Assembly: GCA_016934635.1 (NCBI GenBank)
Contig: JAFGSK010000056.1
Span: 1-64,000, forward strand
Direction of reading: 5' to 3'
Source: Caldifarciminota bacterium
GTDB taxonomy: Bacteria > Hydrothermota > Tepidihabitantia > B3-TA06
DNA: 64,000 nucleotides
This document shows, in pieces, positions 1 to 64,000 of the stretch. The notes under the pieces are model-generated. The model ran no database searches. It was given only the letters and a program-made list of their open reading frames with translations, and had not been told where the DNA came from. A program made the translations under genes and the position numbers. The stretch's first letter is position 1, and each line of letters opens with the position of its first letter.

Positions 1-53
1 CGAACCTTATCCTCATTGTATGAATGGGGAAGGTTCCCTACGAATAGTTTCAT
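1..53 (-). CDS. RRM RNA-binding protein, N-terminal fragment
   Basis: Only the first 17 or so codons are inside the window; the gene runs off the left edge. The visible residues (MKLFVGNLPHSYNEDKV) match the start of the RRM protein encoded next door at 255-566 with two visible substitutions, so this is a tandem paralogue. KLFVGNLP is the RNP2 strand of an RRM single-stranded RNA-binding domain. An AGGAGA ribosome site precedes the ATG, and a TTGACG/TATAAT promoter lies just upstream. Confidence 0.75.
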   Translation of the reverse strand, partial: MKLFVGNLPHSYNEDKV

Positions 54-100
54 TTATGTTCTCCTTGGTCGTTTATCGTTTGTGACGACCAACAGCATAA

Positions 101-128
101 ATTATAGCCAAAAAAAAGGTTGCGTCAA
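101..128 (-). promoter_or_regulatory. Promoter of the partial RRM gene
   Basis: Read on the minus strand there is TTGACG, a 16-bp spacer containing a T-tract, and TATAAT, followed about 50 bp later by the start codon. Confidence 0.6.
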
Positions 129-160
129 GGTCAATAGACAAGCTAGTTTAGACCACAACC

Positions 161-190
161 AAAGGGCCGTCCTTATAAGGGCGGCCCTTT
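161..190 (-). terminator. Intrinsic terminator after RRM gene
   Basis: AAAGGGCCG and CGGCCCTTT arms form a G/C-rich hairpin about 65 bp past the stop of the minus-strand RRM gene at 255-566. The A/T ends make it usable on either strand. Confidence 0.65.
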
Positions 191-254
191 CGAACTCTCT
201 CTTGATCTCGATCAAATTACGGTCAAGAATGACGAGAAAGCATCTTTATCCTGT

Positions 255-566
255 TTACCAGCGGTCGCGATTACGATCGCGGTCGCCTCTATTGAAGCCT
301 CCTCGGCCGCCACTGCGGCGTTCGCGGGGCGGGCGGGCTTCCTCTACTCTGATCTCACGGCCTTCATGTTCTGAACCGTGAACGGCTTCTATGGCCGCGT
401 TGGCCTCCTCGTCATTCGGCATTTCTACGAACGCGAACCCTCGAGGGGCGTTGGTGTAACGGTCGCGTGGAACCGCTACATTGGAAACTTCTCCATGCTC
501 GGAGAAGATCTCGCGAACCTTATCCTCGTTGTAGGAACGGGGAAGGTTCCCTACGAATAAACGCAT
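255..566 (-). CDS. RRM-domain RNA-binding protein with Arg/Gly-rich tail
   Basis: This 103-residue protein is one RRM domain followed by a short basic RGG-like tail. RNP2 is RLFVGNLP near residues 2-9 and RNP1 is RGFAFVEM near residues 42-49. The tail from about residue 76 is Arg, Gly and Asp rich (GGRGGF). Small single-RRM proteins of this type occur in many bacteria and bind RNA, often as cold-inducible factors; a specific target cannot be read here. The start has an AAGGAGT site and a strong promoter (610-637). It is a tandem duplicate of the fragment at the window edge. Confidence 0.9.
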   Translation of the reverse strand: MRLFVGNLPRSYNEDKVREIFSEHGEVSNVAVPRDRYTNAPRGFAFVEMPNDEEANAAIEAVHGSEHEGREIRVEEARPPRERRSGGRGGFNRGDRDRNRDRW

Positions 567-609
567 TTTTACTCCTTGCCCGAAGTCGTTGGAGACAAAC
601 GGACTCTTA

Positions 610-637
610 ATTATAGAAGGTTGATGGGCTAAGTCAA
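610..637 (-). promoter_or_regulatory. Promoter of RRM gene
   Basis: Minus strand: TTGACT, 16-bp spacer, TATAAT, about 45 bp before the start codon at 566. Confidence 0.7.
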
Positions 638-647
638 GCCTTAATAT

Positions 648-669
648 AAGGCCGCACAGGGGCGGCCTT
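648..669 (-). terminator. Terminator after DNRLRE gene
   Basis: AAGGCCGC and GCGGCCTT arms enclose a 6-nt loop about 50 bp downstream of the minus-strand stop at 720. Confidence 0.6.
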
Positions 670-676
670 GTTATTG

Positions 677-699
677 TTTACGTCCCGTGAGGACGTAAA
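677..699. repeat. Short perfect palindrome
   Basis: TTTACGTCC and GGACGTAAA flank a 5-nt loop between the stop at 720 and the terminator at 648-669. It may add to termination or be an operator; the sequence does not decide. Confidence 0.5.
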
Positions 700-719
700 A
701 GGAGGTTACTTAACCCTTT

Positions 720-1592
720 TTATTCCATCACAACCAGCTTGGTGATTTCACAATAATTCGTTGTCTCCAGATATAAGAAATATACACCTTGTTCGCCGGT
801 CCAGTGTATCGAGTGAATTCCATCGGCTATCGACCCTTGAACAAGCGTTTCAACCAATGCCCCGCTCGCATCGAAAATCCTGACCGAGGCGTTAGTAGTC
901 GTCGATAGTCCAAACCGAATTACAACGTGACCGTTACAAACCGACGGCACATCAAGGTAGAGGTTCTTCCTGGACTCTTCGTTACAATTAGCCTGTGTGT
1001 GGTAATTAATATGAAGCCTGGGTAGGATGGCTGAATGAGGATTTTCTTTTGATGCCAGAAGCACAGAGACCCAAACAGGCCCTGTATTCGGAACGTCGAT
1101 ATAGAATCCGTGATTGGGTGACCCGTCGAACCAGGACTGTACGATTTCGGTTACGTCGGGATTCCACAACGCCGGTTCGGTCATGGTTCCCACCGGGGGG
1201 GTATCCCGCACGTAGATTGCGTGATTCTCGCCCGGCCTGGTATTCCAGGTCACCGCAGATTCCTGCCATGACTCAGCAGATCTGAATATGTCTAAAGGTG
1301 CCTGCTGGATGTTGTTTTCTAAAACGTAAAGTTCCAGAATCGCTTCGTCGACGATGTAGTCGATCCCGATCAATCCACTTAAGTCGAACCAGAAGAGACC
1401 TTTCGCCGGCCAAAGAACTTCTGGGTCAGCCCAGTCGGCGTGGATCTCGATTACCGGATCGCCTCCCATAAACATATCAGGCTGTTGATCGTAGACCTCG
1501 GAGTCCTTGCCGGTATCGAGAACGACCTGGTCGGCATGGGACGCAGCCCCCATGCCGACGATAAGTGCGAGAAAGACAATCTTTTTTTTCAT
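720..1592 (-). CDS. Secreted DNRLRE-type domain protein with C-terminal sorting-like domain
   Basis: This 290-residue protein starts with a typical signal peptide (cleavage near residue 20, ASHA). The middle is a DNRLRE/disaggregatase-like beta-sandwich region marked by TWNTRPGE, VTEIVQSW and NHGFYIDVP. The last 70 residues form a beta-rich FlgD-like/T9SS-type C-terminal domain (VRIFDASGALVETL, then GVYFLYL). Three paralogues lie at 61.1-63.8 kb. Such proteins are exported and often surface attached; a carbohydrate-related role is known for some members but is not shown here. It has its own AGGAGC-like ribosome site and a downstream terminator. Confidence 0.8.
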   Translation of the reverse strand: MKKKIVFLALIVGMGAASHADQVVLDTGKDSEVYDQQPDMFMGGDPVIEIHADWADPEVLWPAKGLFWFDLSGLIGIDYIVDEAILELYVLENNIQQAPLDIFRSAESWQESAVTWNTRPGENHAIYVRDTPPVGTMTEPALWNPDVTEIVQSWFDGSPNHGFYIDVPNTGPVWVSVLLASKENPHSAILPRLHINYHTQANCNEESRKNLYLDVPSVCNGHVVIRFGLSTTTNASVRIFDASGALVETLVQGSIADGIHSIHWTGEQGVYFLYLETTNYCEITKLVVME

Positions 1593-1609
1593 TGCTCCTC
1601 CAGAGTAGG

Positions 1610-1633
1610 GGGACCGGCCCGGAGACCGGTCCC
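1610..1633 (-). terminator. Hairpin between lipoprotein and DNRLRE genes
   Basis: GGGACCGG and CCGGTCCC form a perfect 8-bp stem with an 8-nt loop in the 55-bp gap after the lipoprotein stop. It lacks a good T-run, so attenuation or partial termination is as likely as full termination. Confidence 0.5.
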
Positions 1634-1647
1634 TAAGCGTGCAGCTT

Positions 1648-2337
1648 TTATTGAGTGTTGTATTCCATCAGTTCTTCTGTCACCATAGCACCGGTATAGG
1701 TCACACCGGCCACATCGTTTTCGGCCGTAGACACCCGTTTAACCAGCCCGGCATCGGCATCGTACCACTCTGAGAACTCGGCATCGACGTTAACCGTGCC
1801 GCCCACGCTCACCGAGGATTTTGCGGTGGCCTTGAGTGCGGTGAACGTACCGGCAGGGACAGTTACTTCCTCGTCTGACTCCACGGTGTAGGCCGCAACC
1901 GTGGTGCCCGAACCCAGATCGCCGACTTCCACGTATTCGGCCTGATCCCAACTTATGTTGACCTTGATCTCGGCGGGCATGGTTTCCGGTTCAGTATCCG
2001 ATTTGCTGTCGTAGATCTCGATCTCGGTGTCGCCTATCCATACGTACACGTAGCTGGTTCCATCGTCTCCGACTTCCTTGAACTCCCATGCCGGGGTACC
2101 GTCGTTCATCTCCGACTCCGAACAGGTCACGGTGTAATAGGATGTGTCGGCCACAACCACCACGATATTGGGCGCGGTCCAGGTGGTGTCCTTTGAGATT
2201 ACCCGATACTCCCAGGTGTAGCCTTCTCCGGCCGGAAAGTACTGGACTCCCGCCACCAGCTCTTTGGGTTTATCCCCGCATCCTGTGATGCCGATAACCA
2301 TCAGTAAGGTCGTTGCGACCAATATTATCTTTTTCAC
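1648..2337 (-). CDS. Predicted lipoprotein of unknown function
   Basis: The 229-residue product has a lipoprotein signal (MVIGITGC, acylated Cys near residue 20) followed by CGDKPKEL and a beta-rich domain with many Thr and Val residues. Phrases such as GYTWEYRVISKDTTW and VPAGTFTALKAT resemble periplasmic or outer-membrane lipoproteins whose fold is not named by sequence alone. The start is GTG, with AAGGAGAA upstream. It overlaps the upstream small gene by 4 bp (GTGA), so the two are translationally coupled. I do not recognise a specific family. Confidence 0.75.
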   Translation of the reverse strand: MKKIILVATTLLMVIGITGCGDKPKELVAGVQYFPAGEGYTWEYRVISKDTTWTAPNIVVVVADTSYYTVTCSESEMNDGTPAWEFKEVGDDGTSYVYVWIGDTEIEIYDSKSDTEPETMPAEIKVNISWDQAEYVEVGDLGSGTTVAAYTVESDEEVTVPAGTFTALKATAKSSVSVGGTVNVDAEFSEWYDADAGLVKRVSTAENDVAGVTYTGAMVTEELMEYNTQ

Positions 2338-2534
2338 GGCTTCTCCTTGTCGTTTTGGTTTAAGTCGGCAAGGCTCTTGATTCTCGGCCTGCCGCTCCTG
2401 GCAGAATACCAGCGTACGTACTTTTTTTCTCTTTTAGATGCGTTCGGGTCTGGCGGTCTATCCTGATCCGCCGGCTTATCCAGGGCGTCTATACGCTGCA
2501 TCTTCCCGGAGGAAGACTTCCTACGTTCTGCCAT
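2334..2534 (-). CDS. Small basic hypothetical protein
   Basis: This 66-residue, highly charged protein (many Lys, Arg, Asp and Ser) has no membrane segment and no motif I recognise. Its stop overlaps the GTG start of the lipoprotein gene, which favours real translation. The ribosome site is weak. Charge and low complexity suggest a nucleic-acid-binding or disordered protein, but that is a guess. Confidence 0.45.
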   Translation of the reverse strand: MAERRKSSSGKMQRIDALDKPADQDRPPDPNASKREKKYVRWYSARSGRPRIKSLADLNQNDKEKP

Positions 2535-2737
2535 GGGGGTGTATTATGCAATTTGAGGGCCAACCTCGACGGCATCGTTAAGTGACTATATTTTCGAGCT
2601 TGATATGCTCACCGGGTTTATCACCGCAGGACATTGTAGTCGGAATCAGGATAATCAGTATACTGAAATCCAATACCCGCCCCGGAACCAGACGGGTTGT
2701 GGTGTACAAATCCTCAGTGTCTGGCGCGACCCTGAGT

Positions 2738-4156
2738 CTACTTATTCTTGTGGTATAAGCCCAGCTTTTCCAGCTTAGCGTAAAGGACCGAAGGACTGAT
2801 GTCCAGGGCACGAGCCACTTTTTGTTTGTTACCGCCGAACTCGGCGAGTAAACGGGATATGTAGGCGTGTTCGCAAGTCAACTGGAATTCCCTGAAGGTG
2901 GGATTGGAATCGGGGACGGGAATCGACCAGCCGGTTTGCAGAGAAGATGCTCCGGATTGGGCAGCTCCCTGCAACTCCTGGGGAAGATGCAGGGGTTCGA
3001 TCATGGTTTCCTCCTCGCATGCCAACAGTGCGGCCAGTTCCACCACGTGACGAAGCTCCCTGACGTTTCCCGGCCATTTGTATTTTTCGAACTCGCACAA
3101 GGCAGCTTTTGAGACTTTTACCGAACCTGAGGTCTTTTCGTTATACCTGTCAAGAAAATGCTCAACCAGGGGACCCACGTCGCAGGGACGCTGCCGTAAC
3201 GGCGGGATATGCAGGATCAAGCCCTTGAGGCGGTAGTACAGGTCTTCACGGAACTCTCCGTCGGAAACGCATTTTTGGATATCGCGGTTGGTGGCGGCAA
3301 TGATGCGCACGTCGGTGTAGATTTCCTTGACCGAGCCTACCGGCCTGAACGTGCCTGTTTCCAGGACCCGCAGAAGCGAGGCCTGGTTCTCGGAGGAAAG
3401 CTCACCTATCTCGTCGAGGAACACCGTGCCTTTGTCAGCCACCTCAAAAAGCCCGGCCTTGCGGGTTATTGCCCCGGTAAACGCACCTTTCTCGTGACCG
3501 AACAGCTCGGAGTCGATGAGTTCCCGGCGCAGGGTCGAGGAGTCCACGATGACTAATGGCTGATTGTGGCGGGGGCTCTGCTCGTGGATGGCCTGGGCAA
3601 CCAGCTCCTTCCCCGTACCCGACTCCCCGGTTATCAACACCGGGAGATCTGACGAGGCAGCCCTGGCTACGAAGGCACGAACCTGTTCGATTTCGGCACT
3701 TGCTCCCAGTATGGTTGCTGTCCCTTTGCTGCGCTGGAGTTCCTTCTCCAGCACGAGATTCCTCTTTTCCAGATAACCTTTCCGCGCCGCTCGAAAGACG
3801 ACACGAATCAGGTCTTCGATCTCCAGGGGTTTGAGCAGGAAGTCGAACACCCCCAGCTTCATTACTTCAATGGCCATACGAGCGTCCGCATGACCGGAGA
3901 CCATTACCACCTCAAGGGTAGGCCGCTGCACCCGGAGCTTTCTGACAAGTTCAATCCCGTCCATACCCGGCATCTTGACGTCGGATACCACCACGTCGAA
4001 GAACCGGGACTCCAGGTATTCCAGCGCTTGGGTGGTGTTGTCTGCGGTGGTAACCTCGCATCCCTCACCTCTCAAGGCCTTATCGGCAATTCGCAAAAAC
4101 CCGGGTTCGTCGTCCACCACCAGAATCTTTAGCCGGTCTGCGGACTCCGGACTCAC
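2738..4156 (-). CDS. NtrC-family sigma-54-dependent response regulator
   Basis: The 472-residue protein has three domains in the classical order. A receiver domain occupies residues 8-125, with the acidic pair DD15-16, phospho-acceptor Asp59 (VVVSDVKMPG) and Lys near 109. An AAA+ domain covers about 150-385 with Walker A GESGTGKE, GAFTGA for sigma-54 contact and LDEIGEL as Walker B. A Fis-type helix-turn-helix ends the protein (NKQKVARALDISPSVLYAKL). It therefore activates sigma-54 promoters after phosphorylation. The start overlaps the 3' end of the adjacent kinase gene by 4 bp, so the pair forms a two-component system. The regulated genes are unknown. Confidence 0.95.
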   Translation of the reverse strand: MSPESADRLKILVVDDEPGFLRIADKALRGEGCEVTTADNTTQALEYLESRFFDVVVSDVKMPGMDGIELVRKLRVQRPTLEVVMVSGHADARMAIEVMKLGVFDFLLKPLEIEDLIRVVFRAARKGYLEKRNLVLEKELQRSKGTATILGASAEIEQVRAFVARAASSDLPVLITGESGTGKELVAQAIHEQSPRHNQPLVIVDSSTLRRELIDSELFGHEKGAFTGAITRKAGLFEVADKGTVFLDEIGELSSENQASLLRVLETGTFRPVGSVKEIYTDVRIIAATNRDIQKCVSDGEFREDLYYRLKGLILHIPPLRQRPCDVGPLVEHFLDRYNEKTSGSVKVSKAALCEFEKYKWPGNVRELRHVVELAALLACEEETMIEPLHLPQELQGAAQSGASSLQTGWSIPVPDSNPTFREFQLTCEHAYISRLLAEFGGNKQKVARALDISPSVLYAKLEKLGLYHKNK

Positions 4157-6144
4157 CTGGATTCCTTCGCCTGAGGCAGTTCGACCAGGAAGGTGGTTTT
4201 GTTCTTGTTGCTAGCTTTCAACGATATCCTGCCCCCGAATCGTCCCAGCATCATCGCGCCCACCGACAGTCCCAGACCGGTGCCCTTTCCCTCGGGCTTG
4301 GTGGTATAGAGGGGCTCGAATATCTTCTCCCAGGCATCTTCGGGAATAGGGGGGCCGTTATTGGATATCTCAATATCCACCGTTCTCTTTTTACTCTTAA
4401 CCGTTTTAACCGTCGCGTTACCCCCACCATTGGTGGCGTCGTAGGCGTTCTGGATCACGTTGAGGATGACCTGCTCGGTGCTTTCCCTGTCAATCGAAGC
4501 GAGAGGTAGAGTCTTGTCAAGGGATGCGCGGATGGTGAACCCGCCCTTCATATGCCGCCTGGCGAGATCAATGGTGGATTTCACAACCCGATTTACGTCC
4601 GAGGGAACTATGGAAAGCTCCTTGTCCCGGGCAAAAGCCAACAAATCCTTAACCACCTTGCGTGTACGGCGCAACTCATTCTCCACCTCATCCAGGAGTT
4701 CAAGACTCTTGGCGCGGAAATCGGAGAAGGATGCCACTTCCTCGTACAGCATGCGGCGCAGCATCCCGGAGTTCATGAGCGCAATCCCAACCGGGTTATT
4801 GACCTGGTGGGCGATACCCGCCGCCATCACCCCGATGGTTGCAAGTTTGGCCGAGCGCACCACCTCTGCGGTTCGCTCTTCCACCAACCTTTCCAGTTCC
4901 ACGGTCTTGAGCCGGTAGATTTCCGCTTCGCGTTCCTTCTTTTCGGTCTCGTATTGAGCTTTGAGTCTTGCCATTTGTTCAGCGTTGCCTTCGGTAAACA
5001 CCTTTGCCTGTAGTGCCGAGAATTGTTTGTAGTACTCAAGAGCCTTCTCCGGTTCACCCTTATCCTCATACAATGCTGAAAGGTACTCGAATGCTTTGAG
5101 TTCCGAGTGCTTTGATTCCAACTTCCTAGAATCTTTGACAGCCTTTTGCAGTTGTTCCAGGGCTATATCGAACTTCTTCTGCTTAAGGTATATGTGGCCG
5201 AGGTTTAATATACAATTTACCACATTTATTTTGTTTCCTATCTCTTCAAACAACTTAAGCGAAGGTTGGACGTACTCAATGGCTTTGTCGTACTCTTCCT
5301 GCATGATGTAGTTGCAGCCGATGTTGCCCAGGCAGGAGGCAATCACCCTGGGGTCGTCGAGTTCCTTGCCCCTCTCCAGGGCTTTGAGGTAGTTGTCAAG
5401 AGCCTTCCCATATTCCTCCCTGATGTCGTATATGTTGCCGATATTTGCCAGACACGCGGCAATCCCTTGTTTGAAACCTATCTGGTTAAAAGAGTCCAAA
5501 GCCCTGTCGTAATACTCCAGGGCCTGGTCGTAATTTGTAAGACGTTCGTACAACAGACCGATATTTGTCAAAGACATAGCTGCGGTCCGGACTTCACCTA
5601 ACTCTTCCCTTATAGACAGACTTTTAAGGTGAAATTCGAGTGCTTCTGAATAGTCTCCTCTTTCGTCATGAATCAGGGCTATAATATTGTAACAATCTGC
5701 AACCGCTTTTTTCTCACCCAGTTCAGTCATTATCTTCACGCCTGAATTGGTGTACTGCAGGGCTTTGTCTAACTTACCCTTCTGTTTGTGAATTCCGCCT
5801 AGACGCATGTGGCAGTGTCCTATGTTTTCACGACTGCCGATCCGGGTATACAGTTCAAGCGCCTGCTCGATGAACGCCTGAGCCTCGTCGATTTCACCTT
5901 TTGTCAAATGGAAGGTTCCGAAGAATAAATCAACCCCGGCCTTGGCCGACTCCGATCCGAGCTTGTCGGCGAGTCTCATCGCCTCCTCGCCGTACGACCA
6001 AGCTTTTTCCGGTTGGTTGCGGTATAGCTTAAAAGCGAGTTTAATCAGAATATCGACTTTGTTTAACCCGTTTTCGTCGGTATCCGGATCATCGGTAAGG
6101 GTCGACAATCTAGTCTCAAGCTGCTTGACTCTTTCTTCTGCCAT
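4153..6144 (-). CDS. Soluble TPR histidine kinase
   Basis: The 663-residue protein has no signal peptide or membrane helix. Residues from about 20 to 390 are consecutive tetratricopeptide repeats, including LTNIGLLYERLTNYDQALEY and several near copies. A coiled coil then leads to the DHp helix with phospho-acceptor His446 (GIAHQVNNP). The HATPase_c domain shows the N box near 566 (NVIQNAYDAT) and the G boxes EKIFEPLYTTK and GKGTGLGLS. It should sense an internal cue through TPR contacts and phosphorylate the NtrC-type regulator encoded next, which overlaps it by 4 bp. TPR kinases of this layout are known in FCB-group bacteria. Confidence 0.93.
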   Translation of the reverse strand: MAEERVKQLETRLSTLTDDPDTDENGLNKVDILIKLAFKLYRNQPEKAWSYGEEAMRLADKLGSESAKAGVDLFFGTFHLTKGEIDEAQAFIEQALELYTRIGSRENIGHCHMRLGGIHKQKGKLDKALQYTNSGVKIMTELGEKKAVADCYNIIALIHDERGDYSEALEFHLKSLSIREELGEVRTAAMSLTNIGLLYERLTNYDQALEYYDRALDSFNQIGFKQGIAACLANIGNIYDIREEYGKALDNYLKALERGKELDDPRVIASCLGNIGCNYIMQEEYDKAIEYVQPSLKLFEEIGNKINVVNCILNLGHIYLKQKKFDIALEQLQKAVKDSRKLESKHSELKAFEYLSALYEDKGEPEKALEYYKQFSALQAKVFTEGNAEQMARLKAQYETEKKEREAEIYRLKTVELERLVEERTAEVVRSAKLATIGVMAAGIAHQVNNPVGIALMNSGMLRRMLYEEVASFSDFRAKSLELLDEVENELRRTRKVVKDLLAFARDKELSIVPSDVNRVVKSTIDLARRHMKGGFTIRASLDKTLPLASIDRESTEQVILNVIQNAYDATNGGGNATVKTVKSKKRTVDIEISNNGPPIPEDAWEKIFEPLYTTKPEGKGTGLGLSVGAMMLGRFGGRISLKASNKNKTTFLVELPQAKESR

Positions 6145-6180
6145 GCTCTCTCCACATGTTACAAATAACTTCGATTAACC

Positions 6181-6207
6181 AGTATACTCTTTAGCACAGA
6201 AAGTCAA
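6181..6207 (-). promoter_or_regulatory. Promoter of the two-component operon
   Basis: Minus strand TTGACT, a 15-bp spacer and TATACT lie 37-63 bp before the kinase start. Confidence 0.55.
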
Positions 6208-6280
6208 GACCAGGTGACTACAAAAATAAGCGAGAATCTGGCTTAAGCTTCATTAAATCAAGGGTATACTCGGTAAACAA

Positions 6281-7429
6281 TCAGAAGTATCCTGTAAGCC
6301 TCAAAACCCCGCCATTGATCGCAGCTCCACCGAACTCTGAACCTTCGCTACCGAAGGAGATGAAGCCGAATATGGATGCATCTATGTTGTCACCCAGGCT
6401 GATGTTCAACGAAGGGATTATCATCCCCGAGACATCCTGAGGGTTGATGATAGCAGATAGGCCCACGCTGTGGAAGCTAATTATCGTCTGGTTTGCGCCG
6501 AGGTATACGAGATGCCTGCCCATCGCCTTGCGCAAGGCGCCTGCACGCTCGATCCAAGCTTTAAAAGTGTATTCGTCAGCGGATTCGAAGCCGCGTCCAT
6601 AGTAAAGGTATTCTGCCATCACATGTGTGCGGAAGGTGAACGTATGGTCTATCCCTGCCGCAATCTCTACGTAGCTCAGGGAGTCTTCCTCGTAAAGGTT
6701 GTAGCCCGCTTCGGCCCAGAAGCCTACGTTGACTATCTCTCCTGCAAGCTGACCGCCAAGCAATGTCCTGCGCTGGGTAGTACCCGGAATAATAGTGGTA
6801 TCCCAGAGATGTGCACCGATTGCCGCTATGTCAACCCCGAAAAGGTTTTCCTTGAGGCGTCCGACGAACATGGTGCTGTCAGGCGTTCCGCGCAGCAGAC
6901 CGATAGCCTCGATACCGCCGGCTTGCCGCCACGAATAGACGATTTTAAGGCTCGCTTCACCGTCGCGCCGGTATGATGGATCGTAGGCGAGTTTTGGCGC
7001 AATTATCTCTGTAGGATTCCACACGTAACCAGTGCCCCATGCCAAGGGCTGCTTGCCTATACGAACACTCAGACGATTCTTCACGAGGGCCATGTACGCA
7101 TTGGAGATCTTGAATCCTGGTTTCAATCTGTAGTCGTAAGCAATTCGCATGGAGTCGGGGATAAGGTCGGCCAGAGAGTCCGGCACAAAATCCAAGAGGT
7201 TCGCCTGGACTGCTCCGAACGGAAGATTGGCCTCTGCGTCGACGTGAAGGAAGGACAGCTCACCTAGACCGGCATCTACAGATAAGACTACTCCGTTCAT
7301 ATCGAGTATTGACACCTCGTCCAGGCGCTGAACGCTAAAGACGTTCTCGTAAAGGCCTGAGAGCGCTGTTTGTCCAAGACACAATGAGGCGAGGACAAGG
7401 GTCAAGCACGTTATCCTAGATGTCTTCAC
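6281..7429 (-). CDS. Predicted outer-membrane beta-barrel (porin-like) protein
   Basis: The 382-residue product starts with a signal peptide (cleavage near LCLGQTALS) and then alternates hydrophobic and polar residues in short strands, ending in GGVLRLTGYF, which fits a terminal barrel strand with an aromatic end. LSVRIGKQPLAWGTGYVWNP recalls DUF1302-like or alginate-type porins, where such a strand precedes the barrel. The likely role is outer-membrane transport or structure. Its start overlaps the phosphatase gene by 14 bp, so they are cotranscribed. Confidence 0.7.
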   Translation of the reverse strand: MKTSRITCLTLVLASLCLGQTALSGLYENVFSVQRLDEVSILDMNGVVLSVDAGLGELSFLHVDAEANLPFGAVQANLLDFVPDSLADLIPDSMRIAYDYRLKPGFKISNAYMALVKNRLSVRIGKQPLAWGTGYVWNPTEIIAPKLAYDPSYRRDGEASLKIVYSWRQAGGIEAIGLLRGTPDSTMFVGRLKENLFGVDIAAIGAHLWDTTIIPGTTQRRTLLGGQLAGEIVNVGFWAEAGYNLYEEDSLSYVEIAAGIDHTFTFRTHVMAEYLYYGRGFESADEYTFKAWIERAGALRKAMGRHLVYLGANQTIISFHSVGLSAIINPQDVSGMIIPSLNISLGDNIDASIFGFISFGSEGSEFGGAAINGGVLRLTGYF

Positions 7430-8048
7430 GGATAAACTCCTTCAAGTGAGTTGTCTGGTTGAAGAGCGTCAATGCATATCCCCTTTCTTGTGTGTACTCG
7501 AGTATCGAATAAGAGGCGGTCTCAGGGTGCAGCTTCCAGAAGTAAGGCTCACCGATTCCAACGACCCCTGCAATCAGAGGCTTTAGGACGGCTCTGTGAG
7601 TCACGACCGCGATGACTTCACCGGGATGACTCTCGGTCAAGCATGCAAGGGTCTTTACCGCACGATTCTGCACCACAGAAAGGGTCTCGGCACCTTCCAT
7701 CGCAAGCTTTTCCGGTTCGGTGCGCCAGAGCCTGAACTCGCGAGGGAAGCTATTTGCAATCTCGGATTTCGGTCGACCCTCCCAGGTGCCCAGGTCTATG
7801 TTGTTGAAGCCTTCCTCGATAACAGGTTCGATATCCCTGCCTTCACATATAGCAACGGCCGTATCAAAGGCCCTCTTCAACGGACTCGTGTATACCGCGT
7901 CGAGTTTCACTTTTCTCAATACTCGAGCCAGCGAGGCAGCCTGTTTTCGACCAACCTCGTTTAGGGGAAAATCGTAACGCCCCCTGAATAAACCTTCGCG
8001 GTTACCTTCACACTCCCCATGTCGTATGAGGTATATCTTTGTCAGCAT
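7416..8048 (-). CDS. Histidine phosphatase family protein (phosphoglycerate-mutase-like)
   Basis: The 210-residue protein starts with the catalytic motif LIRHGECEGN (His of RHG near residue 10), followed by FRGRYDFPLNEVGRKQA and a second catalytic His in VVTHRAVL near 150. Members remove phosphate from small metabolites or proteins through a phospho-histidine; alpha-ribazole phosphatase (CobC) and PhoE are close relatives. No cobalamin genes lie nearby, so the substrate is open. The gene has its own TTGACA/TAAAGT promoter. Confidence 0.88.
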   Translation of the reverse strand: MLTKIYLIRHGECEGNREGLFRGRYDFPLNEVGRKQAASLARVLRKVKLDAVYTSPLKRAFDTAVAICEGRDIEPVIEEGFNNIDLGTWEGRPKSEIANSFPREFRLWRTEPEKLAMEGAETLSVVQNRAVKTLACLTESHPGEVIAVVTHRAVLKPLIAGVVGIGEPYFWKLHPETASYSILEYTQERGYALTLFNQTTHLKEFIREDI

Positions 8049-8053
8049 ACACT

Positions 8054-8082
8054 ACTTTAACGTTAGGAGAGTGCAGTGTCAA
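8054..8082 (-). promoter_or_regulatory. Promoter of phosphatase-barrel operon
   Basis: Minus strand TTGACA, 17-bp spacer, TAAAGT, ending six bases before the start codon at 8048, so the mRNA leader would be very short or absent. Confidence 0.45.
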
Positions 8083-8211
8083 TAGGTTGAAACGTAACTT
8101 TTTAACGCCTAAGTCTACGTCAACTTGATAACGCGGATTATTGCATATTATCGAGATAGTTATAATACGCACTCCAAAACGTCATGTAATTTTCAAATAC
8201 TGACGTATATC

Positions 8212-9150
8212 CTAAAAAAGAATATGGCATTCAGGCAAAGCCATCTTTAAATTTATCGTGGCTTCGCTCCCGAAAGTTACTTTTGTATTTTGAAGGTTCA
8301 ATTCGCGAAGATTACTCAGGTTTTCCAGATGAATGAGTCCGGTGCCGGTCACTTGGGTTCCTTCAAGGTTAAGCTCTGTAAGGATTGCCAGATTTGCGAT
8401 CCGTATAAGACCTTCATCTGAGATTCCGGTGCCGGATAAATCCAGATACTCCAATTGATACAAGACGGAAAGGTCTCTAAAGCCCTCCCCCGTGATAGGT
8501 GTTTGAGTAATACTCAATCTTCTGAGCCTGGTTAAACCAGCCAGGTGCAGGAGACCTGAATCGGTTATCGAGGTTTCCGCAAGGGATAACTCGCACAAGT
8601 TTGTCATATCGACAAGATAGGAAAGCCCCTTATCGGTTATGCCCTCTCCCCAAATCCACAATCCCCTTAGTCTGGTTTGTTTTTTTAATCTCTTCAGGAG
8701 CCTGTCTGAAAGACCGCCTTCCAGCGCAAGAATCTTCGGGATTTGACTGAGCTTAAACCAGTATGAGGTATCTACCTTTACGGTTCGGGCCGTAGCAATG
8801 TCTTTATTTGAAATCTCACCCTTCTTACGTAGTATCTTATCAAGTTCCCCGCTTTGCTCTGGGGTCAAATCTACGCCTACTACCTGGTTGGCTATTTCAA
8901 GAGTAGCGTACCCTTTCGAGTAATCGATGCAGGTTTCCCCGGTCCAAAGGTAATGATAACCACCCAGATCGAAGAATGTTTCCCCGGGTACCCAGTCTGT
9001 AACCTCCACCTTGTAATCAAATAAGCCTTCACGAAAAACTTCAAGGAACTGCCTGTCCTCTTGTGGGTATATCGATGTAGAACCTAACAAAATAACAGGA
9101 AGTATGAATTTAAGATTTAGGCTTTGCTTGACGTACAAGTTAGCTTTCAC
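8212..9150 (-). CDS. Exported leucine-rich-repeat protein
   Basis: The 312-residue protein has a hydrophobic N-terminus (LKFILPVILLGSTSIYPQ) that fits a signal peptide. From about residue 150 it carries 24-residue leucine-rich repeats of the form LTxLxxLxLxxTxITDxGLxHLxx, as found in internalin-like and F-box-like bacterial LRR proteins. The N-terminal 130 residues are beta rich. LRR arrays bind proteins; the partner is unknown. A frameshifted paralogue lies at 19245-20070. Confidence 0.78.
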   Translation of the reverse strand: MKANLYVKQSLNLKFILPVILLGSTSIYPQEDRQFLEVFREGLFDYKVEVTDWVPGETFFDLGGYHYLWTGETCIDYSKGYATLEIANQVVGVDLTPEQSGELDKILRKKGEISNKDIATARTVKVDTSYWFKLSQIPKILALEGGLSDRLLKRLKKQTRLRGLWIWGEGITDKGLSYLVDMTNLCELSLAETSITDSGLLHLAGLTRLRRLSITQTPITGEGFRDLSVLYQLEYLDLSGTGISDEGLIRIANLAILTELNLEGTQVTGTGLIHLENLSNLRELNLQNTKVTFGSEATINLKMALPECHILF

Positions 9151-9174
9151 TGTCTCCTCCTTGTCCTTACGAGA

Positions 9175-9201
9175 TGCTACCTTTTCGTACCTTTATGTCA
9201 A
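9175..9201 (-). promoter_or_regulatory. Promoter of LRR gene
   Basis: Minus strand TTGACA, 15-bp spacer, TAGCAT, 25-50 bp before the start. The -10 box is imperfect. Confidence 0.4.
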
Positions 9202-9213
9202 GTGTTAAGAATC

Positions 9214-9783
9214 TCAAAATCTCAAAGTAACACCTGCCCTGAACTCGCCTGAAGTATATGAAAAATAGGGCTCCAGCCTCGAGCAGGATGAGGTCTCGTC
9301 TCTTCCTTTCCTGGGAGTCAAACGGTAGCCTGCCCACGAACACAGAGGAGGCAGGATTACAATCGAAGCGGCGGCAAGGCTTATCCTTCCCCAGGTTGGT
9401 TTTTCGATAGTCATCACCGCAAAGGGTACCGATGCTGCGCTACCCACGTAGGCGCCTAACAGGGCTCCCCAGCTGTGGTGTTCATCGCCGGCGCCGATGG
9501 CAACCGTAATTACGCCTGTAGATGCTCCTGCCGGGATAAATAGACCATATCCTAAACCGTACAGCCCAACCTGACCTATGGTCTCAAGTGTCGCATCCCA
9601 GCTCTCCGGAGTTATTGCCGCAGAACCCCAGCTCCATAAAAGGTAGCCGCCCCAGGATGTTGCACCGGCAACCGTGCTGCCGACCGCTGACATGCTCAGT
9701 TCGGCCAATGCCGGGTTCTCGTCTGCTGAAAGCTCCAGCGTCCCTCCGAGCAAAAGGATCAAGGCGAGTAATCGAGATTCCAT
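9214..9783 (-). CDS. Exported Gly/Ala-rich membrane protein
   Basis: The 189-residue protein has a signal peptide (LALILLLGGTLELSADE) and long Gly/Ala/Ser hydrophobic stretches (GLYGLGYGLFIPAGASTGVI, GALLGAYVGSAASVPF). It ends EFRAGVTLRF, a beta-strand with terminal Phe often seen in outer-membrane proteins. I do not recognise the family. It could be an envelope protein with glycine-zipper-like helices. Confidence 0.6.
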   Translation of the reverse strand: MESRLLALILLLGGTLELSADENPALAELSMSAVGSTVAGATSWGGYLLWSWGSAAITPESWDATLETIGQVGLYGLGYGLFIPAGASTGVITVAIGAGDEHHSWGALLGAYVGSAASVPFAVMTIEKPTWGRISLAAASIVILPPLCSWAGYRLTPRKGRDETSSCSRLEPYFSYTSGEFRAGVTLRF

Positions 9784-9789
9784 GATTTG

Positions 9790-9818
9790 ATTCTACGCAT
9801 CAAGGCGTTGTTAATCAA
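9790..9818 (-). promoter_or_regulatory. Promoter of the Gly/Ala-rich protein gene
   Basis: Minus strand TTGATT, 17-bp spacer, TAGAAT, ending just 6 bp before the ATG at 9783. Confidence 0.4.
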
Positions 9819-9877
9819 GTATGACATTGGTTCGATGCGCAACCTCTGCAGTCGTCGAGCAAGAAAGCCCACCAGAA

Positions 9878-10840
9878 CTAAATCCCCATTCTTTTGAATA
9901 TCCTGTGAGCAAGGAACGTTACCCAGCGGGAAGGCTCCTTCTTCTGACAGAACTCCCAGCCTTTCCACTTCGTCCATATCGACTTGCAAGCGAAACGACC
10001 GTCGCTATCGGCTTGATCGCGTAACATGGTGACTACTTCCTTGAGTCTCCTATCTTCCCGGGTGAACGGCAGCCGAGTAAGGGTATCGGTGTAATGGATG
10101 ATGTCATACCAGATACGCGGGACCTTGGGTTTGGCAAAGTCTCTGCCTATACCGAACAGGAAGAACTTTCTTTTTCCCCGGAGCTCCCAATGTCCTAGGA
10201 GCATCTCCGCGGCACGGACGGCTTCGGTGGAATCCGTAAGTTCCGGAACCTGTGACATCATCCTTAAGATTATCAGGTTTGCGTAGGGACAAGGATCACT
10301 CTTTTTCCCAGGTCCTTTGAAATTACCCATCGTTGCCGAGGCAAAACAGGGATAGCCGGGGTCGGCAATCCGCGATCGAATATGCTCCACGCCCTTCATC
10401 ACCTTCTTGCTGCGTACTCCGAGCCTGAGCAACGCATACAGGAGGAGCGGTGCGTCGGTTGCTACCCAGTCCCAGCGTGGCACGTCGTCTCCACCGAAGG
10501 CCTTGGGAATCACAATCTTGATCTGGAAGGGTCCCTCAGGGGACTGGTGGGAAAGAATGGAATCCAAAGCAGGTTTCATAGCCTCTTTGCGAACCCCGAT
10601 ATCTGCGAGAAAGACGAATTTGTGCAAAGGATGTGCGGCGTCGTTGTGCCGCGTTATGGTGTACTGGTTTTCCCAGTCCGAAACCTCGGTGATGAGGTCC
10701 TGCACCAGAGGGTCCGCAACCATCTCCTTATACGTTGATTTGACTTCTTTATCATCGGCGGGTTTATCCATAAGATCTAGAAGGGTACTGTATCGCACGA
10801 ACGCCGGGCCTTCTAAAAGCCAGTCTAAGTACGCTTTCAT
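9878..10840 (-). CDS. Alpha/alpha-toroid (prenyltransferase/squalene-oxidase repeat-like) protein
   Basis: From the ATG at 10840 the product is 320 residues. AAGGAGAT precedes this start and TGATG overlaps the stop of the upstream paralogue, so an upstream in-frame ATG at 10900 is less likely. The sequence is helical with repeats resembling terpenoid cyclase/prenyltransferase toroids: LDSILSHQSPEGPFQ, APLLLYALLRLG and a final DSDGRFACKS block. No DXDD or Zn-ligand set of known cyclases or prenyltransferases is visible, so catalysis is doubtful. It forms an operon with a paralogue and a membrane protein. Confidence 0.7.
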   Translation of the reverse strand: MKAYLDWLLEGPAFVRYSTLLDLMDKPADDKEVKSTYKEMVADPLVQDLITEVSDWENQYTITRHNDAAHPLHKFVFLADIGVRKEAMKPALDSILSHQSPEGPFQIKIVIPKAFGGDDVPRWDWVATDAPLLLYALLRLGVRSKKVMKGVEHIRSRIADPGYPCFASATMGNFKGPGKKSDPCPYANLIILRMMSQVPELTDSTEAVRAAEMLLGHWELRGKRKFFLFGIGRDFAKPKVPRIWYDIIHYTDTLTRLPFTREDRRLKEVVTMLRDQADSDGRFACKSIWTKWKGWEFCQKKEPSRWVTFLAHRIFKRMGI

Positions 10841-11760
10841 CAAATCTCCTTTTCTCCGAGAACCAGTTTGATTACCCGTAACGCATGTAGAGTGATCCAC
10901 TTCGACGGCTGGCTTTTCTTCCCGAACTCAAAATCCCGGAAAAGTTTCATAACCGAGCTAGCGCAAAATCGGCCGTCTTCACCTCGCTGTTCGGCTATCT
11001 TACGTGCAACCTCCTTCAATCTCTTATCCTTGCACGCCTTGGGGTAGTGAGCGAGAATCGAGGCATAGGCCAGGATATGATAGCCGACCAGAGGGTATTT
11101 TAGTCTGACAAACCGGGAGCCGATGCCAAACGCATGTTCAGGGGCAGGAATCCTCGTCTCCCAGTGTTTCAGCACGGACTCTACAGCCCTCTCTGCTGCC
11201 TTTGAACTTTTCAATCCCTCGTCGCATGACATCGCGTGCAAGATGTGCAGTGTGGCGTGTGGGCAAGATTCATCGTGTTCCTTGGCCCCTCCCGGCCGGG
11301 TATTCAACCCGTGCAGCCAGCCGCCGTCAAGTCGTTGAATTGAAAGAAGATGGTCTAAGGCCTTTCTCGTACGTCCATCATTTTCCCTGCCAAAGGCTAA
11401 AAGTATGCGAAGATAGTAGGCCGCCGCGCAGGGAAGCTTCTTGCCGTAGTAATGCTTGAAACCGCCGTCTTCAGTAAACCTGGAGAAAATCAACTCCACT
11501 GCCTTGCAAACCCGGGAATCGGAACCGGGTACACCACAGTCTGTCAGAACCTGCATAGGCTCAAGCCGTCCCTTGCCGAAGAAGCCGCCGTCTTCATCCT
11601 GGATCGAAAATATCCTTCGCACGGTTGGATCATCAGTGACCCTGTCCCTCGCCTTTCTAACCTCCCGATCATCCTCCGGCTTATCCAGAAGCCAGGTTAA
11701 CGTCCTAAAGCGAACCGCCGGCTCCGCATCCTCCAGCAGCCAGTCGATAACTTCTTTCAC
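10840..11760 (-). CDS. Alpha/alpha-toroid (prenyltransferase/squalene-oxidase repeat-like) protein, paralogue
   Basis: This 306-residue protein matches the next gene in layout: an N-terminal WLLEDAEPAVRFRTLTWLLD helix, then repeats with QDEDGGFFGKG, TEDGGFKHYYG, QRLDGGWLHGL and RGEDGRFCAS. The QxxDGG(F/W) pattern is the QW-like turn of squalene-cyclase/prenyltransferase toroids. Conserved HDESCPHATLHIL and a late FGKKSQPSKWIT segment are shared with its partner, so the family has its own signature. Function is unrecognised. Start overlaps the 160-residue membrane protein gene by 4 bp. Confidence 0.75.
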   Translation of the reverse strand: MKEVIDWLLEDAEPAVRFRTLTWLLDKPEDDREVRKARDRVTDDPTVRRIFSIQDEDGGFFGKGRLEPMQVLTDCGVPGSDSRVCKAVELIFSRFTEDGGFKHYYGKKLPCAAAYYLRILLAFGRENDGRTRKALDHLLSIQRLDGGWLHGLNTRPGGAKEHDESCPHATLHILHAMSCDEGLKSSKAAERAVESVLKHWETRIPAPEHAFGIGSRFVRLKYPLVGYHILAYASILAHYPKACKDKRLKEVARKIAEQRGEDGRFCASSVMKLFRDFEFGKKSQPSKWITLHALRVIKLVLGEKEI

Positions 11761-12239
11761 TTAGCCGCACTCCCTGCACAGTCAAAGCGGCGTTTGCATC
11801 GTCTGCAGCCTCGTTTGCGAAGAATCGCAAACTGGAATATGTTCAGCGCCAGGAAGACGATGAGGACGATTAATGTCATCCATGAGAAACCTTTCCACAG
11901 CATGACCGGCACTGCACCCGAAAGTGGAATAAGGGGAAGGATCATCCAGATAACGGCGAGCCTGGCTCCTGTTTTTGGGTTTCCGCTGTTCTTTTTGAAG
12001 AAGAGCGCTGCGTACTTGCCCCAGCCAAGATGACACCATTTGTCGTAATAGTAGCAGGTGGTGCAGTTGTGCTTCTTTAACAGTATCCAGATGAAGACAA
12101 TTATTACGATGATATAGCCAATCGCAGCGATCGGAATTCCACCAGCACCTAAAGGCCACAAAAGCCATACGCCAAGCGCCCAAATGACAAAATTTAAGAG
12201 GTTCTCCCAGAGCACCCACCACCAGGGATAGTTTTCCAA
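11757..12239 (-). CDS. Four-helix membrane protein with Cys clusters
   Basis: The 160-residue product has two transmembrane helices near residues 8-55 and two near 100-140. Between them is a cytosol- or periplasm-facing loop with CTTCYYYDKWCHLGWGKYA, and the C-terminus carries CRRCKRRFDC. These Cys sets could hold zinc or iron. It overlaps the toroid gene by 4 bp and so belongs to that operon; it may anchor or supply substrate to the toroid proteins. I know no named family. Confidence 0.65.
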   Translation of the reverse strand: MENYPWWWVLWENLLNFVIWALGVWLLWPLGAGGIPIAAIGYIIVIIVFIWILLKKHNCTTCYYYDKWCHLGWGKYAALFFKKNSGNPKTGARLAVIWMILPLIPLSGAVPVMLWKGFSWMTLIVLIVFLALNIFQFAILRKRGCRRCKRRFDCAGSAAK

Positions 12240-12318
12240 TCCTTCCTCGAATAGTTTTGTTTTTTCCAGCTTATCCTCCAGGATTGATAGTCGAAGTATA
12301 CTTGGGTTTACAGGCTTG

Positions 12319-12627
12319 TCAACTCTTTTCCCTTACTATTTCTAAATCATATACCCTATCCCTTACTTTCGTGATAATTAACGTGGGGTGACCTTTAGGC
12401 AGGAGATATTTGAGGGCTTTTATATCGATACACCGGTGGACATGAACCGGATTCGGGCACGGACAGGCGCAGTGCCAGTCGTAGGTGTGTGCTTTATAGT
12501 CCCTGCCATTAACGGTTATCGTGAATTCCTCTCGAGGATCAGGAAAATCTTTGGCCCTTGTTAAACCGATATAGATGTAACATGTGTCGACCTCCTTCTT
12601 GATCAACCTGCGTGTGAGAGGCTTCAA
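12319..12627 (-). CDS. Small Cys/His-motif protein B (unrecognised family)
   Basis: The 102-residue protein starts with TRRLIKKEVDTCYIYI and is beta rich. Its centre has CACPCPNPVHVHRCID, a Cys/His set that could bind zinc, and the end reads LIITKVRDRVYDLEIV. It overlaps its paralogue (12624-12923) by 4 bp; the two align over their whole length, sharing TRRL..EV, FP.P...F, C.C..P...H.H and ITK..D..Y.LE. The fold looks like a small beta-barrel, possibly nucleic-acid binding given the transposase neighbour. Function unknown. Confidence 0.65.
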   Translation of the reverse strand: MKPLTRRLIKKEVDTCYIYIGLTRAKDFPDPREEFTITVNGRDYKAHTYDWHCACPCPNPVHVHRCIDIKALKYLLPKGHPTLIITKVRDRVYDLEIVREKS

Positions 12628-12923
12628 TACAGCTCCAGTTCATACAAGGTGTCTTCAGCCTTGGTGATCTTGATCGATGGCCGTTTGTCTGTGAGCAGAT
12701 GTATGAAACCTGATGCGTCCAGGCGCCAGTGGCAGTGGGGTTTGTCAGGCCCCTGGCACGTGCAGCGAACCGGCAGGATCCGGGTGTAGTAATCCTTGTC
12801 CTTGAATCGCAGGTTGAACGCCTGCCCAGGCTCAGGGAAGAGCTTGAGCTTGTCCTTCTGGATTAAGATGAAGCCTTCTTTGACTTCGGTCGTTGAGAGC
12901 CTGCGGGTGTAGGGTTTTGGCAT
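12624..12923 (-). CDS. Small Cys/His-motif protein A (unrecognised family)
   Basis: The 99-residue protein is the tandem paralogue of the next gene. It has TRRLSTTEVKEGFILI, FPEPGQAFNLRF, the CTCQGPDKPHCHW cluster and a final ITKAEDTLYELELY. Its start lies only 10 bp after the RAYT stop codon, with an AGGAGT ribosome site, and its stop overlaps the next start, so RAYT, A and B look like one transcript. No catalytic motif is visible. Confidence 0.65.
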   Translation of the reverse strand: MPKPYTRRLSTTEVKEGFILIQKDKLKLFPEPGQAFNLRFKDKDYYTRILPVRCTCQGPDKPHCHWRLDASGFIHLLTDKRPSIKITKAEDTLYELELY

Positions 12924-12933
12924 TAAGATACTC

Positions 12934-13485
12934 CTATTCTTCTGTCGCTATCCGTTCGGCACAGACTGGAGAGTCTGTGCTACACGCATTTTCCCTACCT
13001 TCAAGAACCTTCAATCCATTCCCGCCATACCAGGGGTAGTCATCTTCCTTCGAGACCAATCCCTTGGTTACTGGGTTCCTGCACATATACTCAACCTTCG
13101 CGCGTATGTTTTCATCCGAACGAAGTACGCGGTCAAAGGATTCGTCTTGCCACAGGCTTCCCTTCCGTCCTAAAGTCTTATTGATGCTGTGAGATGAGGA
13201 GCCTTTGATGCCCTTCATGATTTCTGCAAGACCGTAGGTGCCGCCTTGTTCGTCCTTCAAAGGTGTAAAAATCATGTGCACATGGTCCGGCATGACTACT
13301 ACTCCGTGAAGATATATCTTGATTCCGTGATCATGCAGGCAGTGCTTAATGACCAGATCTCGAACAGGTTCTGGAAGTATCCAACGGTTACGTGTAGGAA
13401 AGGTTACAAAAATGGGTTTGCCTTCCTTTTGCAGATGAGGAAGGTTGCGGCGATAGGCATCCTTGGCGGGTTTAGCTGTTTTCAA
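12934..13485 (-). CDS. REP-associated tyrosine transposase (RAYT, Y1_Tnp family)
   Basis: The 183-residue protein is a single HUH nuclease domain of the IS200/IS605-related Y1 type. The metal-binding HUH motif is MPDHVHMIF (His68, His70) and the probable catalytic Tyr is 133 in VEYMCRNP. KGSLWQDESFDRVLR and KGLVSKEDDYPW are typical of RAYTs, which cut and mobilise REP/REPIN palindromes rather than their own ends. REPINs flank it at 13505-13650. The final residues, from about 167 to 176, are encoded by a REP copy (12959-12985), so the natural C-terminus may have been altered or formed by REP insertion. The start is preceded by AAGGAAAG. Confidence 0.92.
   Translation of the reverse strand: MKTAKPAKDAYRRNLPHLQKEGKPIFVTFPTRNRWILPEPVRDLVIKHCLHDHGIKIYLHGVVVMPDHVHMIFTPLKDEQGGTYGLAEIMKGIKGSSSHSINKTLGRKGSLWQDESFDRVLRSDENIRAKVEYMCRNPVTKGLVSKEDDYPWYGGNGLKVLEGRENACSTDSPVCAERIATEE
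12959..12985. repeat. Single REP inside the RAYT 3' end
   Basis: CACAGACT and AGTCTGTG arms with a 4-nt loop are followed by GCTACAC, the same as the REP units upstream of the gene. It is within the coding frame and encodes residues about 167-176. Confidence 0.8.
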
Positions 13486-13504
13486 GGTCTTTCCTTACAT
13501 TTAG

Positions 13505-13564
13505 TGTGTAGCACAGGTTCTCTAACCTGTGTTTTTCAGAGCACAGACTAAGAGTCTGTGCCAC
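13505..13564. repeat. REPIN 1 (two inverted REPs)
   Basis: Two hairpins lie in opposite orientation: CACAGGTT/AACCTGTG (loop CTCT) and CACAGACT/AGTCTGTG (loop AAG). Both are bounded by GTGTAG- or GTGGC-type heads. The pair is located 20 bp upstream of the RAYT start. Confidence 0.8.
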
Positions 13565-13589
13565 AATCATTGTTCTCAAATCTCTTTCC

Positions 13590-13650
13590 TTGTGGCGCAG
13601 GTTCTCTAACCTGTGCTTCTTAGGACACAGATTGGAGAGTCTGTGCCGCA
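13590..13650. repeat. REPIN 2 (two inverted REPs)
   Basis: Same layout as REPIN 1: GCAGGTT/AACCTGTGC and CACAGATT/AGTCTGTG arms, heads TGTGGC and GCCGCA. Positions differ slightly from REPIN 1, and it ends 12 bp before the subtilase stop, so it may also serve as a terminator. Confidence 0.78.
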
Positions 13651-13661
13651 TACATTGTACC

Positions 13662-15164
13662 TTACTTCACATACACCATCTTGCCCGTGGTTACTCCTTC
13701 CACCGTCTTAAACCGCCAGAAGTAAATCCCGCCGCCGAGATCCGGATTGCATACAATCTCTCCGGAGACGGTTGTACAGCCTTGCTGGGCAAGCACCTGG
13801 CGGCCCGAGGCGTCGAAGACACGAAGAGTATACTCTGTCGATGCAGGACAGGAAAGTCGAACTGATCCGTGCTGAATTGATGCAGCAGAGGTTGTCAGAG
13901 GTTCAGGGATCAACTCGTTTACCGAAACGTCGGCCTCAAGAGCGCCCCTTGAGTTCATCCTGAGTATTGGCCCAACGTCTGAGTCAATGGTGTCTGCACC
14001 GCGGAGTATTGCCAGCCAGACCTCGTAGTTGGTGTAGGAGGGGTGAGCACTCCAGACAAGCGCTGCCAGGCCTGAAATCTGAGGGCAAGTCCAGGAAGTA
14101 GGTTGAACGCCTCCATATCCGCCACCATTATTGGTGGATAATCCACCGGGTGCAAATATCTGGACATAAGGACCGTAGTTCGAGCTTGACCATCTTTCAT
14201 CTGCAGAAGTGGTGGCGCCGACGTTCATAACCTTGTCATAAGAGGCCGGATAAAATGGAGCATCGGTATTGTCGTTGGCTGCGCCGCCAACTAGGAAAGC
14301 GCCTCTGTCCCAGGCATTGTTCATTATGTTATTCATAGTGGAGCTATAGGTATAACTTCCCCAACTCATGTTGATTATCTTACCCCCGTTGTCTATAGCA
14401 TAATTTACGCAGTTGATTATCGTTGAGTAAGGAATACCTTCGGAACCAAGAAGTCTTAATGGCATTATTTTAGCGTTGCCTGCGACACCCGCAATCCCGA
14501 CGCCGTTATCTATCTTTGCTCCTGCAACTCCGCATGTCCTTGTCCCATGCCCGCTGTAATCAGAATAATCCGTATTGTCATCGTAGAAGTTATAGCCCAT
14601 ATAAAGGTTATCCACGAGATCTTCGTGAGTGGAATCAACGCCCGTATCTAAAATCGCAACCGTCGCGCCCTCACCTGTGGTGGAATTCCAGGCCATGTCG
14701 GTTTCCGTAAGCGGTTTATCCCACTGGTCAGGGTAGCGGGGATCGTTGGGCGTATATGGATTGGGTGTCATGACCTGATGGGCGGAGGAGTTTTCGTCCG
14801 GGTAAGCCTCGTCATAATACTCTATCGGGTGTACGTCGAGGATCTCATCAGGCGTTATGGATTCAACCCAACTCAGCTTTTCCAGTTTATTCATCGTCAT
14901 GTTGACTGTAGATTGATCGGCTGTCGAAAACTTAAGGATATATTGATCACCGTATAGTTCCATCGTTTCCTCGGATGGATTCGGGTAGTAGATCAAAGGC
15001 TTAACCTCTATCCCCAGTTGTTGGCAATAATCCTCTAACTTGCCGATATCGGTGGCTTCTACGATATACCGAGAACTAAATTCGCCTGCTGTAATTACAT
15101 ACGGAATAGACAGGATAAGAACTGCTGCGATCACCCTCCTTCCAGACGTACTGCACAGCTGCAT
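13662..15164 (-). CDS. Secreted subtilisin-like serine protease with C-terminal sorting-like domain
   Basis: From ATG 15164, which has an ideal AAGGAGGA site (an ATG at 15182 is worse placed), the protein is 500 residues. A signal peptide is followed by an I9-like propeptide to about residue 110 and the S8 catalytic domain. The triad is Asp173 (ILDTGVD), His206 (SGHGT) and Ser357, with oxyanion Asn near 297. The Ser motif is PTSWTCPQISG instead of the usual GTSMAxPHVAG, but the Ser is retained. The last 70 residues are a beta-rich domain (LRVFDASGRQV, GGGIYFWRFK) shared with other exported proteins here. It should act outside the cell or at its surface. Confidence 0.9.
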   Translation of the reverse strand: MQLCSTSGRRVIAAVLILSIPYVITAGEFSSRYIVEATDIGKLEDYCQQLGIEVKPLIYYPNPSEETMELYGDQYILKFSTADQSTVNMTMNKLEKLSWVESITPDEILDVHPIEYYDEAYPDENSSAHQVMTPNPYTPNDPRYPDQWDKPLTETDMAWNSTTGEGATVAILDTGVDSTHEDLVDNLYMGYNFYDDNTDYSDYSGHGTRTCGVAGAKIDNGVGIAGVAGNAKIMPLRLLGSEGIPYSTIINCVNYAIDNGGKIINMSWGSYTYSSTMNNIMNNAWDRGAFLVGGAANDNTDAPFYPASYDKVMNVGATTSADERWSSSNYGPYVQIFAPGGLSTNNGGGYGGVQPTSWTCPQISGLAALVWSAHPSYTNYEVWLAILRGADTIDSDVGPILRMNSRGALEADVSVNELIPEPLTTSAASIQHGSVRLSCPASTEYTLRVFDASGRQVLAQQGCTTVSGEIVCNPDLGGGIYFWRFKTVEGVTTGKMVYVK

Positions 15165-15204
15165 TTGTCCTCCTTGATTCATGGGCAGGTTGTTATGTCG
15201 TTAC

Positions 15205-15232
15205 AGTATACCCTTTGAGACAAAGGTGTCAA
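15205..15232 (-). promoter_or_regulatory. Promoter of subtilase gene
   Basis: Minus strand TTGACA, 16-bp spacer, TATACT, about 40 bp before the start codon. Confidence 0.6.
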
Positions 15233-15334
15233 GCTGCAGGATGTGCCTGATTAAATACTGTGGATAGGCTTTCGACACCTAAATCGTTACGAGCGTGCTC
15301 CGAGTCACCTTCCTTGAGAACCCCGTTTAAAAAG

Positions 15335-16288
15335 CTAAGGAATCAACCCTTTGAGATCCATTATCGTGGACTGATCGGACACTATCACCTTCACGTCATC
15401 TGAGAGTTTGTCCACGTACAGGTACTTGATATAGTTCGGGTTGGCGCGCAGTTTCTGTGAGACTATCTCAATGGCCTTGGCCTTTCCTTCGGCCTCGATT
15501 ATCTTGCGTTCCGCCTCCTTCTGTTCCTCGAGAAGCACGTACTCCATCTTCTGGGCGCGCTGCTGGGCAATCTGCTTCTCCTCGATCGATCGCGAATACT
15601 CGGTTGTGAACTGTACGTTACGGATGGCCACCCCGTCCACGATGATGCCGTCGGGTCCCAGTTGTTTTGAGAGTTTGTCAAATATCTCGTTCTGGATCGT
15701 CTCACGCTGGTTGGAGTAGATGTCCATTATTGTGTACCCGGAAAGGGTGAGTCTCACCGTGGACCTTATGGCGGGTCTCACCACCTTTTCCTCGAACGCG
15801 GGGCCTATCTTGCGGTGTAATTCTGCAACCTTGGCTGGGTCGAGTCGGTACCAGCACGTCAGGTCGATCCCGACCTGCAGACCTTCGCTCGTCGGCGCCC
15901 ACAGGGCGTCGTCGGAATCCTTTCGCTGGCCTTCCTCAAGCATGCTGGACATGGTATAGTCCACCCTGCGCAGGTCATAGGGGGATATCTGGGACATGAG
16001 AGGCGGGATGAAATTTACGCCCTCTCCTGCGACAGAGTAGGTCCTCGTGACTATCCAGAATACCACTAACGCCCTGCCCGGCGGGACTACGTGAATGAAG
16101 CTCGTGAAAAGAAGGGCAAGGAATGAGACGCCGGCCAGTATCACCAGCGGTTTCGAGGTTTTCTTCCTTTGCTCCTTGGGAACCTCGGTGCCTGCCCTGC
16201 GGCGCTGGAAGAACCTCTGCAGTCTGAACCCAAGGAAAAGAAACACGATCGTACCCACAACGAACAGAAAAATAAAAATTCCACGCAT
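15335..16288 (-). CDS. SPFH/prohibitin-like membrane protein
   Basis: The 317-residue protein has two hydrophobic helices near residues 3-22 and 47-66, then an SPFH (band 7) domain starting at HVVPPGRALVVF, and a long coiled coil rich in Glu, Gln, Arg and Ala (EEKQIAQQRAQKMEYVLLEE). It ends KYLYVDKLSDDVKVIVSD, typical of prohibitins. Such proteins form large membrane rings that hold proteases or organise lipid domains. It is a single-gene transcript with a TTGACA/TATTAT promoter and no partner gene is adjacent. Confidence 0.88.
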   Translation of the reverse strand: MRGIFIFLFVVGTIVFLFLGFRLQRFFQRRRAGTEVPKEQRKKTSKPLVILAGVSFLALLFTSFIHVVPPGRALVVFWIVTRTYSVAGEGVNFIPPLMSQISPYDLRRVDYTMSSMLEEGQRKDSDDALWAPTSEGLQVGIDLTCWYRLDPAKVAELHRKIGPAFEEKVVRPAIRSTVRLTLSGYTIMDIYSNQRETIQNEIFDKLSKQLGPDGIIVDGVAIRNVQFTTEYSRSIEEKQIAQQRAQKMEYVLLEEQKEAERKIIEAEGKAKAIEIVSQKLRANPNYIKYLYVDKLSDDVKVIVSDQSTIMDLKGLIP

Positions 16289-16322
16289 GGAACCTCCTAC
16301 AAGGTTTTGATGTTGTTAAGGG

Positions 16323-16350
16323 ATAATAGTGAGATGAGGGGAGGTGTCAA
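16323..16350 (-). promoter_or_regulatory. Promoter of SPFH gene
   Basis: Minus strand TTGACA, 16-bp spacer, TATTAT, about 35 bp before the start at 16288. Confidence 0.6.
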
Positions 16351-16360
16351 GGCGGAACCA

Positions 16361-16391
16361 CCCCACAGTCCCGCTGCGCTATACTGCGGGG
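16361..16391 (-). repeat. 31-nt hairpin family, copy A
   Basis: Read on the minus strand the arms are CCCCGCAGTATAGC and GCGGGACTGTGGGG with loop GCA; two mismatches and two G-T pairs. It is flanked by GGGT on the 5' side and TGG on the 3' side. See copies B-F. Confidence 0.7.
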
Positions 16392-16489
16392 ACCCGTAAC
16401 ACACAACACCCCATGTGAATACTTCGCATTTACTCCGCAAGCCCCGTCATTGTCATGTCCATGGGGAGTCCGGAAAAGCCTAAAAAGCC

Positions 16490-16540
16490 TTGTGGCCCAG
16501 GTTCTCTAACCTGCGGCGTTAAAAACAGACTGGAGTACCC
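16490..16540. repeat. Decayed REPIN
   Basis: A first REP (CAGGTT/AACCTG, loop CTCT, head TGTGGCC) is intact, while the second (ACAGACTGGAG) has lost its other arm. The unit matches REPINs next to the RAYT gene, 3 kb away. Confidence 0.65.
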
Positions 16541-16579
16541 TATGAAAGCAATGTGCGTGAAAAGATCGGAGAAACCCCG

Positions 16580-16608
16580 TTGACCCAGATCGTCTGCGTG
16601 ATTACAAT
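16580..16608 (+). promoter_or_regulatory. Promoter of PflX-like gene, possibly leaderless
   Basis: TTGACC, 17-bp spacer and TACAAT end 5 bp before the ATG at 16614. A normal transcription start would fall at or next to the start codon. No ribosome site is seen. Confidence 0.5.
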
Positions 16609-16613
16609 CGGGC

Positions 16614-17582
16614 ATGGCCTTTCCACGTTACCTCGCACTCGTCGAATCCGGCGAGATCGACGATCGGATCAAAAAGACGTGGGAGATGGCAAAAGATTGC
16701 AGACTCTGCCCCAGGGGCTGCGGGGTCGATCGCACTGGGGGAGAGTCCGGGGTCTGCAACTCAGGCGATAAACTCAGGATATCGTCGTTCATCAAACATC
16801 GGGGGGAGGAGCCGGCGCTGTCCGGATACCATGGTTCGGGAACGGTGTTCTTCTCGTGGTGCTCTTTAAGATGCCAGTTTTGTCAGAACTGGCAGATCTC
16901 GTTCGAGGGTGAAGGGCAAGACATGAGCGTAGAGGACTTTGCGCAAGGGATGGCGGAACTCCAGAAATCCGGTGTACATAACATCAACTGGGTCACGCCT
17001 ACCCATTACCTGCCCTGGCTCTTGGAAGGTTTAAAGATAGCCGCACAGGAAGGCCTGCGCATCCCACTCGTCTACAACTGCGGCGGGTACGAGTCGCTCG
17101 AAGCGATAAAGCTCCTCGACGGGATAGTCGACATCTTTCTTCCAGATGCAAAATACGCAGATTCGGAGCTTGCCCGCAAACTCTCCGCCGCTCCCGAGTA
17201 TCCCGAACGCAACCGGGAGGCTTTGGTCGAGATGTGGCTACAGGTGGGCGAACTCGAGACCGACGATGAGGGTATTGCCACTAAGGGCGTTATTGTCCGC
17301 CATCTGGTTATACCTGGAGAACTTGATAACACGAAGGGTGTACTCAGGATGTTAAAGGAGACGGTGGGTACAAAGGTTGCCATATCCCTATTAGGGCAGT
17401 ACTTTCCGCCACACAGGATGCGTAACACACCTTACGACCGGAGCCTTAAGATAGCCGAATATCAGGAAGTCGCGCAGTACATGTTTGACCTTGGATTCTC
17501 TAACGGCTGGGTACAGGAGGGTCTGGGTGTTGAGCTTCGCCACCGGCCTGATTTTAGAAAAGACAGGAAAGAGATGTGGTAA
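16614..17582 (+). CDS. Radical SAM protein of the PflX/COG1313 type
   Basis: The 322-residue protein has an N-terminal four-Cys cluster (Cys29, 32, 36, 48: CRLCPRGCGVD...GVC) and the radical-SAM CxxxCxxC at Cys83, 87 and 90 (FSWCSLRCQFCQNW). Later motifs VYNCGGYES and LPDAKYADSELARKLSAAPEY are typical of this family, which is related to pyruvate-formate-lyase activases but lacks a known substrate in most organisms. It is read alone on the plus strand and no partner glycyl-radical enzyme is adjacent. An in-frame stop lies just upstream, so ATG 16614 is the first possible canonical start. Confidence 0.88.
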   Translation: MAFPRYLALVESGEIDDRIKKTWEMAKDCRLCPRGCGVDRTGGESGVCNSGDKLRISSFIKHRGEEPALSGYHGSGTVFFSWCSLRCQFCQNWQISFEGEGQDMSVEDFAQGMAELQKSGVHNINWVTPTHYLPWLLEGLKIAAQEGLRIPLVYNCGGYESLEAIKLLDGIVDIFLPDAKYADSELARKLSAAPEYPERNREALVEMWLQVGELETDDEGIATKGVIVRHLVIPGELDNTKGVLRMLKETVGTKVAISLLGQYFPPHRMRNTPYDRSLKIAEYQEVAQYMFDLGFSNGWVQEGLGVELRHRPDFRKDRKEMW

Positions 17583-17632
17583 ACACTCCTTTCCTCTACG
17601 GATACATGGAAGCTGGACGCTAACCTCATAAC

Positions 17633-19048
17633 TTACCTTATAACAATCAGTTTATTCCTGATCGAGTTCACCCCTGACTTGATTTGTGCGAAATACACAC
17701 CTTCAGCTATCGCGTTGGGTGCTTCCCAGAGGCCCTGCCCTTCGATGGTTTCAGTTAGAACCTTACTACCGTCGGCTGAGTACAGTATAAGTTGAGATTC
17801 CCCGGGTAGGTCATAGCCTAATCTATTGATGTAGGATTCAATAGAGATGGGGGTGGGCATCGGGGGTTCCTGAATGACTACACCTGTGTCTGGTTCGGTT
17901 TTCACGAGCCATACGTCCACTTCGCCTGCGCCGAAGGAGGTTGTTCCTCCTGCAATCACGTATCCTTGCTCGGCTGAGCCGCAGATGGTCACCCCCCAAT
18001 CCTCCTGGGGTCCGCCAAAGGTTTTTGTCCACATGAGCCCACCGCCGGCATCTAACTTCGTTAGATAAAGGTCACCTTGAGCTGCCGAATAGGTGCATCC
18101 GGCTGCCACGTACTCGCCCTCGGCGCTCTCGCATATCGAATGTGCGTAATCGTTTGCCTCGGTTCCGTAAACCTTTGTCCAGAGAAGACTTCCGTCAGCG
18201 TCTGTCTTCACGATATACGCATCCTGCATCCCTCCATAGGAATTTTCCTGCCACCCTGCGGTTATGTAGCCGCCGTCAGAGACTGGCAGCCCCAGGAGCG
18301 CATACTCGCTTTCTTCGGTCCCGTAGGTTCTTGTCCACAGAGTGTCGCCTGCCGAGTCAGTCTTGATAAGATAGACGTCCCAGTAACCGGCTCCCAACGC
18401 CCAGGTAATACCGGCGATAATATACCCTCCGTCAGGGGTTTGAATGACCGATACACCCCAATCCTCACCTATGGGGCCGCCGTACGTTTTTGTCCAGAGG
18501 GTGTCGCCCGAAGAATCGGTCTTAACCAGATAAACATCTCCGACGAACCCGGTTGCGTAAGAATACGTGTATCCGGTCAGGATAAACCCACCGTCTGCAG
18601 TCTGGTAAACCAGCCCTACACCTTCTTCATCTTCACCGCCGTATGTTTTTGTCCACTGGACGTCACCGTTAGCATCCGTCTTAACCAGATAAATGTCCCC
18701 TTCTCCTTCTCCGAATGAGGTTGTTCGTGCGGCAACGATATAGCCGCCGTCTGTCGTTTCCTGGACCGAGTAACCCACGTCGCTGCCTTTTCCTCCATAG
18801 GTTTTCGTCCATTCGAGGTCACCGTTCTGGTCGGTCTTCACGAGATAGATATCGTAGGAGCCTTCACCGAAGGAAGTAGTGTAACCTGCAATGACATATC
18901 CACCGTCCGAGGTTTCTTTTACGAAGTGTGCTGCATCGAAACCTTCTCCTCCGAAGGTCTTCGCCCATGATATGCCCGGAGGCTGGGCAGTCAGTCTGGA
19001 AATCCCGAGGATTACAACCCAAGCGACGATGTTTCCGTTTTTTATCAT
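17633..19048 (-). CDS. Secreted beta-propeller-like repeat protein with C-terminal sorting-like domain
   Basis: From ATG 19048, preceded by AAGGAGG, the protein is 471 residues; an in-frame ATG farther up (19132) has no ribosome site. After a signal peptide it has about seven repeats of roughly 50 residues: WTKTYGG...GYSVQETxDGGYIVAGxTxSFGxGxxDxYLVKTDxxGD, a pattern seen in bacterial propeller-type repeat proteins. The last 70 residues are the sorting-like domain (LILYSADGSKVLTETI, EGVYFAQIKSG). A relative lies at 45449-46819. Likely a cell-surface protein. Confidence 0.82.
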   Translation of the reverse strand: MIKNGNIVAWVVILGISRLTAQPPGISWAKTFGGEGFDAAHFVKETSDGGYVIAGYTTSFGEGSYDIYLVKTDQNGDLEWTKTYGGKGSDVGYSVQETTDGGYIVAARTTSFGEGEGDIYLVKTDANGDVQWTKTYGGEDEEGVGLVYQTADGGFILTGYTYSYATGFVGDVYLVKTDSSGDTLWTKTYGGPIGEDWGVSVIQTPDGGYIIAGITWALGAGYWDVYLIKTDSAGDTLWTRTYGTEESEYALLGLPVSDGGYITAGWQENSYGGMQDAYIVKTDADGSLLWTKVYGTEANDYAHSICESAEGEYVAAGCTYSAAQGDLYLTKLDAGGGLMWTKTFGGPQEDWGVTICGSAEQGYVIAGGTTSFGAGEVDVWLVKTEPDTGVVIQEPPMPTPISIESYINRLGYDLPGESQLILYSADGSKVLTETIEGQGLWEAPNAIAEGVYFAQIKSGVNSIRNKLIVIR

Positions 19049-19123
19049 CTTAACCTCCTTTAAATTCTTGAGGGACCAAGCCTTCGATTGTGATAGATGA
19101 AATATGCCTGCTCCCAGTAAACT

Positions 19124-19151
19124 AATATACAAACTCCGCTGCGTTTGTCAA
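19124..19151 (-). promoter_or_regulatory. Promoter of repeat protein gene
   Basis: Minus strand TTGACA, 16-bp spacer, TATATT, about 75 bp before the start. Confidence 0.6.
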
Positions 19152-19244
19152 GCCGCAAATAAACTCCGCAGGCTGGGAAGAAATCCGGTTCGATGGCTAG
19201 ACAGCTGAGATTCGAGAAGGTATTATCCCATACAAAGGAAGCCA

Positions 19245-20070
19245 ATGATGCCCGATTCGTCTGCAGTGAAGGTTACCATCGTAGAAAATGGGAGCCCAGT
19301 GCGTACGGAGGCCATTTCCAGACAGGCTCTCGTTGAATATTTCATCTATCTAGGTACTGGTATCCCTTACGTTTGGCAAGGGGAAGAAAGGGTAGATAAG
19401 AAGCCGGTGAGGGAATTATTATGTAAACGGCAAGGCCTACGGGGTGGAGTTGGAGAAGGTTCCTTTCGATTCTATAGATGCACCTGATGAGATAAAAGGG
19501 GTAGAACTCAAGGGCGAGCATTTTCACTATCTTCCATCTTTCCCCAATCTCTTAACGGTAAGTGTGGACGAGGTAGATTCAAACCAGATGCATTACTTCA
19601 CCTCCTTATCCAAAGCGCTGGTCCTGGATTTCGGACTGAAAAAAGGCCTGACGGACGATGCGCTCTCTCACGTTGCAGGGTTGACTGAAGTGCGTGCCTT
19701 AAACCTGCTTCGAACACCTGTAACCGATGCCGGGATTGCACATCTATCCAATATGAAGAAGATGGAAACACTGTGGCTCCAGGAAACGGGGATTACCGGC
19801 GCAGGCCTAACCTACCTGTCGGGAATGAGGAATCTTTCGATGCTGGGACTTGGTGGAACAGACATAGCAGACGCCGATCTCGCGCATCTTAAGGATTTGC
19901 AGAATCTTTCCGTGCTGAGCCTTTTCAATACACCCCTGACAGACGAAGCGGCTCAGTGCATTATTGGCTTGAAAAACCTCGAAAATCTCGATATACGATC
20001 GACGAATATCTCTGAGAAGGAAGTAATGAAACTTAAACAGGCACTGCCAGGTTGTGAGATAAACATATAG
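19245..20070 (+). pseudogene. Frameshifted leucine-rich-repeat gene
   Basis: Two overlapping frames together encode one LRR protein like that at 8212-9150. The first (from ATG 19245 or 19248) gives [20 protein letters not shown] and continues to [14 protein letters not shown] one-base insertion in the G-run at 19411-19413 then moves it to the second frame, which reads [16 protein letters not shown] and has about six LRRs (LTxxGLTYLSGMRNLSMLGL). Removing one G restores about 275 residues. Unlike the paralogue there is no signal peptide. It may be a sequencing error, a true decay or a programmed shift. Confidence 0.7.
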
Positions 20071-20159
20071 TCTGTCTTCCGTCCACACAATCCAGCACAC
20101 CCTTTACGTCCGGCTCACGTCCAATTTAACATCTGATAATCAAACAAAGGAGACTGGTT

Positions 20160-21464
20160 ATGAAAGGTCTTTCTAGTCTGTTGCTAATGCCTTTATTTCT
20201 TACAGCATCCTCACCCAAGATGAGGATTGGCTACTACGGGCATGCCTTCTTCGAGGTCGTGATGCCCTCCGGTTTAAGGGTGGCCATGGATCCCTTTGAT
20301 CCGGACAGCCCTTACCCTATCGGGCTTGATTTTCCTTACGGGATTGAGGCCGAGTTGGTTGTGATAACCCACACTCATCCCGATCACCGCTGCTGGTGGA
20401 GGATAGAAGGCTCACCTGACGTTTTCATCTCCTCGAACGGTTCAGCAAGAGGCGTTGATGTCTACGCTCATCCTACAAAACACGGCCCCGGCAGCAGTGA
20501 AGGTGATAATTACATAATGGCATGGGAAAATGAAGGCCTCAAGTTTGCGGAGATGGGCGGCTACGGGGACGTCTTTTCACCCGAAGACAGCGCCTTCCTT
20601 GAAGGAACCGATTTCCTTTTCTTTCCTGTCGGGAGCTACTATGCCATGGATGCAAATCTTTTCAATCCCATAATCGATTGCGTCTCACCATCGGTAGGAT
20701 TCCCCGAGCACTACAAGACACCGGATCACAATCCAGTCTACTTTGGGCACCTTTTAACCATTGAAGAGGCAAATGAACTGCTGATCCATCCAATCGTAAC
20801 CTTCGATGATGCGTGGATTGCGGTTGATCTGGACGAGCTGCCTGAAGGTCCGGTGCTTTGGGAACCTGCCTATTCTCCCGATTTACCAGGAGATCTTGCC
20901 CTGACAGCAATCAGCACTAAAAGTGGTTCACCTTGTGAGATTACCGTCGAGGTCTTCAACAACTCCCAGGACCGGGATGCCGAGGGTGCTCCTTTGTTCC
21001 TCTCGGTCTATGACGGTGAGGCTTTGGTTTACACCGATTCTGCCTCAGTAAACGTAGCAGCTCAGGAACAAGGTATCGTTACATTCGAGTCGTGGACCCC
21101 GTCTGAATCGAAGCAGTACACCCTCTTCGCCGAGGTGACATACCCTGCAGATGACGCTCCCCAGAACGACACTGCTACCCTGACGACCTTCATGGCCTCA
21201 GCTGTAGACGAAACACAACCCGCTACCGGTTTCCTTCTCGAAACACGCCGGCTTTCGCGCGACGTAATGCTCATTGAATACGCTGGATCGGATGCAGACC
21301 TAACCGTCTACGATGTCACCGGAACCCAGATAGACCGCCTGACAGTGCTCGACAGTCAAGGTCCTATCAACTACACAATCGACCATCTTCCTGAAGGGTT
21401 GTACTTCGTCCGGTTGACGACTTCTCAAGGTACTCTAACCCGAAAGTTTACCGTTATTCGATAG
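20160..21464 (+). CDS. Secreted MBL-fold metallohydrolase-like protein
   Basis: The 434-residue product has a short signal peptide, then a UlaG/UPF0173-like metallo-beta-lactamase fold domain: metal motif HTHPDH (His71, His73, Asp75, His76), MRIGYYGHAFFEV at the start, and PVGSYYAMDA plus SPSVGFPEHY later. A beta-rich region after about residue 250 includes a CARDB-like segment (CEITVEVFNNSQDRD). The sorting-like domain ends the chain (DLTVYDVTGTQI, EGLYFVRLTTS). It probably acts as an exported hydrolase; the substrate is unknown. AAGGAG precedes the ATG. Confidence 0.82.
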   Translation: MKGLSSLLLMPLFLTASSPKMRIGYYGHAFFEVVMPSGLRVAMDPFDPDSPYPIGLDFPYGIEAELVVITHTHPDHRCWWRIEGSPDVFISSNGSARGVDVYAHPTKHGPGSSEGDNYIMAWENEGLKFAEMGGYGDVFSPEDSAFLEGTDFLFFPVGSYYAMDANLFNPIIDCVSPSVGFPEHYKTPDHNPVYFGHLLTIEEANELLIHPIVTFDDAWIAVDLDELPEGPVLWEPAYSPDLPGDLALTAISTKSGSPCEITVEVFNNSQDRDAEGAPLFLSVYDGEALVYTDSASVNVAAQEQGIVTFESWTPSESKQYTLFAEVTYPADDAPQNDTATLTTFMASAVDETQPATGFLLETRRLSRDVMLIEYAGSDADLTVYDVTGTQIDRLTVLDSQGPINYTIDHLPEGLYFVRLTTSQGTLTRKFTVIR

Positions 21465-21515
21465 AACCCGGAATTAATTACAAGGAACTGGTGTTCGATA
21501 CGTTCATTCCAGGGT

Positions 21516-21546
21516 CCCCAAGAAGTTATAGAATAACTTCTTGGGG
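21516..21546 (+). repeat. 31-nt hairpin family, copy B
   Basis: Perfect stem CCCCAAGAAGTTAT / ATAACTTCTTGGGG with loop AGA, 5' flank GGGT. It sits 52 bp after the MBL gene stop and before the tRNA-Val promoter. It lacks a T-run of its own. Confidence 0.75.
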
Positions 21547-21581
21547 TAAAAACCATTTCCGTCGACACTAATATAAACCAC

Positions 21582-21609
21582 TTGACGCCGCGCGTTTGTT
21601 TACTATAAT
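21582..21609 (+). promoter_or_regulatory. Promoter of tRNA-Val
   Basis: TTGACG, 16-bp spacer, TATAAT, ending 19 bp before the tRNA 5' end. Confidence 0.75.
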
Positions 21610-21628
21610 TAAAGTCCGACTGAAAAAA

Positions 21629-21702
21629 GGGCGGATAGCTCAGTTGGCTAGAGCGCCTGCCTTACAAGCAGGAGGTCGTAGGTTCAAATCCTGCTCTGCC
21701 CA
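21629..21702 (+). tRNA. tRNA-Val(TAC)
   Basis: The 74-nt gene folds as a standard cloverleaf. The acceptor stem GGGCGGA/TCTGCCC has one G-T pair, and the anticodon arm CCTGC-CTTACAA-GCAGG has anticodon TAC (valine). The T-arm carries GGTTCAAATC. The discriminator is A and CCA is not encoded, so CCA must be added by a nucleotidyltransferase. Confidence 0.93.
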
Positions 21703-21810
21703 TGGTATGAGTTCCGATTAGCGTTAGGGACTGTTCTTGCCGTGATGCACGTGTGCTTCGCGGCGCATCATGAAAAAGTAAGCTAGAAGAGTAAAGAATA
21801 TAAACGCTAT

Positions 21811-21829
21811 GCAGGCGCAGCGCGCCTGC
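21811..21829 (+). promoter_or_regulatory. Hairpin in the groES leader
   Basis: GCAGGCGC and GCGCCTGC form a perfect 8-bp stem with loop AGC, 17 bp before the groES ATG and just ahead of its AAGGAGG site. It could influence translation or mRNA stability. I see no CIRCE element. Confidence 0.5.
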
Positions 21830-21846
21830 GCTAAGGAGGCTTGAAG

Positions 21847-22140
21847 ATGAAGAAGATGAAAATAAAACCTCTACAGGATAGGGTCCTCGTTGAACGTTTG
21901 GAGGAAGAGGAGTCCGTCGGCGGAATCATCATCCCGGACACAGCCAAGGAAAAGCCCCAGAAGGGCAAGGTGATCGAGGTCGGACCCGGCCGCAAAGACG
22001 ATTCAGGTAAACTGATAGTTCTAGAACTGAAACCTGGTGATACTGTACTTTTCAACAAGTATGCCGGAACCGAGATCAAGGTTGAAGGTAAGGAATTACT
22101 TTTGATGCGCGAAGACGACGTCATGGCGCGTGTGGAATAA
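21847..22140 (+). CDS. groES: Co-chaperonin GroES
   Basis: From ATG 21847, which is 7 nt from AAGGAGG (a TTG at 21841 is too close), the product is 97 residues, the normal GroES length. [20 protein letters not shown] and [19 protein letters not shown] contain the mobile loop; [17 protein letters not shown] completes the barrel. GroES caps GroEL in ATP-driven protein folding. groEL follows after 9 bp as usual. Confidence 0.97.
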
Positions 22141-23787
<1,647 letters not shown>

Positions 23788-23789
23788 CA

Positions 23790-23820
23790 CCCCACGCCTT
23801 TACTCCGTAAAGCCGCGGGG
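23790..23820 (-). repeat. 31-nt hairpin family, copy C
   Basis: Minus-strand arms CCCCGCGGCTTTAC and GTAAAGGCGTGGGG, loop GGA, one mismatch and one G-T pair. It begins 2 bp after the groEL stop codon. Confidence 0.7.
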
Positions 23821-23892
23821 ACCTCGATAAGTCGCCGCAAGAAGTAGCTGTACTTAATCGCGGTGACCAAAATAAGGAGTCACAGAAGATTG

Positions 23893-23915
23893 AAGGCCGG
23901 GCTGTGCCCGGCCTT
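23893..23915 (+). terminator. groESL terminator
   Basis: AAGGCCGGGC and GCCCGGCCTT form a perfect 10-bp stem with loop TGT, about 105 bp past groEL. The downstream sequence is A/T rich (ACTGATTATT). Confidence 0.75.
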
Positions 23916-23942
23916 ACTGATTATTAATCATCCCTAGGATTA

Positions 23943-24505
23943 CTATTTAAAAACTTGCCCAAAACCAAGATTCAAATAGATCATAGAGGTTAGTATGTGT
24001 GGTCCACCAAGTACATCACAAAATGTGTAGCGATGCTCTAGTTTTATCGAAAGTGGAGGCAGGAATCTCTAAGCAAGTTCTGTCTTAATAGTAGGACCCC
24101 AGTCCGAGGCTAAAGGGAAAAGAAGCTGACACTCGTTAACAACTCAACCCTGGGTACGATATAGAATTTCGAGAAATTCCAATGTTCCCTGGGGTTTCCT
24201 AGGATAGCGACTCCAAATTGGGGCATCAATGCTTCACTTGTTCCCGAATACCCGATATATATGAGGTTACTGTTTAAGGTCTCAAAGCCAAGGCAGAAAG
24301 CTGCGCGAGGTTTGTCACCATGCCAGTAAGCTCTTACTCTACCGAGAGACCCCCCAAAGGCCCATCCTGCTAATCCGACGCCTTCGCAAGATACAACAGG
24401 GCATAACCCGCCGTGTACACTTAGGAAATCAACTGTAAATAAATCAGGTTTGGAAATACCACAATTTAGGGATAAGGTTAGAAGCAGTAGTACTTGTGTC
24501 ATCAT
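23943..24505 (-). pseudogene. Broken outer-membrane-type protein gene
   Basis: An open frame from ATG 24505 (AAGGAGGAG just before it) encodes a signal peptide and Gly-rich strands, ending TSVSFFSL at 24110. Downstream, other frames continue the pattern of an outer-membrane protein: SLGLGSYY, then RFLPPLSIKLEHRYTF and LTSMIYLNLGFGQVFK, ending at TAG 23943. At least one base change and an in-frame TAG near 24078 separate the pieces. I take this as one decayed or mis-sequenced gene of about 185 codons. No family name can be given. Confidence 0.5.
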
Positions 24506-24569
24506 CTCCTCCTTTCCTTCATATCTATAGTGTAGTTGCATAGAGGTTGCTGTCGAGTTCTGTCTCTAG

Positions 24570-24597
24570 TTGACAAAGGTCCTCGAACACCCATAAT
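24570..24597 (+). promoter_or_regulatory. Promoter of PKD-like lipoprotein gene
   Basis: TTGACA, 16-bp spacer, CATAAT, 27 bp before the GTG start at 24624. Confidence 0.55.
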
Positions 24598-24623
24598 AAT
24601 ATAGAATGAAATGGAGGTCGCGT

Positions 24624-25505
24624 GTGAAACGAGTTGCAGTTGTAACCTTTGTCCTGGTGACTCTCCTGGTGTTGAATACATGTACCAAAAATCAGCCTCC
24701 TTCAACGCCTGAGATAACAGCTACCGACAGTATCGTTGAATCCGGAGGGCAGATCCTTCTGGAGGCTTCATCCGAGGACCCTGACGGGGATTTCATCCGC
24801 TGGTTATGGGAAGGGGAAGGTTCGTTCAACTCGACCACCGATGCCGCGGTGGCCTGGATTGCCCCTGAGGTTCTCGATACTCAGTTGATAACACTCACCG
24901 TTACCGCTGACGACGAAAAGGGTGGGACATCCTCATCCTCCATCGACATAACCGTTACGCCAAGTGAGATATCAGGAGACACCTTCTATATTGTGATAGG
25001 GAGTAAGGAAGACTTCCGCGACCCCCCGTTCTACTACTTCGAAGATGAGGATTACTACCGGTACCAGGTGCTGTATCCGGGTTCCGAGATAGACTCGACA
25101 GGCAGAATCTCAAAAGTGTCAATAATGTCACCCACGGATGTGCTTCAGGGTGGTTTTCACAGCTTCAGGATATACATAGCGGCTGTCGATCGCGACGAAC
25201 TTACATCTTCCTTTGAAGCAAATTACGAAGGCGAGCAACCAAGACTAGTTTACGAAACGCAGTCCATTACCTATCCAGAGGCAAAGGATGAATGGTTCGA
25301 CATCGAACTTACCAATTCCTTTCCCTACGATCCGGGGAAGAACCTCTTAATCGAATTCTACTGGAAGGGGTCAACAGGTGTTACCGTACCAACCTACGGT
25401 TACGAGACCGAAGGGTTTCACTGCAACGGCAGCCAGTACGAAGACTCAGTAGACGGAAATCCTTTAGAGTGGGCACTCTATATAAAGCTGGGATTCGAGC
25501 GCTGA
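24624..25505 (+). CDS. Predicted lipoprotein with PKD/Ig-like domain
   Basis: GTG 24624 has GGAGG six bases upstream, so I prefer it to ATG 24606, giving 293 residues. The hydrophobic N-terminus ends in VLNTCTKNQ, a loose lipobox. Residues 25-115 form an Ig/PKD-like domain (ASSEDPDGDFIRWLWEGEGS, VTADDEKGGTSSSSIDI). The rest is a beta-sandwich of unknown type with several aromatic strands. It is probably anchored on the outer membrane or periplasmic face. It stands 70 bp before the lyase operon but is unlikely to be functionally linked. Confidence 0.7.
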   Translation: MKRVAVVTFVLVTLLVLNTCTKNQPPSTPEITATDSIVESGGQILLEASSEDPDGDFIRWLWEGEGSFNSTTDAAVAWIAPEVLDTQLITLTVTADDEKGGTSSSSIDITVTPSEISGDTFYIVIGSKEDFRDPPFYYFEDEDYYRYQVLYPGSEIDSTGRISKVSIMSPTDVLQGGFHSFRIYIAAVDRDELTSSFEANYEGEQPRLVYETQSITYPEAKDEWFDIELTNSFPYDPGKNLLIEFYWKGSTGVTVPTYGYETEGFHCNGSQYEDSVDGNPLEWALYIKLGFER

Positions 25506-25574
25506 ACTTGACTTCCTGACTCCCCAGCCTATACTCACCGGAAAATTCAACAGAAAAAAAACCGGAGGAATGTC

Positions 25575-26486
25575 TTGAAGAAAACTACCCAACTGAAGAA
25601 GATGATAAACGAAAAGAGGGCTGTTATCGCTCCGGGATGCTACGACGTACTCTCGGCTAAGCTTATTGAGGAAGCCGGATTCGAACTGACACAGGTTTCG
25701 GGTTTCGGCGTCTCCGCCTGTCTTCTGGGTAAACCTGATGTCGGACTTTTGGGCTGGAACGAGGTCGTGGACATGACCTGGCGGGTTGCCCAGGCAGTTG
25801 ACATCCCGGTAATGGGAGACGGCGACACCGGCTTCGGCAACGCCCTTAACGTCATCCGCACCGTGCAGGATTTTATTCAGGTTGGTGCCGCAGGCGTCAA
25901 TCTGGAAGACCAGGTGTTCCCGAAACGCTGCGGCCACATGGAGGGTAAGCAGTTGGTGAGCGAAGAAGAGATGGTTCTCAAAATTGAAGCCGCAGTAGAG
26001 GCGCGTTCCGATCTTGATCCTGATTTCGTGATCAACGCCCGCACCGACGCCATCGCGGTGTCAGGCTACGAGGACGCAATAAGCAGGGCCAACGCCTACG
26101 CCAAGGCGGGCGCGGACATGATTTTCCTCGAGGCTCCTACCGACAAGGAGATGATTCGCGACGCAGTATCCAAGATCGATGCCCCGGTATCCATAAATTT
26201 GTTCGACTCGGTGGTGGGCGGCAAGACCCCCTTGATTTCCATCGAGGAGTTAAAAGAACTGGGAGTGGCCCGGGTATCGGTCCCGGTGGGAACCATATTC
26301 GTGGTTACCAAGTGGCTGCGCGAGTACCTCGCGGTCCTCAAGGAACGAGGCATCATGCCTGATCGAACCGACCTTCTTTGCACCTTTGACGAATTCAAGC
26401 GGTTTGTGGGTCTGCCAGAGTACAAGGATCTTGAAAAACGCTTCCTGCCCCACTCGGTCGTAGATCAGAAGTACGGAGGCAATTAG
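25575..26486 (+). CDS. Isocitrate lyase/PEP mutase family carbon-carbon lyase
   Basis: The 303-residue protein has the family's TIM barrel with GDGDTGFGN (81-89), NLEDQVFPKRCGH (active-site KRCGH at 117-121) and NARTDA near 155. KRCGH marks C-C lyases such as methylisocitrate lyase and 2,3-dimethylmalate lyase; isocitrate lyase itself is much longer. With LeuC- and LeuD-like subunits next, the product likely cleaves a 2-hydroxy-acid (dimethylmalate or methylisocitrate type) to pyruvate plus propionate or succinate. Oxaloacetate decarboxylase is another possibility. Start has AGGAGG eight bases away; gene 2 follows after 8 bp. Confidence 0.88.
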   Translation: MKKTTQLKKMINEKRAVIAPGCYDVLSAKLIEEAGFELTQVSGFGVSACLLGKPDVGLLGWNEVVDMTWRVAQAVDIPVMGDGDTGFGNALNVIRTVQDFIQVGAAGVNLEDQVFPKRCGHMEGKQLVSEEEMVLKIEAAVEARSDLDPDFVINARTDAIAVSGYEDAISRANAYAKAGADMIFLEAPTDKEMIRDAVSKIDAPVSINLFDSVVGGKTPLISIEELKELGVARVSVPVGTIFVVTKWLREYLAVLKERGIMPDRTDLLCTFDEFKRFVGLPEYKDLEKRFLPHSVVDQKYGGN

Positions 26487-26494
26487 GAGTTCAT

Positions 26495-27757
26495 ATGGCA
26501 ATGACTCTAGCTGAAAAGATTCTTGCCAAGAAAGCGGGCAAGGATCAGGTCAAGGCCGGCGAGATTGTCCAGGCAAAGGTGGACGTGGCAATGTCCCACG
26601 AGAACGGTCGCATGGTCAAGAAATCCTTCGAGAAGATCGGCGTGGAGCGGGTGTGGGACCCTGAAAAGATAGTAATCATTTTCGACCACCGGGTTCCTGC
26701 GGAGTCCGAGCGAACCGCCGCCGGTCAGAAGGAACTGCGGGAGTTCGTGAAGACTCAGGGGATCAGCAACTTCTACGATATCAACGTCGGGGTGTGCCAC
26801 CAGGTGCTTGTCGAAGAGGGTTTCTCCAGACCAGGCATCCTGTTGGTTGGAACAGACTCACACACTACAACTGCGGGAGCCCTGGGCGCCTTTGCCACCG
26901 GGGTGGGCGCCACCGAGATGGCCGCGGTATGGGCCACCGGTGAGCTGTGGCTGCGGGTGCCGGAAACCCTGAAGATAGTAGTTACGGGCAAGCTTCCTGA
27001 CGGGGTATATTCCAAGGACATTGTGCTTAAAGTCATAGGGAGCATCGGGGCGGACGGGGCCGACTACAAGGCCATGGAGTACTCGGGCGAGGCCATATCC
27101 TCGCTGTCGGTAGCCTCCCGCCTGGTCATCTCCAACCTTTCGATGGAGGCAGGAGCCAAGACCGCTTTCGTTATCCCGGATGCCGTTACAGAAGCCTTCG
27201 TCAAACCCAGAGCCAAGGGTGCCTACGAGATGCTTGCACCCGATCCTGACGCAACCTACCTCGAAGAGCACACCTTCGACGTGTCCGACCTCGAGCCCCA
27301 GCTGGCCTGTCCCCACCAGGTGGACAACGTCAAGTCCATCTCCGAGATAGCCGGGAAGAAAATAGACCAGGCGGTCATCGGTTCCTGCACCAACGGTCGG
27401 TTAGAAGACCTCCAGGAAGTGGCCCGAATACTAAAGGGTAAGAAGGCTAATTCCGGTGTCCGCTTGCTCGTCGTACCCGCCTCGTGGCGTATCTATCGAG
27501 AAGCCCTAAAGGACGGAACCATCGAAACACTGGTAGATGCGGGAGCGGTCATCGTCAACGCGGGATGTGGTCCTTGTCTTGGCGCCCATCAGGGCTGTCT
27601 TGCCCCTGGTGAGGTTGCGGTTTCATCTACAAACCGTAATTTCCAGGGCAGGATGGGTTCGGCAGAGTCCTTCGTATATCTTGCTTCTCCCGCAACGGTC
27701 GCAGCATCAGCACTTGAAGGCAAACTGGCAGACCCCCGCAAATATCTGGAGGCTTAA
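26495..27757 (+). CDS. Aconitase-family hydratase, large subunit (LeuC/homoaconitase type)
   Basis: The 420-residue protein carries the [4Fe-4S] ligands in GSCTNGR and CGPCLGAHQG and the substrate loop LLVGTDSHTTTAGALGAFAT. Length fits the archaeal-type two-subunit 3-isopropylmalate dehydratase/homoaconitase/dimethylmaleate hydratase branch. It should hydrate or isomerise a 2-hydroxydicarboxylate with the small subunit encoded immediately after (1 bp gap). No leuA or leuB is in the window, so leucine synthesis is not the obvious role. Confidence 0.92.
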   Translation: MAMTLAEKILAKKAGKDQVKAGEIVQAKVDVAMSHENGRMVKKSFEKIGVERVWDPEKIVIIFDHRVPAESERTAAGQKELREFVKTQGISNFYDINVGVCHQVLVEEGFSRPGILLVGTDSHTTTAGALGAFATGVGATEMAAVWATGELWLRVPETLKIVVTGKLPDGVYSKDIVLKVIGSIGADGADYKAMEYSGEAISSLSVASRLVISNLSMEAGAKTAFVIPDAVTEAFVKPRAKGAYEMLAPDPDATYLEEHTFDVSDLEPQLACPHQVDNVKSISEIAGKKIDQAVIGSCTNGRLEDLQEVARILKGKKANSGVRLLVVPASWRIYREALKDGTIETLVDAGAVIVNAGCGPCLGAHQGCLAPGEVAVSSTNRNFQGRMGSAESFVYLASPATVAASALEGKLADPRKYLEA

Positions 27758-28258
27758 ATGGAACCCGTAAAAGGAAAGGCGTGGATATTCCCTGACGACG
27801 TCAACACCGACGTCATCTTCCCGGGACGTTACATGAAGGTAACCGACGCCGAGGAAACCCCCAAGTACCTGTTCGAGACAGTGTACCCCGATTTCCGGGA
27901 TAAAGCCAAGCCGGGCGACGTTATCGTGGCAGGCAAGTACTTCGGCTGCGGCTCCTCCCGCGAGCAGGCGGCTACCGCCATCCGGTACTTCGGCATAGGC
28001 TGCGTGGTTGCCTCCTCGTTCGCCCGCATCTTCTACCGCAACGCCATCAACCTGGGACTGCCAATAGCCATCGTCCCCGGGATAACCGAACACGTAAAAG
28101 AAGGCGACGAGATCGAGGTCGATCTGGTTCGAGGCAAGCTCACCAACCACACCACGGGTAAGGAGCTTAGCTTCGAGCCCCTGCCGGAGTTCATCCTGGA
28201 CCTCATCGGCCAGGGCGGCTTGATACCGGCTACGCGAAAGAAACTGGGAATCGATTAG
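27758..28258 (+). CDS. Aconitase-family hydratase, small subunit (LeuD type)
   Basis: The 166-residue swivel-domain subunit contains DDVNTDVIFPGRY and YFGCGSSREQAATAIRYFG, the diagnostic loop for this family. It completes the active site of the large subunit encoded just upstream. Stop is followed by the inverted repeat that borders the broken GxxExxY gene, so the operon appears to end here. Confidence 0.93.
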   Translation: MEPVKGKAWIFPDDVNTDVIFPGRYMKVTDAEETPKYLFETVYPDFRDKAKPGDVIVAGKYFGCGSSREQAATAIRYFGIGCVVASSFARIFYRNAINLGLPIAIVPGITEHVKEGDEIEVDLVRGKLTNHTTGKELSFEPLPEFILDLIGQGGLIPATRKKLGID

Positions 28259-28262
28259 AATC

Positions 28263-28293
28263 AAACCACGGATTGCACGGATTCACACAGATT
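28263..28293 (+). repeat. Left inverted repeat of GxxExxY unit
   Basis: Begins AAACCACGGATTGCAC and mirrors 28695-28724, where the minus strand begins AAACCACGGATTACAC. The inner bases diverge somewhat. Confidence 0.65.
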
Positions 28294-28662
28294 ATGAAAG
28301 AAGAAAAAAGAACGTATGCAATCATTGGTGCTGCAATGGAGGTTCACAAGATGCTGGGTTGTGGATTTTTTAGAAGCGGTCTATCAGGAAGCATTGGCGA
28401 TTGAATTTCTATCACGTGGAACTCCATTTGAAAGGGAAGTTGCATTGCCGATAGTGTATAAAGGGAAGAAACTTGAAACTTCCTATCGAGCAGATTCCAT
28501 CTGTTACGATTCTGTTCTTTTTTAAATTAAAAGCAATCTCCAAGATTGGGAAAGTTGAGGAAGCGCAGATAATAAATTATCTTCATGCCACGGGATTAAA
28601 GGTTGGAATTCTTATCAACTTCTCCCAACCTTTCCCTTGAATACAAGAGATTCGTAAACTGA
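28294..28662 (+). pseudogene. GxxExxY family gene with three +1 T frameshifts
   Basis: Stitched reading recovers a full GxxExxY protein of about 122 residues: YAIIGAAMEVHKMLGCGF, then [53 protein letters not shown] and SLEYKRFVN. Each join needs removal of one T: in T6 at 28366-28371, T6 at 28518-28523 and the TTT near 28631. The family is related to PDDEXK nucleases, with unknown cellular role, and often sits between CCACGGATT-type repeats, as here. It may be a pseudogene, phase-variable, or affected by homopolymer errors. Confidence 0.8.
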
Positions 28663-28694
28663 TTATCCGCGTCTTCACCTGCTTCTCAATTATT

Positions 28695-28724
28695 TATCCG
28701 TGAAATCTGTGTAATCCGTGGTTT
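28695..28724 (-). repeat. Right inverted repeat of GxxExxY unit
   Basis: Ends AATCCGTGGTTT on the plus strand, the mirror of 28263-28274. Together the arms bracket the broken gene like the ends of a small mobile cassette. Confidence 0.65.
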
Positions 28725-28729
28725 CTTTG

Positions 28730-29017
28730 CTACCAATCCTCATAAGTTACGTCGAACCGTTCGAACTCCCCGGTGTATTGCTGCCACTGGACATCGACCT
28801 TTCTCACACTCGCCGAGGAAGGTCCCACCCTTAACTCATTAAGGAATGCGTACAATGAATCCTTTAGACCCTCTGCTACCGTCTCGACCCTGTCATGCCC
28901 CACGTTGCGAACCCAGCCTGTCAGATTCAATCGCTGAGCCCTCCTGATCACGAAATATCGGAATCCGACGCCCTGAACCACCCCGTGAATCATAGCGTGC
29001 AGCCTCGCATCAGGCAT
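28730..29017 (-). CDS. acyP: Acylphosphatase
   Basis: The 95-residue protein shows the family signature HGVVQGVGFRYFV with catalytic Arg20 and GWVRNVGHDRVE with catalytic Asn38. It hydrolyses acyl phosphates such as carbamoyl or 1,3-bisphosphoglycerate acyl groups. It is the last gene of the hpt-ade-LOG-acyP run and overlaps the LOG-like gene by 8 bp. Confidence 0.93.
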   Translation of the reverse strand: MPDARLHAMIHGVVQGVGFRYFVIRRAQRLNLTGWVRNVGHDRVETVAEGLKDSLYAFLNELRVGPSSASVRKVDVQWQQYTGEFERFDVTYEDW

Positions 29018-29456
29018 CGGCTAAATCCTTGATTCTGGCTATTGCCTCTTCCGGGGTTTTTACGGGTTCTACCCCGGGGATGCTCCAGGTTCCGATTCCG
29101 AATACCGGTTTTTTTCTTGCAAGGGCCAGGGCAATCTCCGATAGGGTCCCGTACTTTCCGTGGATGGCAACGAGGACGTCAGATGAATGCACGATTATCA
29201 CGTTTCTGCCCTCGCCCATGCCGGTTCGTATCGTATAGGTCAGAAAGTCGTTTGCTTTTTGATCGGTCGAATCCGGGAGAACTCCGATAGTTACACCACC
29301 CGTCTCTATTGCCCCCCTGCATGCAGCCTCCATCACTCCGCCTCTGCCCCCACAGATCAAAGTCCAGCCTTGTTTGGCTATCAGCGCTCCAAGCTCCTCG
29401 GCAATTTCAGCCGTCTTCGGGCTGCAGTAGCGTCCGCCAATGACTCCAACCTGCAT
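29010..29456 (-). CDS. LOG-like Rossmann nucleotide-binding protein (TIGR00725-like)
   Basis: ATG 29456 overlaps the ade stop as TGATG and has GGAGAT upstream, giving 148 residues. Motifs GVIGG, ICGGRGGVMEAACRGA and HGKYGTLSEIALAL are those of the lysine-decarboxylase-fold/LOG superfamily, in which PGGxGTxxE is replaced here by HGKYGTLSE. Some relatives are cytokinin riboside phosphoribohydrolases or nucleotide sensors; this one is probably involved in nucleotide metabolism given its purine-salvage neighbours. Confidence 0.85.
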   Translation of the reverse strand: MQVGVIGGRYCSPKTAEIAEELGALIAKQGWTLICGGRGGVMEAACRGAIETGGVTIGVLPDSTDQKANDFLTYTIRTGMGEGRNVIIVHSSDVLVAIHGKYGTLSEIALALARKKPVFGIGTWSIPGVEPVKTPEEAIARIKDLADA

Positions 29457-31198
29457 CAGGTATCTCCGATATTTAATATCTTCCATTGTTCAACGTCAAG
29501 AACACCCTGGGTCGTCAATCTTAGTTTAGGAAGTACGGATAAGGCAAGGAAAGAAAGAGTAGCAAAGGGATCGGAAAGCGCGGAGCCCAGTTCCCGGGTT
29601 CTGATTCGTAAATCGTGGATGGATTTGGCTACCTGGGAAGCGGGTGCAGCAGTCATCAATCCTGCGATTGGTAGGTCAAGCCTGGCAATAACCTTGCCGT
29701 CCCTGATCAATATCTGACCGCCTCCGGTGTCAGCCAGACGGTTGACCGCATAGAGCATATCCTGATCCGAGGTTCCGACAACTACCAGGTTGTGGGCGTC
29801 GTGAGCTACGGTGGTGGCCACTGCCCCCTCTTTGATTCCCAGGCCTTTGACCAGGCCCAGGCCGATATTCCCTGACTTTCCGTGCCGCTCGATTACCGCA
29901 GCCTTGAGGATATCGGTTCGAGGATCCGACTGGATAAGACCGCTTACGCATGGAGGTTCTACGGTTTCCGCAGAGGTTAGTATCTGGCCGTCGATCAATC
30001 CGATGGCCCGGTGCTTCTGGTAACAGGGAATCCTCAAATCGTCCGCAGACATGGAAGGAAGATGCACGGTATTTAAGAGCCGGGATGGAACATCCGGGGT
30101 CTCCTGTTCCAGGATGCACTGACCGTCCTCCACAACCAGTTTTCCCCGCTTGATAACCTTCCTGACCTCAAGGGTTTGGGGATCAATGGCCAGGATGTCG
30201 GCTGCGTATCCCGGTGCAATGGCTCCCACGTTCCTCAGTCCGTGCGCCTGGGCGGTATTCCAGGAGGCCATTGTAAGCGCTTGCTCCGTAGGCAGACCTT
30301 TCTTGACAGCTTGTCTGACAGAGAAATCTATCGAACCCCGCTCCAGAAGGTCACTTGCGGAGAGATCGTCGGTACAGAAACACGCCCTGTGCCAAGTTGC
30401 GTCGTCGAGTGCCGGAAGGAGGGTTTCAAGGTTGCGGGCCGCCGAGCCTTCGCGGATGAAGATGCGCATTCCCCTGGCTATCTTCTCACGGGCTTCATCC
30501 GCCGAAGTGGTTTCGTGATCGTTGCGAATCCCGACCGCGATGTAGGCCTGCAAATCTTTCCCTGTCAGTCCTGGGGCGTGACCGTCAACGTTCGCTGACA
30601 AGCCGAGTTTTTCCCAGACCTGGGGATCCTGAGCTAGCACTCCTGGATAGTTCATCATCTCAGCCAGCCCGATTACTTCAGGTTGACGGAGCAGTTCGTT
30701 TATCTCCTCGGTATCGAACCGGGCACCGGCCTCCTCGAAGCCGGACGCTGGCACACATGAAGGAGTCTTGAACCACACGTCCAGCATCACCTGGCGCGAG
30801 GCATCAATCATCGTCTTCACCCCCTCGAGACCGCGAATGTTGGCCATCTCATGGGGATCGGCAACCACGGTGGTCACTCCATGCTCCAACATCAGTCTGG
30901 ATATCTCAGGTAGCCATAAATGGGCGGTTTCCAGGTGAATGTGTGCATCTATGAATCCAGGAACCAGTAACATTCCGTCCACGTCTATTTTTTTCTTCCC
31001 GTCCACCTTATCGTCGATACAGGCGATCAAACCCTCAGCTATACCAATGTTTCTTCTTTCCAATTTACCGGTAAAAACGTTCAGGAATCTCCCATTCTCA
31101 AGGGCAAGGTCCGCGCGTTCCCTGCCAAGCGCAGTCCTTAATACCCTTCGCCTAGAACTCAAGGTAACCGATGTATGGCAAGTGTCTGAATCTTTCAT
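29456..31198 (-). CDS. ade: Adenine deaminase
   Basis: The 580-residue protein has the amidohydrolase barrel with GFIDAHIHLE, TVVADPHE, CFCTDDLSASDL and the C-terminal AHDAHN...VVVG domain seen in Ade-type adenine deaminases. It converts adenine to hypoxanthine, which the upstream hpt product would use. It overlaps the hpt 3' end by 47 bp, so start choice is open; a TTG at 31162 would reduce overlap. The stop overlaps the next gene's ATG. Confidence 0.93.
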   Translation of the reverse strand: MKDSDTCHTSVTLSSRRRVLRTALGRERADLALENGRFLNVFTGKLERRNIGIAEGLIACIDDKVDGKKKIDVDGMLLVPGFIDAHIHLETAHLWLPEISRLMLEHGVTTVVADPHEMANIRGLEGVKTMIDASRQVMLDVWFKTPSCVPASGFEEAGARFDTEEINELLRQPEVIGLAEMMNYPGVLAQDPQVWEKLGLSANVDGHAPGLTGKDLQAYIAVGIRNDHETTSADEAREKIARGMRIFIREGSAARNLETLLPALDDATWHRACFCTDDLSASDLLERGSIDFSVRQAVKKGLPTEQALTMASWNTAQAHGLRNVGAIAPGYAADILAIDPQTLEVRKVIKRGKLVVEDGQCILEQETPDVPSRLLNTVHLPSMSADDLRIPCYQKHRAIGLIDGQILTSAETVEPPCVSGLIQSDPRTDILKAAVIERHGKSGNIGLGLVKGLGIKEGAVATTVAHDAHNLVVVGTSDQDMLYAVNRLADTGGGQILIRDGKVIARLDLPIAGLMTAAPASQVAKSIHDLRIRTRELGSALSDPFATLSFLALSVLPKLRLTTQGVLDVEQWKILNIGDT

Positions 31199-31679
31199 CC
31201 CAGTCTATTCCGTAGCCGACCAAGAACTTATTAGGTACGGTAAATCCCAAGTAATCTATTTTAATAGGTGTTTCGCGTCGCTCAGGTTTGTCCAAAAGTG
31301 CGCATACTGCCATTGAGGCCGGATTGCGTTCCTTTAGTCGGTTAACCATATTGGAAAGGGTCAGTCCGGTGTCTACGATATCCTCAATGAGTATTACGTG
31401 ACGTCCTGCGATTGATGTCGAAAGGTCGGTAAGGAACCTAACTTCTCCAGAAGATTCTGTGCCTGAACCGTAACTGGAAACCTGGATAAAGTCTGCCTGG
31501 TGAGGAATACTCACCTCTCTGGTCAGGTCCGCCAAGAACATCCAAGCCCCCTTGAGTACCCCTACAAGCAAAGGATTCTTACCTGCGTAATCCTCACCAA
31601 TCTCTGCACCCAACTCCTCGACTCTTCTCGCGATCTCCTCCGCCGTAAGAAGCGGCTTAATAGAAGGTTGAGTATCCAT
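31152..31679 (-). CDS. hpt: Hypoxanthine phosphoribosyltransferase
   Basis: From ATG 31679 the protein is 175 residues; a longer in-frame start would translate through the tRNA gene and is rejected. The PRPP motif VILIEDIVDTGLTL is clear, and LLVGVLKGAWMFLADL and GYGIDWDERFRHLPYIG are typical of Hpt/Hgprt. It makes IMP (or GMP) from the base and PRPP. It lies 8 nt from the end of tRNA-Pro with no clear ribosome site, suggesting cotranscription and a processed, very short leader. Confidence 0.94.
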   Translation of the reverse strand: MDTQPSIKPLLTAEEIARRVEELGAEIGEDYAGKNPLLVGVLKGAWMFLADLTREVSIPHQADFIQVSSYGSGTESSGEVRFLTDLSTSIAGRHVILIEDIVDTGLTLSNMVNRLKERNPASMAVCALLDKPERRETPIKIDYLGFTVPNKFLVGYGIDWDERFRHLPYIGYLEF

Positions 31680-31687
31680 ATAGGAAA

Positions 31688-31762
31688 TCGGGGCGAGTGG
31701 ATTTGAACCACCGACTTCTTGGTCCCGAACCAAGCGCGCTATCCGGGCTGCGCTACGCCCCG
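31688..31762 (-). tRNA. tRNA-Pro(CGG)
   Basis: The 75-nt gene has acceptor CGGGGCG/CGCCCCG, D stem GCGC/GCGC, anticodon arm CTTGG-TTCGGGA-CCAAG (anticodon CGG, proline) and GGTTCAAAT in the T-arm. The discriminator is A and CCA is not encoded. It is the first transcribed element of the hpt run. Confidence 0.93.
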
Positions 31763-31771
31763 TATAAGGGG

Positions 31772-31799
31772 ATTATAAGATAGCGTCCGTGATTGTCAA
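31772..31799 (-). promoter_or_regulatory. Promoter of tRNA-Pro and hpt operon
   Basis: Minus strand TTGACA, 16-bp spacer, TATAAT, ending 9 bp before the tRNA 5' end. It is one of the strongest promoters in the window and may drive hpt-ade as well. Confidence 0.75.
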
Positions 31800-31993
31800 C
31801 AACCACCCGGTAACACACTCGTAACACATCTAACCTGAACGAATACCTCTAACTATGTTGAAAACGTTTACTTAAAGAAATTCACAATCTAAAGTGACGT
31901 AGAATGCTCATCTCGATGGATACTGCCAGGTTATGATGTTGTTCTAGGGAAGGACTTACGGATGTTTTTGAGATCGATCGATTTGAGATGCCC

Positions 31994-33145
31994 TTAGAAC
32001 AGGTAGTCCCACTTACGGTCTTCGGTTTTGGGCTTAATCGGCTTCTGAAATATCCTATAGGTTTTGGTTCTTTTCCCGCCCCAACCTTCAATTACCCGGA
32101 TGATGTTGTAGTTGTCTTCAAGAATCCAGCTGAACTCCCCACCAACGAAGCCGTGTTTTTCAACCGTCTTGTATATCTCGTAGTAAAGCAACGCATCCAG
32201 ACCGAACTTCCGGTACTTTGAGAGGACACCCAGGATAAGAATGCGAATTCGGTCGACCTTACGTTGATTTGCCAGAACCTTGATGAAACCGAAGGGGAAC
32301 AATCTGCCGTTGGCGTAGCGAAGAACCTGGTTTGCGTCCGGGACTGCGACACCCATGGCCACTATCTTTCCGTCCAGCTCGACCATGGGAACGAGTTCTG
32401 GTATCGCTATGGGCTTGAGCTTCTTTACCACCTGCTCGAACTCGGCATCGGTGAAAGGGACTGCACCCCAGTTTTCGCTCCAGGCCTCGTCGTGAACCTG
32501 TTTTAAGAGTTCCGCTTCTCTAAATACATTCTTGAGATCGATTGGTCTGACCGTTATATTGTATCGTTTCTTGACCACCTCGGCAACGCGTTTCACCTTA
32601 TCCGGCATCCCGTCTGTGGTAGAGGCCCAGTATGAATAGATATCCTTTATCTTCTTGAATCCATTAGCCTTGGTGAGTTCAAGATAGTAATGGTGCGTGT
32701 ATGTCATCATGACGAACGGATCCTGGTCGAATCCTTCGGCAAGGAAGCCTATCTCCTCGTTAATATTGGGACTTAGAGGACCACGAATATGAGTCATACC
32801 TCTCAACCGCAACCAGTCCTCAGCAGCTTCATATAAGGCTTTAGCCACTTCATTATCCTCGATTGACTCGTAAAATCCGAAAAACCCGGTTTTTTCATTG
32901 TACTGCTCGTTGTGCTTCCAGCTTATGATTGCGGCTATTCGACCTACCACTTGATTGTCGCGTAAAGCCAGGTAAAGGTCCCTCTCGGCATGATCCCAGA
33001 ATGGATTCTTGCCAGGGGTTAGGATCTCAATCGTATCCGAGATCAAAGGCGGCACCCAGTGTTTGTTCCCTTTATAGAGCGGCCAGACCATCTTGATAAA
33101 GCTCAAGAGGTCTTTCCTCGTTCGTACACGCTTAATTTGAATCAC
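31994..33145 (-). CDS. GNAT-superfamily acyltransferase-like protein
   Basis: The 383-residue protein resembles two tandem acyltransferase folds, with [34 protein letters not shown] and [20 protein letters not shown]. This family is widespread beside serine-palmitoyltransferase-like genes. It overlaps the following KBL/SPT-like gene by 4 bp, so the two act together. An N-acyltransferase on a long-chain amino-alcohol, analogous to a bacterial ceramide synthase, is a reasonable inference but not proven. About 230 bp between this stop and the tRNA holds only a weak, unassigned sequence. Confidence 0.75.
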
Positions 33146-34326
33146 AGCACTCCCGTTATTGTTCCTACCTGTTTGAATATCTGTAGTGCACGGTCCAGCT
33201 CTTCTGAAGTGTGTGTAGCCATATAACTCGTACGAATAAGTGATTTGGACGGCGGCACTGCAGGGGGCAGAACCGGGTTCACGAATACACCTGCATTGTG
33301 CAGTTCCTTCCAGAAGAACAGGGTCTTCATGTCGTCTCCGATATGCAACGGGATTACCGGGGTCTCCGATGTGCCGATATCGAATCCTAATTCAGGCAGT
33401 CGGGTAAGCATCATACGAGTGTTTTGCCAGAGCCGGCTGCGGCGCTCCGGCTCAGAGATAATTATCTCCAAAGCCTTCAGGGCGGCGGCTACCGAGGCAG
33501 GAGTGATGGATGCTGAGAAGATTAAGGAACGTGCATTATGACGGATGAAGGTTATAACCTTGCCCTCGCCGGCGACAAAACCCCCGAGCGAGGCAAACGA
33601 TTTAGAGAAGGTTCCCATGATGAGATCAACCTCATCAGTTGCGCCGAAATGCTCGACCACCCCGGCGCCGGTTGATCCCATTACACCAACAGAATGCGCT
33701 TCATCTACCAGTATCCTTGCTCCGTATTTTTTTGCAACAGGTAGGAGTTCGGGAAGCGGCGCTAAGTCACCTTCCATGGAGAAGATTCCGTCCACAACAA
33801 CGAGTTTGCCTGAATCGGCAGGAAGGGAAGCCAGTACTCGCTTCAAAGAATCCATGTCGTTGTGAACGAAGCGCTTCATCGCACCCCGGGAAAGGAAGGC
33901 TCCGTCGATGATGGAGGCGTGATCGAGTTTGTCGGTAATCACGTAGTCTCCCCGCTGAACAAGGGCGGCGATTGAACCAAGGTTGGTCTGATAGCCGGTC
34001 GGGAAGCAGATACAGTCTTCCTTGTGAAGGAAACTCGCGAGTCGTTCCTCAAGCTCGATGTGTATATCAAGGGTGCCGTTAAGGAAACGTGAACCGGTGC
34101 AGCTCGTACCGTACTTCTCGGTGGCTTTTACAGCCGCTTCCTTCACGCGAGGGTCAGCGGTCAAGCCCAGATAGTTGTTTGAACCCAGCATTATCATGTG
34201 TCTGCCGTCGATTACGACGTCATGATCGGGTTGTGAATCTATAGGGATAAAGTAGGGATAGTAACCTTCGTCCTTTACCCGGGCTACTATCGAGTAGAAA
34301 TCCTCACACTTCTTGAACAAGTCCAA
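33142..34326 (-). CDS. Alpha-oxoamine synthase (serine palmitoyltransferase/KBL-like)
   Basis: The 394-residue PLP enzyme has His136 ([10 protein letters not shown]), VDEAHSVG near 208 and the PLP Lys242 in [12 protein letters not shown]. Family members join an amino acid to an acyl-CoA (AONS, KBL, ALAS or SPT). The N-terminus [18 protein letters not shown] and [11 protein letters not shown] resembles bacterial SPTs more than BioF. No bio genes lie nearby and a GNAT gene overlaps it by 4 bp, so long-chain-base (sphingolipid) synthesis is my preferred reading. 2-amino-3-ketobutyrate CoA ligase remains possible. Confidence 0.87.
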
Positions 34327-34453
34327 TAAAGGCCTCCATGGTAGAAAAAGATTGTACGCTGGATGCTGGGGATGTCAAATATCCATGGCAAGATACAAAT
34401 CAGCAATATAGCGTATGTTAATTTTACATAAGAAATTAAAAAGTAAAAAATTT

Positions 34454-37027
34454 TTAACGTTCGTTTAGCTTTTCCTGCCAGGCAATCAGTTTCTGTAGGG
34501 CTTCGATAGGAGAGAGAGAGTCCAGATCCAGTTCCTTAAGCTCCTTGGCGATTTCATCCTCGGCTGCACCGGTAAAGAGCCTGAGCTGAACCTTCTTTTC
34601 GGTGAGTATCTCGTCTATGGATACCGTTTCCCCCTTGTAGATGCGCTCGAGCAGGAATCGTGCCCGCTCGATTACGGCCTTGGGTAGGCCTGCCAGGCGG
34701 GCGACCTCTATACCGTAGCTCTGGTCAGATGGTTCGTACCGCAGCTTGCGCAGGAACAGGATGCCGTCTGCGGTCCTCTTGACCGAAAAGCTCACGTTCT
34801 TTAAACCCTTGAAGTAGTCGGCAAGCTCGGTGAGTTCGTGGTAATGGGTGGCGAAAAGGGTTTTCGGCCTCAGCTCGGGTGATGAGTGCAGGTACTCGAT
34901 TACCGCCCAGGCTATGGCCATCCCGTCATAGGTCGATGTGCCTCGCCCGATCTCATCCAGGATTACAAGGCTCTTGGGCGTTGCCGAACGAAGGATATTC
35001 GCGGTCTCGGCCATCTCGGCGAGGAATGTCGAAACACCGCGCGACAGATCGTCGGATGCACCGATTCGGGTGAATATCTTGTCCACCAGGCCTATTTGAG
35101 CCTTCTTAGCGGGAACGAACGATCCCATCTGGGCCATTATTACCGTAAGGGCGGTCTGTCTGAGATAGGTGGATTTTCCAGACATGTTCGGTCCGGTAAC
35201 CAAGAGCACCATATTTTCTTCCGTATCGAGTTTGATGTTGTTGGGTATGAACTGCTCTGCCAGCAGCCGCTCCACCACAGGGTGCCGGGATGATGTAACG
35301 CTGATTACGTTTCCTTCATCTATTACCGGACGAACGTAGTCGTTCTCTCTTGCAGACTCAGCAAACGAGTACAGTACGTCGGTTTCGGCAACAACCTCGG
35401 CCAGGGCCCTGAACGAGCGGGAATGGGCGGCAAGCCGCTCCCGTAAGGCCAGGAACATCTCGTACTCGATGAGTCTGGATCGGTCTTCGGCCGAAAGTAT
35501 CTTTTGCTCCAGTTCCTTCAACTCAGGTGTAAAGAAACGTTCTGCACTCACGAGAGTTTGCTTGCGGATGTAGTTGGACGGGGCCCTTGATGCCTGGCTG
35601 CGCGGTATCTCGATGTAGTATCCGAACACGCTGTTGTAGGCGACCTTGAGCTTGTCGATTCCGGTTGCCGAACGCTCCTTTAACTGAAGTGCGGCGATGT
35701 ACTCGCGGGCGTTGTGCGCAAGGGAACGAAGTTCGTCGAGTTCCTGGTTAACCCCCTCGGCGATGATGCCGCCTTCGAGCAAAACAAGTGACGGATCTTC
35801 CTTGACGGTCTTCTCTATCTCTTCCGCGATCTCGGTAAAATCCCTAATCCTCTCCCCGAGTTTCAGGAGGAGCTTCGATTTACACTTGCCAAGTACAACC
35901 TTTAACGCCTCGCCTAGCCGCAATATCCTTGCAAGGTAGCGAACCTCCCTGGGATTAGCCCTCTGGGTTGCAATCTTGGCAACCAGTCTTTCAGGGTCTC
36001 CGGTTTCTTTTAGCACATCTGCCGCCTCGTCTCTTAACCCAGAGTCCCCGAACAACTCCTCGACCGCGTCCAGCCTTTCTTCGATCTCGGGCTTCGAGTT
36101 AAGGGGAAAAATCAGCCATCGTTTGAGCAATCGGGTGCCGCATGCTGTTTGAGTTCTCGCGATAACCGAAAACAATGACCCAACTGAGGAGCGGTCGCGC
36201 TGACGTTCCAGAAGCTCGAGGTTGCGCTGCGTAAACTCGTCGATTACGAGATATGCCCCGTGCTCGAACACCCTGAGGTTGTCGATATGCGGCAAAACGC
36301 TTTTCTTCTGATCGGTAAGGTATGCAAGCACACCACCTGCCGCACGCAATGCAAGTGGTTTTCCGGCAAGGCCCAAACCCTCAAGAGCCGCAACCTTGAA
36401 GTGATTGAGTAACCTATCCGTGTTAAGTTCCTCATCGAATAAATGATTTTCTTTCTTCTGAAGCCTGGCCTCGAACAAGCTGGGGCGCCACTGCTCAGAC
36501 TCGCTTAACAAAAGCTCCCTCGGTGCGACCTTGGCCAGGTGCTCCTCGGCTTCGGCCACTCGCGCCTGGCCGCACACGAAATCGCCTGTGGAAACGTCGG
36601 CGTATGCGATGCCGGCCTGGGCTCCGTCCTCACCGGTGACCACGGCTGCAAGATAATTACCTGTCTCCGCATCGAGCATCTCCTCGGATGCAATGGTTCC
36701 AGGAGTGATTACCTCGGTTACGTCGCGTTTTAAGAGTTTCTTCTTCGGGTCGGGCAACTCGACCTGTTCGCAGATCGCGACCTTAAGTCCTTCCTTCACG
36801 AGCTTTGTCAGGTACTGCTGATAACTTTTCACCGGGACCCCGGCCAGGGGCACCGGCTTATCCCCGTAGCTGCGGGAGGTAAGCGTTATCCCCAGGACCT
36901 TGGCAGCGGTCTTTGCGTCATCGAACATCATCTCGTAGAAATCCCCCATACGAAAGAACAGGAGTGCGTCAGGATACCGTCTTTTTATCTCATGGTACTG
37001 TCTTAAAAGAGGGGTCAGGTCTGCCAA
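34454..37027 (-). CDS. mutS: DNA mismatch repair protein MutS
   Basis: The 857-residue protein is full length. The mismatch-reading GDFYEMM is near residue 30, the connector, core and clamp follow, and the ATPase has Walker A TGPNMSGKST and Walker B VILDEIGRGTSTYDG. It recognises mispaired bases and recruits MutL, which is not in this window. It is the last gene of the run miaB-lapA-lapB-SPOR-mutS, starting 1 bp after the SPOR gene's stop. Confidence 0.97.
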   Translation of the reverse strand: MADLTPLLRQYHEIKRRYPDALLFFRMGDFYEMMFDDAKTAAKVLGITLTSRSYGDKPVPLAGVPVKSYQQYLTKLVKEGLKVAICEQVELPDPKKKLLKRDVTEVITPGTIASEEMLDAETGNYLAAVVTGEDGAQAGIAYADVSTGDFVCGQARVAEAEEHLAKVAPRELLLSESEQWRPSLFEARLQKKENHLFDEELNTDRLLNHFKVAALEGLGLAGKPLALRAAGGVLAYLTDQKKSVLPHIDNLRVFEHGAYLVIDEFTQRNLELLERQRDRSSVGSLFSVIARTQTACGTRLLKRWLIFPLNSKPEIEERLDAVEELFGDSGLRDEAADVLKETGDPERLVAKIATQRANPREVRYLARILRLGEALKVVLGKCKSKLLLKLGERIRDFTEIAEEIEKTVKEDPSLVLLEGGIIAEGVNQELDELRSLAHNAREYIAALQLKERSATGIDKLKVAYNSVFGYYIEIPRSQASRAPSNYIRKQTLVSAERFFTPELKELEQKILSAEDRSRLIEYEMFLALRERLAAHSRSFRALAEVVAETDVLYSFAESARENDYVRPVIDEGNVISVTSSRHPVVERLLAEQFIPNNIKLDTEENMVLLVTGPNMSGKSTYLRQTALTVIMAQMGSFVPAKKAQIGLVDKIFTRIGASDDLSRGVSTFLAEMAETANILRSATPKSLVILDEIGRGTSTYDGMAIAWAVIEYLHSSPELRPKTLFATHYHELTELADYFKGLKNVSFSVKRTADGILFLRKLRYEPSDQSYGIEVARLAGLPKAVIERARFLLERIYKGETVSIDEILTEKKVQLRLFTGAAEDEIAKELKELDLDSLSPIEALQKLIAWQEKLNER

Positions 37028-37028
37028 T

Positions 37029-37778
37029 TCAGCGCTTTATTACCATTGCCGCCTTGCCCTGCGCCTTCAGGGTTTCGGCGTATGAAGCTGCTTCTGAATC
37101 GGTTGCGAAAGGCCCGAGCCAGACCCGGTAGTAGGTTTCGCCGTTGATCACAGCTTGACGTATTTCACCCGAACGTCCCGCAGCCTGGTACTCTGAAAGC
37201 AACCCCTCAGCCCTTGAACGATCGGTAAACGAACCGACCTGTACTGCAAATCCTCCCTCCTGTGGAGGGGGGGGTACAGCCGAGGAGGTATCTGCTGACG
37301 ATTCACCCGCCACCTCTCTTGAGGCAAGGGTCGCCCACAAGCTCCGGGGAGCCAGGGTCTTGACTCGTTGAAAGTGTTCCTGAGCGGTTGAGGAATTCCC
37401 CATAATCCCCTGGCACATTCCCAGCCAGTAATGTACCTCGGCAAGTAGAGGTGATTTTGGGTAGGTATTTGCCAGTTTCTGGAAGTAGGTGGCGGACTGG
37501 CTGTAATGCCCGAGGGCATACTCCAGTTTGGCTACCTCAAGGAGAGCGCTGTCCGCGAATGGGGTCTGGGAGTAAGTTTCTACCACCTTAAGGTAGATAA
37601 CCTTAGCCCTGGTTGGATCGGATTCGAGTCTGCCCAGCCACAGATTGGCCTGGGCTGCTTCAGAGCCTGATGTTTGGGCGGCAAGTATCCTCCTTGCTTC
37701 CTCGTAGGAGCCCGCCTTTACTGCGGCAAACCCGTCAGCGAGGACTGCACCGAACAAGAGTAGGGCAATCAACTGCAT
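37029..37778 (-). CDS. Exported TPR protein with SPOR domain
   Basis: The 249-residue product has a signal peptide (IALLLFGAVLADG), TPR-like repeats (RAKVIYLKVVETYSQTPF; YWLGMCQGIMGNSSTAQEHF) and a C-terminal SPOR domain (GGFAVQVGSFTDRSRAEGLL ... YYRVWLGPFAT). SPOR domains bind denuded septal peptidoglycan, so it likely acts at division sites or in envelope maintenance. It overlaps the lapB-like gene by 10 bp. Confidence 0.88.
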   Translation of the reverse strand: MQLIALLLFGAVLADGFAAVKAGSYEEARRILAAQTSGSEAAQANLWLGRLESDPTRAKVIYLKVVETYSQTPFADSALLEVAKLEYALGHYSQSATYFQKLANTYPKSPLLAEVHYWLGMCQGIMGNSSTAQEHFQRVKTLAPRSLWATLASREVAGESSADTSSAVPPPPQEGGFAVQVGSFTDRSRAEGLLSEYQAAGRSGEIRQAVINGETYYRVWLGPFATDSEAASYAETLKAQGKAAMVIKR

Positions 37779-38995
37779 ATCACGTTACCGCAAGAAGTGC
37801 ACATCCAGGCAGACGGCTCAAGCTCGCTTCCGCATTCCGGGCACAGGTCAGGCATGAGGAAAAGCATCTCCTCCAACCTCTCAAAGGCCTGCCCGGCAGC
37901 TTTGAGGTCATTTGCGGCCAGCTTGAGCTTTACCAACTCTACAAGAAGCACAGCATCAGAGGGGTTTTCTAAAAGCCGATTATTTATTAACTCTAATGCA
38001 TGCTTGGACTTACCCTCCTTGCCGTAAAGCTTTATCAGTCGAAGCCTTATCTGGTCCTTGTCAGGAAACCGTTCCAGGAGATTCTCGTAAAGCGGCTTGA
38101 GCTTCTCGTAGGTGCCTTCCTCGAAGTAGGTCTTCTCTACGAGATCGAGCACCTTCTCCGCATTCTCAGGACACTGTTTGATAAACTTATCGAGCATGTT
38201 GCGGGCTTTGCCCCACTGACCTCTGTTCACAAAAGACTCCGCCTGTACGACGAGGATGTAGGGATGGTTTTTTGAAAGTTTCTGCGCCTGTTTGAGGACC
38301 TCGTCGGCTTGGACCTCGTCGGTCGTGTAAAGAATGCGAGCAACCTCGGCGTACCAGATGGCTGCCTCGTCCCTGCCGGAAAATACCTTTCTGTACTGCC
38401 TCAGGATCTCAAGGGCCTCGATTGCCCGGGAATTGCTGACAAGGATGGATAGGAGTCTTCTCAGATAACCGAGCTTATCTCTGGCGATTCCCACTATCTC
38501 CTTCAGGAGTGCGATGGATTTCTCGGTGCGACCCAGGGCCAGGTAGTCTGCCAGAAGCTCCTCGTATATCCTTATCTCTTCTGTAAGACTCAGGGAAGGT
38601 CTGGCGGTAAGCGACTGGTGTATCTGAGAGGCCTTTTCCGCATCGCCTTTTTCACGCATCAACCTGCCCAGCCTGATGTAGGCGTCGATGTTTTCAGTAT
38701 CTTCCATCACTGCATCGCGGAACTCGCGGGCAGCGGTTACTGGATCGCCGTCAAGAAGGGCGCGCAACCCATCCAGGTAAGCCTCTTTACTGGACTTGCC
38801 CCTGCCGCGACCCGGTCTGAGGAATACGACGACCAGGATCACCACTGCGACAATAATTACCGCTAGGATCGCCACCCAAAGTATGGGACTCAATCCTACG
38901 GTTCTGACCGCCTCGGTTGTATCTCGAAGCATCGTATCTGTAATGAAGGTATCTTTTAGGACCGTATCAACCATTACCGAATCTGCCCCGATCAT
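37769..38995 (-). CDS. LapB/YciM-like TPR protein with C-terminal zinc ribbon
   Basis: The 408-residue protein has one membrane helix near residues 35-59, a TPR array from about 70 to 370 and a CPECGSELEP ... CTSCG rubredoxin-like zinc motif at the end, the LapB layout. LapB tunes LpxC turnover and lipopolysaccharide assembly in Gram-negative cells. The N-terminus is longer and Thr/Asp rich compared with E. coli. It overlaps the lapA-like gene by 4 bp. Confidence 0.85.
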   Translation of the reverse strand: MIGADSVMVDTVLKDTFITDTMLRDTTEAVRTVGLSPILWVAILAVIIVAVVILVVVFLRPGRGRGKSSKEAYLDGLRALLDGDPVTAAREFRDAVMEDTENIDAYIRLGRLMREKGDAEKASQIHQSLTARPSLSLTEEIRIYEELLADYLALGRTEKSIALLKEIVGIARDKLGYLRRLLSILVSNSRAIEALEILRQYRKVFSGRDEAAIWYAEVARILYTTDEVQADEVLKQAQKLSKNHPYILVVQAESFVNRGQWGKARNMLDKFIKQCPENAEKVLDLVEKTYFEEGTYEKLKPLYENLLERFPDKDQIRLRLIKLYGKEGKSKHALELINNRLLENPSDAVLLVELVKLKLAANDLKAAGQAFERLEEMLFLMPDLCPECGSELEPSAWMCTSCGNVICS

Positions 38996-39321
38996 TCTCT
39001 CTTCTCCTCTATATCCTTGGTTAGTATCTCGGAGGCCAGGGGCAGGTTACGTAAAGCATTGATCTCCTTACGCATCTTCTCCTGCTCGCGCCTCAACTTG
39101 CGTATCTTTGCCCGCAGGCGCAGTTCGTCTGCAATAGTAAATAGGATGATGGATACGATTCCTGAAGCGAAACAGATAAACCCAAAAAGGACTACCGAAA
39201 CGTCGTGCTGACCGAAGAATCTTACCGTTGCCATGGGAGGAGGGGAGCCTGAGTTGAAGGCGGCAAAGGATATCCCCAGGATAAATACCACTCCTACGAT
39301 TATGAACATAACTATCTTCAT
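38992..39321 (-). CDS. LapA-domain (DUF1049-like) membrane protein
   Basis: The 109-residue protein has two membrane helices (about 3-24 and 43-65) and a coiled-coil tail (RLRAKIRKLRREQEKMRKEI), the layout of LapA. LapA partners LapB in lipopolysaccharide homeostasis. Its start overlaps the miaB gene by 4 bp and its stop overlaps lapB, forming one operon. Confidence 0.82.
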   Translation of the reverse strand: MKIVMFIIVGVVFILGISFAAFNSGSPPPMATVRFFGQHDVSVVLFGFICFASGIVSIILFTIADELRLRAKIRKLRREQEKMRKEINALRNLPLASEILTKDIEEKRE

Positions 39322-40589
39322 ACCACCTCCTTTACTGCCGGCTCGGCGAGAACGCTCCAGCCGCTTACTCCCACCAGCTTTGCTCGAACGCGTTCGCCCG
39401 GCCGGGCGGTATGGTTTAGGATTACACTTCTGTGGTTTTTCATCTCAGTTAGCATACCTTCCCCTCGCGGGGCAGGTGCTGTTACGAACAACTCTTCCGA
39501 TCTACCCACCCATCTCTGCGACCGGAGACGAGTAATCTCACTCTGTTTTTCGATGAGGGTTGCCAGTCTTTTCTGGCGTTCTGAAACAGGGACCTGATTT
39601 TCCATCCTTGCTGCCTCGGTCCCTGAGCGTTCGGAATACGCAAACATGTAAGCAAAGTCGAATTGGAATCTTTCCATCGCATCCAGGGTTATCTCGAAAT
39701 CCTCCCGGGTCTCACCTGGGAAACCAACAAGGATGTCGGTGGTAAGGTATGCGTCCGGGAACGCCCTTCTTACCCAGTTAACCCTCTCGGCATAATCCGA
39801 GACGGTGTAACCCCGATTCATCATCCCGAGCACCCTATCCGAGGCCGACTGCAGAGGCAGGTGAAAGAAATGAAGAAGCTCAGGTATTGCAGCCATTCTC
39901 TGAACGGTCTCGTAGTCCAGGTCTCTTGGGTGGGACGTCAAAAACCCTATACGTTCCACACCATCTATCCCAGCCACACGCTCCAGGATGTCAATAAACC
40001 TCAGGTTATCATGTTTGTAAGCCAGAACGTTCTGTCCGAGAAGGAAAATCTCCTTTACCCCTGTATCAACCAGATGCCTGACCTGACGCTCGAACGCCTG
40101 ATACGGGATGCTACGTTCACGACCGCGTGCGTATGGCACCACGCAGTAGGTACAGTAGTTCTCGCATCCCCGTATTATCGCCTGAGACGCTGACACCCCT
40201 CCGGTATCGACCGGTAATAGATCACTATAGGTCTCCAACCCCTCCACTTCACTTAACTCCCTGCTACCTAATAGAATATCTGGTATCCTGCGGTACTCGT
40301 CAGGGCCTAAGGCGAAGTCTGCGATACCTTCCTTAATCAACTCCTCGCCCCTCAACTGGCCCATGCATCCGGCCACTATCACCTTTTTACCTTCGCCTCT
40401 CATTGTACGCGCAAAGCCTCGAGCGCGGTCTTCTGCATGTTGCCTGACCGAGCATGTCAGAAGCACCACGGCATCGGCTTCGGCGGATACTTCAACTTCC
40501 CGTATACCGGCGTCTTGCAGTAACCTGGACACGAGGTGCGCGTCGGCTGCGTTCATCTGACATCCGTAAACCTTGAGATAGCAATCCAT
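39318..40589 (-). CDS. miaB: tRNA-2-methylthio-N6-dimethylallyladenosine synthase
   Basis: The 423-residue protein has an N-terminal methylthiotransferase domain with three Cys (VYGCQMN, LLTCSVRQ, GCMGQ), the radical-SAM GCENYCTYCVVPYARGRE and a final TRAM-type segment. It methylthiolates i6A37 of tRNA. It heads the operon and has a TTGACT/TACAAT promoter just upstream. Confidence 0.94.
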   Translation of the reverse strand: MDCYLKVYGCQMNAADAHLVSRLLQDAGIREVEVSAEADAVVLLTCSVRQHAEDRARGFARTMRGEGKKVIVAGCMGQLRGEELIKEGIADFALGPDEYRRIPDILLGSRELSEVEGLETYSDLLPVDTGGVSASQAIIRGCENYCTYCVVPYARGRERSIPYQAFERQVRHLVDTGVKEIFLLGQNVLAYKHDNLRFIDILERVAGIDGVERIGFLTSHPRDLDYETVQRMAAIPELLHFFHLPLQSASDRVLGMMNRGYTVSDYAERVNWVRRAFPDAYLTTDILVGFPGETREDFEITLDAMERFQFDFAYMFAYSERSGTEAARMENQVPVSERQKRLATLIEKQSEITRLRSQRWVGRSEELFVTAPAPRGEGMLTEMKNHRSVILNHTARPGERVRAKLVGVSGWSVLAEPAVKEVV

Positions 40590-40595
40590 TAATAA

Positions 40596-40624
40596 ATTGT
40601 AACAAAGCTGGCGCTAATAGTCAA
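40596..40624 (-). promoter_or_regulatory. Promoter of the miaB operon
   Basis: Minus strand TTGACT, 17-bp spacer and TACAAT. The -10 box ends only 6 bp before the ATG at 40589, so the leader would be very short. Confidence 0.55.
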
Positions 40625-40629
40625 CACTT

Positions 40630-40688
40630 AAATGCTCCTTTGAACCTACGGTTCGCAAGCGTCGACCTACGGTCAAAAGAGTGCATTT
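40630..40688. repeat. 59-bp imperfect palindrome
   Basis: Ends AAATGC and GCATTT enclose TTTGAACCTACGGTTCGC and the mirrored GCGTCGACCTACGGTCAAA, so two smaller ACC-TAC-GGT hairpins sit inside a larger one. The 360-bp gap between the divergent miaB and glycosyltransferase-related genes holds this, hairpin copy D and no convincing gene. Confidence 0.6.
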
Positions 40689-40691
40689 CCA

Positions 40692-40722
40692 TCCCAGGAA
40701 GACGCATCGCGTCTTCCTGGGG
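40692..40722 (-). repeat. 31-nt hairpin family, copy D
   Basis: Minus-strand arms CCCCAGGAAGACGC and GCGTCTTCCTGGGA, loop GAT, all paired except a final wobble. Flanked by CGGGGT. Confidence 0.75.
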
Positions 40723-40952
40723 ACCCCGGAGGAATATCCTACAGACATAGGCATCCGTTATGTTAATCTGCGAATAAAAAACCCGACGAAGCCAGTTCGT
40801 GTCCTCTTTGGGACCCCGAACTTATACCCCAGGGGAGACATGCAAATCCATACTTGTGGTGCTAATCTGTGGTTAAAAGAATCTGAGGGCTTGCAAAGCT
40901 GGGAATTTCAAGTATTCTTCCGAGTTAACTTGATGGAATAAGGGGAGATATC

Positions 40953-41942
40953 ATTCTTAAGTGGCTGATTATACCTTCCTCAGGAGTCGCCTTGGGTACC
41001 TTCGGGGTGTGGACGGCGCGTTTGATCGCCCGGCGTACCAGGTTCTACAACGCCCCGAACCCGCTGGTCGAAACGCATAAGAGGCCGGTACCGTACCTGG
41101 GAGGAGTCGGTGTTTTCATTCCATTCGGGATTCTCCTTCTGGTCTTCGCTAGATTCGAGACGTGGGGTCTGGTCTTTCTGGCAGGTGTATTTACCCTTCT
41201 GGTCCTCGGGACAATTGACGACCGCCGGCCTTTGCCGTGGTGGGCCAAACTTACAGCCGAGATCGTCATTGCGGGGATTACATTACCCTTACTTATTAGC
41301 GCCCTTGATATAAAGACAAACGTAATACTTATCATCGTCGGTGTTGCGGTAATCGTCGTGCTGACCAACGGCTTCAACCTCATCGACGTAGCGGACGGCC
41401 TGGCTGGAGGTGTCGGCGGTGTAATCTCATTAGGTATTTTTGCAGCGTTCCTTTTTGCCTCAGACCTCAAGCCGCTTGCATATGCCTCTTTACTCCTTAC
41501 CTCTGTATTAGTAGGCTTCCTTATATTCAACCGGCCAAAGGCGAGCATCTACCTTGGAGACGGAGGCAGCCTTCCTCTTGGGTACACGATCGGAACCCTT
41601 CTCGTGATATGGTCCCTTTCGTCCAATTTGAACGTTCCAAGGGTTGTATTCGCCTTCTCGCTGGTGAGTTTGATTTGCTTCGAGATAGTTCTTATATCCT
41701 ATCACAGGGCACGTAAGGGTATTTCAGTCTTCAAGGGTAGCCCGGACCACTTCGCCCTAAGACTTGTAAAATACGGTTGGAGTGTACCGCGTATCGTGCT
41801 TGTGTCAGTTTTGTTATCCTTGATACTATCGGCATCACTAGGTCTTCTATGGCTTCCTGCATTCGTATCCTGGATATTTTTGGGACTCATTATTGGGTTT
41901 TACGCCGTATGTTTCTGGTGGTTATCGAGGATTAAGGTATGA
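40953..41942 (+). CDS. MraY/WecA-like polyprenyl-phosphate sugar-phosphate transferase
   Basis: The protein is a polytopic membrane enzyme of the glycosyltransferase-4 family: KRPVPYLGGVGVFIPFG, LGTIDDRRPLPWWAKL, NGFNLIDVADGLAGG and YLGDGGSLPLGY hold the catalytic Asp residues, and SPDHFALRL follows. It links a sugar phosphate to undecaprenyl phosphate to begin polysaccharide synthesis. An internal TTG at 40992 would cut the first helix. The full helix starts at ATT 40953, preceded by AGGGGAG, so I use it; ATT is a rare start. The next gene overlaps it by 4 bp. Confidence 0.85.
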   Translation: MLKWLIIPSSGVALGTFGVWTARLIARRTRFYNAPNPLVETHKRPVPYLGGVGVFIPFGILLLVFARFETWGLVFLAGVFTLLVLGTIDDRRPLPWWAKLTAEIVIAGITLPLLISALDIKTNVILIIVGVAVIVVLTNGFNLIDVADGLAGGVGGVISLGIFAAFLFASDLKPLAYASLLLTSVLVGFLIFNRPKASIYLGDGGSLPLGYTIGTLLVIWSLSSNLNVPRVVFAFSLVSLICFEIVLISYHRARKGISVFKGSPDHFALRLVKYGWSVPRIVLVSVLLSLILSASLGLLWLPAFVSWIFLGLIIGFYAVCFWWLSRIKV

Positions 41943-43219
41943 GTACCTGTAAACCCGTAATCATCATAGGCGCAGGTCTGGCAGGTCTTGCCGCCGCGTA
42001 CGAACTTGGAGAAGAGGTTTTAATCCTTGAGACTCGTGAAGAGATTGGGGGAGTGGCTCGGACATTCAGTCACCGGGGTTTTAAATACGATCTCGGACCT
42101 CACGTGCTTTATTTCCGTAATCAGCAGATAAAAGAATTCGTGAGCGATATCCTAGACGGTGAGTGGATAAAACAGGAACGCCGGGCACGTATCGTAATAG
42201 CAGGAGAAACAATCGATTATCCCGTACAGGAAGGTTTCATGCGGTCGACCGCTCTCAAGGAAAGGTATCTTACTGAAATCCTCAAAGCCTCGGGACAAAG
42301 AGGTAATACGTTTGAAGAGACTGCACGCAATCTTTACGGGGAAGGTCTAGCAAAGGATTTCTTCATCCCATATAACAAGAAGCTCTGGCAGCATCCGCTT
42401 GACGAAATGAATAATGAAATGATGGCCGATTATCTGCCTTCGTTCCCTAAGGATGATCTCAGACTTTTGGTTCAAGGGAAACCTCCTGGTCGTGGAGCCA
42501 ACGCCTGCTTCTTTTACCCGACACAAGGCGGGATAGGAACGTTAACTCGAAAGCTTGCCGAAAATCAAAGGTATGAAGTCAAGCTGTCTACTGAAGTCGC
42601 AACCGTGAATTTCAGGGAGCGATGGGTTGAGACCGCCGACGACTCACGATACCGTTACTCGCACCTCATATCCACGATACCGCTTCCCGAACTGGTGAGG
42701 ATATCCTTTAGCCCTGAGTGTAGATTTACAGTTGGCAATCTCAAAAGCGTCGGAATGGTTTTCGTGCATCTAGCTTTAACTCATCCCTTAAATAATGATT
42801 CTCATTGGGTGTACTACCCGCAGCCGGATGTAATCTTTCATCGGATATCGATTCCGGGTAATTACACAAATAATATGACTCCTGATTCAAAAGGCTCACT
42901 CGTCGCAGAGGTCTCTTTTCCTTCGGATACAGCCCCCAATATCGACTCGATTACCATTCGTGTTACCGAAGACGTCGTTAAGTTAAGGATCATCGAAAAT
43001 CCAAGGGATATTATCGACACGGATACCAAAGTCATTCGATACGCGTACGTATTCCCGTCCACACAATCCCTCGAGTTAAGGAAGGAATTACTCTCCAAGT
43101 ATGCACACAAGGGAATTATCCTTGCTGGCCGCTACGCGTTGTGGGAGTATGGCAATATGGAGTCGGCAATCGCGCAAGGCCTAAAGGCGGCAAAGCATAT
43201 TAAGGAGACAGGCTCGTGA
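41939..43219 (+). CDS. FAD-dependent amine-oxidase-like/UDP-galactopyranose mutase-like oxidoreductase
   Basis: The 426-residue protein starts with the FAD-binding IIIGAGLAGLAAAYELG and GGVARTFSHRGFKYDLGPHVLYF, typical of COG1232-like oxidoreductases and related to UDP-galactopyranose mutase. FFIPYNKKLWQHPLDEM and GRYALWEYGNMESAIAQGL occur in polysaccharide-cluster members. It stands between a WecA-like transferase and a glycosyltransferase, with 4-bp overlaps at both ends, so a sugar-nucleotide or lipid-linked sugar role is likely. Protoporphyrinogen oxidase or a carotenoid-type enzyme is less likely. Confidence 0.8.
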   Translation: MSTCKPVIIIGAGLAGLAAAYELGEEVLILETREEIGGVARTFSHRGFKYDLGPHVLYFRNQQIKEFVSDILDGEWIKQERRARIVIAGETIDYPVQEGFMRSTALKERYLTEILKASGQRGNTFEETARNLYGEGLAKDFFIPYNKKLWQHPLDEMNNEMMADYLPSFPKDDLRLLVQGKPPGRGANACFFYPTQGGIGTLTRKLAENQRYEVKLSTEVATVNFRERWVETADDSRYRYSHLISTIPLPELVRISFSPECRFTVGNLKSVGMVFVHLALTHPLNNDSHWVYYPQPDVIFHRISIPGNYTNNMTPDSKGSLVAEVSFPSDTAPNIDSITIRVTEDVVKLRIIENPRDIIDTDTKVIRYAYVFPSTQSLELRKELLSKYAHKGIILAGRYALWEYGNMESAIAQGLKAAKHIKETGS

Positions 43220-44358
43220 TAATTGCAGCCAGAATCGTATTTTGGTGCTCAATCGGGTTAATGTTGTATATCCTTTTCGGGCATGGAGTGCTTTTAACGA
43301 TCCTGCGCGTTTTTTTTACTAAACCGATAAATCGAAAACCGATTACCCCTTCGGTATGTTTCATTATTCCTGCATACAATGAGGAAAAGTGTATATCTGA
43401 TAAACTTGAAAACACGTTGGAACTGGATTATCCGGAGAATAAATTGATGATTGTCGTCGTTTCCGATGCAAGCACCGACGACACAGACAGAATCGTCAAA
43501 GCCCTTGCAGATAAGAATCGACGTATCGTGCTTCTTCGGATGGCAGTACGTGGAGGCAGGACAAACGGAATCGAAGAAGCGATGAGGCGTTACAAAGCCG
43601 ACGCTTACGCAGTGTCAGATGCAAACGTAATGCTCGACAAGAAGGCCTTGAGGGAAGCGGTAACTAACTTCGCCGATCCCCACGTTGGCGCGGTAACAGT
43701 AAGATTTATAGGTCTTGGCGGCAAGGGGAATCCTACGGAAAAAGGCATCGGCGGGTATTGGGGCTATGAGCAGAAATTCCGTTGGATGGAAAGTCAGATT
43801 TGTTCGTTATCCTTCATATCGGGTAGTTTTAACGTAGTAAGGGCAGGGCTTCTTGACCGGGCACCGGCTAATGTAACACACGATCATTTCATCCCTGCAA
43901 ATCTTGTTCAAAAAGGTTATCGTTCCGTATACGAACCGAAATCGATTGTCTACGAGTATCCAGCGGAAACATCCTGGGAAGAAGCCATGATAAGGGGCAG
44001 GAATTTCCTTATGGGGGTGAATTTCATGAGTGTGCTGCCCGGTACACTGAAAGTGCGGGAACATCCCTGGTTTTTTTTCAATCTTCTGATTCGTAAGATT
44101 CTTAGGTGGTTCTTCCCTGTGTTTATGCTGCTTTCCCTGGTTGGCGCGACGTTTCTTATCCAGGAGATTATTCCATCCTTATATCTCATTCTGGTAGGAA
44201 TAGGGCTATCTCTTACAGGTTTGATGGTTATTTTGAAGAATCCTCCAAGATTACTATCCACTATAGGATTTTTCTTCCTGTCTCAAATAGGACTAATGTG
44301 GGGGATAATTCAGTTCATTTTCGGGAAAAGGATAATTTACTGGGAACCGCCTCGGTGA
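43216..44358 (+). CDS. Family 2 glycosyltransferase, membrane bound
   Basis: The 380-residue protein has one N-terminal helix, a GT-A domain with CFIIPAYNEEKCI, SDASTDDTD and DANVMLD metal site, and several C-terminal helices (ILRWFFPVFMLLSLVGATFL onward). It resembles membrane polysaccharide synthases that move sugars from nucleotides to a growing chain. It is the last gene of a three-gene operon. Confidence 0.88.
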   Translation: MIIAARIVFWCSIGLMLYILFGHGVLLTILRVFFTKPINRKPITPSVCFIIPAYNEEKCISDKLENTLELDYPENKLMIVVVSDASTDDTDRIVKALADKNRRIVLLRMAVRGGRTNGIEEAMRRYKADAYAVSDANVMLDKKALREAVTNFADPHVGAVTVRFIGLGGKGNPTEKGIGGYWGYEQKFRWMESQICSLSFISGSFNVVRAGLLDRAPANVTHDHFIPANLVQKGYRSVYEPKSIVYEYPAETSWEEAMIRGRNFLMGVNFMSVLPGTLKVREHPWFFFNLLIRKILRWFFPVFMLLSLVGATFLIQEIIPSLYLILVGIGLSLTGLMVILKNPPRLLSTIGFFFLSQIGLMWGIIQFIFGKRIIYWEPPR

Positions 44359-44402
44359 GTAAATAAACGATTGCAGTGGCTGGTGTAAATTAAAACTCAC
44401 TA

Positions 44403-45371
44403 TTATCGGTATCCAACGAACCTTCCTGCACGTTTTTTTACTATCCACTCGATAGTTTTTCTTAAGCCAACCTCCAGGGTAGTCTTCGGTTCCCACTTGA
44501 GAAGTTCTTTTGCCTTTGAGATATCGGGCAGTCTGCGCAAAGGGTCTTCACATATCGTCGGCAAGCAGTTGATGTCGCTTTGGCTGTCTGTAATCCTTAA
44601 GATTATTTTCGCCAGTTCTCGTATCTCGGTTTCTTCCGGATATCCCAGATTAACCGGGTCAGAAAACCCCGAGTCCATAAGAGATACCAATCCCTGAATA
44701 ATATCGTCAACATAGCAGAAACTGCGGGTCGCTTCACCGGTTCCGTAAAGGTTGAGTGGTTCACCGGCAAGAGCGGCCTGAATAAACCTGGGTATAACCC
44801 TGGGGTCGTCCTCCCTGAAACCAGGACCGTAAACGTTGAACAACCTTGCAACACTCACCTCGAGACCTTTCTCGATTCGGTATGCGCGGCACAAGGCCTC
44901 TCCTGCTCGTTTGGCCTCCACGTAAGGGGAGCGAGGTCCCACCGGATTCGTATAACCCCAGTACCTTTCAGACTGAGGATGAACCTGTGGATTTCCGTAT
45001 ATCTCCGAGGATGAAACGAATAATACCCGAACCTTCTTCTCAGCGGCCCATGCAAGGATTCGGGAAGTTCCTTCGAGGATATTGAGTATTATCTGGAGCG
45101 GCTGCTGCTCGACGCGCGGCACACCGCATATTGCCGCCAGGTGGAAAACTCCGTCCACACTGATTGCGTTCAGACCCGCTTCCCTTACATCCTCCTCGAC
45201 GAATGTGAAACCGGGATTATCGAGCAGGTCTCCAACGCTCTCGATTTGTCCGGTTATGAGGCTATCCACACAGATGACTTTATATCCATTCCCTACGAGC
45301 TTTCTACAAAGATGGTTACCGATGAAGCCCGCCCCTCCGGTTACCATGTATGCTTTCTTTTCCTTTCCCAT
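44403..45371 (-). CDS. NAD-dependent epimerase/dehydratase (extended SDR, UDP-xylose-synthase-like)
   Basis: The 322-residue protein has the Rossmann motif TGGAGFIGNHLC, catalytic YVEAK and SSSEIYGN, and LFNVYGPGFREDDPRVIPRF, all typical of UDP-glucuronate decarboxylase and related UDP-sugar epimerases. It should make a sugar nucleotide for the adjacent polysaccharide genes, though it is read in the opposite direction. The exact product (xylose, or an epimer) cannot be fixed from these motifs. The promoter is TTGACT/TATCCT. Confidence 0.87.
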   Translation of the reverse strand: MGKEKKAYMVTGGAGFIGNHLCRKLVGNGYKVICVDSLITGQIESVGDLLDNPGFTFVEEDVREAGLNAISVDGVFHLAAICGVPRVEQQPLQIILNILEGTSRILAWAAEKKVRVLFVSSSEIYGNPQVHPQSERYWGYTNPVGPRSPYVEAKRAGEALCRAYRIEKGLEVSVARLFNVYGPGFREDDPRVIPRFIQAALAGEPLNLYGTGEATRSFCYVDDIIQGLVSLMDSGFSDPVNLGYPEETEIRELAKIILRITDSQSDINCLPTICEDPLRRLPDISKAKELLKWEPKTTLEVGLRKTIEWIVKKRAGRFVGYR

Positions 45372-45398
45372 TGTGCTAATCCGTCTCCTTTTTCAATA

Positions 45399-45426
45399 AG
45401 GATAGCGTGTGATTCAAAAAAGTCAA
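45399..45426 (-). promoter_or_regulatory. Promoter of SDR gene
   Basis: Minus strand TTGACT, 16-bp spacer, TATCCT, 27 bp before the start. Confidence 0.5.
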
Positions 45427-45448
45427 CCTTAAGAAGCTTACTACGTCA

Positions 45449-46819
45449 TCACTTGATTAGTACAACCTTTTTTGCTGTAGACACATCCGTCATCGGTCGT
45501 GTAAAATACACCCCGGGCGTAAAACCCTCGCCCCAAGTAACGATTCCCGACTCAGACGTTGAGTGGATCTCATCGACCTTGCGGCCCGAGGCGTCGAAGA
45601 TAAGGGCGTGGAAACCAGATAGATGATCGGAGTACTGAATGTTTATTATGGGTGCAACCACGGTTTTAATCTTCCATTTGGTTTTATTTAGGACGAAGGG
45701 TTGTTCGTTTACTTCCACTATACCTTGAGAGTTGGTTTTGAGTAAGTAGAGGTTGCTTAAGTACTGATTCTTTTCGGAATCTAAGTGTAAAATTAGCCCA
45801 CATATGATAAAATCTCCTTCCTGGGTTTCATTAAAAAAGGCATACCACACCAAATCTTCAGATTCTCGACGCCAAATAACATCTCCTGTTTCGTCGAATT
45901 TCGCTATTCCTTGGCGTCCAGCGACCACGTAGTTGCCGTCTTTAATTTGTTGGATGCAGTTACCAACATCCCTACCGAATTCCTCGTACGTTCTTATCCA
46001 GATTTTGTTGCCCTGGGTATCAGTTTTTAACAGAAGCATGTTTTGCTGGTTCCAGGAACCGGAAGAATCTTTTTCTCCGGTGTAACCAGTCACTATAAAC
46101 CCACCATCAGACGTTTGCTGTACATACATTCCTTCAGTTAACGGCATTGTAGATGAAAAATTCTTCTGCCACAAGGTACTACCGTCAGAATCAAGTTTTG
46201 ACAACCAGAGGTTATATGAAGTTTCTGAACTTGGGTAAGGACGTTTGTAACCTGTAATTATATATCCTCCGTCGACCGTCTGCTGCATATTAGTTCCTAA
46301 AGTTCCTCCCGATGCTTGGTATGTTCGAGTCCAAAGAGTATCACCGTCTTTGTCAGTTTTTAATAGTTGTGTGTAACACAAGTCGTATGGATTCCATATA
46401 AGAACTATATAGCCTCCGTCCGCCGTTTGATGAATGCAGCGAGCCATCTCGAAGGTGTTAGAGAAGTAAGAGCGTGACCATATAATTTCTCCGTTTGGAT
46501 CAGTCTTGAGAAGTGTATGTGGTTTTCCAGTTAATATGTAGCCACCGTCAGAAGTTTGTTGTACATAATAGGCTAGTCCATTCCCGAATGTTTTTGTCCA
46601 AACTGTATCACCATCCTCATTAAATTTCAGAAGCCAAATGTCATCGTTTTCATCGATTTCAGTCCATCCTGAGACGATATATCCTCCCTCGGATATCTCC
46701 TGAACACAAGAAGCTGCATCCATTTGATCTCCGCCTAAGATTCGGAACCATCCCGCTTTTGTTACCTGCGGAACCGCCGCAAATAATACGATCATAACAA
46801 AAACACGGAACTTACCCAT
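45449..46819 (-). CDS. Secreted beta-propeller-like repeat protein with C-terminal sorting-like domain
   Basis: From ATG 46819, which has AAGGAGA upstream (a longer in-frame start at 46942 lacks one), the product is 456 residues. It has a signal peptide, repeats like WTKTFGNGLAYYVQQTSDGG and LLKTDxxGxxxWxRTY, and a C-terminal domain (FHALIFDASGRKVDEI, GVYFTRPMTD). It is a relative of 17633-19048 and probably sits on the surface. The 240 bp upstream holds no gene I can support. Confidence 0.8.
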   Translation of the reverse strand: MGKFRVFVMIVLFAAVPQVTKAGWFRILGGDQMDAASCVQEISEGGYIVSGWTEIDENDDIWLLKFNEDGDTVWTKTFGNGLAYYVQQTSDGGYILTGKPHTLLKTDPNGEIIWSRSYFSNTFEMARCIHQTADGGYIVLIWNPYDLCYTQLLKTDKDGDTLWTRTYQASGGTLGTNMQQTVDGGYIITGYKRPYPSSETSYNLWLSKLDSDGSTLWQKNFSSTMPLTEGMYVQQTSDGGFIVTGYTGEKDSSGSWNQQNMLLLKTDTQGNKIWIRTYEEFGRDVGNCIQQIKDGNYVVAGRQGIAKFDETGDVIWRRESEDLVWYAFFNETQEGDFIICGLILHLDSEKNQYLSNLYLLKTNSQGIVEVNEQPFVLNKTKWKIKTVVAPIINIQYSDHLSGFHALIFDASGRKVDEIHSTSESGIVTWGEGFTPGVYFTRPMTDVSTAKKVVLIK

Positions 46820-47060
46820 ACTTTTCTCCTTCTCAAGTATGCTAATCTGTTTCTTACCCCGAGGATGTGCTAAACCTCTTCGAATCGTTTTATAATATAG
46901 CACATTCCATGCCAGGTAAGACGAAAAGATAAGATGGAGCAATACGTAACTTAGAATACGCCAAGGCTTGTTCTCAAAATAGTAAGTTATACAAAAGTAT
47001 AATGTCAGTTGAGTGTACGGTTAAGTGTAAAATCGTTCGTGCCTTCTTATGAATACTCTC

Positions 47061-47897
47061 CTATTTCGCTTCGACCCACCTGAGTCCCGGAACGGTCTGA
47101 TAGGCGAGTTTCAAAGCGACCCTATCACCGCTGATCCCGGTAACCAGGGCCTTCGCGAAGTGGTCGCCTACCAGAGAATCTGAGTCCTCGTCGTCCAGGT
47201 ATAATACGTACGAGGCATCAGATACAAGGATTACAGAATCGACGTATGCGCCCTGGACAGGCAGTGGCGCGATCTTTATCGATTCGTAGCCCGACGGATC
47301 GAGCCTCACTCCTCGCGCCTTCCCTGAGTAGCACTCGCCTGATTTCAGAACAGGTTCCTGGGTATCCTGATCGAGTGCGAGGTAAAAATCCACCGAGCCA
47401 GGATGAGTCGTTACCGAGTAAGCGGAGGCCTTGCCTTTAGAGTCGAACCCGAAGCCTGAGGGATGAGAGACCGATTCCTGGGTATAAACCTCTAACTCGG
47501 ATTCGACCGCACCCAGGACTATCTCTTCTTTATCGAGAAACTCACCGCCGGACTTATACGCGTCGATTACGATCTTTGCGCAAGGGACGTAGATTGAACA
47601 GGTTATCTCCTTGTCGAGGTTGTACGATTCGACCGGAACCGTGTCTAAAACCTCGCCGTCTCCAGAGATGACGAAGAGTACCTGACCATCCGAGATATAG
47701 TCGCCGTAGCAGCCGCCCTCGGCTAGGAATATCCTCGAATCGCTTGTCCAGGCGAGCTTTACGCCTGCCCCTGGGTTACCGGAGGTGTCGGGGATGACCT
47801 CGTATCCGAGATCGATGATAGGATCAATTTCTGCAACCCCAAGAAGGGTTACAGCCGACAATGCGGCCAGGATGAGCACTTTTATCAATTTATTCAC
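47061..47897 (-). CDS. Exported protein of unknown function, paralogue 1
   Basis: The 278-residue protein has a signal peptide and no known domain. Shared features with the next gene are NPGAGVKLAW, a long beta-rich middle, HPSGFGF, and the C-terminal sequence LKLAYQTVPGLRWVEAK. Acidic and aromatic residues are frequent. It is probably a periplasmic or surface protein. The pair forms an operon (25-bp gap). Confidence 0.7.
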   Translation of the reverse strand: MNKLIKVLILAALSAVTLLGVAEIDPIIDLGYEVIPDTSGNPGAGVKLAWTSDSRIFLAEGGCYGDYISDGQVLFVISGDGEVLDTVPVESYNLDKEITCSIYVPCAKIVIDAYKSGGEFLDKEEIVLGAVESELEVYTQESVSHPSGFGFDSKGKASAYSVTTHPGSVDFYLALDQDTQEPVLKSGECYSGKARGVRLDPSGYESIKIAPLPVQGAYVDSVILVSDASYVLYLDDEDSDSLVGDHFAKALVTGISGDRVALKLAYQTVPGLRWVEAK

Positions 47898-47922
47898 TTT
47901 CTTCTCCTTTCCTCATTTAGGA

Positions 47923-48756
47923 TCATTTTACGGCAACCCAACGCAGGCCGTTTTCCGTCTGAAACGCCAGTTTCAAAGTAACCTTGAGGCCGTCGGTGTC
48001 TTTGTACGTCACCTGCATCTTACCGAAACGATCATCCAGGGAATAGTTGTCGTTGGTATAATCCAGCCAGAGGGAGTACACACTGTCTTCTTCGAGGGGC
48101 TGCTGGGTACAGTACTTGCCTGGAGGGGAAGCGATCAGAAGTGAATCGAATAAAACATTCTCCATCTTCGCCGCAGACCCCTTGGCGTTTATCGAATCCG
48201 GGTAACGGTCGCAAGGTGCGGTAAGGATGAAGCCTGAAGCGATCCAGTAGTCTATGTCTTCCCGGTGGCCTTCGTCACTCATCGAGTAAGTTTGAGCCGA
48301 GCCGGATACGGAGAAGCCGAAACCTGAAGGGTGGTCGGGTGAAGGATCGTTGACCGTCCAGACATTGAGTGTAGGGGTTTCTACAGCCCCAAGGTCGATC
48401 ATTAACCCTTTACTTTCCTCCACTCCATAAACTGCGGCAATCTCGATCTCAACCCCGGGAGTGTATACAGTGTATTCGGTTTCCTCGGTCTCGCCGACTC
48501 GGACGCCGTCCACGTATACGGCGTAGCGGTCTGGCCCGTCGCCGGTCGGTTTGGAGCAGCACAGAAAACACCCTTCATCGTCGACATAGGGTTCATCCCA
48601 GATTAATTTGATTCCACCTCCCGGATTCCCCTGAGAATCAGCAACGACAATTAAGTCGATGTTATTTACGTCTGCGTGACTAAATGACGATGCCGCTGTT
48701 CCGAGAAAGAGGGACGCAAAAAGACATAACACGATTACCTTTACCCACGCGGGCAT
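47923..48756 (-). CDS. Exported protein of unknown function, paralogue 2
   Basis: The 277-residue product has a signal peptide (LCLFASLFLGTAASSFSHA), DSQGNPGGGIKLIWDE, a Cys pair (CFLCC) after it, HPSGFGFSVSG and the end LKLAFQTENGLRWVAVK. It shares its ends with paralogue 1 but diverges in the middle. I do not recognise a family. It heads the operon, with TTGACT/GATAAT about 35 bp before the start. Confidence 0.7.
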   Translation of the reverse strand: MPAWVKVIVLCLFASLFLGTAASSFSHADVNNIDLIVVADSQGNPGGGIKLIWDEPYVDDEGCFLCCSKPTGDGPDRYAVYVDGVRVGETEETEYTVYTPGVEIEIAAVYGVEESKGLMIDLGAVETPTLNVWTVNDPSPDHPSGFGFSVSGSAQTYSMSDEGHREDIDYWIASGFILTAPCDRYPDSINAKGSAAKMENVLFDSLLIASPPGKYCTQQPLEEDSVYSLWLDYTNDNYSLDDRFGKMQVTYKDTDGLKVTLKLAFQTENGLRWVAVK

Positions 48757-48783
48757 ATCTTCCTCCTTTATCGATTCTTGAAG

Positions 48784-48811
48784 ATTATCGTTAAGAAAAC
48801 CCCTGAGTCAA
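48784..48811 (-). promoter_or_regulatory. Promoter of exported-paralogue operon
   Basis: Minus strand TTGACT, 16-bp spacer, GATAAT, 28 bp before the start at 48756. Confidence 0.5.
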
Positions 48812-48826
48812 GGTGCTTTTTGCCGT

Positions 48827-48855
48827 GTGTAGAACAGACTCTACAGTCTGTTCCC
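48827..48855. repeat. Single REP unit
   Basis: GTGTAGAACAGACT and AGTCTGTTC with loop CTAC resemble one half of the REPINs near the RAYT at 13.5 kb. Confidence 0.6.
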
Positions 48856-48975
48856 TTCACGTTGACATCGTCCGGCTGCTTCGTTATCATCATTTGTTGT
48901 GGTAAAAGAAATGTGTAACGCGTTCGGGATTTGAATGAAGTTGATTGACAATCCTAAAAGGTCTTCATCCGGGGT

Positions 48976-49006
48976 CCCCGCAGCGTTGCGAAGCAACGCT
49001 GCGGGG
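48976..49006 (+). repeat. 31-nt hairpin family, copy E, overlapping the recF ribosome site
   Basis: Perfect stem CCCCGCAGCGTTGC / GCAACGCTGCGGGG with loop GAA, flanked by CGGGGT and TGACAG. Its 3' arm ends 7 nt before the recF ATG and includes the only G-rich ribosome-site-like bases (GGGGTGA). Confidence 0.8.
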
Positions 49007-49013
49007 TGACAGT

Positions 49014-50063
49014 ATGTGGTTGGCAGAGCTATCCTTATCCGGCTTCCGCAACCTACGAGAGCAAAACCTTGAGTTCGATCAACGGGCGAACCTTCTATTC
49101 GGTCCGAACGGCGGAGGCAAAACCAATCTCCTTGAGGCGATAGCGGTTCTTGCATCAGGCCGAAGCTTCCGCACAATCCAGGACTCACAGATGCTTGGTT
49201 TCGAGGCACCGCATTTCCGCATCGCGGGCAAGGCAAAGAGTCAGACCCACAGGACATACAACGCGCGTGTATACTACTCACCTGCCGAGCGCAAGCATTA
49301 CTTCCTGGATAAGAAGGAGATTAGCAAACGTACACTCTTCTCAGGATGGCTTCCCGTATCGGTGTTTCTTTTGGATGACCGCAGAATGATCTCGGGACCG
49401 CCTGCACAGCGCAGGGCGTTCCTTGACGACGCGGTGGGTAAGATTTCCCGCACCTATCGCTTCCTCATGCACGAATTTCACCGGGTGCTTGCTCAGCGCA
49501 ACGCCCTCCTGAAGCGTAACTCAACCGCAGAAGAGTTCGGGGTCTGGGAGGAACGGATGGCCGAGCTTGCAGCCGATATCTGGCAGCGACGAGGTGAGTA
49601 CTGGAAGAAATTTAACTCTCATTTCGTTGAGATGAGCCGCAGGTTTCTGCCGCAAAACGAGTTGAGGTTGGAGTACCTTCAAAGCGTTACCGCGGATTAC
49701 CTCACGGCGTTAGAGAGAGGTCGTGAGACGGATCGCAGATTCTCTCATACCAGGCTAGGACCACATCGTGACGACTTCAGGATTCTTTTGAATGCAAGAC
49801 CGCTTCGATCCTTCGGTTCTTACGGACAGCAGCGAATGGCCGCATTGACCCTGGCGCTTGCCGAGGCTGAAACCGCACTTTCCGCCGGCCGTCAGCCCAT
49901 ATATCTCATGGACGACGTGGCCGCCGAATTAGATAACGTAAATACGAAACTTCTGTTCGATCTGGCGAGTGCAAAAGGCCAGCTTTTCTATGCCGCTGCA
50001 CAGCCTCCTCGGGTAGACGGGAAAAGATTCCATGTCAAAGCGGGAAAGATCAAGCCGGTTTGA
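49014..50063 (+). CDS. recF: DNA repair and gap-filling protein RecF
   Basis: From ATG 49014 the protein is 349 residues; a longer in-frame ORF from 48945 would read through the hairpin. It has Walker A GPNGGGKTNLLEA, a Q-loop/coil region and the D-loop side IYLMDDVAAELD. RecF loads RecA with RecO and RecR at gaps. dciA and gyrB follow directly, the conserved chromosomal order; dnaA and dnaN are not in the window. Translation is likely controlled by the hairpin at 48976-49006. Confidence 0.92.
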   Translation: MWLAELSLSGFRNLREQNLEFDQRANLLFGPNGGGKTNLLEAIAVLASGRSFRTIQDSQMLGFEAPHFRIAGKAKSQTHRTYNARVYYSPAERKHYFLDKKEISKRTLFSGWLPVSVFLLDDRRMISGPPAQRRAFLDDAVGKISRTYRFLMHEFHRVLAQRNALLKRNSTAEEFGVWEERMAELAADIWQRRGEYWKKFNSHFVEMSRRFLPQNELRLEYLQSVTADYLTALERGRETDRRFSHTRLGPHRDDFRILLNARPLRSFGSYGQQRMAALTLALAEAETALSAGRQPIYLMDDVAAELDNVNTKLLFDLASAKGQLFYAAAQPPRVDGKRFHVKAGKIKPV

Positions 50064-50355
50064 ACCCCTGGGTGAGGCCGCAGAAGACCTGCTTAATCTG
50101 CGGTTCGGCGACAAAATCGCCGAGTATGAAGCGGTCAAGATTTGGCCCGAGGCGGTCGGAGAAAAAATTGCATCCAGATGTATTGCAATAGGGATAAAAT
50201 CGGGTATACTTTGGGTTGTGGTTCCTAACCACGTATGGCTCACCGAGATGAAAGCCTTGAAGAAAAAACTTATTGAAAGAGTCGCCGAGAGACTGGGGAG
50301 GAAGGTGGTGAAGGACATCAAGTTTAAAGTAGGAGCAGTAAAGAGGCAGAAATGA
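50032..50355 (+). CDS. DciA-like protein (DUF721)
   Basis: The 107-residue protein has the DUF721 pattern: LNLRFGDKIAEYEAVKIWPE, AVGEKIA, and GILWVVVPNHVWLTEM, followed by a basic tail. DciA loads the replicative helicase in organisms lacking DnaC. It overlaps recF by 32 bp and gyrB by 4 bp. Confidence 0.83.
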   Translation: MSKRERSSRFEPLGEAAEDLLNLRFGDKIAEYEAVKIWPEAVGEKIASRCIAIGIKSGILWVVVPNHVWLTEMKALKKKLIERVAERLGRKVVKDIKFKVGAVKRQK

Positions 50356-52253
50356 CAGAGCGCTACGATGCAGCACAAATACAAGTCTTAAAAGGGCTTG
50401 AGGGTGTACGCCGCCGTCCTGCAATGTATGTAGGCGATACCGGTGTGCGCGGCCTCCATCACCTGGTTGTCGAGATTGTCGATAATTCGATCGACGAGGC
50501 TATGGCAGGGGTTTGCAAAAATATCACCGTGACCTTGCTTGATCCCAATAAGGTACGTATCGAGGATGACGGCCGGGGTATACCTGTGGACACTCATCCT
50601 GAACTGGGTATCTCAGGGCTTGAGGTTGTGATGACCGTACTTCACGCGGGGGCAAAGTTTTCAGGCAAGGTTTACACTATCTCCGGAGGTCTGCACGGGG
50701 TCGGTTCCTCGGTGGTCAACGCCCTTTCCGAGTGGATGGAAGTAGAGGTACACCGAGATGGGGATATACATGTGCAGTCGTATAAAAAGGGTGAACCGAC
50801 CGGACCGATCAAGATTAAGGGAAAAACCAAAAAACAGGGGACAATAACAACCTTCATCCCTGACCCTGTCATATTCAAGAAAACAACCTTCAATACCGAC
50901 ATCATCGCCACTCGCTTAAGAGAAGTTGCGTACCTTAACCCTGAACTAACGATCAAACTCGTAGACACGGTCAAGAATACCGAACAGGTTTTCCATTACA
51001 AGAAAGGGATCGTGGATTTTCTTTCCTACCTTGATCAGGGGCGTACCAGACTGCACAGGCCTCTTTATATCAAGGACTCGCGAAACGGGGTAGAGGTGGA
51101 AATGGCGATGGAGTATACCGACAGCTTCTCGGAACACATAGTAACCTTCGTGAACATGATCAACACCCATGAAGGAGGCACCCACCTGGCCGGGTTTAAG
51201 GCCGCATTGACCAAGACCCTTAACGACGGATTGAGAAAATCGAGCATGAATAAGGCCAAGAAGGAGGTCGATCTTACCGGCGAGGACGTACGTGAAGGGT
51301 TAACCGCAGTCGTCTCCATCAAGATGAAGACCCCTCAGTTCGAAGGCCAGACCAAGACCAAGCTGGGCAACAGCGAGTTACGGGGATTGGTCGAATCCGT
51401 GATTTCCGAAGGGCTTTCTGAGAATTTCGATAACCAGCCCAGGATACTTAACCTTATCCTTCAGAAGGCCACGTCTGCCGCACGTTCACGCGAGGCGGCG
51501 CGTAAGGCGCGGGATCTGGAACGCAAAAAAAGCCTTCTCTCATCTGATGCGCTGCCCGGCAAGCTCGCCGACTGCTCGTCTGATAATCCGGATGAATGTG
51601 AACTGTTCATCGTTGAGGGTAACTCTGCAGGCGGATCGGCTAAACAGGGCAGAGACCGTCGGTTTCAGGCTGTTTTGGCCTTGCGTGGGAAGATATTGAA
51701 CGTTGAAAAGTCCGGCTTGAACAAGATCCTGGCCAACGAGCAGGTAAAGGCCATAATCGCCTCGGTAGGTACCGGGTTTGGGGCGGACAGCTTCGACGCC
51801 TCAAACGTTCGTTACTCCAAGATAATTATCATGGCGGATGCCGACGTTGACGGTTCACACATCCGAACCCTTATTTTGACCCTACTTTACCGCCACATGT
51901 ACGAACTTATCGAGAACGGACTGGTTTATATAGCTCAGCCCCCCTTATATAAAACGAGATACGGCAAGAAAGAATCTTACCTTTTCACCGATGAGGAGTT
52001 GGAGACCTATCGCAAGGGTGTTTCAAACAAGAGTCACCTGGAGGTACAGCGCTTCAAAGGATTGGGGGAGATGAATCCTGAGCAGCTGTGGGAAACCACA
52101 ATGAATCCCGAGAACCGCATCCTTAAGAAGGTGTCGGTGGCCGATGGAGCTGAAGCAGACCGCGTATTTTCAATACTCATGGGAACTGAGGTAGAACCCA
52201 GACGAGAATTTATTGAGAAAAATGCCCAGTTCGTCGAGAACCTGGATATTTAA
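50352..52253 (+). CDS. gyrB: DNA gyrase subunit B
   Basis: The 633-residue protein is complete: GHKL ATPase with EIVDNSIDEAMAG and GGLHGVGSSVVNAL, TOPRIM with EGNSAGGSAKQGRDR and MADADVDGSHIRTL, and the C-terminal KGLGEMNPEQLW. It supercoils DNA with GyrA (not here). It starts 4 bp inside the dciA-like gene and ends 12 bp before the ribosome site of the next gene. No large insert is visible. Confidence 0.97.
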   Translation: MTERYDAAQIQVLKGLEGVRRRPAMYVGDTGVRGLHHLVVEIVDNSIDEAMAGVCKNITVTLLDPNKVRIEDDGRGIPVDTHPELGISGLEVVMTVLHAGAKFSGKVYTISGGLHGVGSSVVNALSEWMEVEVHRDGDIHVQSYKKGEPTGPIKIKGKTKKQGTITTFIPDPVIFKKTTFNTDIIATRLREVAYLNPELTIKLVDTVKNTEQVFHYKKGIVDFLSYLDQGRTRLHRPLYIKDSRNGVEVEMAMEYTDSFSEHIVTFVNMINTHEGGTHLAGFKAALTKTLNDGLRKSSMNKAKKEVDLTGEDVREGLTAVVSIKMKTPQFEGQTKTKLGNSELRGLVESVISEGLSENFDNQPRILNLILQKATSAARSREAARKARDLERKKSLLSSDALPGKLADCSSDNPDECELFIVEGNSAGGSAKQGRDRRFQAVLALRGKILNVEKSGLNKILANEQVKAIIASVGTGFGADSFDASNVRYSKIIIMADADVDGSHIRTLILTLLYRHMYELIENGLVYIAQPPLYKTRYGKKESYLFTDEELETYRKGVSNKSHLEVQRFKGLGEMNPEQLWETTMNPENRILKKVSVADGAEADRVFSILMGTEVEPRREFIEKNAQFVENLDI

Positions 52254-52267
52254 TACAGGAGGTTTTT

Positions 52268-53338
52268 TTGAATAGACACCAGATGTTTAAGGAATTGACC
52301 GAGGCTTTTGGACCCTCCGGTTACGAAGATGACGTCCGAAAGATAATGATCCGGCACCTTGAGGCAACGACCGAGGTTTCGACTGACAGGCTTGGATCTG
52401 TGGTCGGGTTTCACGAAGGTGACCCTCGGGGCCCGAAGGTGCTTATCGCCGGTCATATGGACGAGGTGGGTTTCATGGTCAAGCAAGTAACCAAGCAAGG
52501 ATACATAAATTTTTTACCGGTAGGCGGATGGTGGCCTCAGGTACTTTTGAGCCAGCGAGTAAAGGTTCGTACGCGCAAGGGTGACTTTGAAGGCATCATA
52601 GGATCCAAGCCTCCCCACATGATGAAGGACGAGGAGCGCAAAAAACCGCCTGAGATGGATAATCTTTTCATCGACGTTGGTGTGGTAGGAGAAAAGGGTG
52701 CAGCTGAGATAGATGCACGTCCGGGCGACCCCATCGTGCCGGTGGGAGACTTCAGTGCGCTTGAGAACGGGGTTCTGGCCGCAAAGGCCTGGGACAACCG
52801 TATAGGCTGCGCCGTAGTTGCCGAGATGGCCGCAGATATAAAAAAGGGACTGAAAACCCATCCAAACAGGCTTTACCTCGCTGCGTCGGTGCAGGAAGAG
52901 GTGGGATTGAGAGGAGCCAGAACACTTGCAGGGCTGATCGAGCCGGATATAGCGATAGCGCTCGACGTATCCCTGGCTTACGATATGCCCGGTGGGGATT
53001 CAGACGCAGTGGAGAAGTTCGGCAGCGGAGCCGCCATACTCGTTTCGGACTCAACAATGATACCTAACATCAAACTCCGTAACTTTGTAATAGATGTCGC
53101 CGAGTCAGAAGGCATAAAATATCATCTAACTTCACTTCGCGGCGGTTACGATACAGGAGCGATACACACCACAAAGATAGGTGTGCCCTCGCTTGCTCTT
53201 GGATTGCCCTCCCGTTACATCCATTCCCACGTCTCGGCAATCTACGAGGAAGACTACGTAGCTCTTCTGGAACTTGTTAAAGCCGTGGTCAAACGTCTGG
53301 ACGCCGCTAAACTTACTGAAATAGCCAATTTCTCATGA
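52268..53338 (+). CDS. M42-family metallo-aminopeptidase-like protein
   Basis: TTG 52268 has AGGAGG five bases upstream, so I use it; the product is 356 residues. LIAGHMDEVGFMV, AKAWDNRIGC, SVQEEVGLRGA, IALDVSLAYD and HTTKIGVPSLALGLPSRYIH supply the metal and catalytic residues of M42 (FrvX-like) dinuclear peptidases. These proteins often act as tetrahedral aminopeptidases or glycosyl hydrolases, so exact substrates are uncertain. It is likely cotranscribed with gyrB. Confidence 0.88.
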   Translation: MNRHQMFKELTEAFGPSGYEDDVRKIMIRHLEATTEVSTDRLGSVVGFHEGDPRGPKVLIAGHMDEVGFMVKQVTKQGYINFLPVGGWWPQVLLSQRVKVRTRKGDFEGIIGSKPPHMMKDEERKKPPEMDNLFIDVGVVGEKGAAEIDARPGDPIVPVGDFSALENGVLAAKAWDNRIGCAVVAEMAADIKKGLKTHPNRLYLAASVQEEVGLRGARTLAGLIEPDIAIALDVSLAYDMPGGDSDAVEKFGSGAAILVSDSTMIPNIKLRNFVIDVAESEGIKYHLTSLRGGYDTGAIHTTKIGVPSLALGLPSRYIHSHVSAIYEEDYVALLELVKAVVKRLDAAKLTEIANFS

Positions 53339-53351
53339 AGGAGGAGATAAC

Positions 53352-55412
53352 GTGAAAGAACCTGGTAAGATTCGTACATTCGGATTCTTCGGCCACGGCG
53401 GATCAGGCAAGACTACCCTGGCTGATGCGGTACTTTTCTTTACAGGAGCCAATACAAGGCAAGGGAAAGTAGACTCAGGAACTTCGATATTCGACTTCGA
53501 CGATGCGGAAATAGAACGAAAGGTAAGCCTGAATCTTGCCCTGGCATCCTGTGAGCATAATGGGATACAGTTTCACCTGGTCGATACACCAGGGTACGCA
53601 GACTTTACGGGTGAGATGATTGCCGGTGTCAAGGCGGTTGATACCGGTGTAGTCGTAATAGACGCCGGTGAAGGTATCGGTGTGGGGACGGAGATGAGTT
53701 GGAAGCGACTGATAAACGAGAAAAAAGGGAAAGCCATCTTCATCAACAAGCTGGCCAAGCCCGACACCGACTTTGGGGCAATGTTCAATCAGATGGTCGA
53801 AGCCTACGGAACCTCGGTTGCCCCGGTGTCTATACCCATTGGAACCGGCCCGAACCACAAAGGTGTAGTTTGTCTTCTCGCGGAAAAAGCATATCTGACT
53901 AAGGACGGAAAGACCGAGGAAGCGCCCATCCCGGAAGAGGTCAAGGCTGATTTCGATAAATACAGGGAGAAGCTCATCGAGGCGGTGGCCGAACTGGACG
54001 AAGGACTTCTCGAGAGCTACCTTGAGGGCAACGTGCCAACACTCGATCAGTTGAAACCCGTTCTCAAGAAGGGTATTGCCGAAGGGGCGATCTTCCCGCT
54101 CTTTGCAGGTGACGCCCTGACCATGACCGGCCTACATCCCTTCGTCACCTTTGTATCTGAATACTTCCCTTCACCAGCGGAAATTCAGCCGATTAAGATC
54201 AAGAAAGGCGAGGAAGAGAGGGAATTCGACCCCAAGGATTCCTCCGATACGGTAGCCTACGTTTTCAAGACGGTATCCGACCCTCACCTTGGCGACCTCC
54301 TGTACGTTCGTGTTTTCTCAGGTGAAATCTCATCCGGGTCCAACCTCAAGAACATCGACAAGAGTTCCTCCGAGCGGATCGGGCAGATACTTGCCATTCA
54401 AGGCAGGGAAAGGACAGAAACACCCAAGCTTGGTCCAGGCATGATAGGCGGGCTTGTCAAGCTCAAGAACACCCATACCGGGGATACCCTCACGTCCGGA
54501 CCTCAGGTCTCCTTGGGCGCAATCCAGTTCCCGACGCCTCCCATCTCAGTAGCCATAGTTCCGAAGTCAAAGGGCGACGAGGAAAAGGTCTCGAACGCAC
54601 TTGCCCGAATCCATGACGAAGACCCCACCTTCGTGTACAGGTTCGACCCCGAGCTCAAGCAGCAGATCATATCCGGCATGGGGGAACTTCACCTGGACGT
54701 TGTCCTCTCGAAGCTCAAGACCCGCTACGGCGTATCGGTGGATACCAAAAAGCCCCGCATCGCCTACCGGGAAACCATAACCCAAGAGGCAACGGCCCAG
54801 GGCCGCCACAAGAAGCAGTCCGGGGGCCGGGGTCAGTTCGGCGACGTGTTCATTCGCCTTGAGCCTCTGCCACGCGGCGAGGGAGTGGTTTTCGAACAGA
54901 AGATATTCGGCGGGGCAGTGCCCAAGAACTTTCATCCAGCAGTCGAGAAAGGCGTTCGAGAATTCACCTCCCACGGCTATCTTGCCGGCTACCAGATGGT
55001 CGATTTAAAGGCCGTGCTCTACGACGGTTCCTACCATACGGTGGACTCCTCCGAAATCGCGTTCAAGCTTGCCGCCCAGATCGCTATGAAGGCCGCATGT
55101 GAGAAGGCAAAGCCCATTCTCTTAGAACCCATCCTCTACATCGAAGTAACCGTGCCTGAGGAGTTTATGGGCGACGTTATGGGCGATTTGAACTCCCGGC
55201 GTGGCAAGATACAGGGCATGGACACGGTCGGACGCAACCAGGTTGTCAAGGCTACAGTGCCCGAGGCGGAGATGTACAAGTACGCAACCACGTTGCGCTC
55301 CTTTACCCAGGGCCGCGGATTCTTTACCGCTTCCTTCGACCACTACGACCCGGTGCCCGCAGAGATTACACAGAAGGTCATCGCGGAAGCGAAGAAGGCA
55401 AAGGAAGAATAA
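53352..55412 (+). CDS. Elongation factor G-like translational GTPase
   Basis: The 686-residue protein has EF-G domains I-V. Walker A GHGGSGKT is at 14-21 and G3 DTPG at 78-81. G4, expected NKxD, reads NKLA at 132-135, so the base-specifying Asp is missing. It resembles the EF-G-like (EF-G2) branch rather than the canonical factor: there is no tuf or rps partner and the G2 region is shortened. It may act in ribosome rescue or recycling or have relaxed nucleotide specificity. Start is GTG 53352 with AAGGAGGAG upstream. A 31-nt hairpin follows. Confidence 0.85.
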   Translation: MKEPGKIRTFGFFGHGGSGKTTLADAVLFFTGANTRQGKVDSGTSIFDFDDAEIERKVSLNLALASCEHNGIQFHLVDTPGYADFTGEMIAGVKAVDTGVVVIDAGEGIGVGTEMSWKRLINEKKGKAIFINKLAKPDTDFGAMFNQMVEAYGTSVAPVSIPIGTGPNHKGVVCLLAEKAYLTKDGKTEEAPIPEEVKADFDKYREKLIEAVAELDEGLLESYLEGNVPTLDQLKPVLKKGIAEGAIFPLFAGDALTMTGLHPFVTFVSEYFPSPAEIQPIKIKKGEEEREFDPKDSSDTVAYVFKTVSDPHLGDLLYVRVFSGEISSGSNLKNIDKSSSERIGQILAIQGRERTETPKLGPGMIGGLVKLKNTHTGDTLTSGPQVSLGAIQFPTPPISVAIVPKSKGDEEKVSNALARIHDEDPTFVYRFDPELKQQIISGMGELHLDVVLSKLKTRYGVSVDTKKPRIAYRETITQEATAQGRHKKQSGGRGQFGDVFIRLEPLPRGEGVVFEQKIFGGAVPKNFHPAVEKGVREFTSHGYLAGYQMVDLKAVLYDGSYHTVDSSEIAFKLAAQIAMKAACEKAKPILLEPILYIEVTVPEEFMGDVMGDLNSRRGKIQGMDTVGRNQVVKATVPEAEMYKYATTLRSFTQGRGFFTASFDHYDPVPAEITQKVIAEAKKAKEE

Positions 55413-55417
55413 TTTCA

Positions 55418-55448
55418 CCCCAACCGGATACTTCGTCTCCGGTCGGGA
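55418..55448 (-). repeat. 31-nt hairpin family, copy F
   Basis: Minus-strand arms TCCCGACCGGAGAC and GTATCCGGTTGGGG with loop GAA; three mismatches. 5' flank is CCGGGGT, 3' flank TGAAAT. It begins 5 bp after the EF-G-like stop. Confidence 0.65.
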
Positions 55449-55565
55449 ACCCCGGAAGCAACAGGGCTCTGTTATTGTCTGACGGGTAGGATCAGTGGTC
55501 TACAAAGTTTTACAATTGTGAATCTTCTCCGCGTTGCGGAAAAGATCGGAAGAAAAGATCGAAGG

Positions 55566-55587
55566 TCAGCCTCAGGCTGGCTTTTTT
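55566..55587 (+). terminator. Intrinsic terminator after EF-G-like gene
   Basis: TCAGCC and GGCTGG arms with loop TCA are followed by T6. It ends the plus-strand run and sits 25 bp before the minus-strand radical-SAM stop. Confidence 0.75.
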
Positions 55588-55612
55588 CACCCTCTCCAGA
55601 CTAAAAAAAGGA

Positions 55613-56746
55613 TTAATTCCGATCTTCTATGAGCGATATGATCGGATAGACTGCATTATAGTGTTTTTGGATAAACATCGGTGCCCGTTTGCGATAAAGA
55701 CGTTCTCCGAGACGATCGACTATCGGGATGAGCAAACGCTCGGTTTCGCATAAAACAGGCGATACGGTATGAAGCATACCTGTAGTCTGGTAATTCAGGC
55801 ATGAGCAATTGTTGTTACATCGGGATTTGACCGCACATTCCATGCAAGCGTCGTCTGCTTTAGAGTGCATGTTGTACAGACGCTGACGTTCATTTTCATC
55901 AATCCCAGTGTACACATTACCCATAGTATACATACCCTTATTTGAGACGCCATCCGCTACAAACTGCACACATGGATAGATGTCTCCATCCGGCGCTATT
56001 GAAAGCTGGTATTTACCAAACGAGCAGCGGTAGCACAATGCATCTTCTCCTCGAATATGGGAGGAAAACTTTGTCTCGAACGATGAGAAGTAAAATTTGC
56101 GTTCCTCTAACGTCCAGCGTTCATAGAGCCGGGCGAGTTTGCGGTACTGCCTCTGTAACTCGGTAATGGTTTCATCTGTCCAGTCACCGGCGTAGTTGAG
56201 AGATGCTATTACGTACTTAAATCCCTTCTCTATAAGGAACTTGACGGATTCGGCGTAATACTGAACCGTTTCAGGGGTAACGGTCATAAGGATATTGGAA
56301 TACGGTTGATATTGAAGGAGTAAGTCCATCTTTGGTAAAAGTGCATCGAATGTGCCTTCGCCTGCGGTCGTTCGGCGGTGCTTGTCGTGCGCCTCCGCTA
56401 TACCGTCTAGACTCAGTGCAACCAGCAACCCGACTGAATTAGCGTATTGAAGAAAGTCTTCGTCCATCAGTAACCCGTTGGTGGAAATCTTGAAGTGAAA
56501 TGAGCAGCCTCGTTTACGCTCGAGCTGTTTGCATTTTGCGATGGTCGATTTGATGAGCGGAAGTTTCAACAGCGGTTCGCCGCCGAAGAATATCACACCT
56601 GTGTTAGCCGGGTACAGTTCCGAGGCAAATTCAACCGCTCTGTGGGCGGTCTCCTCGGTCATATCAATCCTGTTTACGGGCGGCGAGTAGCAGTAGGAGC
56701 AGCGCATGTTGCATCCTGTTGTGATATGAAGGGTTACGTGTATTAT
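55613..56746 (-). CDS. Radical-SAM/SPASM-type maturase-like protein
   Basis: The radical-SAM cluster is CNMRCSYCY; the first Cys is encoded upstream of the first ATG (56707), so that ATG cannot be the true start. In frame upstream only ATA codons precede TGA, at 56741-56746, next to a GGGGGTGA site overlapping the preceding stop; ATA start with coupling fits best (about 377 residues). GVIFFGGEPLL, SLDGIAEAHDKHR and a C-terminal Cys-rich SPASM region (CYRCSFG, CMECAVKSRCNNNCSC) match anaerobic sulfatase maturase and peptide-modifying enzymes. Its neighbours are two paralogous exported proteins, likely substrates or partners. Confidence 0.85.
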   Translation of the reverse strand: MIHVTLHITTGCNMRCSYCYSPPVNRIDMTEETAHRAVEFASELYPANTGVIFFGGEPLLKLPLIKSTIAKCKQLERKRGCSFHFKISTNGLLMDEDFLQYANSVGLLVALSLDGIAEAHDKHRRTTAGEGTFDALLPKMDLLLQYQPYSNILMTVTPETVQYYAESVKFLIEKGFKYVIASLNYAGDWTDETITELQRQYRKLARLYERWTLEERKFYFSSFETKFSSHIRGEDALCYRCSFGKYQLSIAPDGDIYPCVQFVADGVSNKGMYTMGNVYTGIDENERQRLYNMHSKADDACMECAVKSRCNNNCSCLNYQTTGMLHTVSPVLCETERLLIPIVDRLGERLYRKRAPMFIQKHYNAVYPIISLIEDRN

Positions 56747-57627
56747 TCACCCCCAGCTTGATCGAGCACACCGGTTTTCTTTAACCAGTAGATGAAATCA
56801 GAAATTTGTCTTTTTAGCAATTCGATCGATCTTTCTCTCGCCTCCAAATATAACGCTTGTTGTTCCTCCTGGTATTCTTCCGGTGTCTGCCCTTTGTTCA
56901 TACTGCTACCTTTAATACGGCACATGGGATCGTAGAATATGGCCACGTTATACTTCCCGCAATTCTCTAACTTCTCAGTAATATTCCCGGCAAGTGAGAC
57001 TGGCGAGAAGTAACTCACACTACTCCAACCTTCCTGCTTATAGAGACCCGTAACCAACTCATCATAATCGTAGTGTGATACGAACTCATAGCCCAATCCA
57101 AGTGTTCTGTTGAATCCATCTAAGTTGAGATTTTTCTCCACCGTATCCGGTTTTAGCCAATTATATCTAGCCATTGCAGTGTCAGGCTCGAAAGTGACTT
57201 CGTCGAGAGTAACTTCATCTGTGTCGAAAATAACACCTTGTTTTTTAAATTCCTCCTCAATAACTACACTTGCTTCCTCCTCAGATAAGAAAACAGGCGG
57301 TGCAACAACAATGCAACCTGCTGATCCCTGACCATCACCATGGATAAAGAGCGGCGCCACTTGCACTATGCTCTTGTCACGGGTTTGAGACTGTTCATTC
57401 TCAGCAATACCCTCATCCGACTCTACGACTTGACCCTGTTCAGTTTCCTGAGCAGTGACCTTACGTATTCCACCCCCCAACAGGAAGGCAGCCAGCGTAC
57501 CTGCGACCAGAGGTTTTGCCTTCCAGATAGCCGGTACGTTGTAGCGTAACAACTCAGGGTTGAGAACTGCAAACTCCCGCGTCGGGTAGAACGGCTCGGT
57601 GTAAATCTTGATCGGCTTTACTTTCAT
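56743..57627 (-). CDS. Membrane-anchored HGxGxGSxGC protein, paralogue 1
   Basis: The 294-residue protein starts KPIKIYTEPFYPTREFAVLN and continues with an almost invariant segment through about residue 52, including a hydrophobic stretch (KPLVAGTLAAFLLGG). After a variable acidic linker come IHGDGQGSAGC (Gly-rich, one Cys), PPVFLSEEEA and helices ending ISDFIYWLKKTGVL. The paralogue at 57637 shares the same blocks. It looks like a substrate or scaffold for the neighbouring radical-SAM enzyme. No known family. Its stop overlaps the next gene's ATA start. Confidence 0.75.
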   Translation of the reverse strand: MKVKPIKIYTEPFYPTREFAVLNPELLRYNVPAIWKAKPLVAGTLAAFLLGGGIRKVTAQETEQGQVVESDEGIAENEQSQTRDKSIVQVAPLFIHGDGQGSAGCIVVAPPVFLSEEEASVVIEEEFKKQGVIFDTDEVTLDEVTFEPDTAMARYNWLKPDTVEKNLNLDGFNRTLGLGYEFVSHYDYDELVTGLYKQEGWSSVSYFSPVSLAGNITEKLENCGKYNVAIFYDPMCRIKGSSMNKGQTPEEYQEEQQALYLEARERSIELLKRQISDFIYWLKKTGVLDQAGGE

Positions 57628-57636
57628 TTCTCCTCC

Positions 57637-58416
57637 TTATTCTGCCTCCAGTATTCCATGCTCCTTGACCCAGGAAATGAAATCTTGGACTTGATTACGA
57701 AGAAGTTCTTCAGATAATTCCTTTGTATCCGCTACTGGGTCGTAAAAGACACCCACATTCGTCCTGTTACCGGAAGATTTCTTTAATTGTTCGACTAAAC
57801 TGTCCGCTACACCTATAATATTGTAGCCATTCCCCGGTATCACCATCGGTATACTCCCTCCCATCTTGCAGCAGTCTTCTCGGGAGATAAATTCGTATCC
57901 GATTTTGAATTTTTCATTGTATCCATCCAAAACTACTTTAACCTTTCGAGTTTCACCCTTGTATTCAAATTCGTAAGTAAAGGTATCCTTAATTGTATCG
58001 TTTCCGTCAAAGGCAATCTTCTGTTTCTTCATCGCATCCTCAATTATCAGTCGTGCCTCACCTTCAGAAAGAAATACAGGCGGAGATATAGCCATACAGC
58101 CAATTGATCCATAGCCTCCTCCGTGAACGAACACCGGTGCAACTCTTGCGGCTGACGTCTCTGGAGCTTCATCACGTGTGGTTTCTTGAAGCTTAACTTT
58201 ATCCCCACTACTAACCTGAACTTGTTCTTCTGTGTTTTGAGCAACAATCTTACTCGTTACCCCACCCAGCAGGAACGCAGCCAACGTACCTGCTACTAAA
58301 GGCTTTGCCTTCCACACCGCCGGGACGTTGTAACGCAACAATTCAGGATTAAGGACTGCGAACTCCCGGGTAGGATAGTCTGGGAAGCCATAGGTTTTTA
58401 TCGGTTTTATCTCCAT
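57637..58416 (-). CDS. Membrane-anchored HGxGxGSxGC protein, paralogue 2
   Basis: ATG 58416 has GGAGG six bases upstream, giving 259 residues; a start at 58431 has none. The N-terminal 52 residues agree with paralogue 1 at about 47 positions, far above the rest of the protein. Then VHGGGYGSIGC, PPVFLSEGEARLII, GYEFISREDCC, NVGVFYDPV and ISWVKEHGIL. The pattern suggests a conserved leader-like region and a Gly/Cys segment that might be modified. It is the first gene of the minus-strand operon. Confidence 0.75.
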   Translation of the reverse strand: MEIKPIKTYGFPDYPTREFAVLNPELLRYNVPAVWKAKPLVAGTLAAFLLGGVTSKIVAQNTEEQVQVSSGDKVKLQETTRDEAPETSAARVAPVFVHGGGYGSIGCMAISPPVFLSEGEARLIIEDAMKKQKIAFDGNDTIKDTFTYEFEYKGETRKVKVVLDGYNEKFKIGYEFISREDCCKMGGSIPMVIPGNGYNIIGVADSLVEQLKKSSGNRTNVGVFYDPVADTKELSEELLRNQVQDFISWVKEHGILEAE

Positions 58417-58460
58417 AAGTAACCTCCTCAAGGGATTGTTCGCCCCTGATGTTTACCAGA

Positions 58461-58488
58461 AATATACTCGATTCCGTTAGAGTGTCAA
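58461..58488 (-). promoter_or_regulatory. Promoter of radical-SAM locus
   Basis: Minus strand TTGACA, 16-bp spacer, TATATT, 45 bp before the start at 58416. Confidence 0.65.
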
Positions 58489-58516
58489 GTCGAAATCCGT
58501 AATACTTACAGATTAG

Positions 58517-58544
58517 TTGACAATCCCTTCATCTTCCATATTGT
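58517..58544 (+). promoter_or_regulatory. Divergent promoter of surface-protein genes
   Basis: TTGACA, 16-bp spacer, TATTGT, 40 bp before the leader ORF ATG at 58585. Confidence 0.55.
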
Positions 58545-58584
58545 TATCCGGATAAGCTAAAAATCAGAAAGGAGAGCGTATTAT

Positions 58585-58632
58585 ATGCGCTTGAGTATAA
58601 CAAATCCCCAACAAACAATAGGAGGAAGTTGA
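58585..58632 (+). CDS. Possible 15-residue leader peptide
   Basis: ATG 58585, with AGGAGA nine bases upstream, opens a short frame MRLSITNPQQTIGGS ending TGA at 58630-58632. The TGA overlaps the next ATG (58632) as TGATG, and the frame contains the GGAGG ribosome site of that gene. It may couple translation. Confidence 0.35.
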   Translation: MRLSITNPQQTIGGS

Positions 58633-59783
58633 TGAAACGTGTATGTGCAATCATGCTGCTTCTGGGATTGGTGACTGCAGCATTCGCCCAGGGCAAGGAC
58701 GCCGTTATCGGTGACGGTGCGGAGAACACCGCGGACGGAGATTATGCTACCGTAAGCGGAGGTAAGGAAAACACGAGCCCCGGGTACGGTACGGTGATTG
58801 GTGGAGGTATAAGGAACCAGGCCACATCCAGATTCGTGACTGTCGCAGGCGGCACCTACAACCTGGGTTCGGGAGACAATACGACCATCTCGGGCGGACA
58901 ATCCAACCAGGCTGCGGCTAAAAGCACGGTAATAGGCGGTGGAGAAAACAACAAAGCACTTGGGTCTTGTACTGTGATCGCAGGAGGAAGTAAAAACGAG
59001 GCGACTGCAGACACCTCCACCATATGCGGCGGTGTCGAGAATAAGACGGAGGGTATGGGTTCGACCGTTGCCGGAGGCAGGCAGAACTTCGCAGGAGCCG
59101 TATGCGGTACGGTCGGCGGTGGGAACTTTAATCGGGTAGAAACCGAGTCCGAATACGGAACCGTTGCAGGCGGTGCAAACAATCGCGTGAGTCAGCCCTA
59201 TGCCACGGTGCCCGGCGGACTTTACAACAACGCCAACGGATTTGCGAGCTTTGCGGCAGGGCGCAAGGCTGCGGCAAACCATGCAGGATGTTTCGTCTGG
59301 GCAGACGCGCAGGATCGCTACATCGAGTCTCAAGATCGCAACCAGTTCATTGTCCGTGCACAGGGCGGAGTCTGGTTCGGGGACGACAGCTACCCTAATT
59401 TCAAAAAAGACGCCTTTATCCAGACCACGGCTAAGAACGCCTATCTTTCGAGAGAAACAGGGCAGTGGGAGATCCCGTCTGACCGCGATCTGAAGGAAGA
59501 TTTCGAGGCCGTCGACCAGAAGGATATCCTAGACAAGGTTGCCGAACTTCCTATTACCTCGTGGCGATACAAGGGTGAGGATGCGTCGGTGAAGCACCTG
59601 GGGCCTGTGGCGCAGGATTTTCATGCGACATTCGACCTGGGATCGAGCGGCACGAGTATAACCCCGACCGACCTGGACGGTGTAGCTCTTGCTGCAATAC
59701 AGGCTCTGGTTGTAGAACTTGAGGAAGCTGACGCAAGGATTGCAGAATTGGAAGAAAGACTCAATGCCCTGGAGGAAAAATAA
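58632..59783 (+). CDS. Surface protein with YadA-head-like repeats and S74 chaperone domain
   Basis: The 383-residue product has a signal peptide (LLLGLVTAAFAQG), then about 12 YadA head repeats (STVxGGxxNxA, GYGTVIGGG, TVAGGANNRVS). Residues about 275-370 match the peptidase S74 intramolecular chaperone of endosialidase family (SDRDLKEDFEAVDQKDIL; HLGPVAQDFHATF). A C-terminal coiled coil follows (IAELEERLNALEE). The chaperone normally folds a trimer and may cleave itself off. No outer-membrane anchor is visible, so export or attachment is by another route. It ends TAATG, coupled to the next gene. Confidence 0.85.
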   Translation: MKRVCAIMLLLGLVTAAFAQGKDAVIGDGAENTADGDYATVSGGKENTSPGYGTVIGGGIRNQATSRFVTVAGGTYNLGSGDNTTISGGQSNQAAAKSTVIGGGENNKALGSCTVIAGGSKNEATADTSTICGGVENKTEGMGSTVAGGRQNFAGAVCGTVGGGNFNRVETESEYGTVAGGANNRVSQPYATVPGGLYNNANGFASFAAGRKAAANHAGCFVWADAQDRYIESQDRNQFIVRAQGGVWFGDDSYPNFKKDAFIQTTAKNAYLSRETGQWEIPSDRDLKEDFEAVDQKDILDKVAELPITSWRYKGEDASVKHLGPVAQDFHATFDLGSSGTSITPTDLDGVALAAIQALVVELEEADARIAELEERLNALEEK

Positions 59784-60895
59784 TGAAAAAGATCCTCGAG
59801 TGTTTTTTTTCAGTAACCTTACTGGCTTTTTCCCTAGCCTGTTCCGAAGAACCCCCCGATGAAGTGTGGAATAAGACTTTTGACGGTGGATACGACGACC
59901 AGGCGTGGAGCGTAGAAGTAGACCCAAGCGGTAACGTATACGTGGTCGGTTTTTCCTATGACGGTTCATGGAACAACTTTCGAGCAATCAAGTATAATCA
60001 GAACGGAAACGTCCTATGGAATGAGACCTTCGGGATGCCTGGGTCGGCTAAGGCCTATGGAACGAGCATAGATGGAATTGGAAACCTCTACTTGGCAGGA
60101 ACAGTAGATGTGGGGGTCGACATTTACTGTATTGCTAAAATCTATCCCAACGGTGAGAGGGATTGGTACATAACTAAAGATGTAGGGGATTCCGAAGCGC
60201 ACGCTATTGCAGTTGACGCATCCGGCTTCATGTACGTTACAGGCCACCTGTTATCCGGCAGGACATGTACTACCTGGAAATTAAGTCCCTCCGGAGACGA
60301 TGTCTGGCTCGTAGATTTTTCCGACTACGATATCAACCGTGGATTCGGTATCGCCGTTGATCAGACAGGTGATATATACGTTGCCGGGATGGGTGGCGCC
60401 GAGGCGAACACTGACTTCCTGATCGTAAAATACGACTCCGATGGAGACTTCCAGTGGAACGAAAACTATGACCTTAGCGCTGAAGATACTGCGAGGGACG
60501 TGGTTGTAGATAACGCAGGTTATTTTTGTGTCACAGGCACTTGCAGTAATGGAAGCGATTCTGATTTTCTTACACTGAAGTATGATACATCCGGGGCTTT
60601 GGAATGGTCTAACCAGTATGACTCTGGTGCAGACGATGGTGGATACGGTGTAGCCATAGATGACAAGGGCAATGTTTACGTGACCGGTTACTCTCATAAT
60701 GGTTTCGATTACGATTACTTGACTCTGAAATACAACTCCAAGGGCAAGCTCATATGGGAAAAAACTTTTGACTCGGGCGTCGATGACATCGGTACCGGGA
60801 TTGCGGTAGACGGTGACGGATACGTTTACGTGACCGGTTATTGCGGGGACGCTTCAACCGAGGTATATGATTTCTGTACGATCAGGTACGAATGA
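59783..60895 (+). CDS. Lipoprotein with SBBP-type beta-propeller repeats
   Basis: The 370-residue protein has a lipoprotein signal (LLAFSLACSE, Cys near 20) and about seven repeats such as WSVEVDPSGNVYVVGFSYDG and IAVDGDGYVYVTGYCGD. The pattern is that of SBBP repeats, which form a propeller. It lacks the C-terminal sorting domain seen on the other repeat proteins. Its ATG overlaps the previous stop (TAATG), so the two make one transcript. Confidence 0.82.
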   Translation: MKKILECFFSVTLLAFSLACSEEPPDEVWNKTFDGGYDDQAWSVEVDPSGNVYVVGFSYDGSWNNFRAIKYNQNGNVLWNETFGMPGSAKAYGTSIDGIGNLYLAGTVDVGVDIYCIAKIYPNGERDWYITKDVGDSEAHAIAVDASGFMYVTGHLLSGRTCTTWKLSPSGDDVWLVDFSDYDINRGFGIAVDQTGDIYVAGMGGAEANTDFLIVKYDSDGDFQWNENYDLSAEDTARDVVVDNAGYFCVTGTCSNGSDSDFLTLKYDTSGALEWSNQYDSGADDGGYGVAIDDKGNVYVTGYSHNGFDYDYLTLKYNSKGKLIWEKTFDSGVDDIGTGIAVDGDGYVYVTGYCGDASTEVYDFCTIRYE

Positions 60896-61121
60896 GAAGT
60901 TTATACTACTGAGTATCGAGTCTCAAGACACTCATCTCGACGGGGGGCGAGAAACATGAAGCGGGTGTTTTACGTCTGTCTATTAAAGCGGTATTTGTAA
61001 AATGATTCCGCGGGAATTATCGCAGGACGGGCGGTAACCTGCCGGGATACAAAACATGGAGGCGCGTGCGATTACATAATGTGTTTTTCCTGTAAAGAAT
61101 TTATCAACCACGGAGGAATTG

Positions 61122-61982
61122 ATGAAAAAGGCACTTAAGGCTTTTGTCGCGCTGGCATTTTGTTTATCTGCGGTTCGAGCCAGCGAGACCGCTTTGCCCG
61201 TTTCCAAGGACAGCAAGGTGAACGAAGGGAATCCTATGACAACGTACGGTAACGAAGAGTTCTACACCGTATGGGGTGGCCCTTTAATCATAAAAGACGA
61301 AAAGGCTCTTCTTTACTTCAACGGAGTAGATGAACTCCGACAAGCTGGATACGTGTGCGAGTTCGCCCTGCTCAGACTGTACATAACCTCGATGATTGCA
61401 CCGGCCCCCGCCAATATATTCAAAATAGCCGGCGCCTGGGACGAGGCGACCGTTTGCTGGGATAACCGTCCGGGAGAGGATCACAGCATACAAGTCATGA
61501 AGGATTTGCCCTCAAGCCAGGATGTGTGGTTCGAGGTTGACGTCACAAACATAGTTAAGTCCTGGATGAATGAAGGCGAGCCTAATAACGGTTTCTACGC
61601 CGGCATTTCGGAAGATGTCTCCACGGCAGGAGGCTGCCAATTCGCGTCCGGAGAGTTCCCTGATACCACGCTGAGACCGCGTTTGTTCTTGGAGTATTAC
61701 CCTGGCGGTGGTGTGGAACAGCAGGATATGCAAGATTTGTCCTTTAATGTATCCGGCATTACCGGCAGGTGGGCGGATATATCCTTCTCGCTTGACGCTT
61801 CAGGTTTCGTTTCCCTGAAGGTGTACGACGCGCGAGGTAGCCTGATTAAGACACTTTCTGATGGTTTTTCCGGTTCCGGAGATCACGAATTCGTCTGGAA
61901 ACCTGAACAAGCTGGTGTGTATTTTGTTAAGTTGTCATCAGGAAGTAACGTAATTGTAAGGAAGTTCGTGAGCGTAAGGTAA
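61122..61982 (+). CDS. Secreted DNRLRE-type protein with C-terminal sorting-like domain, paralogue 1
   Basis: The 286-residue product starts at ATG 61122 (GGAGG upstream; a TTG at 61119 is too close). After a signal peptide it has the DNRLRE-type middle: WDEATVCWDNRPGEDHSIQV, VDVTNIVKSWMNEG, EPNNGFYAG. The C-terminal domain is VSLKVYDARGSLIKTLSDG and AGVYFVKLSSG. It belongs to a group of three tandem copies and one at 720-1592. The 226-bp gap upstream holds no gene I can support. Confidence 0.82.
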   Translation: MKKALKAFVALAFCLSAVRASETALPVSKDSKVNEGNPMTTYGNEEFYTVWGGPLIIKDEKALLYFNGVDELRQAGYVCEFALLRLYITSMIAPAPANIFKIAGAWDEATVCWDNRPGEDHSIQVMKDLPSSQDVWFEVDVTNIVKSWMNEGEPNNGFYAGISEDVSTAGGCQFASGEFPDTTLRPRLFLEYYPGGGVEQQDMQDLSFNVSGITGRWADISFSLDASGFVSLKVYDARGSLIKTLSDGFSGSGDHEFVWKPEQAGVYFVKLSSGSNVIVRKFVSVR

Positions 61983-62029
61983 GTATCTTGAAAACATCGG
62001 CGATAAGCCTAAAAAACCAAGGAGGCATG

Positions 62030-62875
62030 ATGAGATACTTCGTATTATTCCTGAGTATCTTTGTTTGTTTTGCGGGCTTGCACGCAGACGAAGCAATATA
62101 CGATGCAAGCCTGGATACCGAGGTCGATGAGGAGCTGTCCACCATAAACTTTGGCGCTGAGCCTGCCATCGAGGTTTACGCGGACTGGGAGGACGAGCCT
62201 GTATGGACCGTAAAAGCATTGTTTCTTTTCCCTGTCGATCTTCCCACAGGCGCCGTGATTGACGAAGCGGTTCTCCAGCTTCATGTACTCGATAGATCAA
62301 CCGATCCTGGGCCTTTAAACATCTTCAGGGCAAACGGGCCATGGACCGAGATGTCGGTAACCTGGGATACGAGACCTGGTGAGAACAGAGACATTATGGT
62401 GTCTGAAAACGCCCCGGAGGTTATAATCAATCCTGAACTGTGGGAGATAGACGTTACCGATATCGTCCAGTCCTGGGCCGATGGGTTTCCAAACAACGGA
62501 TTCTACCTCGACGTTCCAGACAACAACAACTGGGTAGACGTCGATCTGGCCACAAAGGAGAACCCTGATCCCGGGATTCGCCCTCATCTGTGGGTGAACT
62601 ACCACACAGGCGGGGCATGTGAAGAAGTCGCCAGCAACCAGGTTTCGCTGGATGTTTCTGGTGTTTGTCCGAGCAGGGTCGATATCAACTATTTCGTACC
62701 TTCATTCTCTAACGTCTCGCTTTGCATCTACGATGCATCCGGGGCATTGGTCGAGAACCTCGAGGTTTCCTCCGGTGATCATTCTATTACATGGAATGGT
62801 AATCCCGGGGTCTATTTCATCAAGCTCCAATCTATTGGAAAGTCGATATCATCGAAGGCAGTGGTCTTACGCTAA
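62030..62875 (+). CDS. Secreted DNRLRE-type protein with C-terminal sorting-like domain, paralogue 2
   Basis: ATG 62030 is preceded by AAGGAGG with suitable spacing; 62027 would be closer than ideal. The 281-residue product has the signal peptide, WTEMSVTWDTRPGENRDIMV, VTDIVQSWADGFPNNGFYLD and a C-terminal domain SLCIYDASGALVENLEV ... GVYFIKLQS. About 50 bp separates it from paralogue 1, so cotranscription is likely. Confidence 0.82.
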   Translation: MRYFVLFLSIFVCFAGLHADEAIYDASLDTEVDEELSTINFGAEPAIEVYADWEDEPVWTVKALFLFPVDLPTGAVIDEAVLQLHVLDRSTDPGPLNIFRANGPWTEMSVTWDTRPGENRDIMVSENAPEVIINPELWEIDVTDIVQSWADGFPNNGFYLDVPDNNNWVDVDLATKENPDPGIRPHLWVNYHTGGACEEVASNQVSLDVSGVCPSRVDINYFVPSFSNVSLCIYDASGALVENLEVSSGDHSITWNGNPGVYFIKLQSIGKSISSKAVVLR

Positions 62876-62937
62876 TCTAATCACCGTGAAGATCACAAGA
62901 TGACAGTGATAGTTCACGGATAAACAAAGGAGGACCA

Positions 62938-63792
62938 ATGAAAAGATACACAGTAATAACGCTAACCATTACCCTCTGCATATTCTTACCTGCCTTTGCA
63001 GACGATGCCACCCTGGACGCAGAACAGGACTGCTTCGTTTCAGGGATGGTTCCGGATGTACCGAGTGGTCCTGAAGTCTATATCGCTGTTGCCGCAGACT
63101 GGGAACTGGAGTTCATTCCGCCGACCAAGAGTCTAATCCAGTTCGATATTGCTTCACTTGGAGACATCCTTGAGGTTCAGGACGCAACCTTGAGACTGCA
63201 CGTGACCAATGCCAGCGCAGCTGGTGAACTTGAGATATTCAGGGCAGGCGGAAGCTGGAACGAGATGACGACAACCTGGAATACCAGACCTGCGGAAGAC
63301 AGGGGAGAAAGCTCCCTAGTTACTCCCACTGGTCTGGGGCAGTTTGAAGTTGACGTCACCGATATCGTGCAGTCCTGGGTCGCGGGTTTTCCCAACAACG
63401 GATTTTATATCGATGCTCCGGACAATGACATGGCCGTAGATTTGTACATCGCATCAAAGGAGGCAACAGCTGCTGGAACCCGACCCAAGCTGCAGGTAAC
63501 CTTTACCCCTGGTGGCGGAGCCGTATCTGAGAATGAGTTCGAGGAGAGAATCCTCCTGAATGTCTCCCACACCTCGTCAGGAACGATAGGCGTGAACTTC
63601 ACGATTCCCTTCAGTGCCCAGGTTTCTCTCAAGGTGTACGACGCGCGAGGCAGCCTCGTAGAGACCCTGGTGGACGGCCCTGCCAACTCAGGCGATCATT
63701 ATCTGGCCTGGGAAGGCTCACCCGGGGTATACTTCGTCCAATTACTCTCCCCGGGTACAAGGACGATTCGCAAGGTGGTTTTAATCGATTGA
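62938..63792 (+). CDS. Secreted DNRLRE-type protein with C-terminal sorting-like domain, paralogue 3
   Basis: The 284-residue product has a signal peptide (ITLCIFLPAFA), WNEMTTTWNTRPAEDRGESS, VTDIVQSWVAGFPNNGFYID and the C-terminal VSLKVYDARGSLVETLVDGP ... GVYFVQLLS. AAGGAGG precedes the ATG. A good terminator follows at 63813-63840. Confidence 0.83.
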   Translation: MKRYTVITLTITLCIFLPAFADDATLDAEQDCFVSGMVPDVPSGPEVYIAVAADWELEFIPPTKSLIQFDIASLGDILEVQDATLRLHVTNASAAGELEIFRAGGSWNEMTTTWNTRPAEDRGESSLVTPTGLGQFEVDVTDIVQSWVAGFPNNGFYIDAPDNDMAVDLYIASKEATAAGTRPKLQVTFTPGGGAVSENEFEERILLNVSHTSSGTIGVNFTIPFSAQVSLKVYDARGSLVETLVDGPANSGDHYLAWEGSPGVYFVQLLSPGTRTIRKVVLID

Positions 63793-63812
63793 AATCTTGA
63801 ATGAACAATCCG

Positions 63813-63840
63813 AAAGGTCGGCGGCAAGCTGACCTTTTTT
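63813..63840 (+). terminator. Terminator after DNRLRE cluster
   Basis: AAAGGTC and GACCTTT arms with inner GC pairs are followed by a run of T residues. Confidence 0.75.
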
Positions 63841-63854
63841 TAAAGCCGGAGGGC

Positions 63855-63883
63855 TTGACAAGGAAGAATATGACGGTTAAAAT
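63855..63883 (+). promoter_or_regulatory. Promoter of the next gene
   Basis: TTGACA, 17-bp spacer, TAAAAT. Confidence 0.6.
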
Positions 63884-63984
63884 GTCCAGAAACAACCAAA
63901 GGAGGAAAAACCGAAGAGACGAACAACCATTTCAGGTATAAACTTGACTAGTGAGAGAATCCCAGCTTAAGCGTACCCTGATGC

Positions 63985-64000
63985 CTAAAGGAGGTTTTAT
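63985..64000 (+). promoter_or_regulatory. Ribosome site at the window edge
   Basis: AAAGGAGGTTTTAT closes the window. The next start codon most likely begins at 63999, just before the end. Confidence 0.5.

Follow-up and report, generated by a model that had tools for sequence, protein, structure and literature searches.

A radical-SAM/SPASM enzyme encoded with two paralogous proteins bearing signal-peptide-like leaders: a proposed new variety of maturase–substrate system in a Caldifarciminota bacterium

What does a radical-SAM/SPASM enzyme act upon when it is encoded directly behind two paralogous proteins that share a near-invariant N-terminus? The question is raised by a three-gene locus in a 64,000-nucleotide stretch of a Caldifarciminota bacterium genome (contig JAFGSK010000056.1, positions 1 to 64,000; hereafter the window). 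The original prediction had placed one maturase-like gene behind two paralogues in a single operon, and this is the layout that we find: the minus strand carries paralogue A, paralogue B and the enzyme in this order between 58416 and 55613, with intergenic gaps of at most 9 bases and strong SD-like sites ahead of both paralogue starts (Table 1). No Rfam family was detected within the locus. We class the cassette as a radical-SAM/SPASM maturase–substrate system of a new variety. To the more specific reading that it is a self-contained protein-modification cassette, in which a leader-guided enzyme would modify a Cys-centred core before Sec export and leader removal, we give an even chance.

Table 1. 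Features of the cassette, in window coordinates.
Feature	Coordinates	Strand	Details or basis
Paralogue A, proposed exported substrate	57637–58416	minus	259 aa from ATG
Paralogue A leader, residues 1–52, extended signal-peptide-like	58261–58416	minus	identity, pN/pS and hydropathy
Paralogue A proposed modified core, residues 98–122, HGGGYGSIGCMAISPPVFLSEGEAR	58051–58125	minus	four-protein alignment
Paralogue A C-terminal folded domain, residues 108–259	57640–58095	minus	AlphaFold2 pLDDT 71, pTM 0.74
Paralogue B, proposed exported substrate	56743–57627	minus	294 aa; 48% identity to A
Paralogue B leader, residues 1–52, extended signal-peptide-like	57472–57627	minus	45/52 identical; hydrophobic core LVAGTLAAFLLGG
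Paralogue B proposed modified core, residues 96–120, HGDGQGSAGCIVVAPPVFLSEEEAS	57268–57342	minus	Cys and P-x-[FM]-[LV]-[ST]-E-x-E-A in all four homologues
Radical-SAM/SPASM enzyme, PapB-related	55613–56743	minus	Pfam Radical_SAM and SPASM, NCBIfam, Cys motifs

The maturase-like identity of the third gene holds: Pfam Radical_SAM (PF04055) is matched at 68 bits (cut-off 29.5) and SPASM at 25 bits (cut-off 21.5), the seven-Cys SPASM pattern is present (CX9-15GX4C ... CX2CX5CX3C ... C), and the cluster motif CxxxCxxC reads CNMRCSYC, provided that translation begins upstream of the ATG at 56707. The enzyme falls within the SPASM peptide-maturase group, its best hits being PapB, SCIFF, QhpD and nif11, and the nearest solved structure by sequence is that of the SCIFF maturase CteB (5wgg). 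PapB (NF047865) is the best NCBIfam family for this enzyme (221.7 bits), and the counterpart in a second genome, G073, scores 260.7 bits against it; neither qualifies as a PapB member, as both fall below the curated cut-off of 340 bits; the match to the QhpD family scores 153 bits against a cut-off of 453. Since the frame opens only ~11 residues ahead of the first cluster Cys, the predicted enzyme lacks an N-terminal recognition domain.

The frame is open to 56746 and offers none of the codons ATG, GTG and TTG upstream of the first cluster Cys; the first ATG is the one at 56707, and the ORF starting there loses the first Cys of CxxxCxxC. At 56741–56746, overlapping the stop codon of paralogue B, the window reads TAATA in place of the usual TAATG. 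The ATA at 56741–56743, the sole start that keeps all of the cluster Cys residues, is the probable start of the enzyme: judging from the sequence, ATA either serves as the start codon or reflects a single altered base, in the gene itself or in the draft assembly. The missing standard start and the TAATA where TAATG is expected would also fit an enzyme gene that has decayed by conversion of its ATG into ATA, leaving the cassette as a remnant. This is very unlikely, however: the remainder of the frame is undamaged, retains all cluster Cys residues and is 34% identical to the G073 enzyme throughout, a strong GGGGGTGA site lies ahead of the ATA, purifying selection acts on the paralogues, and the deviating base could be an assembly error.

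Paralogues A and B have no above-cut-off match in Pfam, NCBIfam or PHROGs, and neither their protein family nor the exact family of the enzyme has a name. Their first 52 residues are near-invariant, as originally described, with 45 identical positions rather than the ~47 counted then (38 of 39 from residue 14 on). The linkers diverge, again as described: identity amounts to 24% over residues 53–89, 65% over the core (90–120) and 35% over the C-terminal part. At the codon level residues 1–52 display a pN of 0.10 and a pS of 0.75, meaning that synonymous sites are saturated. The saturated pS beside the low pN shows that A and B duplicated long ago and that purifying selection preserves the N-terminus; the same saturation led us to reject recent gene conversion as the source of the identical N-termini. 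The hydrophobic core of this segment spans ~13 residues (Kyte-Doolittle mean 2.0) and is followed by V-T-A↓Q or I-V-A↓Q (V/I-x-A↓Q, the A and Q being common to both paralogues). With so short a core followed by such a site, the N-terminus resembles a long cleavable Sec signal peptide more than an anchor, as judged by composition (hydropathy and the candidate V/I-x-A↓Q site), and the description of the two proteins as anchored is not supported in that form.

Do the paralogues and the enzyme belong together? The original prediction proposed to ask whether homologues of the paralogues always neighbour this enzyme clade, and in the genomes searched they do: the paralogue family is present in 2 of 147 genomes of the phylum, a close enzyme is present in the same two and adjacent in both, and a 390-genome sample across the domain holds no third member of either family. 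The enzyme search of the 147 genomes separates members (above 750 bits) from the next enzymes (151 bits or less). The same two genomes would coincide at random about once in 10,000, two genomes being a small sample. Four genomes each from the phyla around G325 and G244 contain no member, and viral contigs and plasmids yielded no paralogue relative and, with the enzyme as query, generic maturases only. Scans of genome contigs with paralogue B alone or with both paralogues returned no relative, which, given the exact-pattern seeds, is weak evidence of absence. Weak matches to the paralogue profile in G061, G064, G065, G094 and G148 look like chance upon inspection.

The G073 enzyme, 34% identical to that of the window, lies between two paralogues of 178 aa each; the first 16 residues of these paralogues match at 14 positions and the next 31 at 12, and their cores differ. 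The general RiPP layout, a co-encoded precursor with a conserved leader and a variable core, is seen in both genomes (n = 2 genomes only). The predicted enzyme–substrate pairing is supported by the shared occurrence in the same 2 of 147 genomes, the adjacency, the absence elsewhere in the 390-genome sample, the selected N-terminus and the matching N-termini in G073. Alternatively, the paralogues could be membrane-held partners or scaffolds of the enzyme, with another protein as the real substrate, which would suit both their size (178–294 aa, large for precursors, with a conserved folded C-terminal domain) and an enzyme without a recognition domain of its own. We consider this unlikely, as two divergent copies per genome with a constant N-terminus and a variable linker and core form the pattern of a substrate, and no third conserved gene is common to the window and G073 sets. 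Just upstream of the G073 cassette lies a DUF559/MTES_1575 nuclease-like gene (L038, 7845–8606), to which the window has no counterpart.

The motifs HGxGxGSxGC and PPVFLSExEA, highlighted by the original prediction, are present in both window paralogues. Aligning these with the two G073 paralogues (n = 4) reveals conservation of a K-x-I-[KR]-x-Y start, the hydrophobic segment, one Cys, P-x-[FM]-[LV]-[ST]-E-x-E-A, L-D-G-[FY]-N, G-Y-E and a C-terminal F-I-x-[WY]-[LV]-K-x-x-G. HGxGxGSxGC is confined to the window pair: the G073 homologues lack it, including its Gly-rich part, and have in common with the window pair just the Cys plus the P-x-[FM]-[LV]-[ST]-E-x-E-A block. It is therefore not the signature of the family, and its proposed role as the modified motif is not supported. 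PapB accepts Cys-Xn-Asp with n of 0–6 (PMC9413430). The G073 cores contain Cys-Xn-Asp/Glu pairs with n of 6 and 5, but in the window cores the nearest acid lies 11 residues past the Cys, so any thioether there may be of a different type. We considered an FxsB-like crosslink (Phe-x-Ser) at VFLSE and set it aside, as Met replaces the Phe in one of the G073 paralogues; reading LGAC in G073 as a lipobox fits neither its paralogue nor the window proteins.

Ahead of residue 112 the full-length paralogue model cannot be used, and the model of the C-terminal domain has no significant fold match, with no hit reaching E 0.001. Weak, insignificant matches (TM-scores of ~0.2–0.35) recur to PD-(D/E)XK nucleases: PvuRts1I, Cas4, Endonuclease I, TnsA, mismatch endonuclease, RecB and others. 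The invariant acids (helix 1, LDG, GYE) are compatible with the order E...D...E; the usual lysine is absent. We treat the modelled nuclease-like fold as a lead only. Followed further, it would make the paralogues exported nuclease-like effectors with a degenerate PD-(D/E)XK C-terminal domain, the radical-SAM step altering the segment ahead of that domain and so making or guarding the active protein. While the recurrence of these nucleases and the fit of the acids are in its favour, the insignificance of the matches, the missing lysine and the lack of an evident immunity gene render this explanation improbable.

We infer that the paralogues are modified, and the preferred reading, leader-guided modification followed by export, can be laid out as follows. 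Once the paralogues are translated, the enzyme, having no recognition domain of its own, would bind their conserved N-terminus, which would play a double role as recognition leader and extended Sec signal peptide. The original prediction had assigned recognition and anchoring to this region: strong purifying selection and the match of the G073 N-termini at 14 of 16 positions are in keeping with the former, while a cleavable signal peptide suits the segment better than an anchor. A radical modification would then take place in the cytoplasm at the Cys-centred core, which lies behind the variable linker and ahead of the folded C-terminal domain; most probably it would join the invariant Cys to a neighbouring carbon through a thioether. 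Finally, Sec would export the modified protein and signal peptidase would remove the leader. General Sec export fits because neither the window cassette nor that of G073 contains a transporter or protease. Should the cassette operate in this way, radical-SAM enzymes would be able to modify protein-sized substrates destined for export as well, by way of a signal-peptide leader and without a dedicated protease or transporter encoded alongside. The cassette is, moreover, a small and easily tested enzyme–substrate set from an uncultured lineage.

The surroundings suggest that the cassette is an accessory insertion, since its G+C content is somewhat below that of the flanks and the position behind the same elongation-factor-like gene is taken by other genes in G003 and in G001, a genome of the same genus. 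In G001 it is occupied by a different two-gene set (L095, 3308–4999), so the slot may be an insertion hot spot. The divergent neighbour at 58629–59783 encodes Gly/Asn-rich head-like repeats and a C-terminal Peptidase_S74 chaperone domain, a layout that resembles adhesins and tail fibres. Further along, at 61119–63792, three CBM96-like secreted proteins with C-terminal sorting-like tails stand in a row (the first was scanned for domains, the other two were judged by eye).

The closest other enzymes come from genomes that we take, from the look of their sequences, to be Fibrobacter-like, and the cassette points to this large related set. These enzymes group with those of the window and G073 (SH-aLRT 94) at 27–28% identity, and 54 of 151 genomes in the sample of that phylum carry one to four copies. 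They constitute a large PapB-like radical-SAM lineage without a name, scoring below every NCBIfam cut-off checked (L056–L085, family f126). A lipoprotein-like gene lies directly upstream of the enzyme in 22 of the 29 readable loci; its product has a conserved M-x-I-[KRQE]-K leader, a hydrophobic core, a Cys site and then a Ser-rich body with repeated [ST][AS]G[DE][IV]xPP-like motifs, and in 169 of 190 pairs the leaders share higher identity than the bodies. Because many of these proteins contain no Cys except that of the lipobox, the lineage, as read from sequence, must be doing something other than forming a core-Cys thioether. In L079–L083 a gene for a small Lys/Ala-rich protein is found downstream of the enzyme instead, which suggests a putative second substrate type. 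It is possible, though we are inclined to doubt it, that all of these systems form one radical-SAM/SPASM class spanning at least two phyla, in which the signal-peptide N-region doubles as leader and exported proteins or lipoproteins, not small peptides, are modified.

How does the cassette compare with known systems? The PapB ranthipeptide maturases provide the best family match over the whole enzyme, share the SPASM clusters and find an echo in the G073 cores, with Asp/Glu near the Cys; however, the enzymes score 222 and 261 bits against the cut-off of 340, CX3D repeats are absent here, and the PapB substrate is a small peptide rather than a signal-peptide-bearing protein of 178–294 aa. A functional analogue for radical-SAM modification of a protein before export is quinohemoprotein amine dehydrogenase, in which QhpD modifies the protein subunit QhpC in the cytoplasm via an N-terminal leader (PMC7876137), although Qhp uses a dedicated protease, an ABC transporter and several further genes, none of which were found here. 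In bufferins a signal peptide takes the place of the leader on an MNIO-modified precursor, as proposed here; Sec signal peptides on RiPP precursors have been called rare, and bufferins are the only case in which use of the Sec route has been shown by experiment (PMC12452194). The bufferin enzyme differs in being an MNIO rather than a radical-SAM enzyme and in needing a partner protein, and its substrates are short and Cys-rich. Finally, the Fibrobacter-like pairs (L056–L084) represent the nearest enzyme lineage, and while their bodies are Ser-rich with repeats and no C-terminal domain comparable to that of the window paralogues was seen, the conserved M-x-I-K-K leader and hydrophobic core encoded directly upstream repeat the layout of the window set: a signal-type leader and a variable body beside a PapB-like enzyme.
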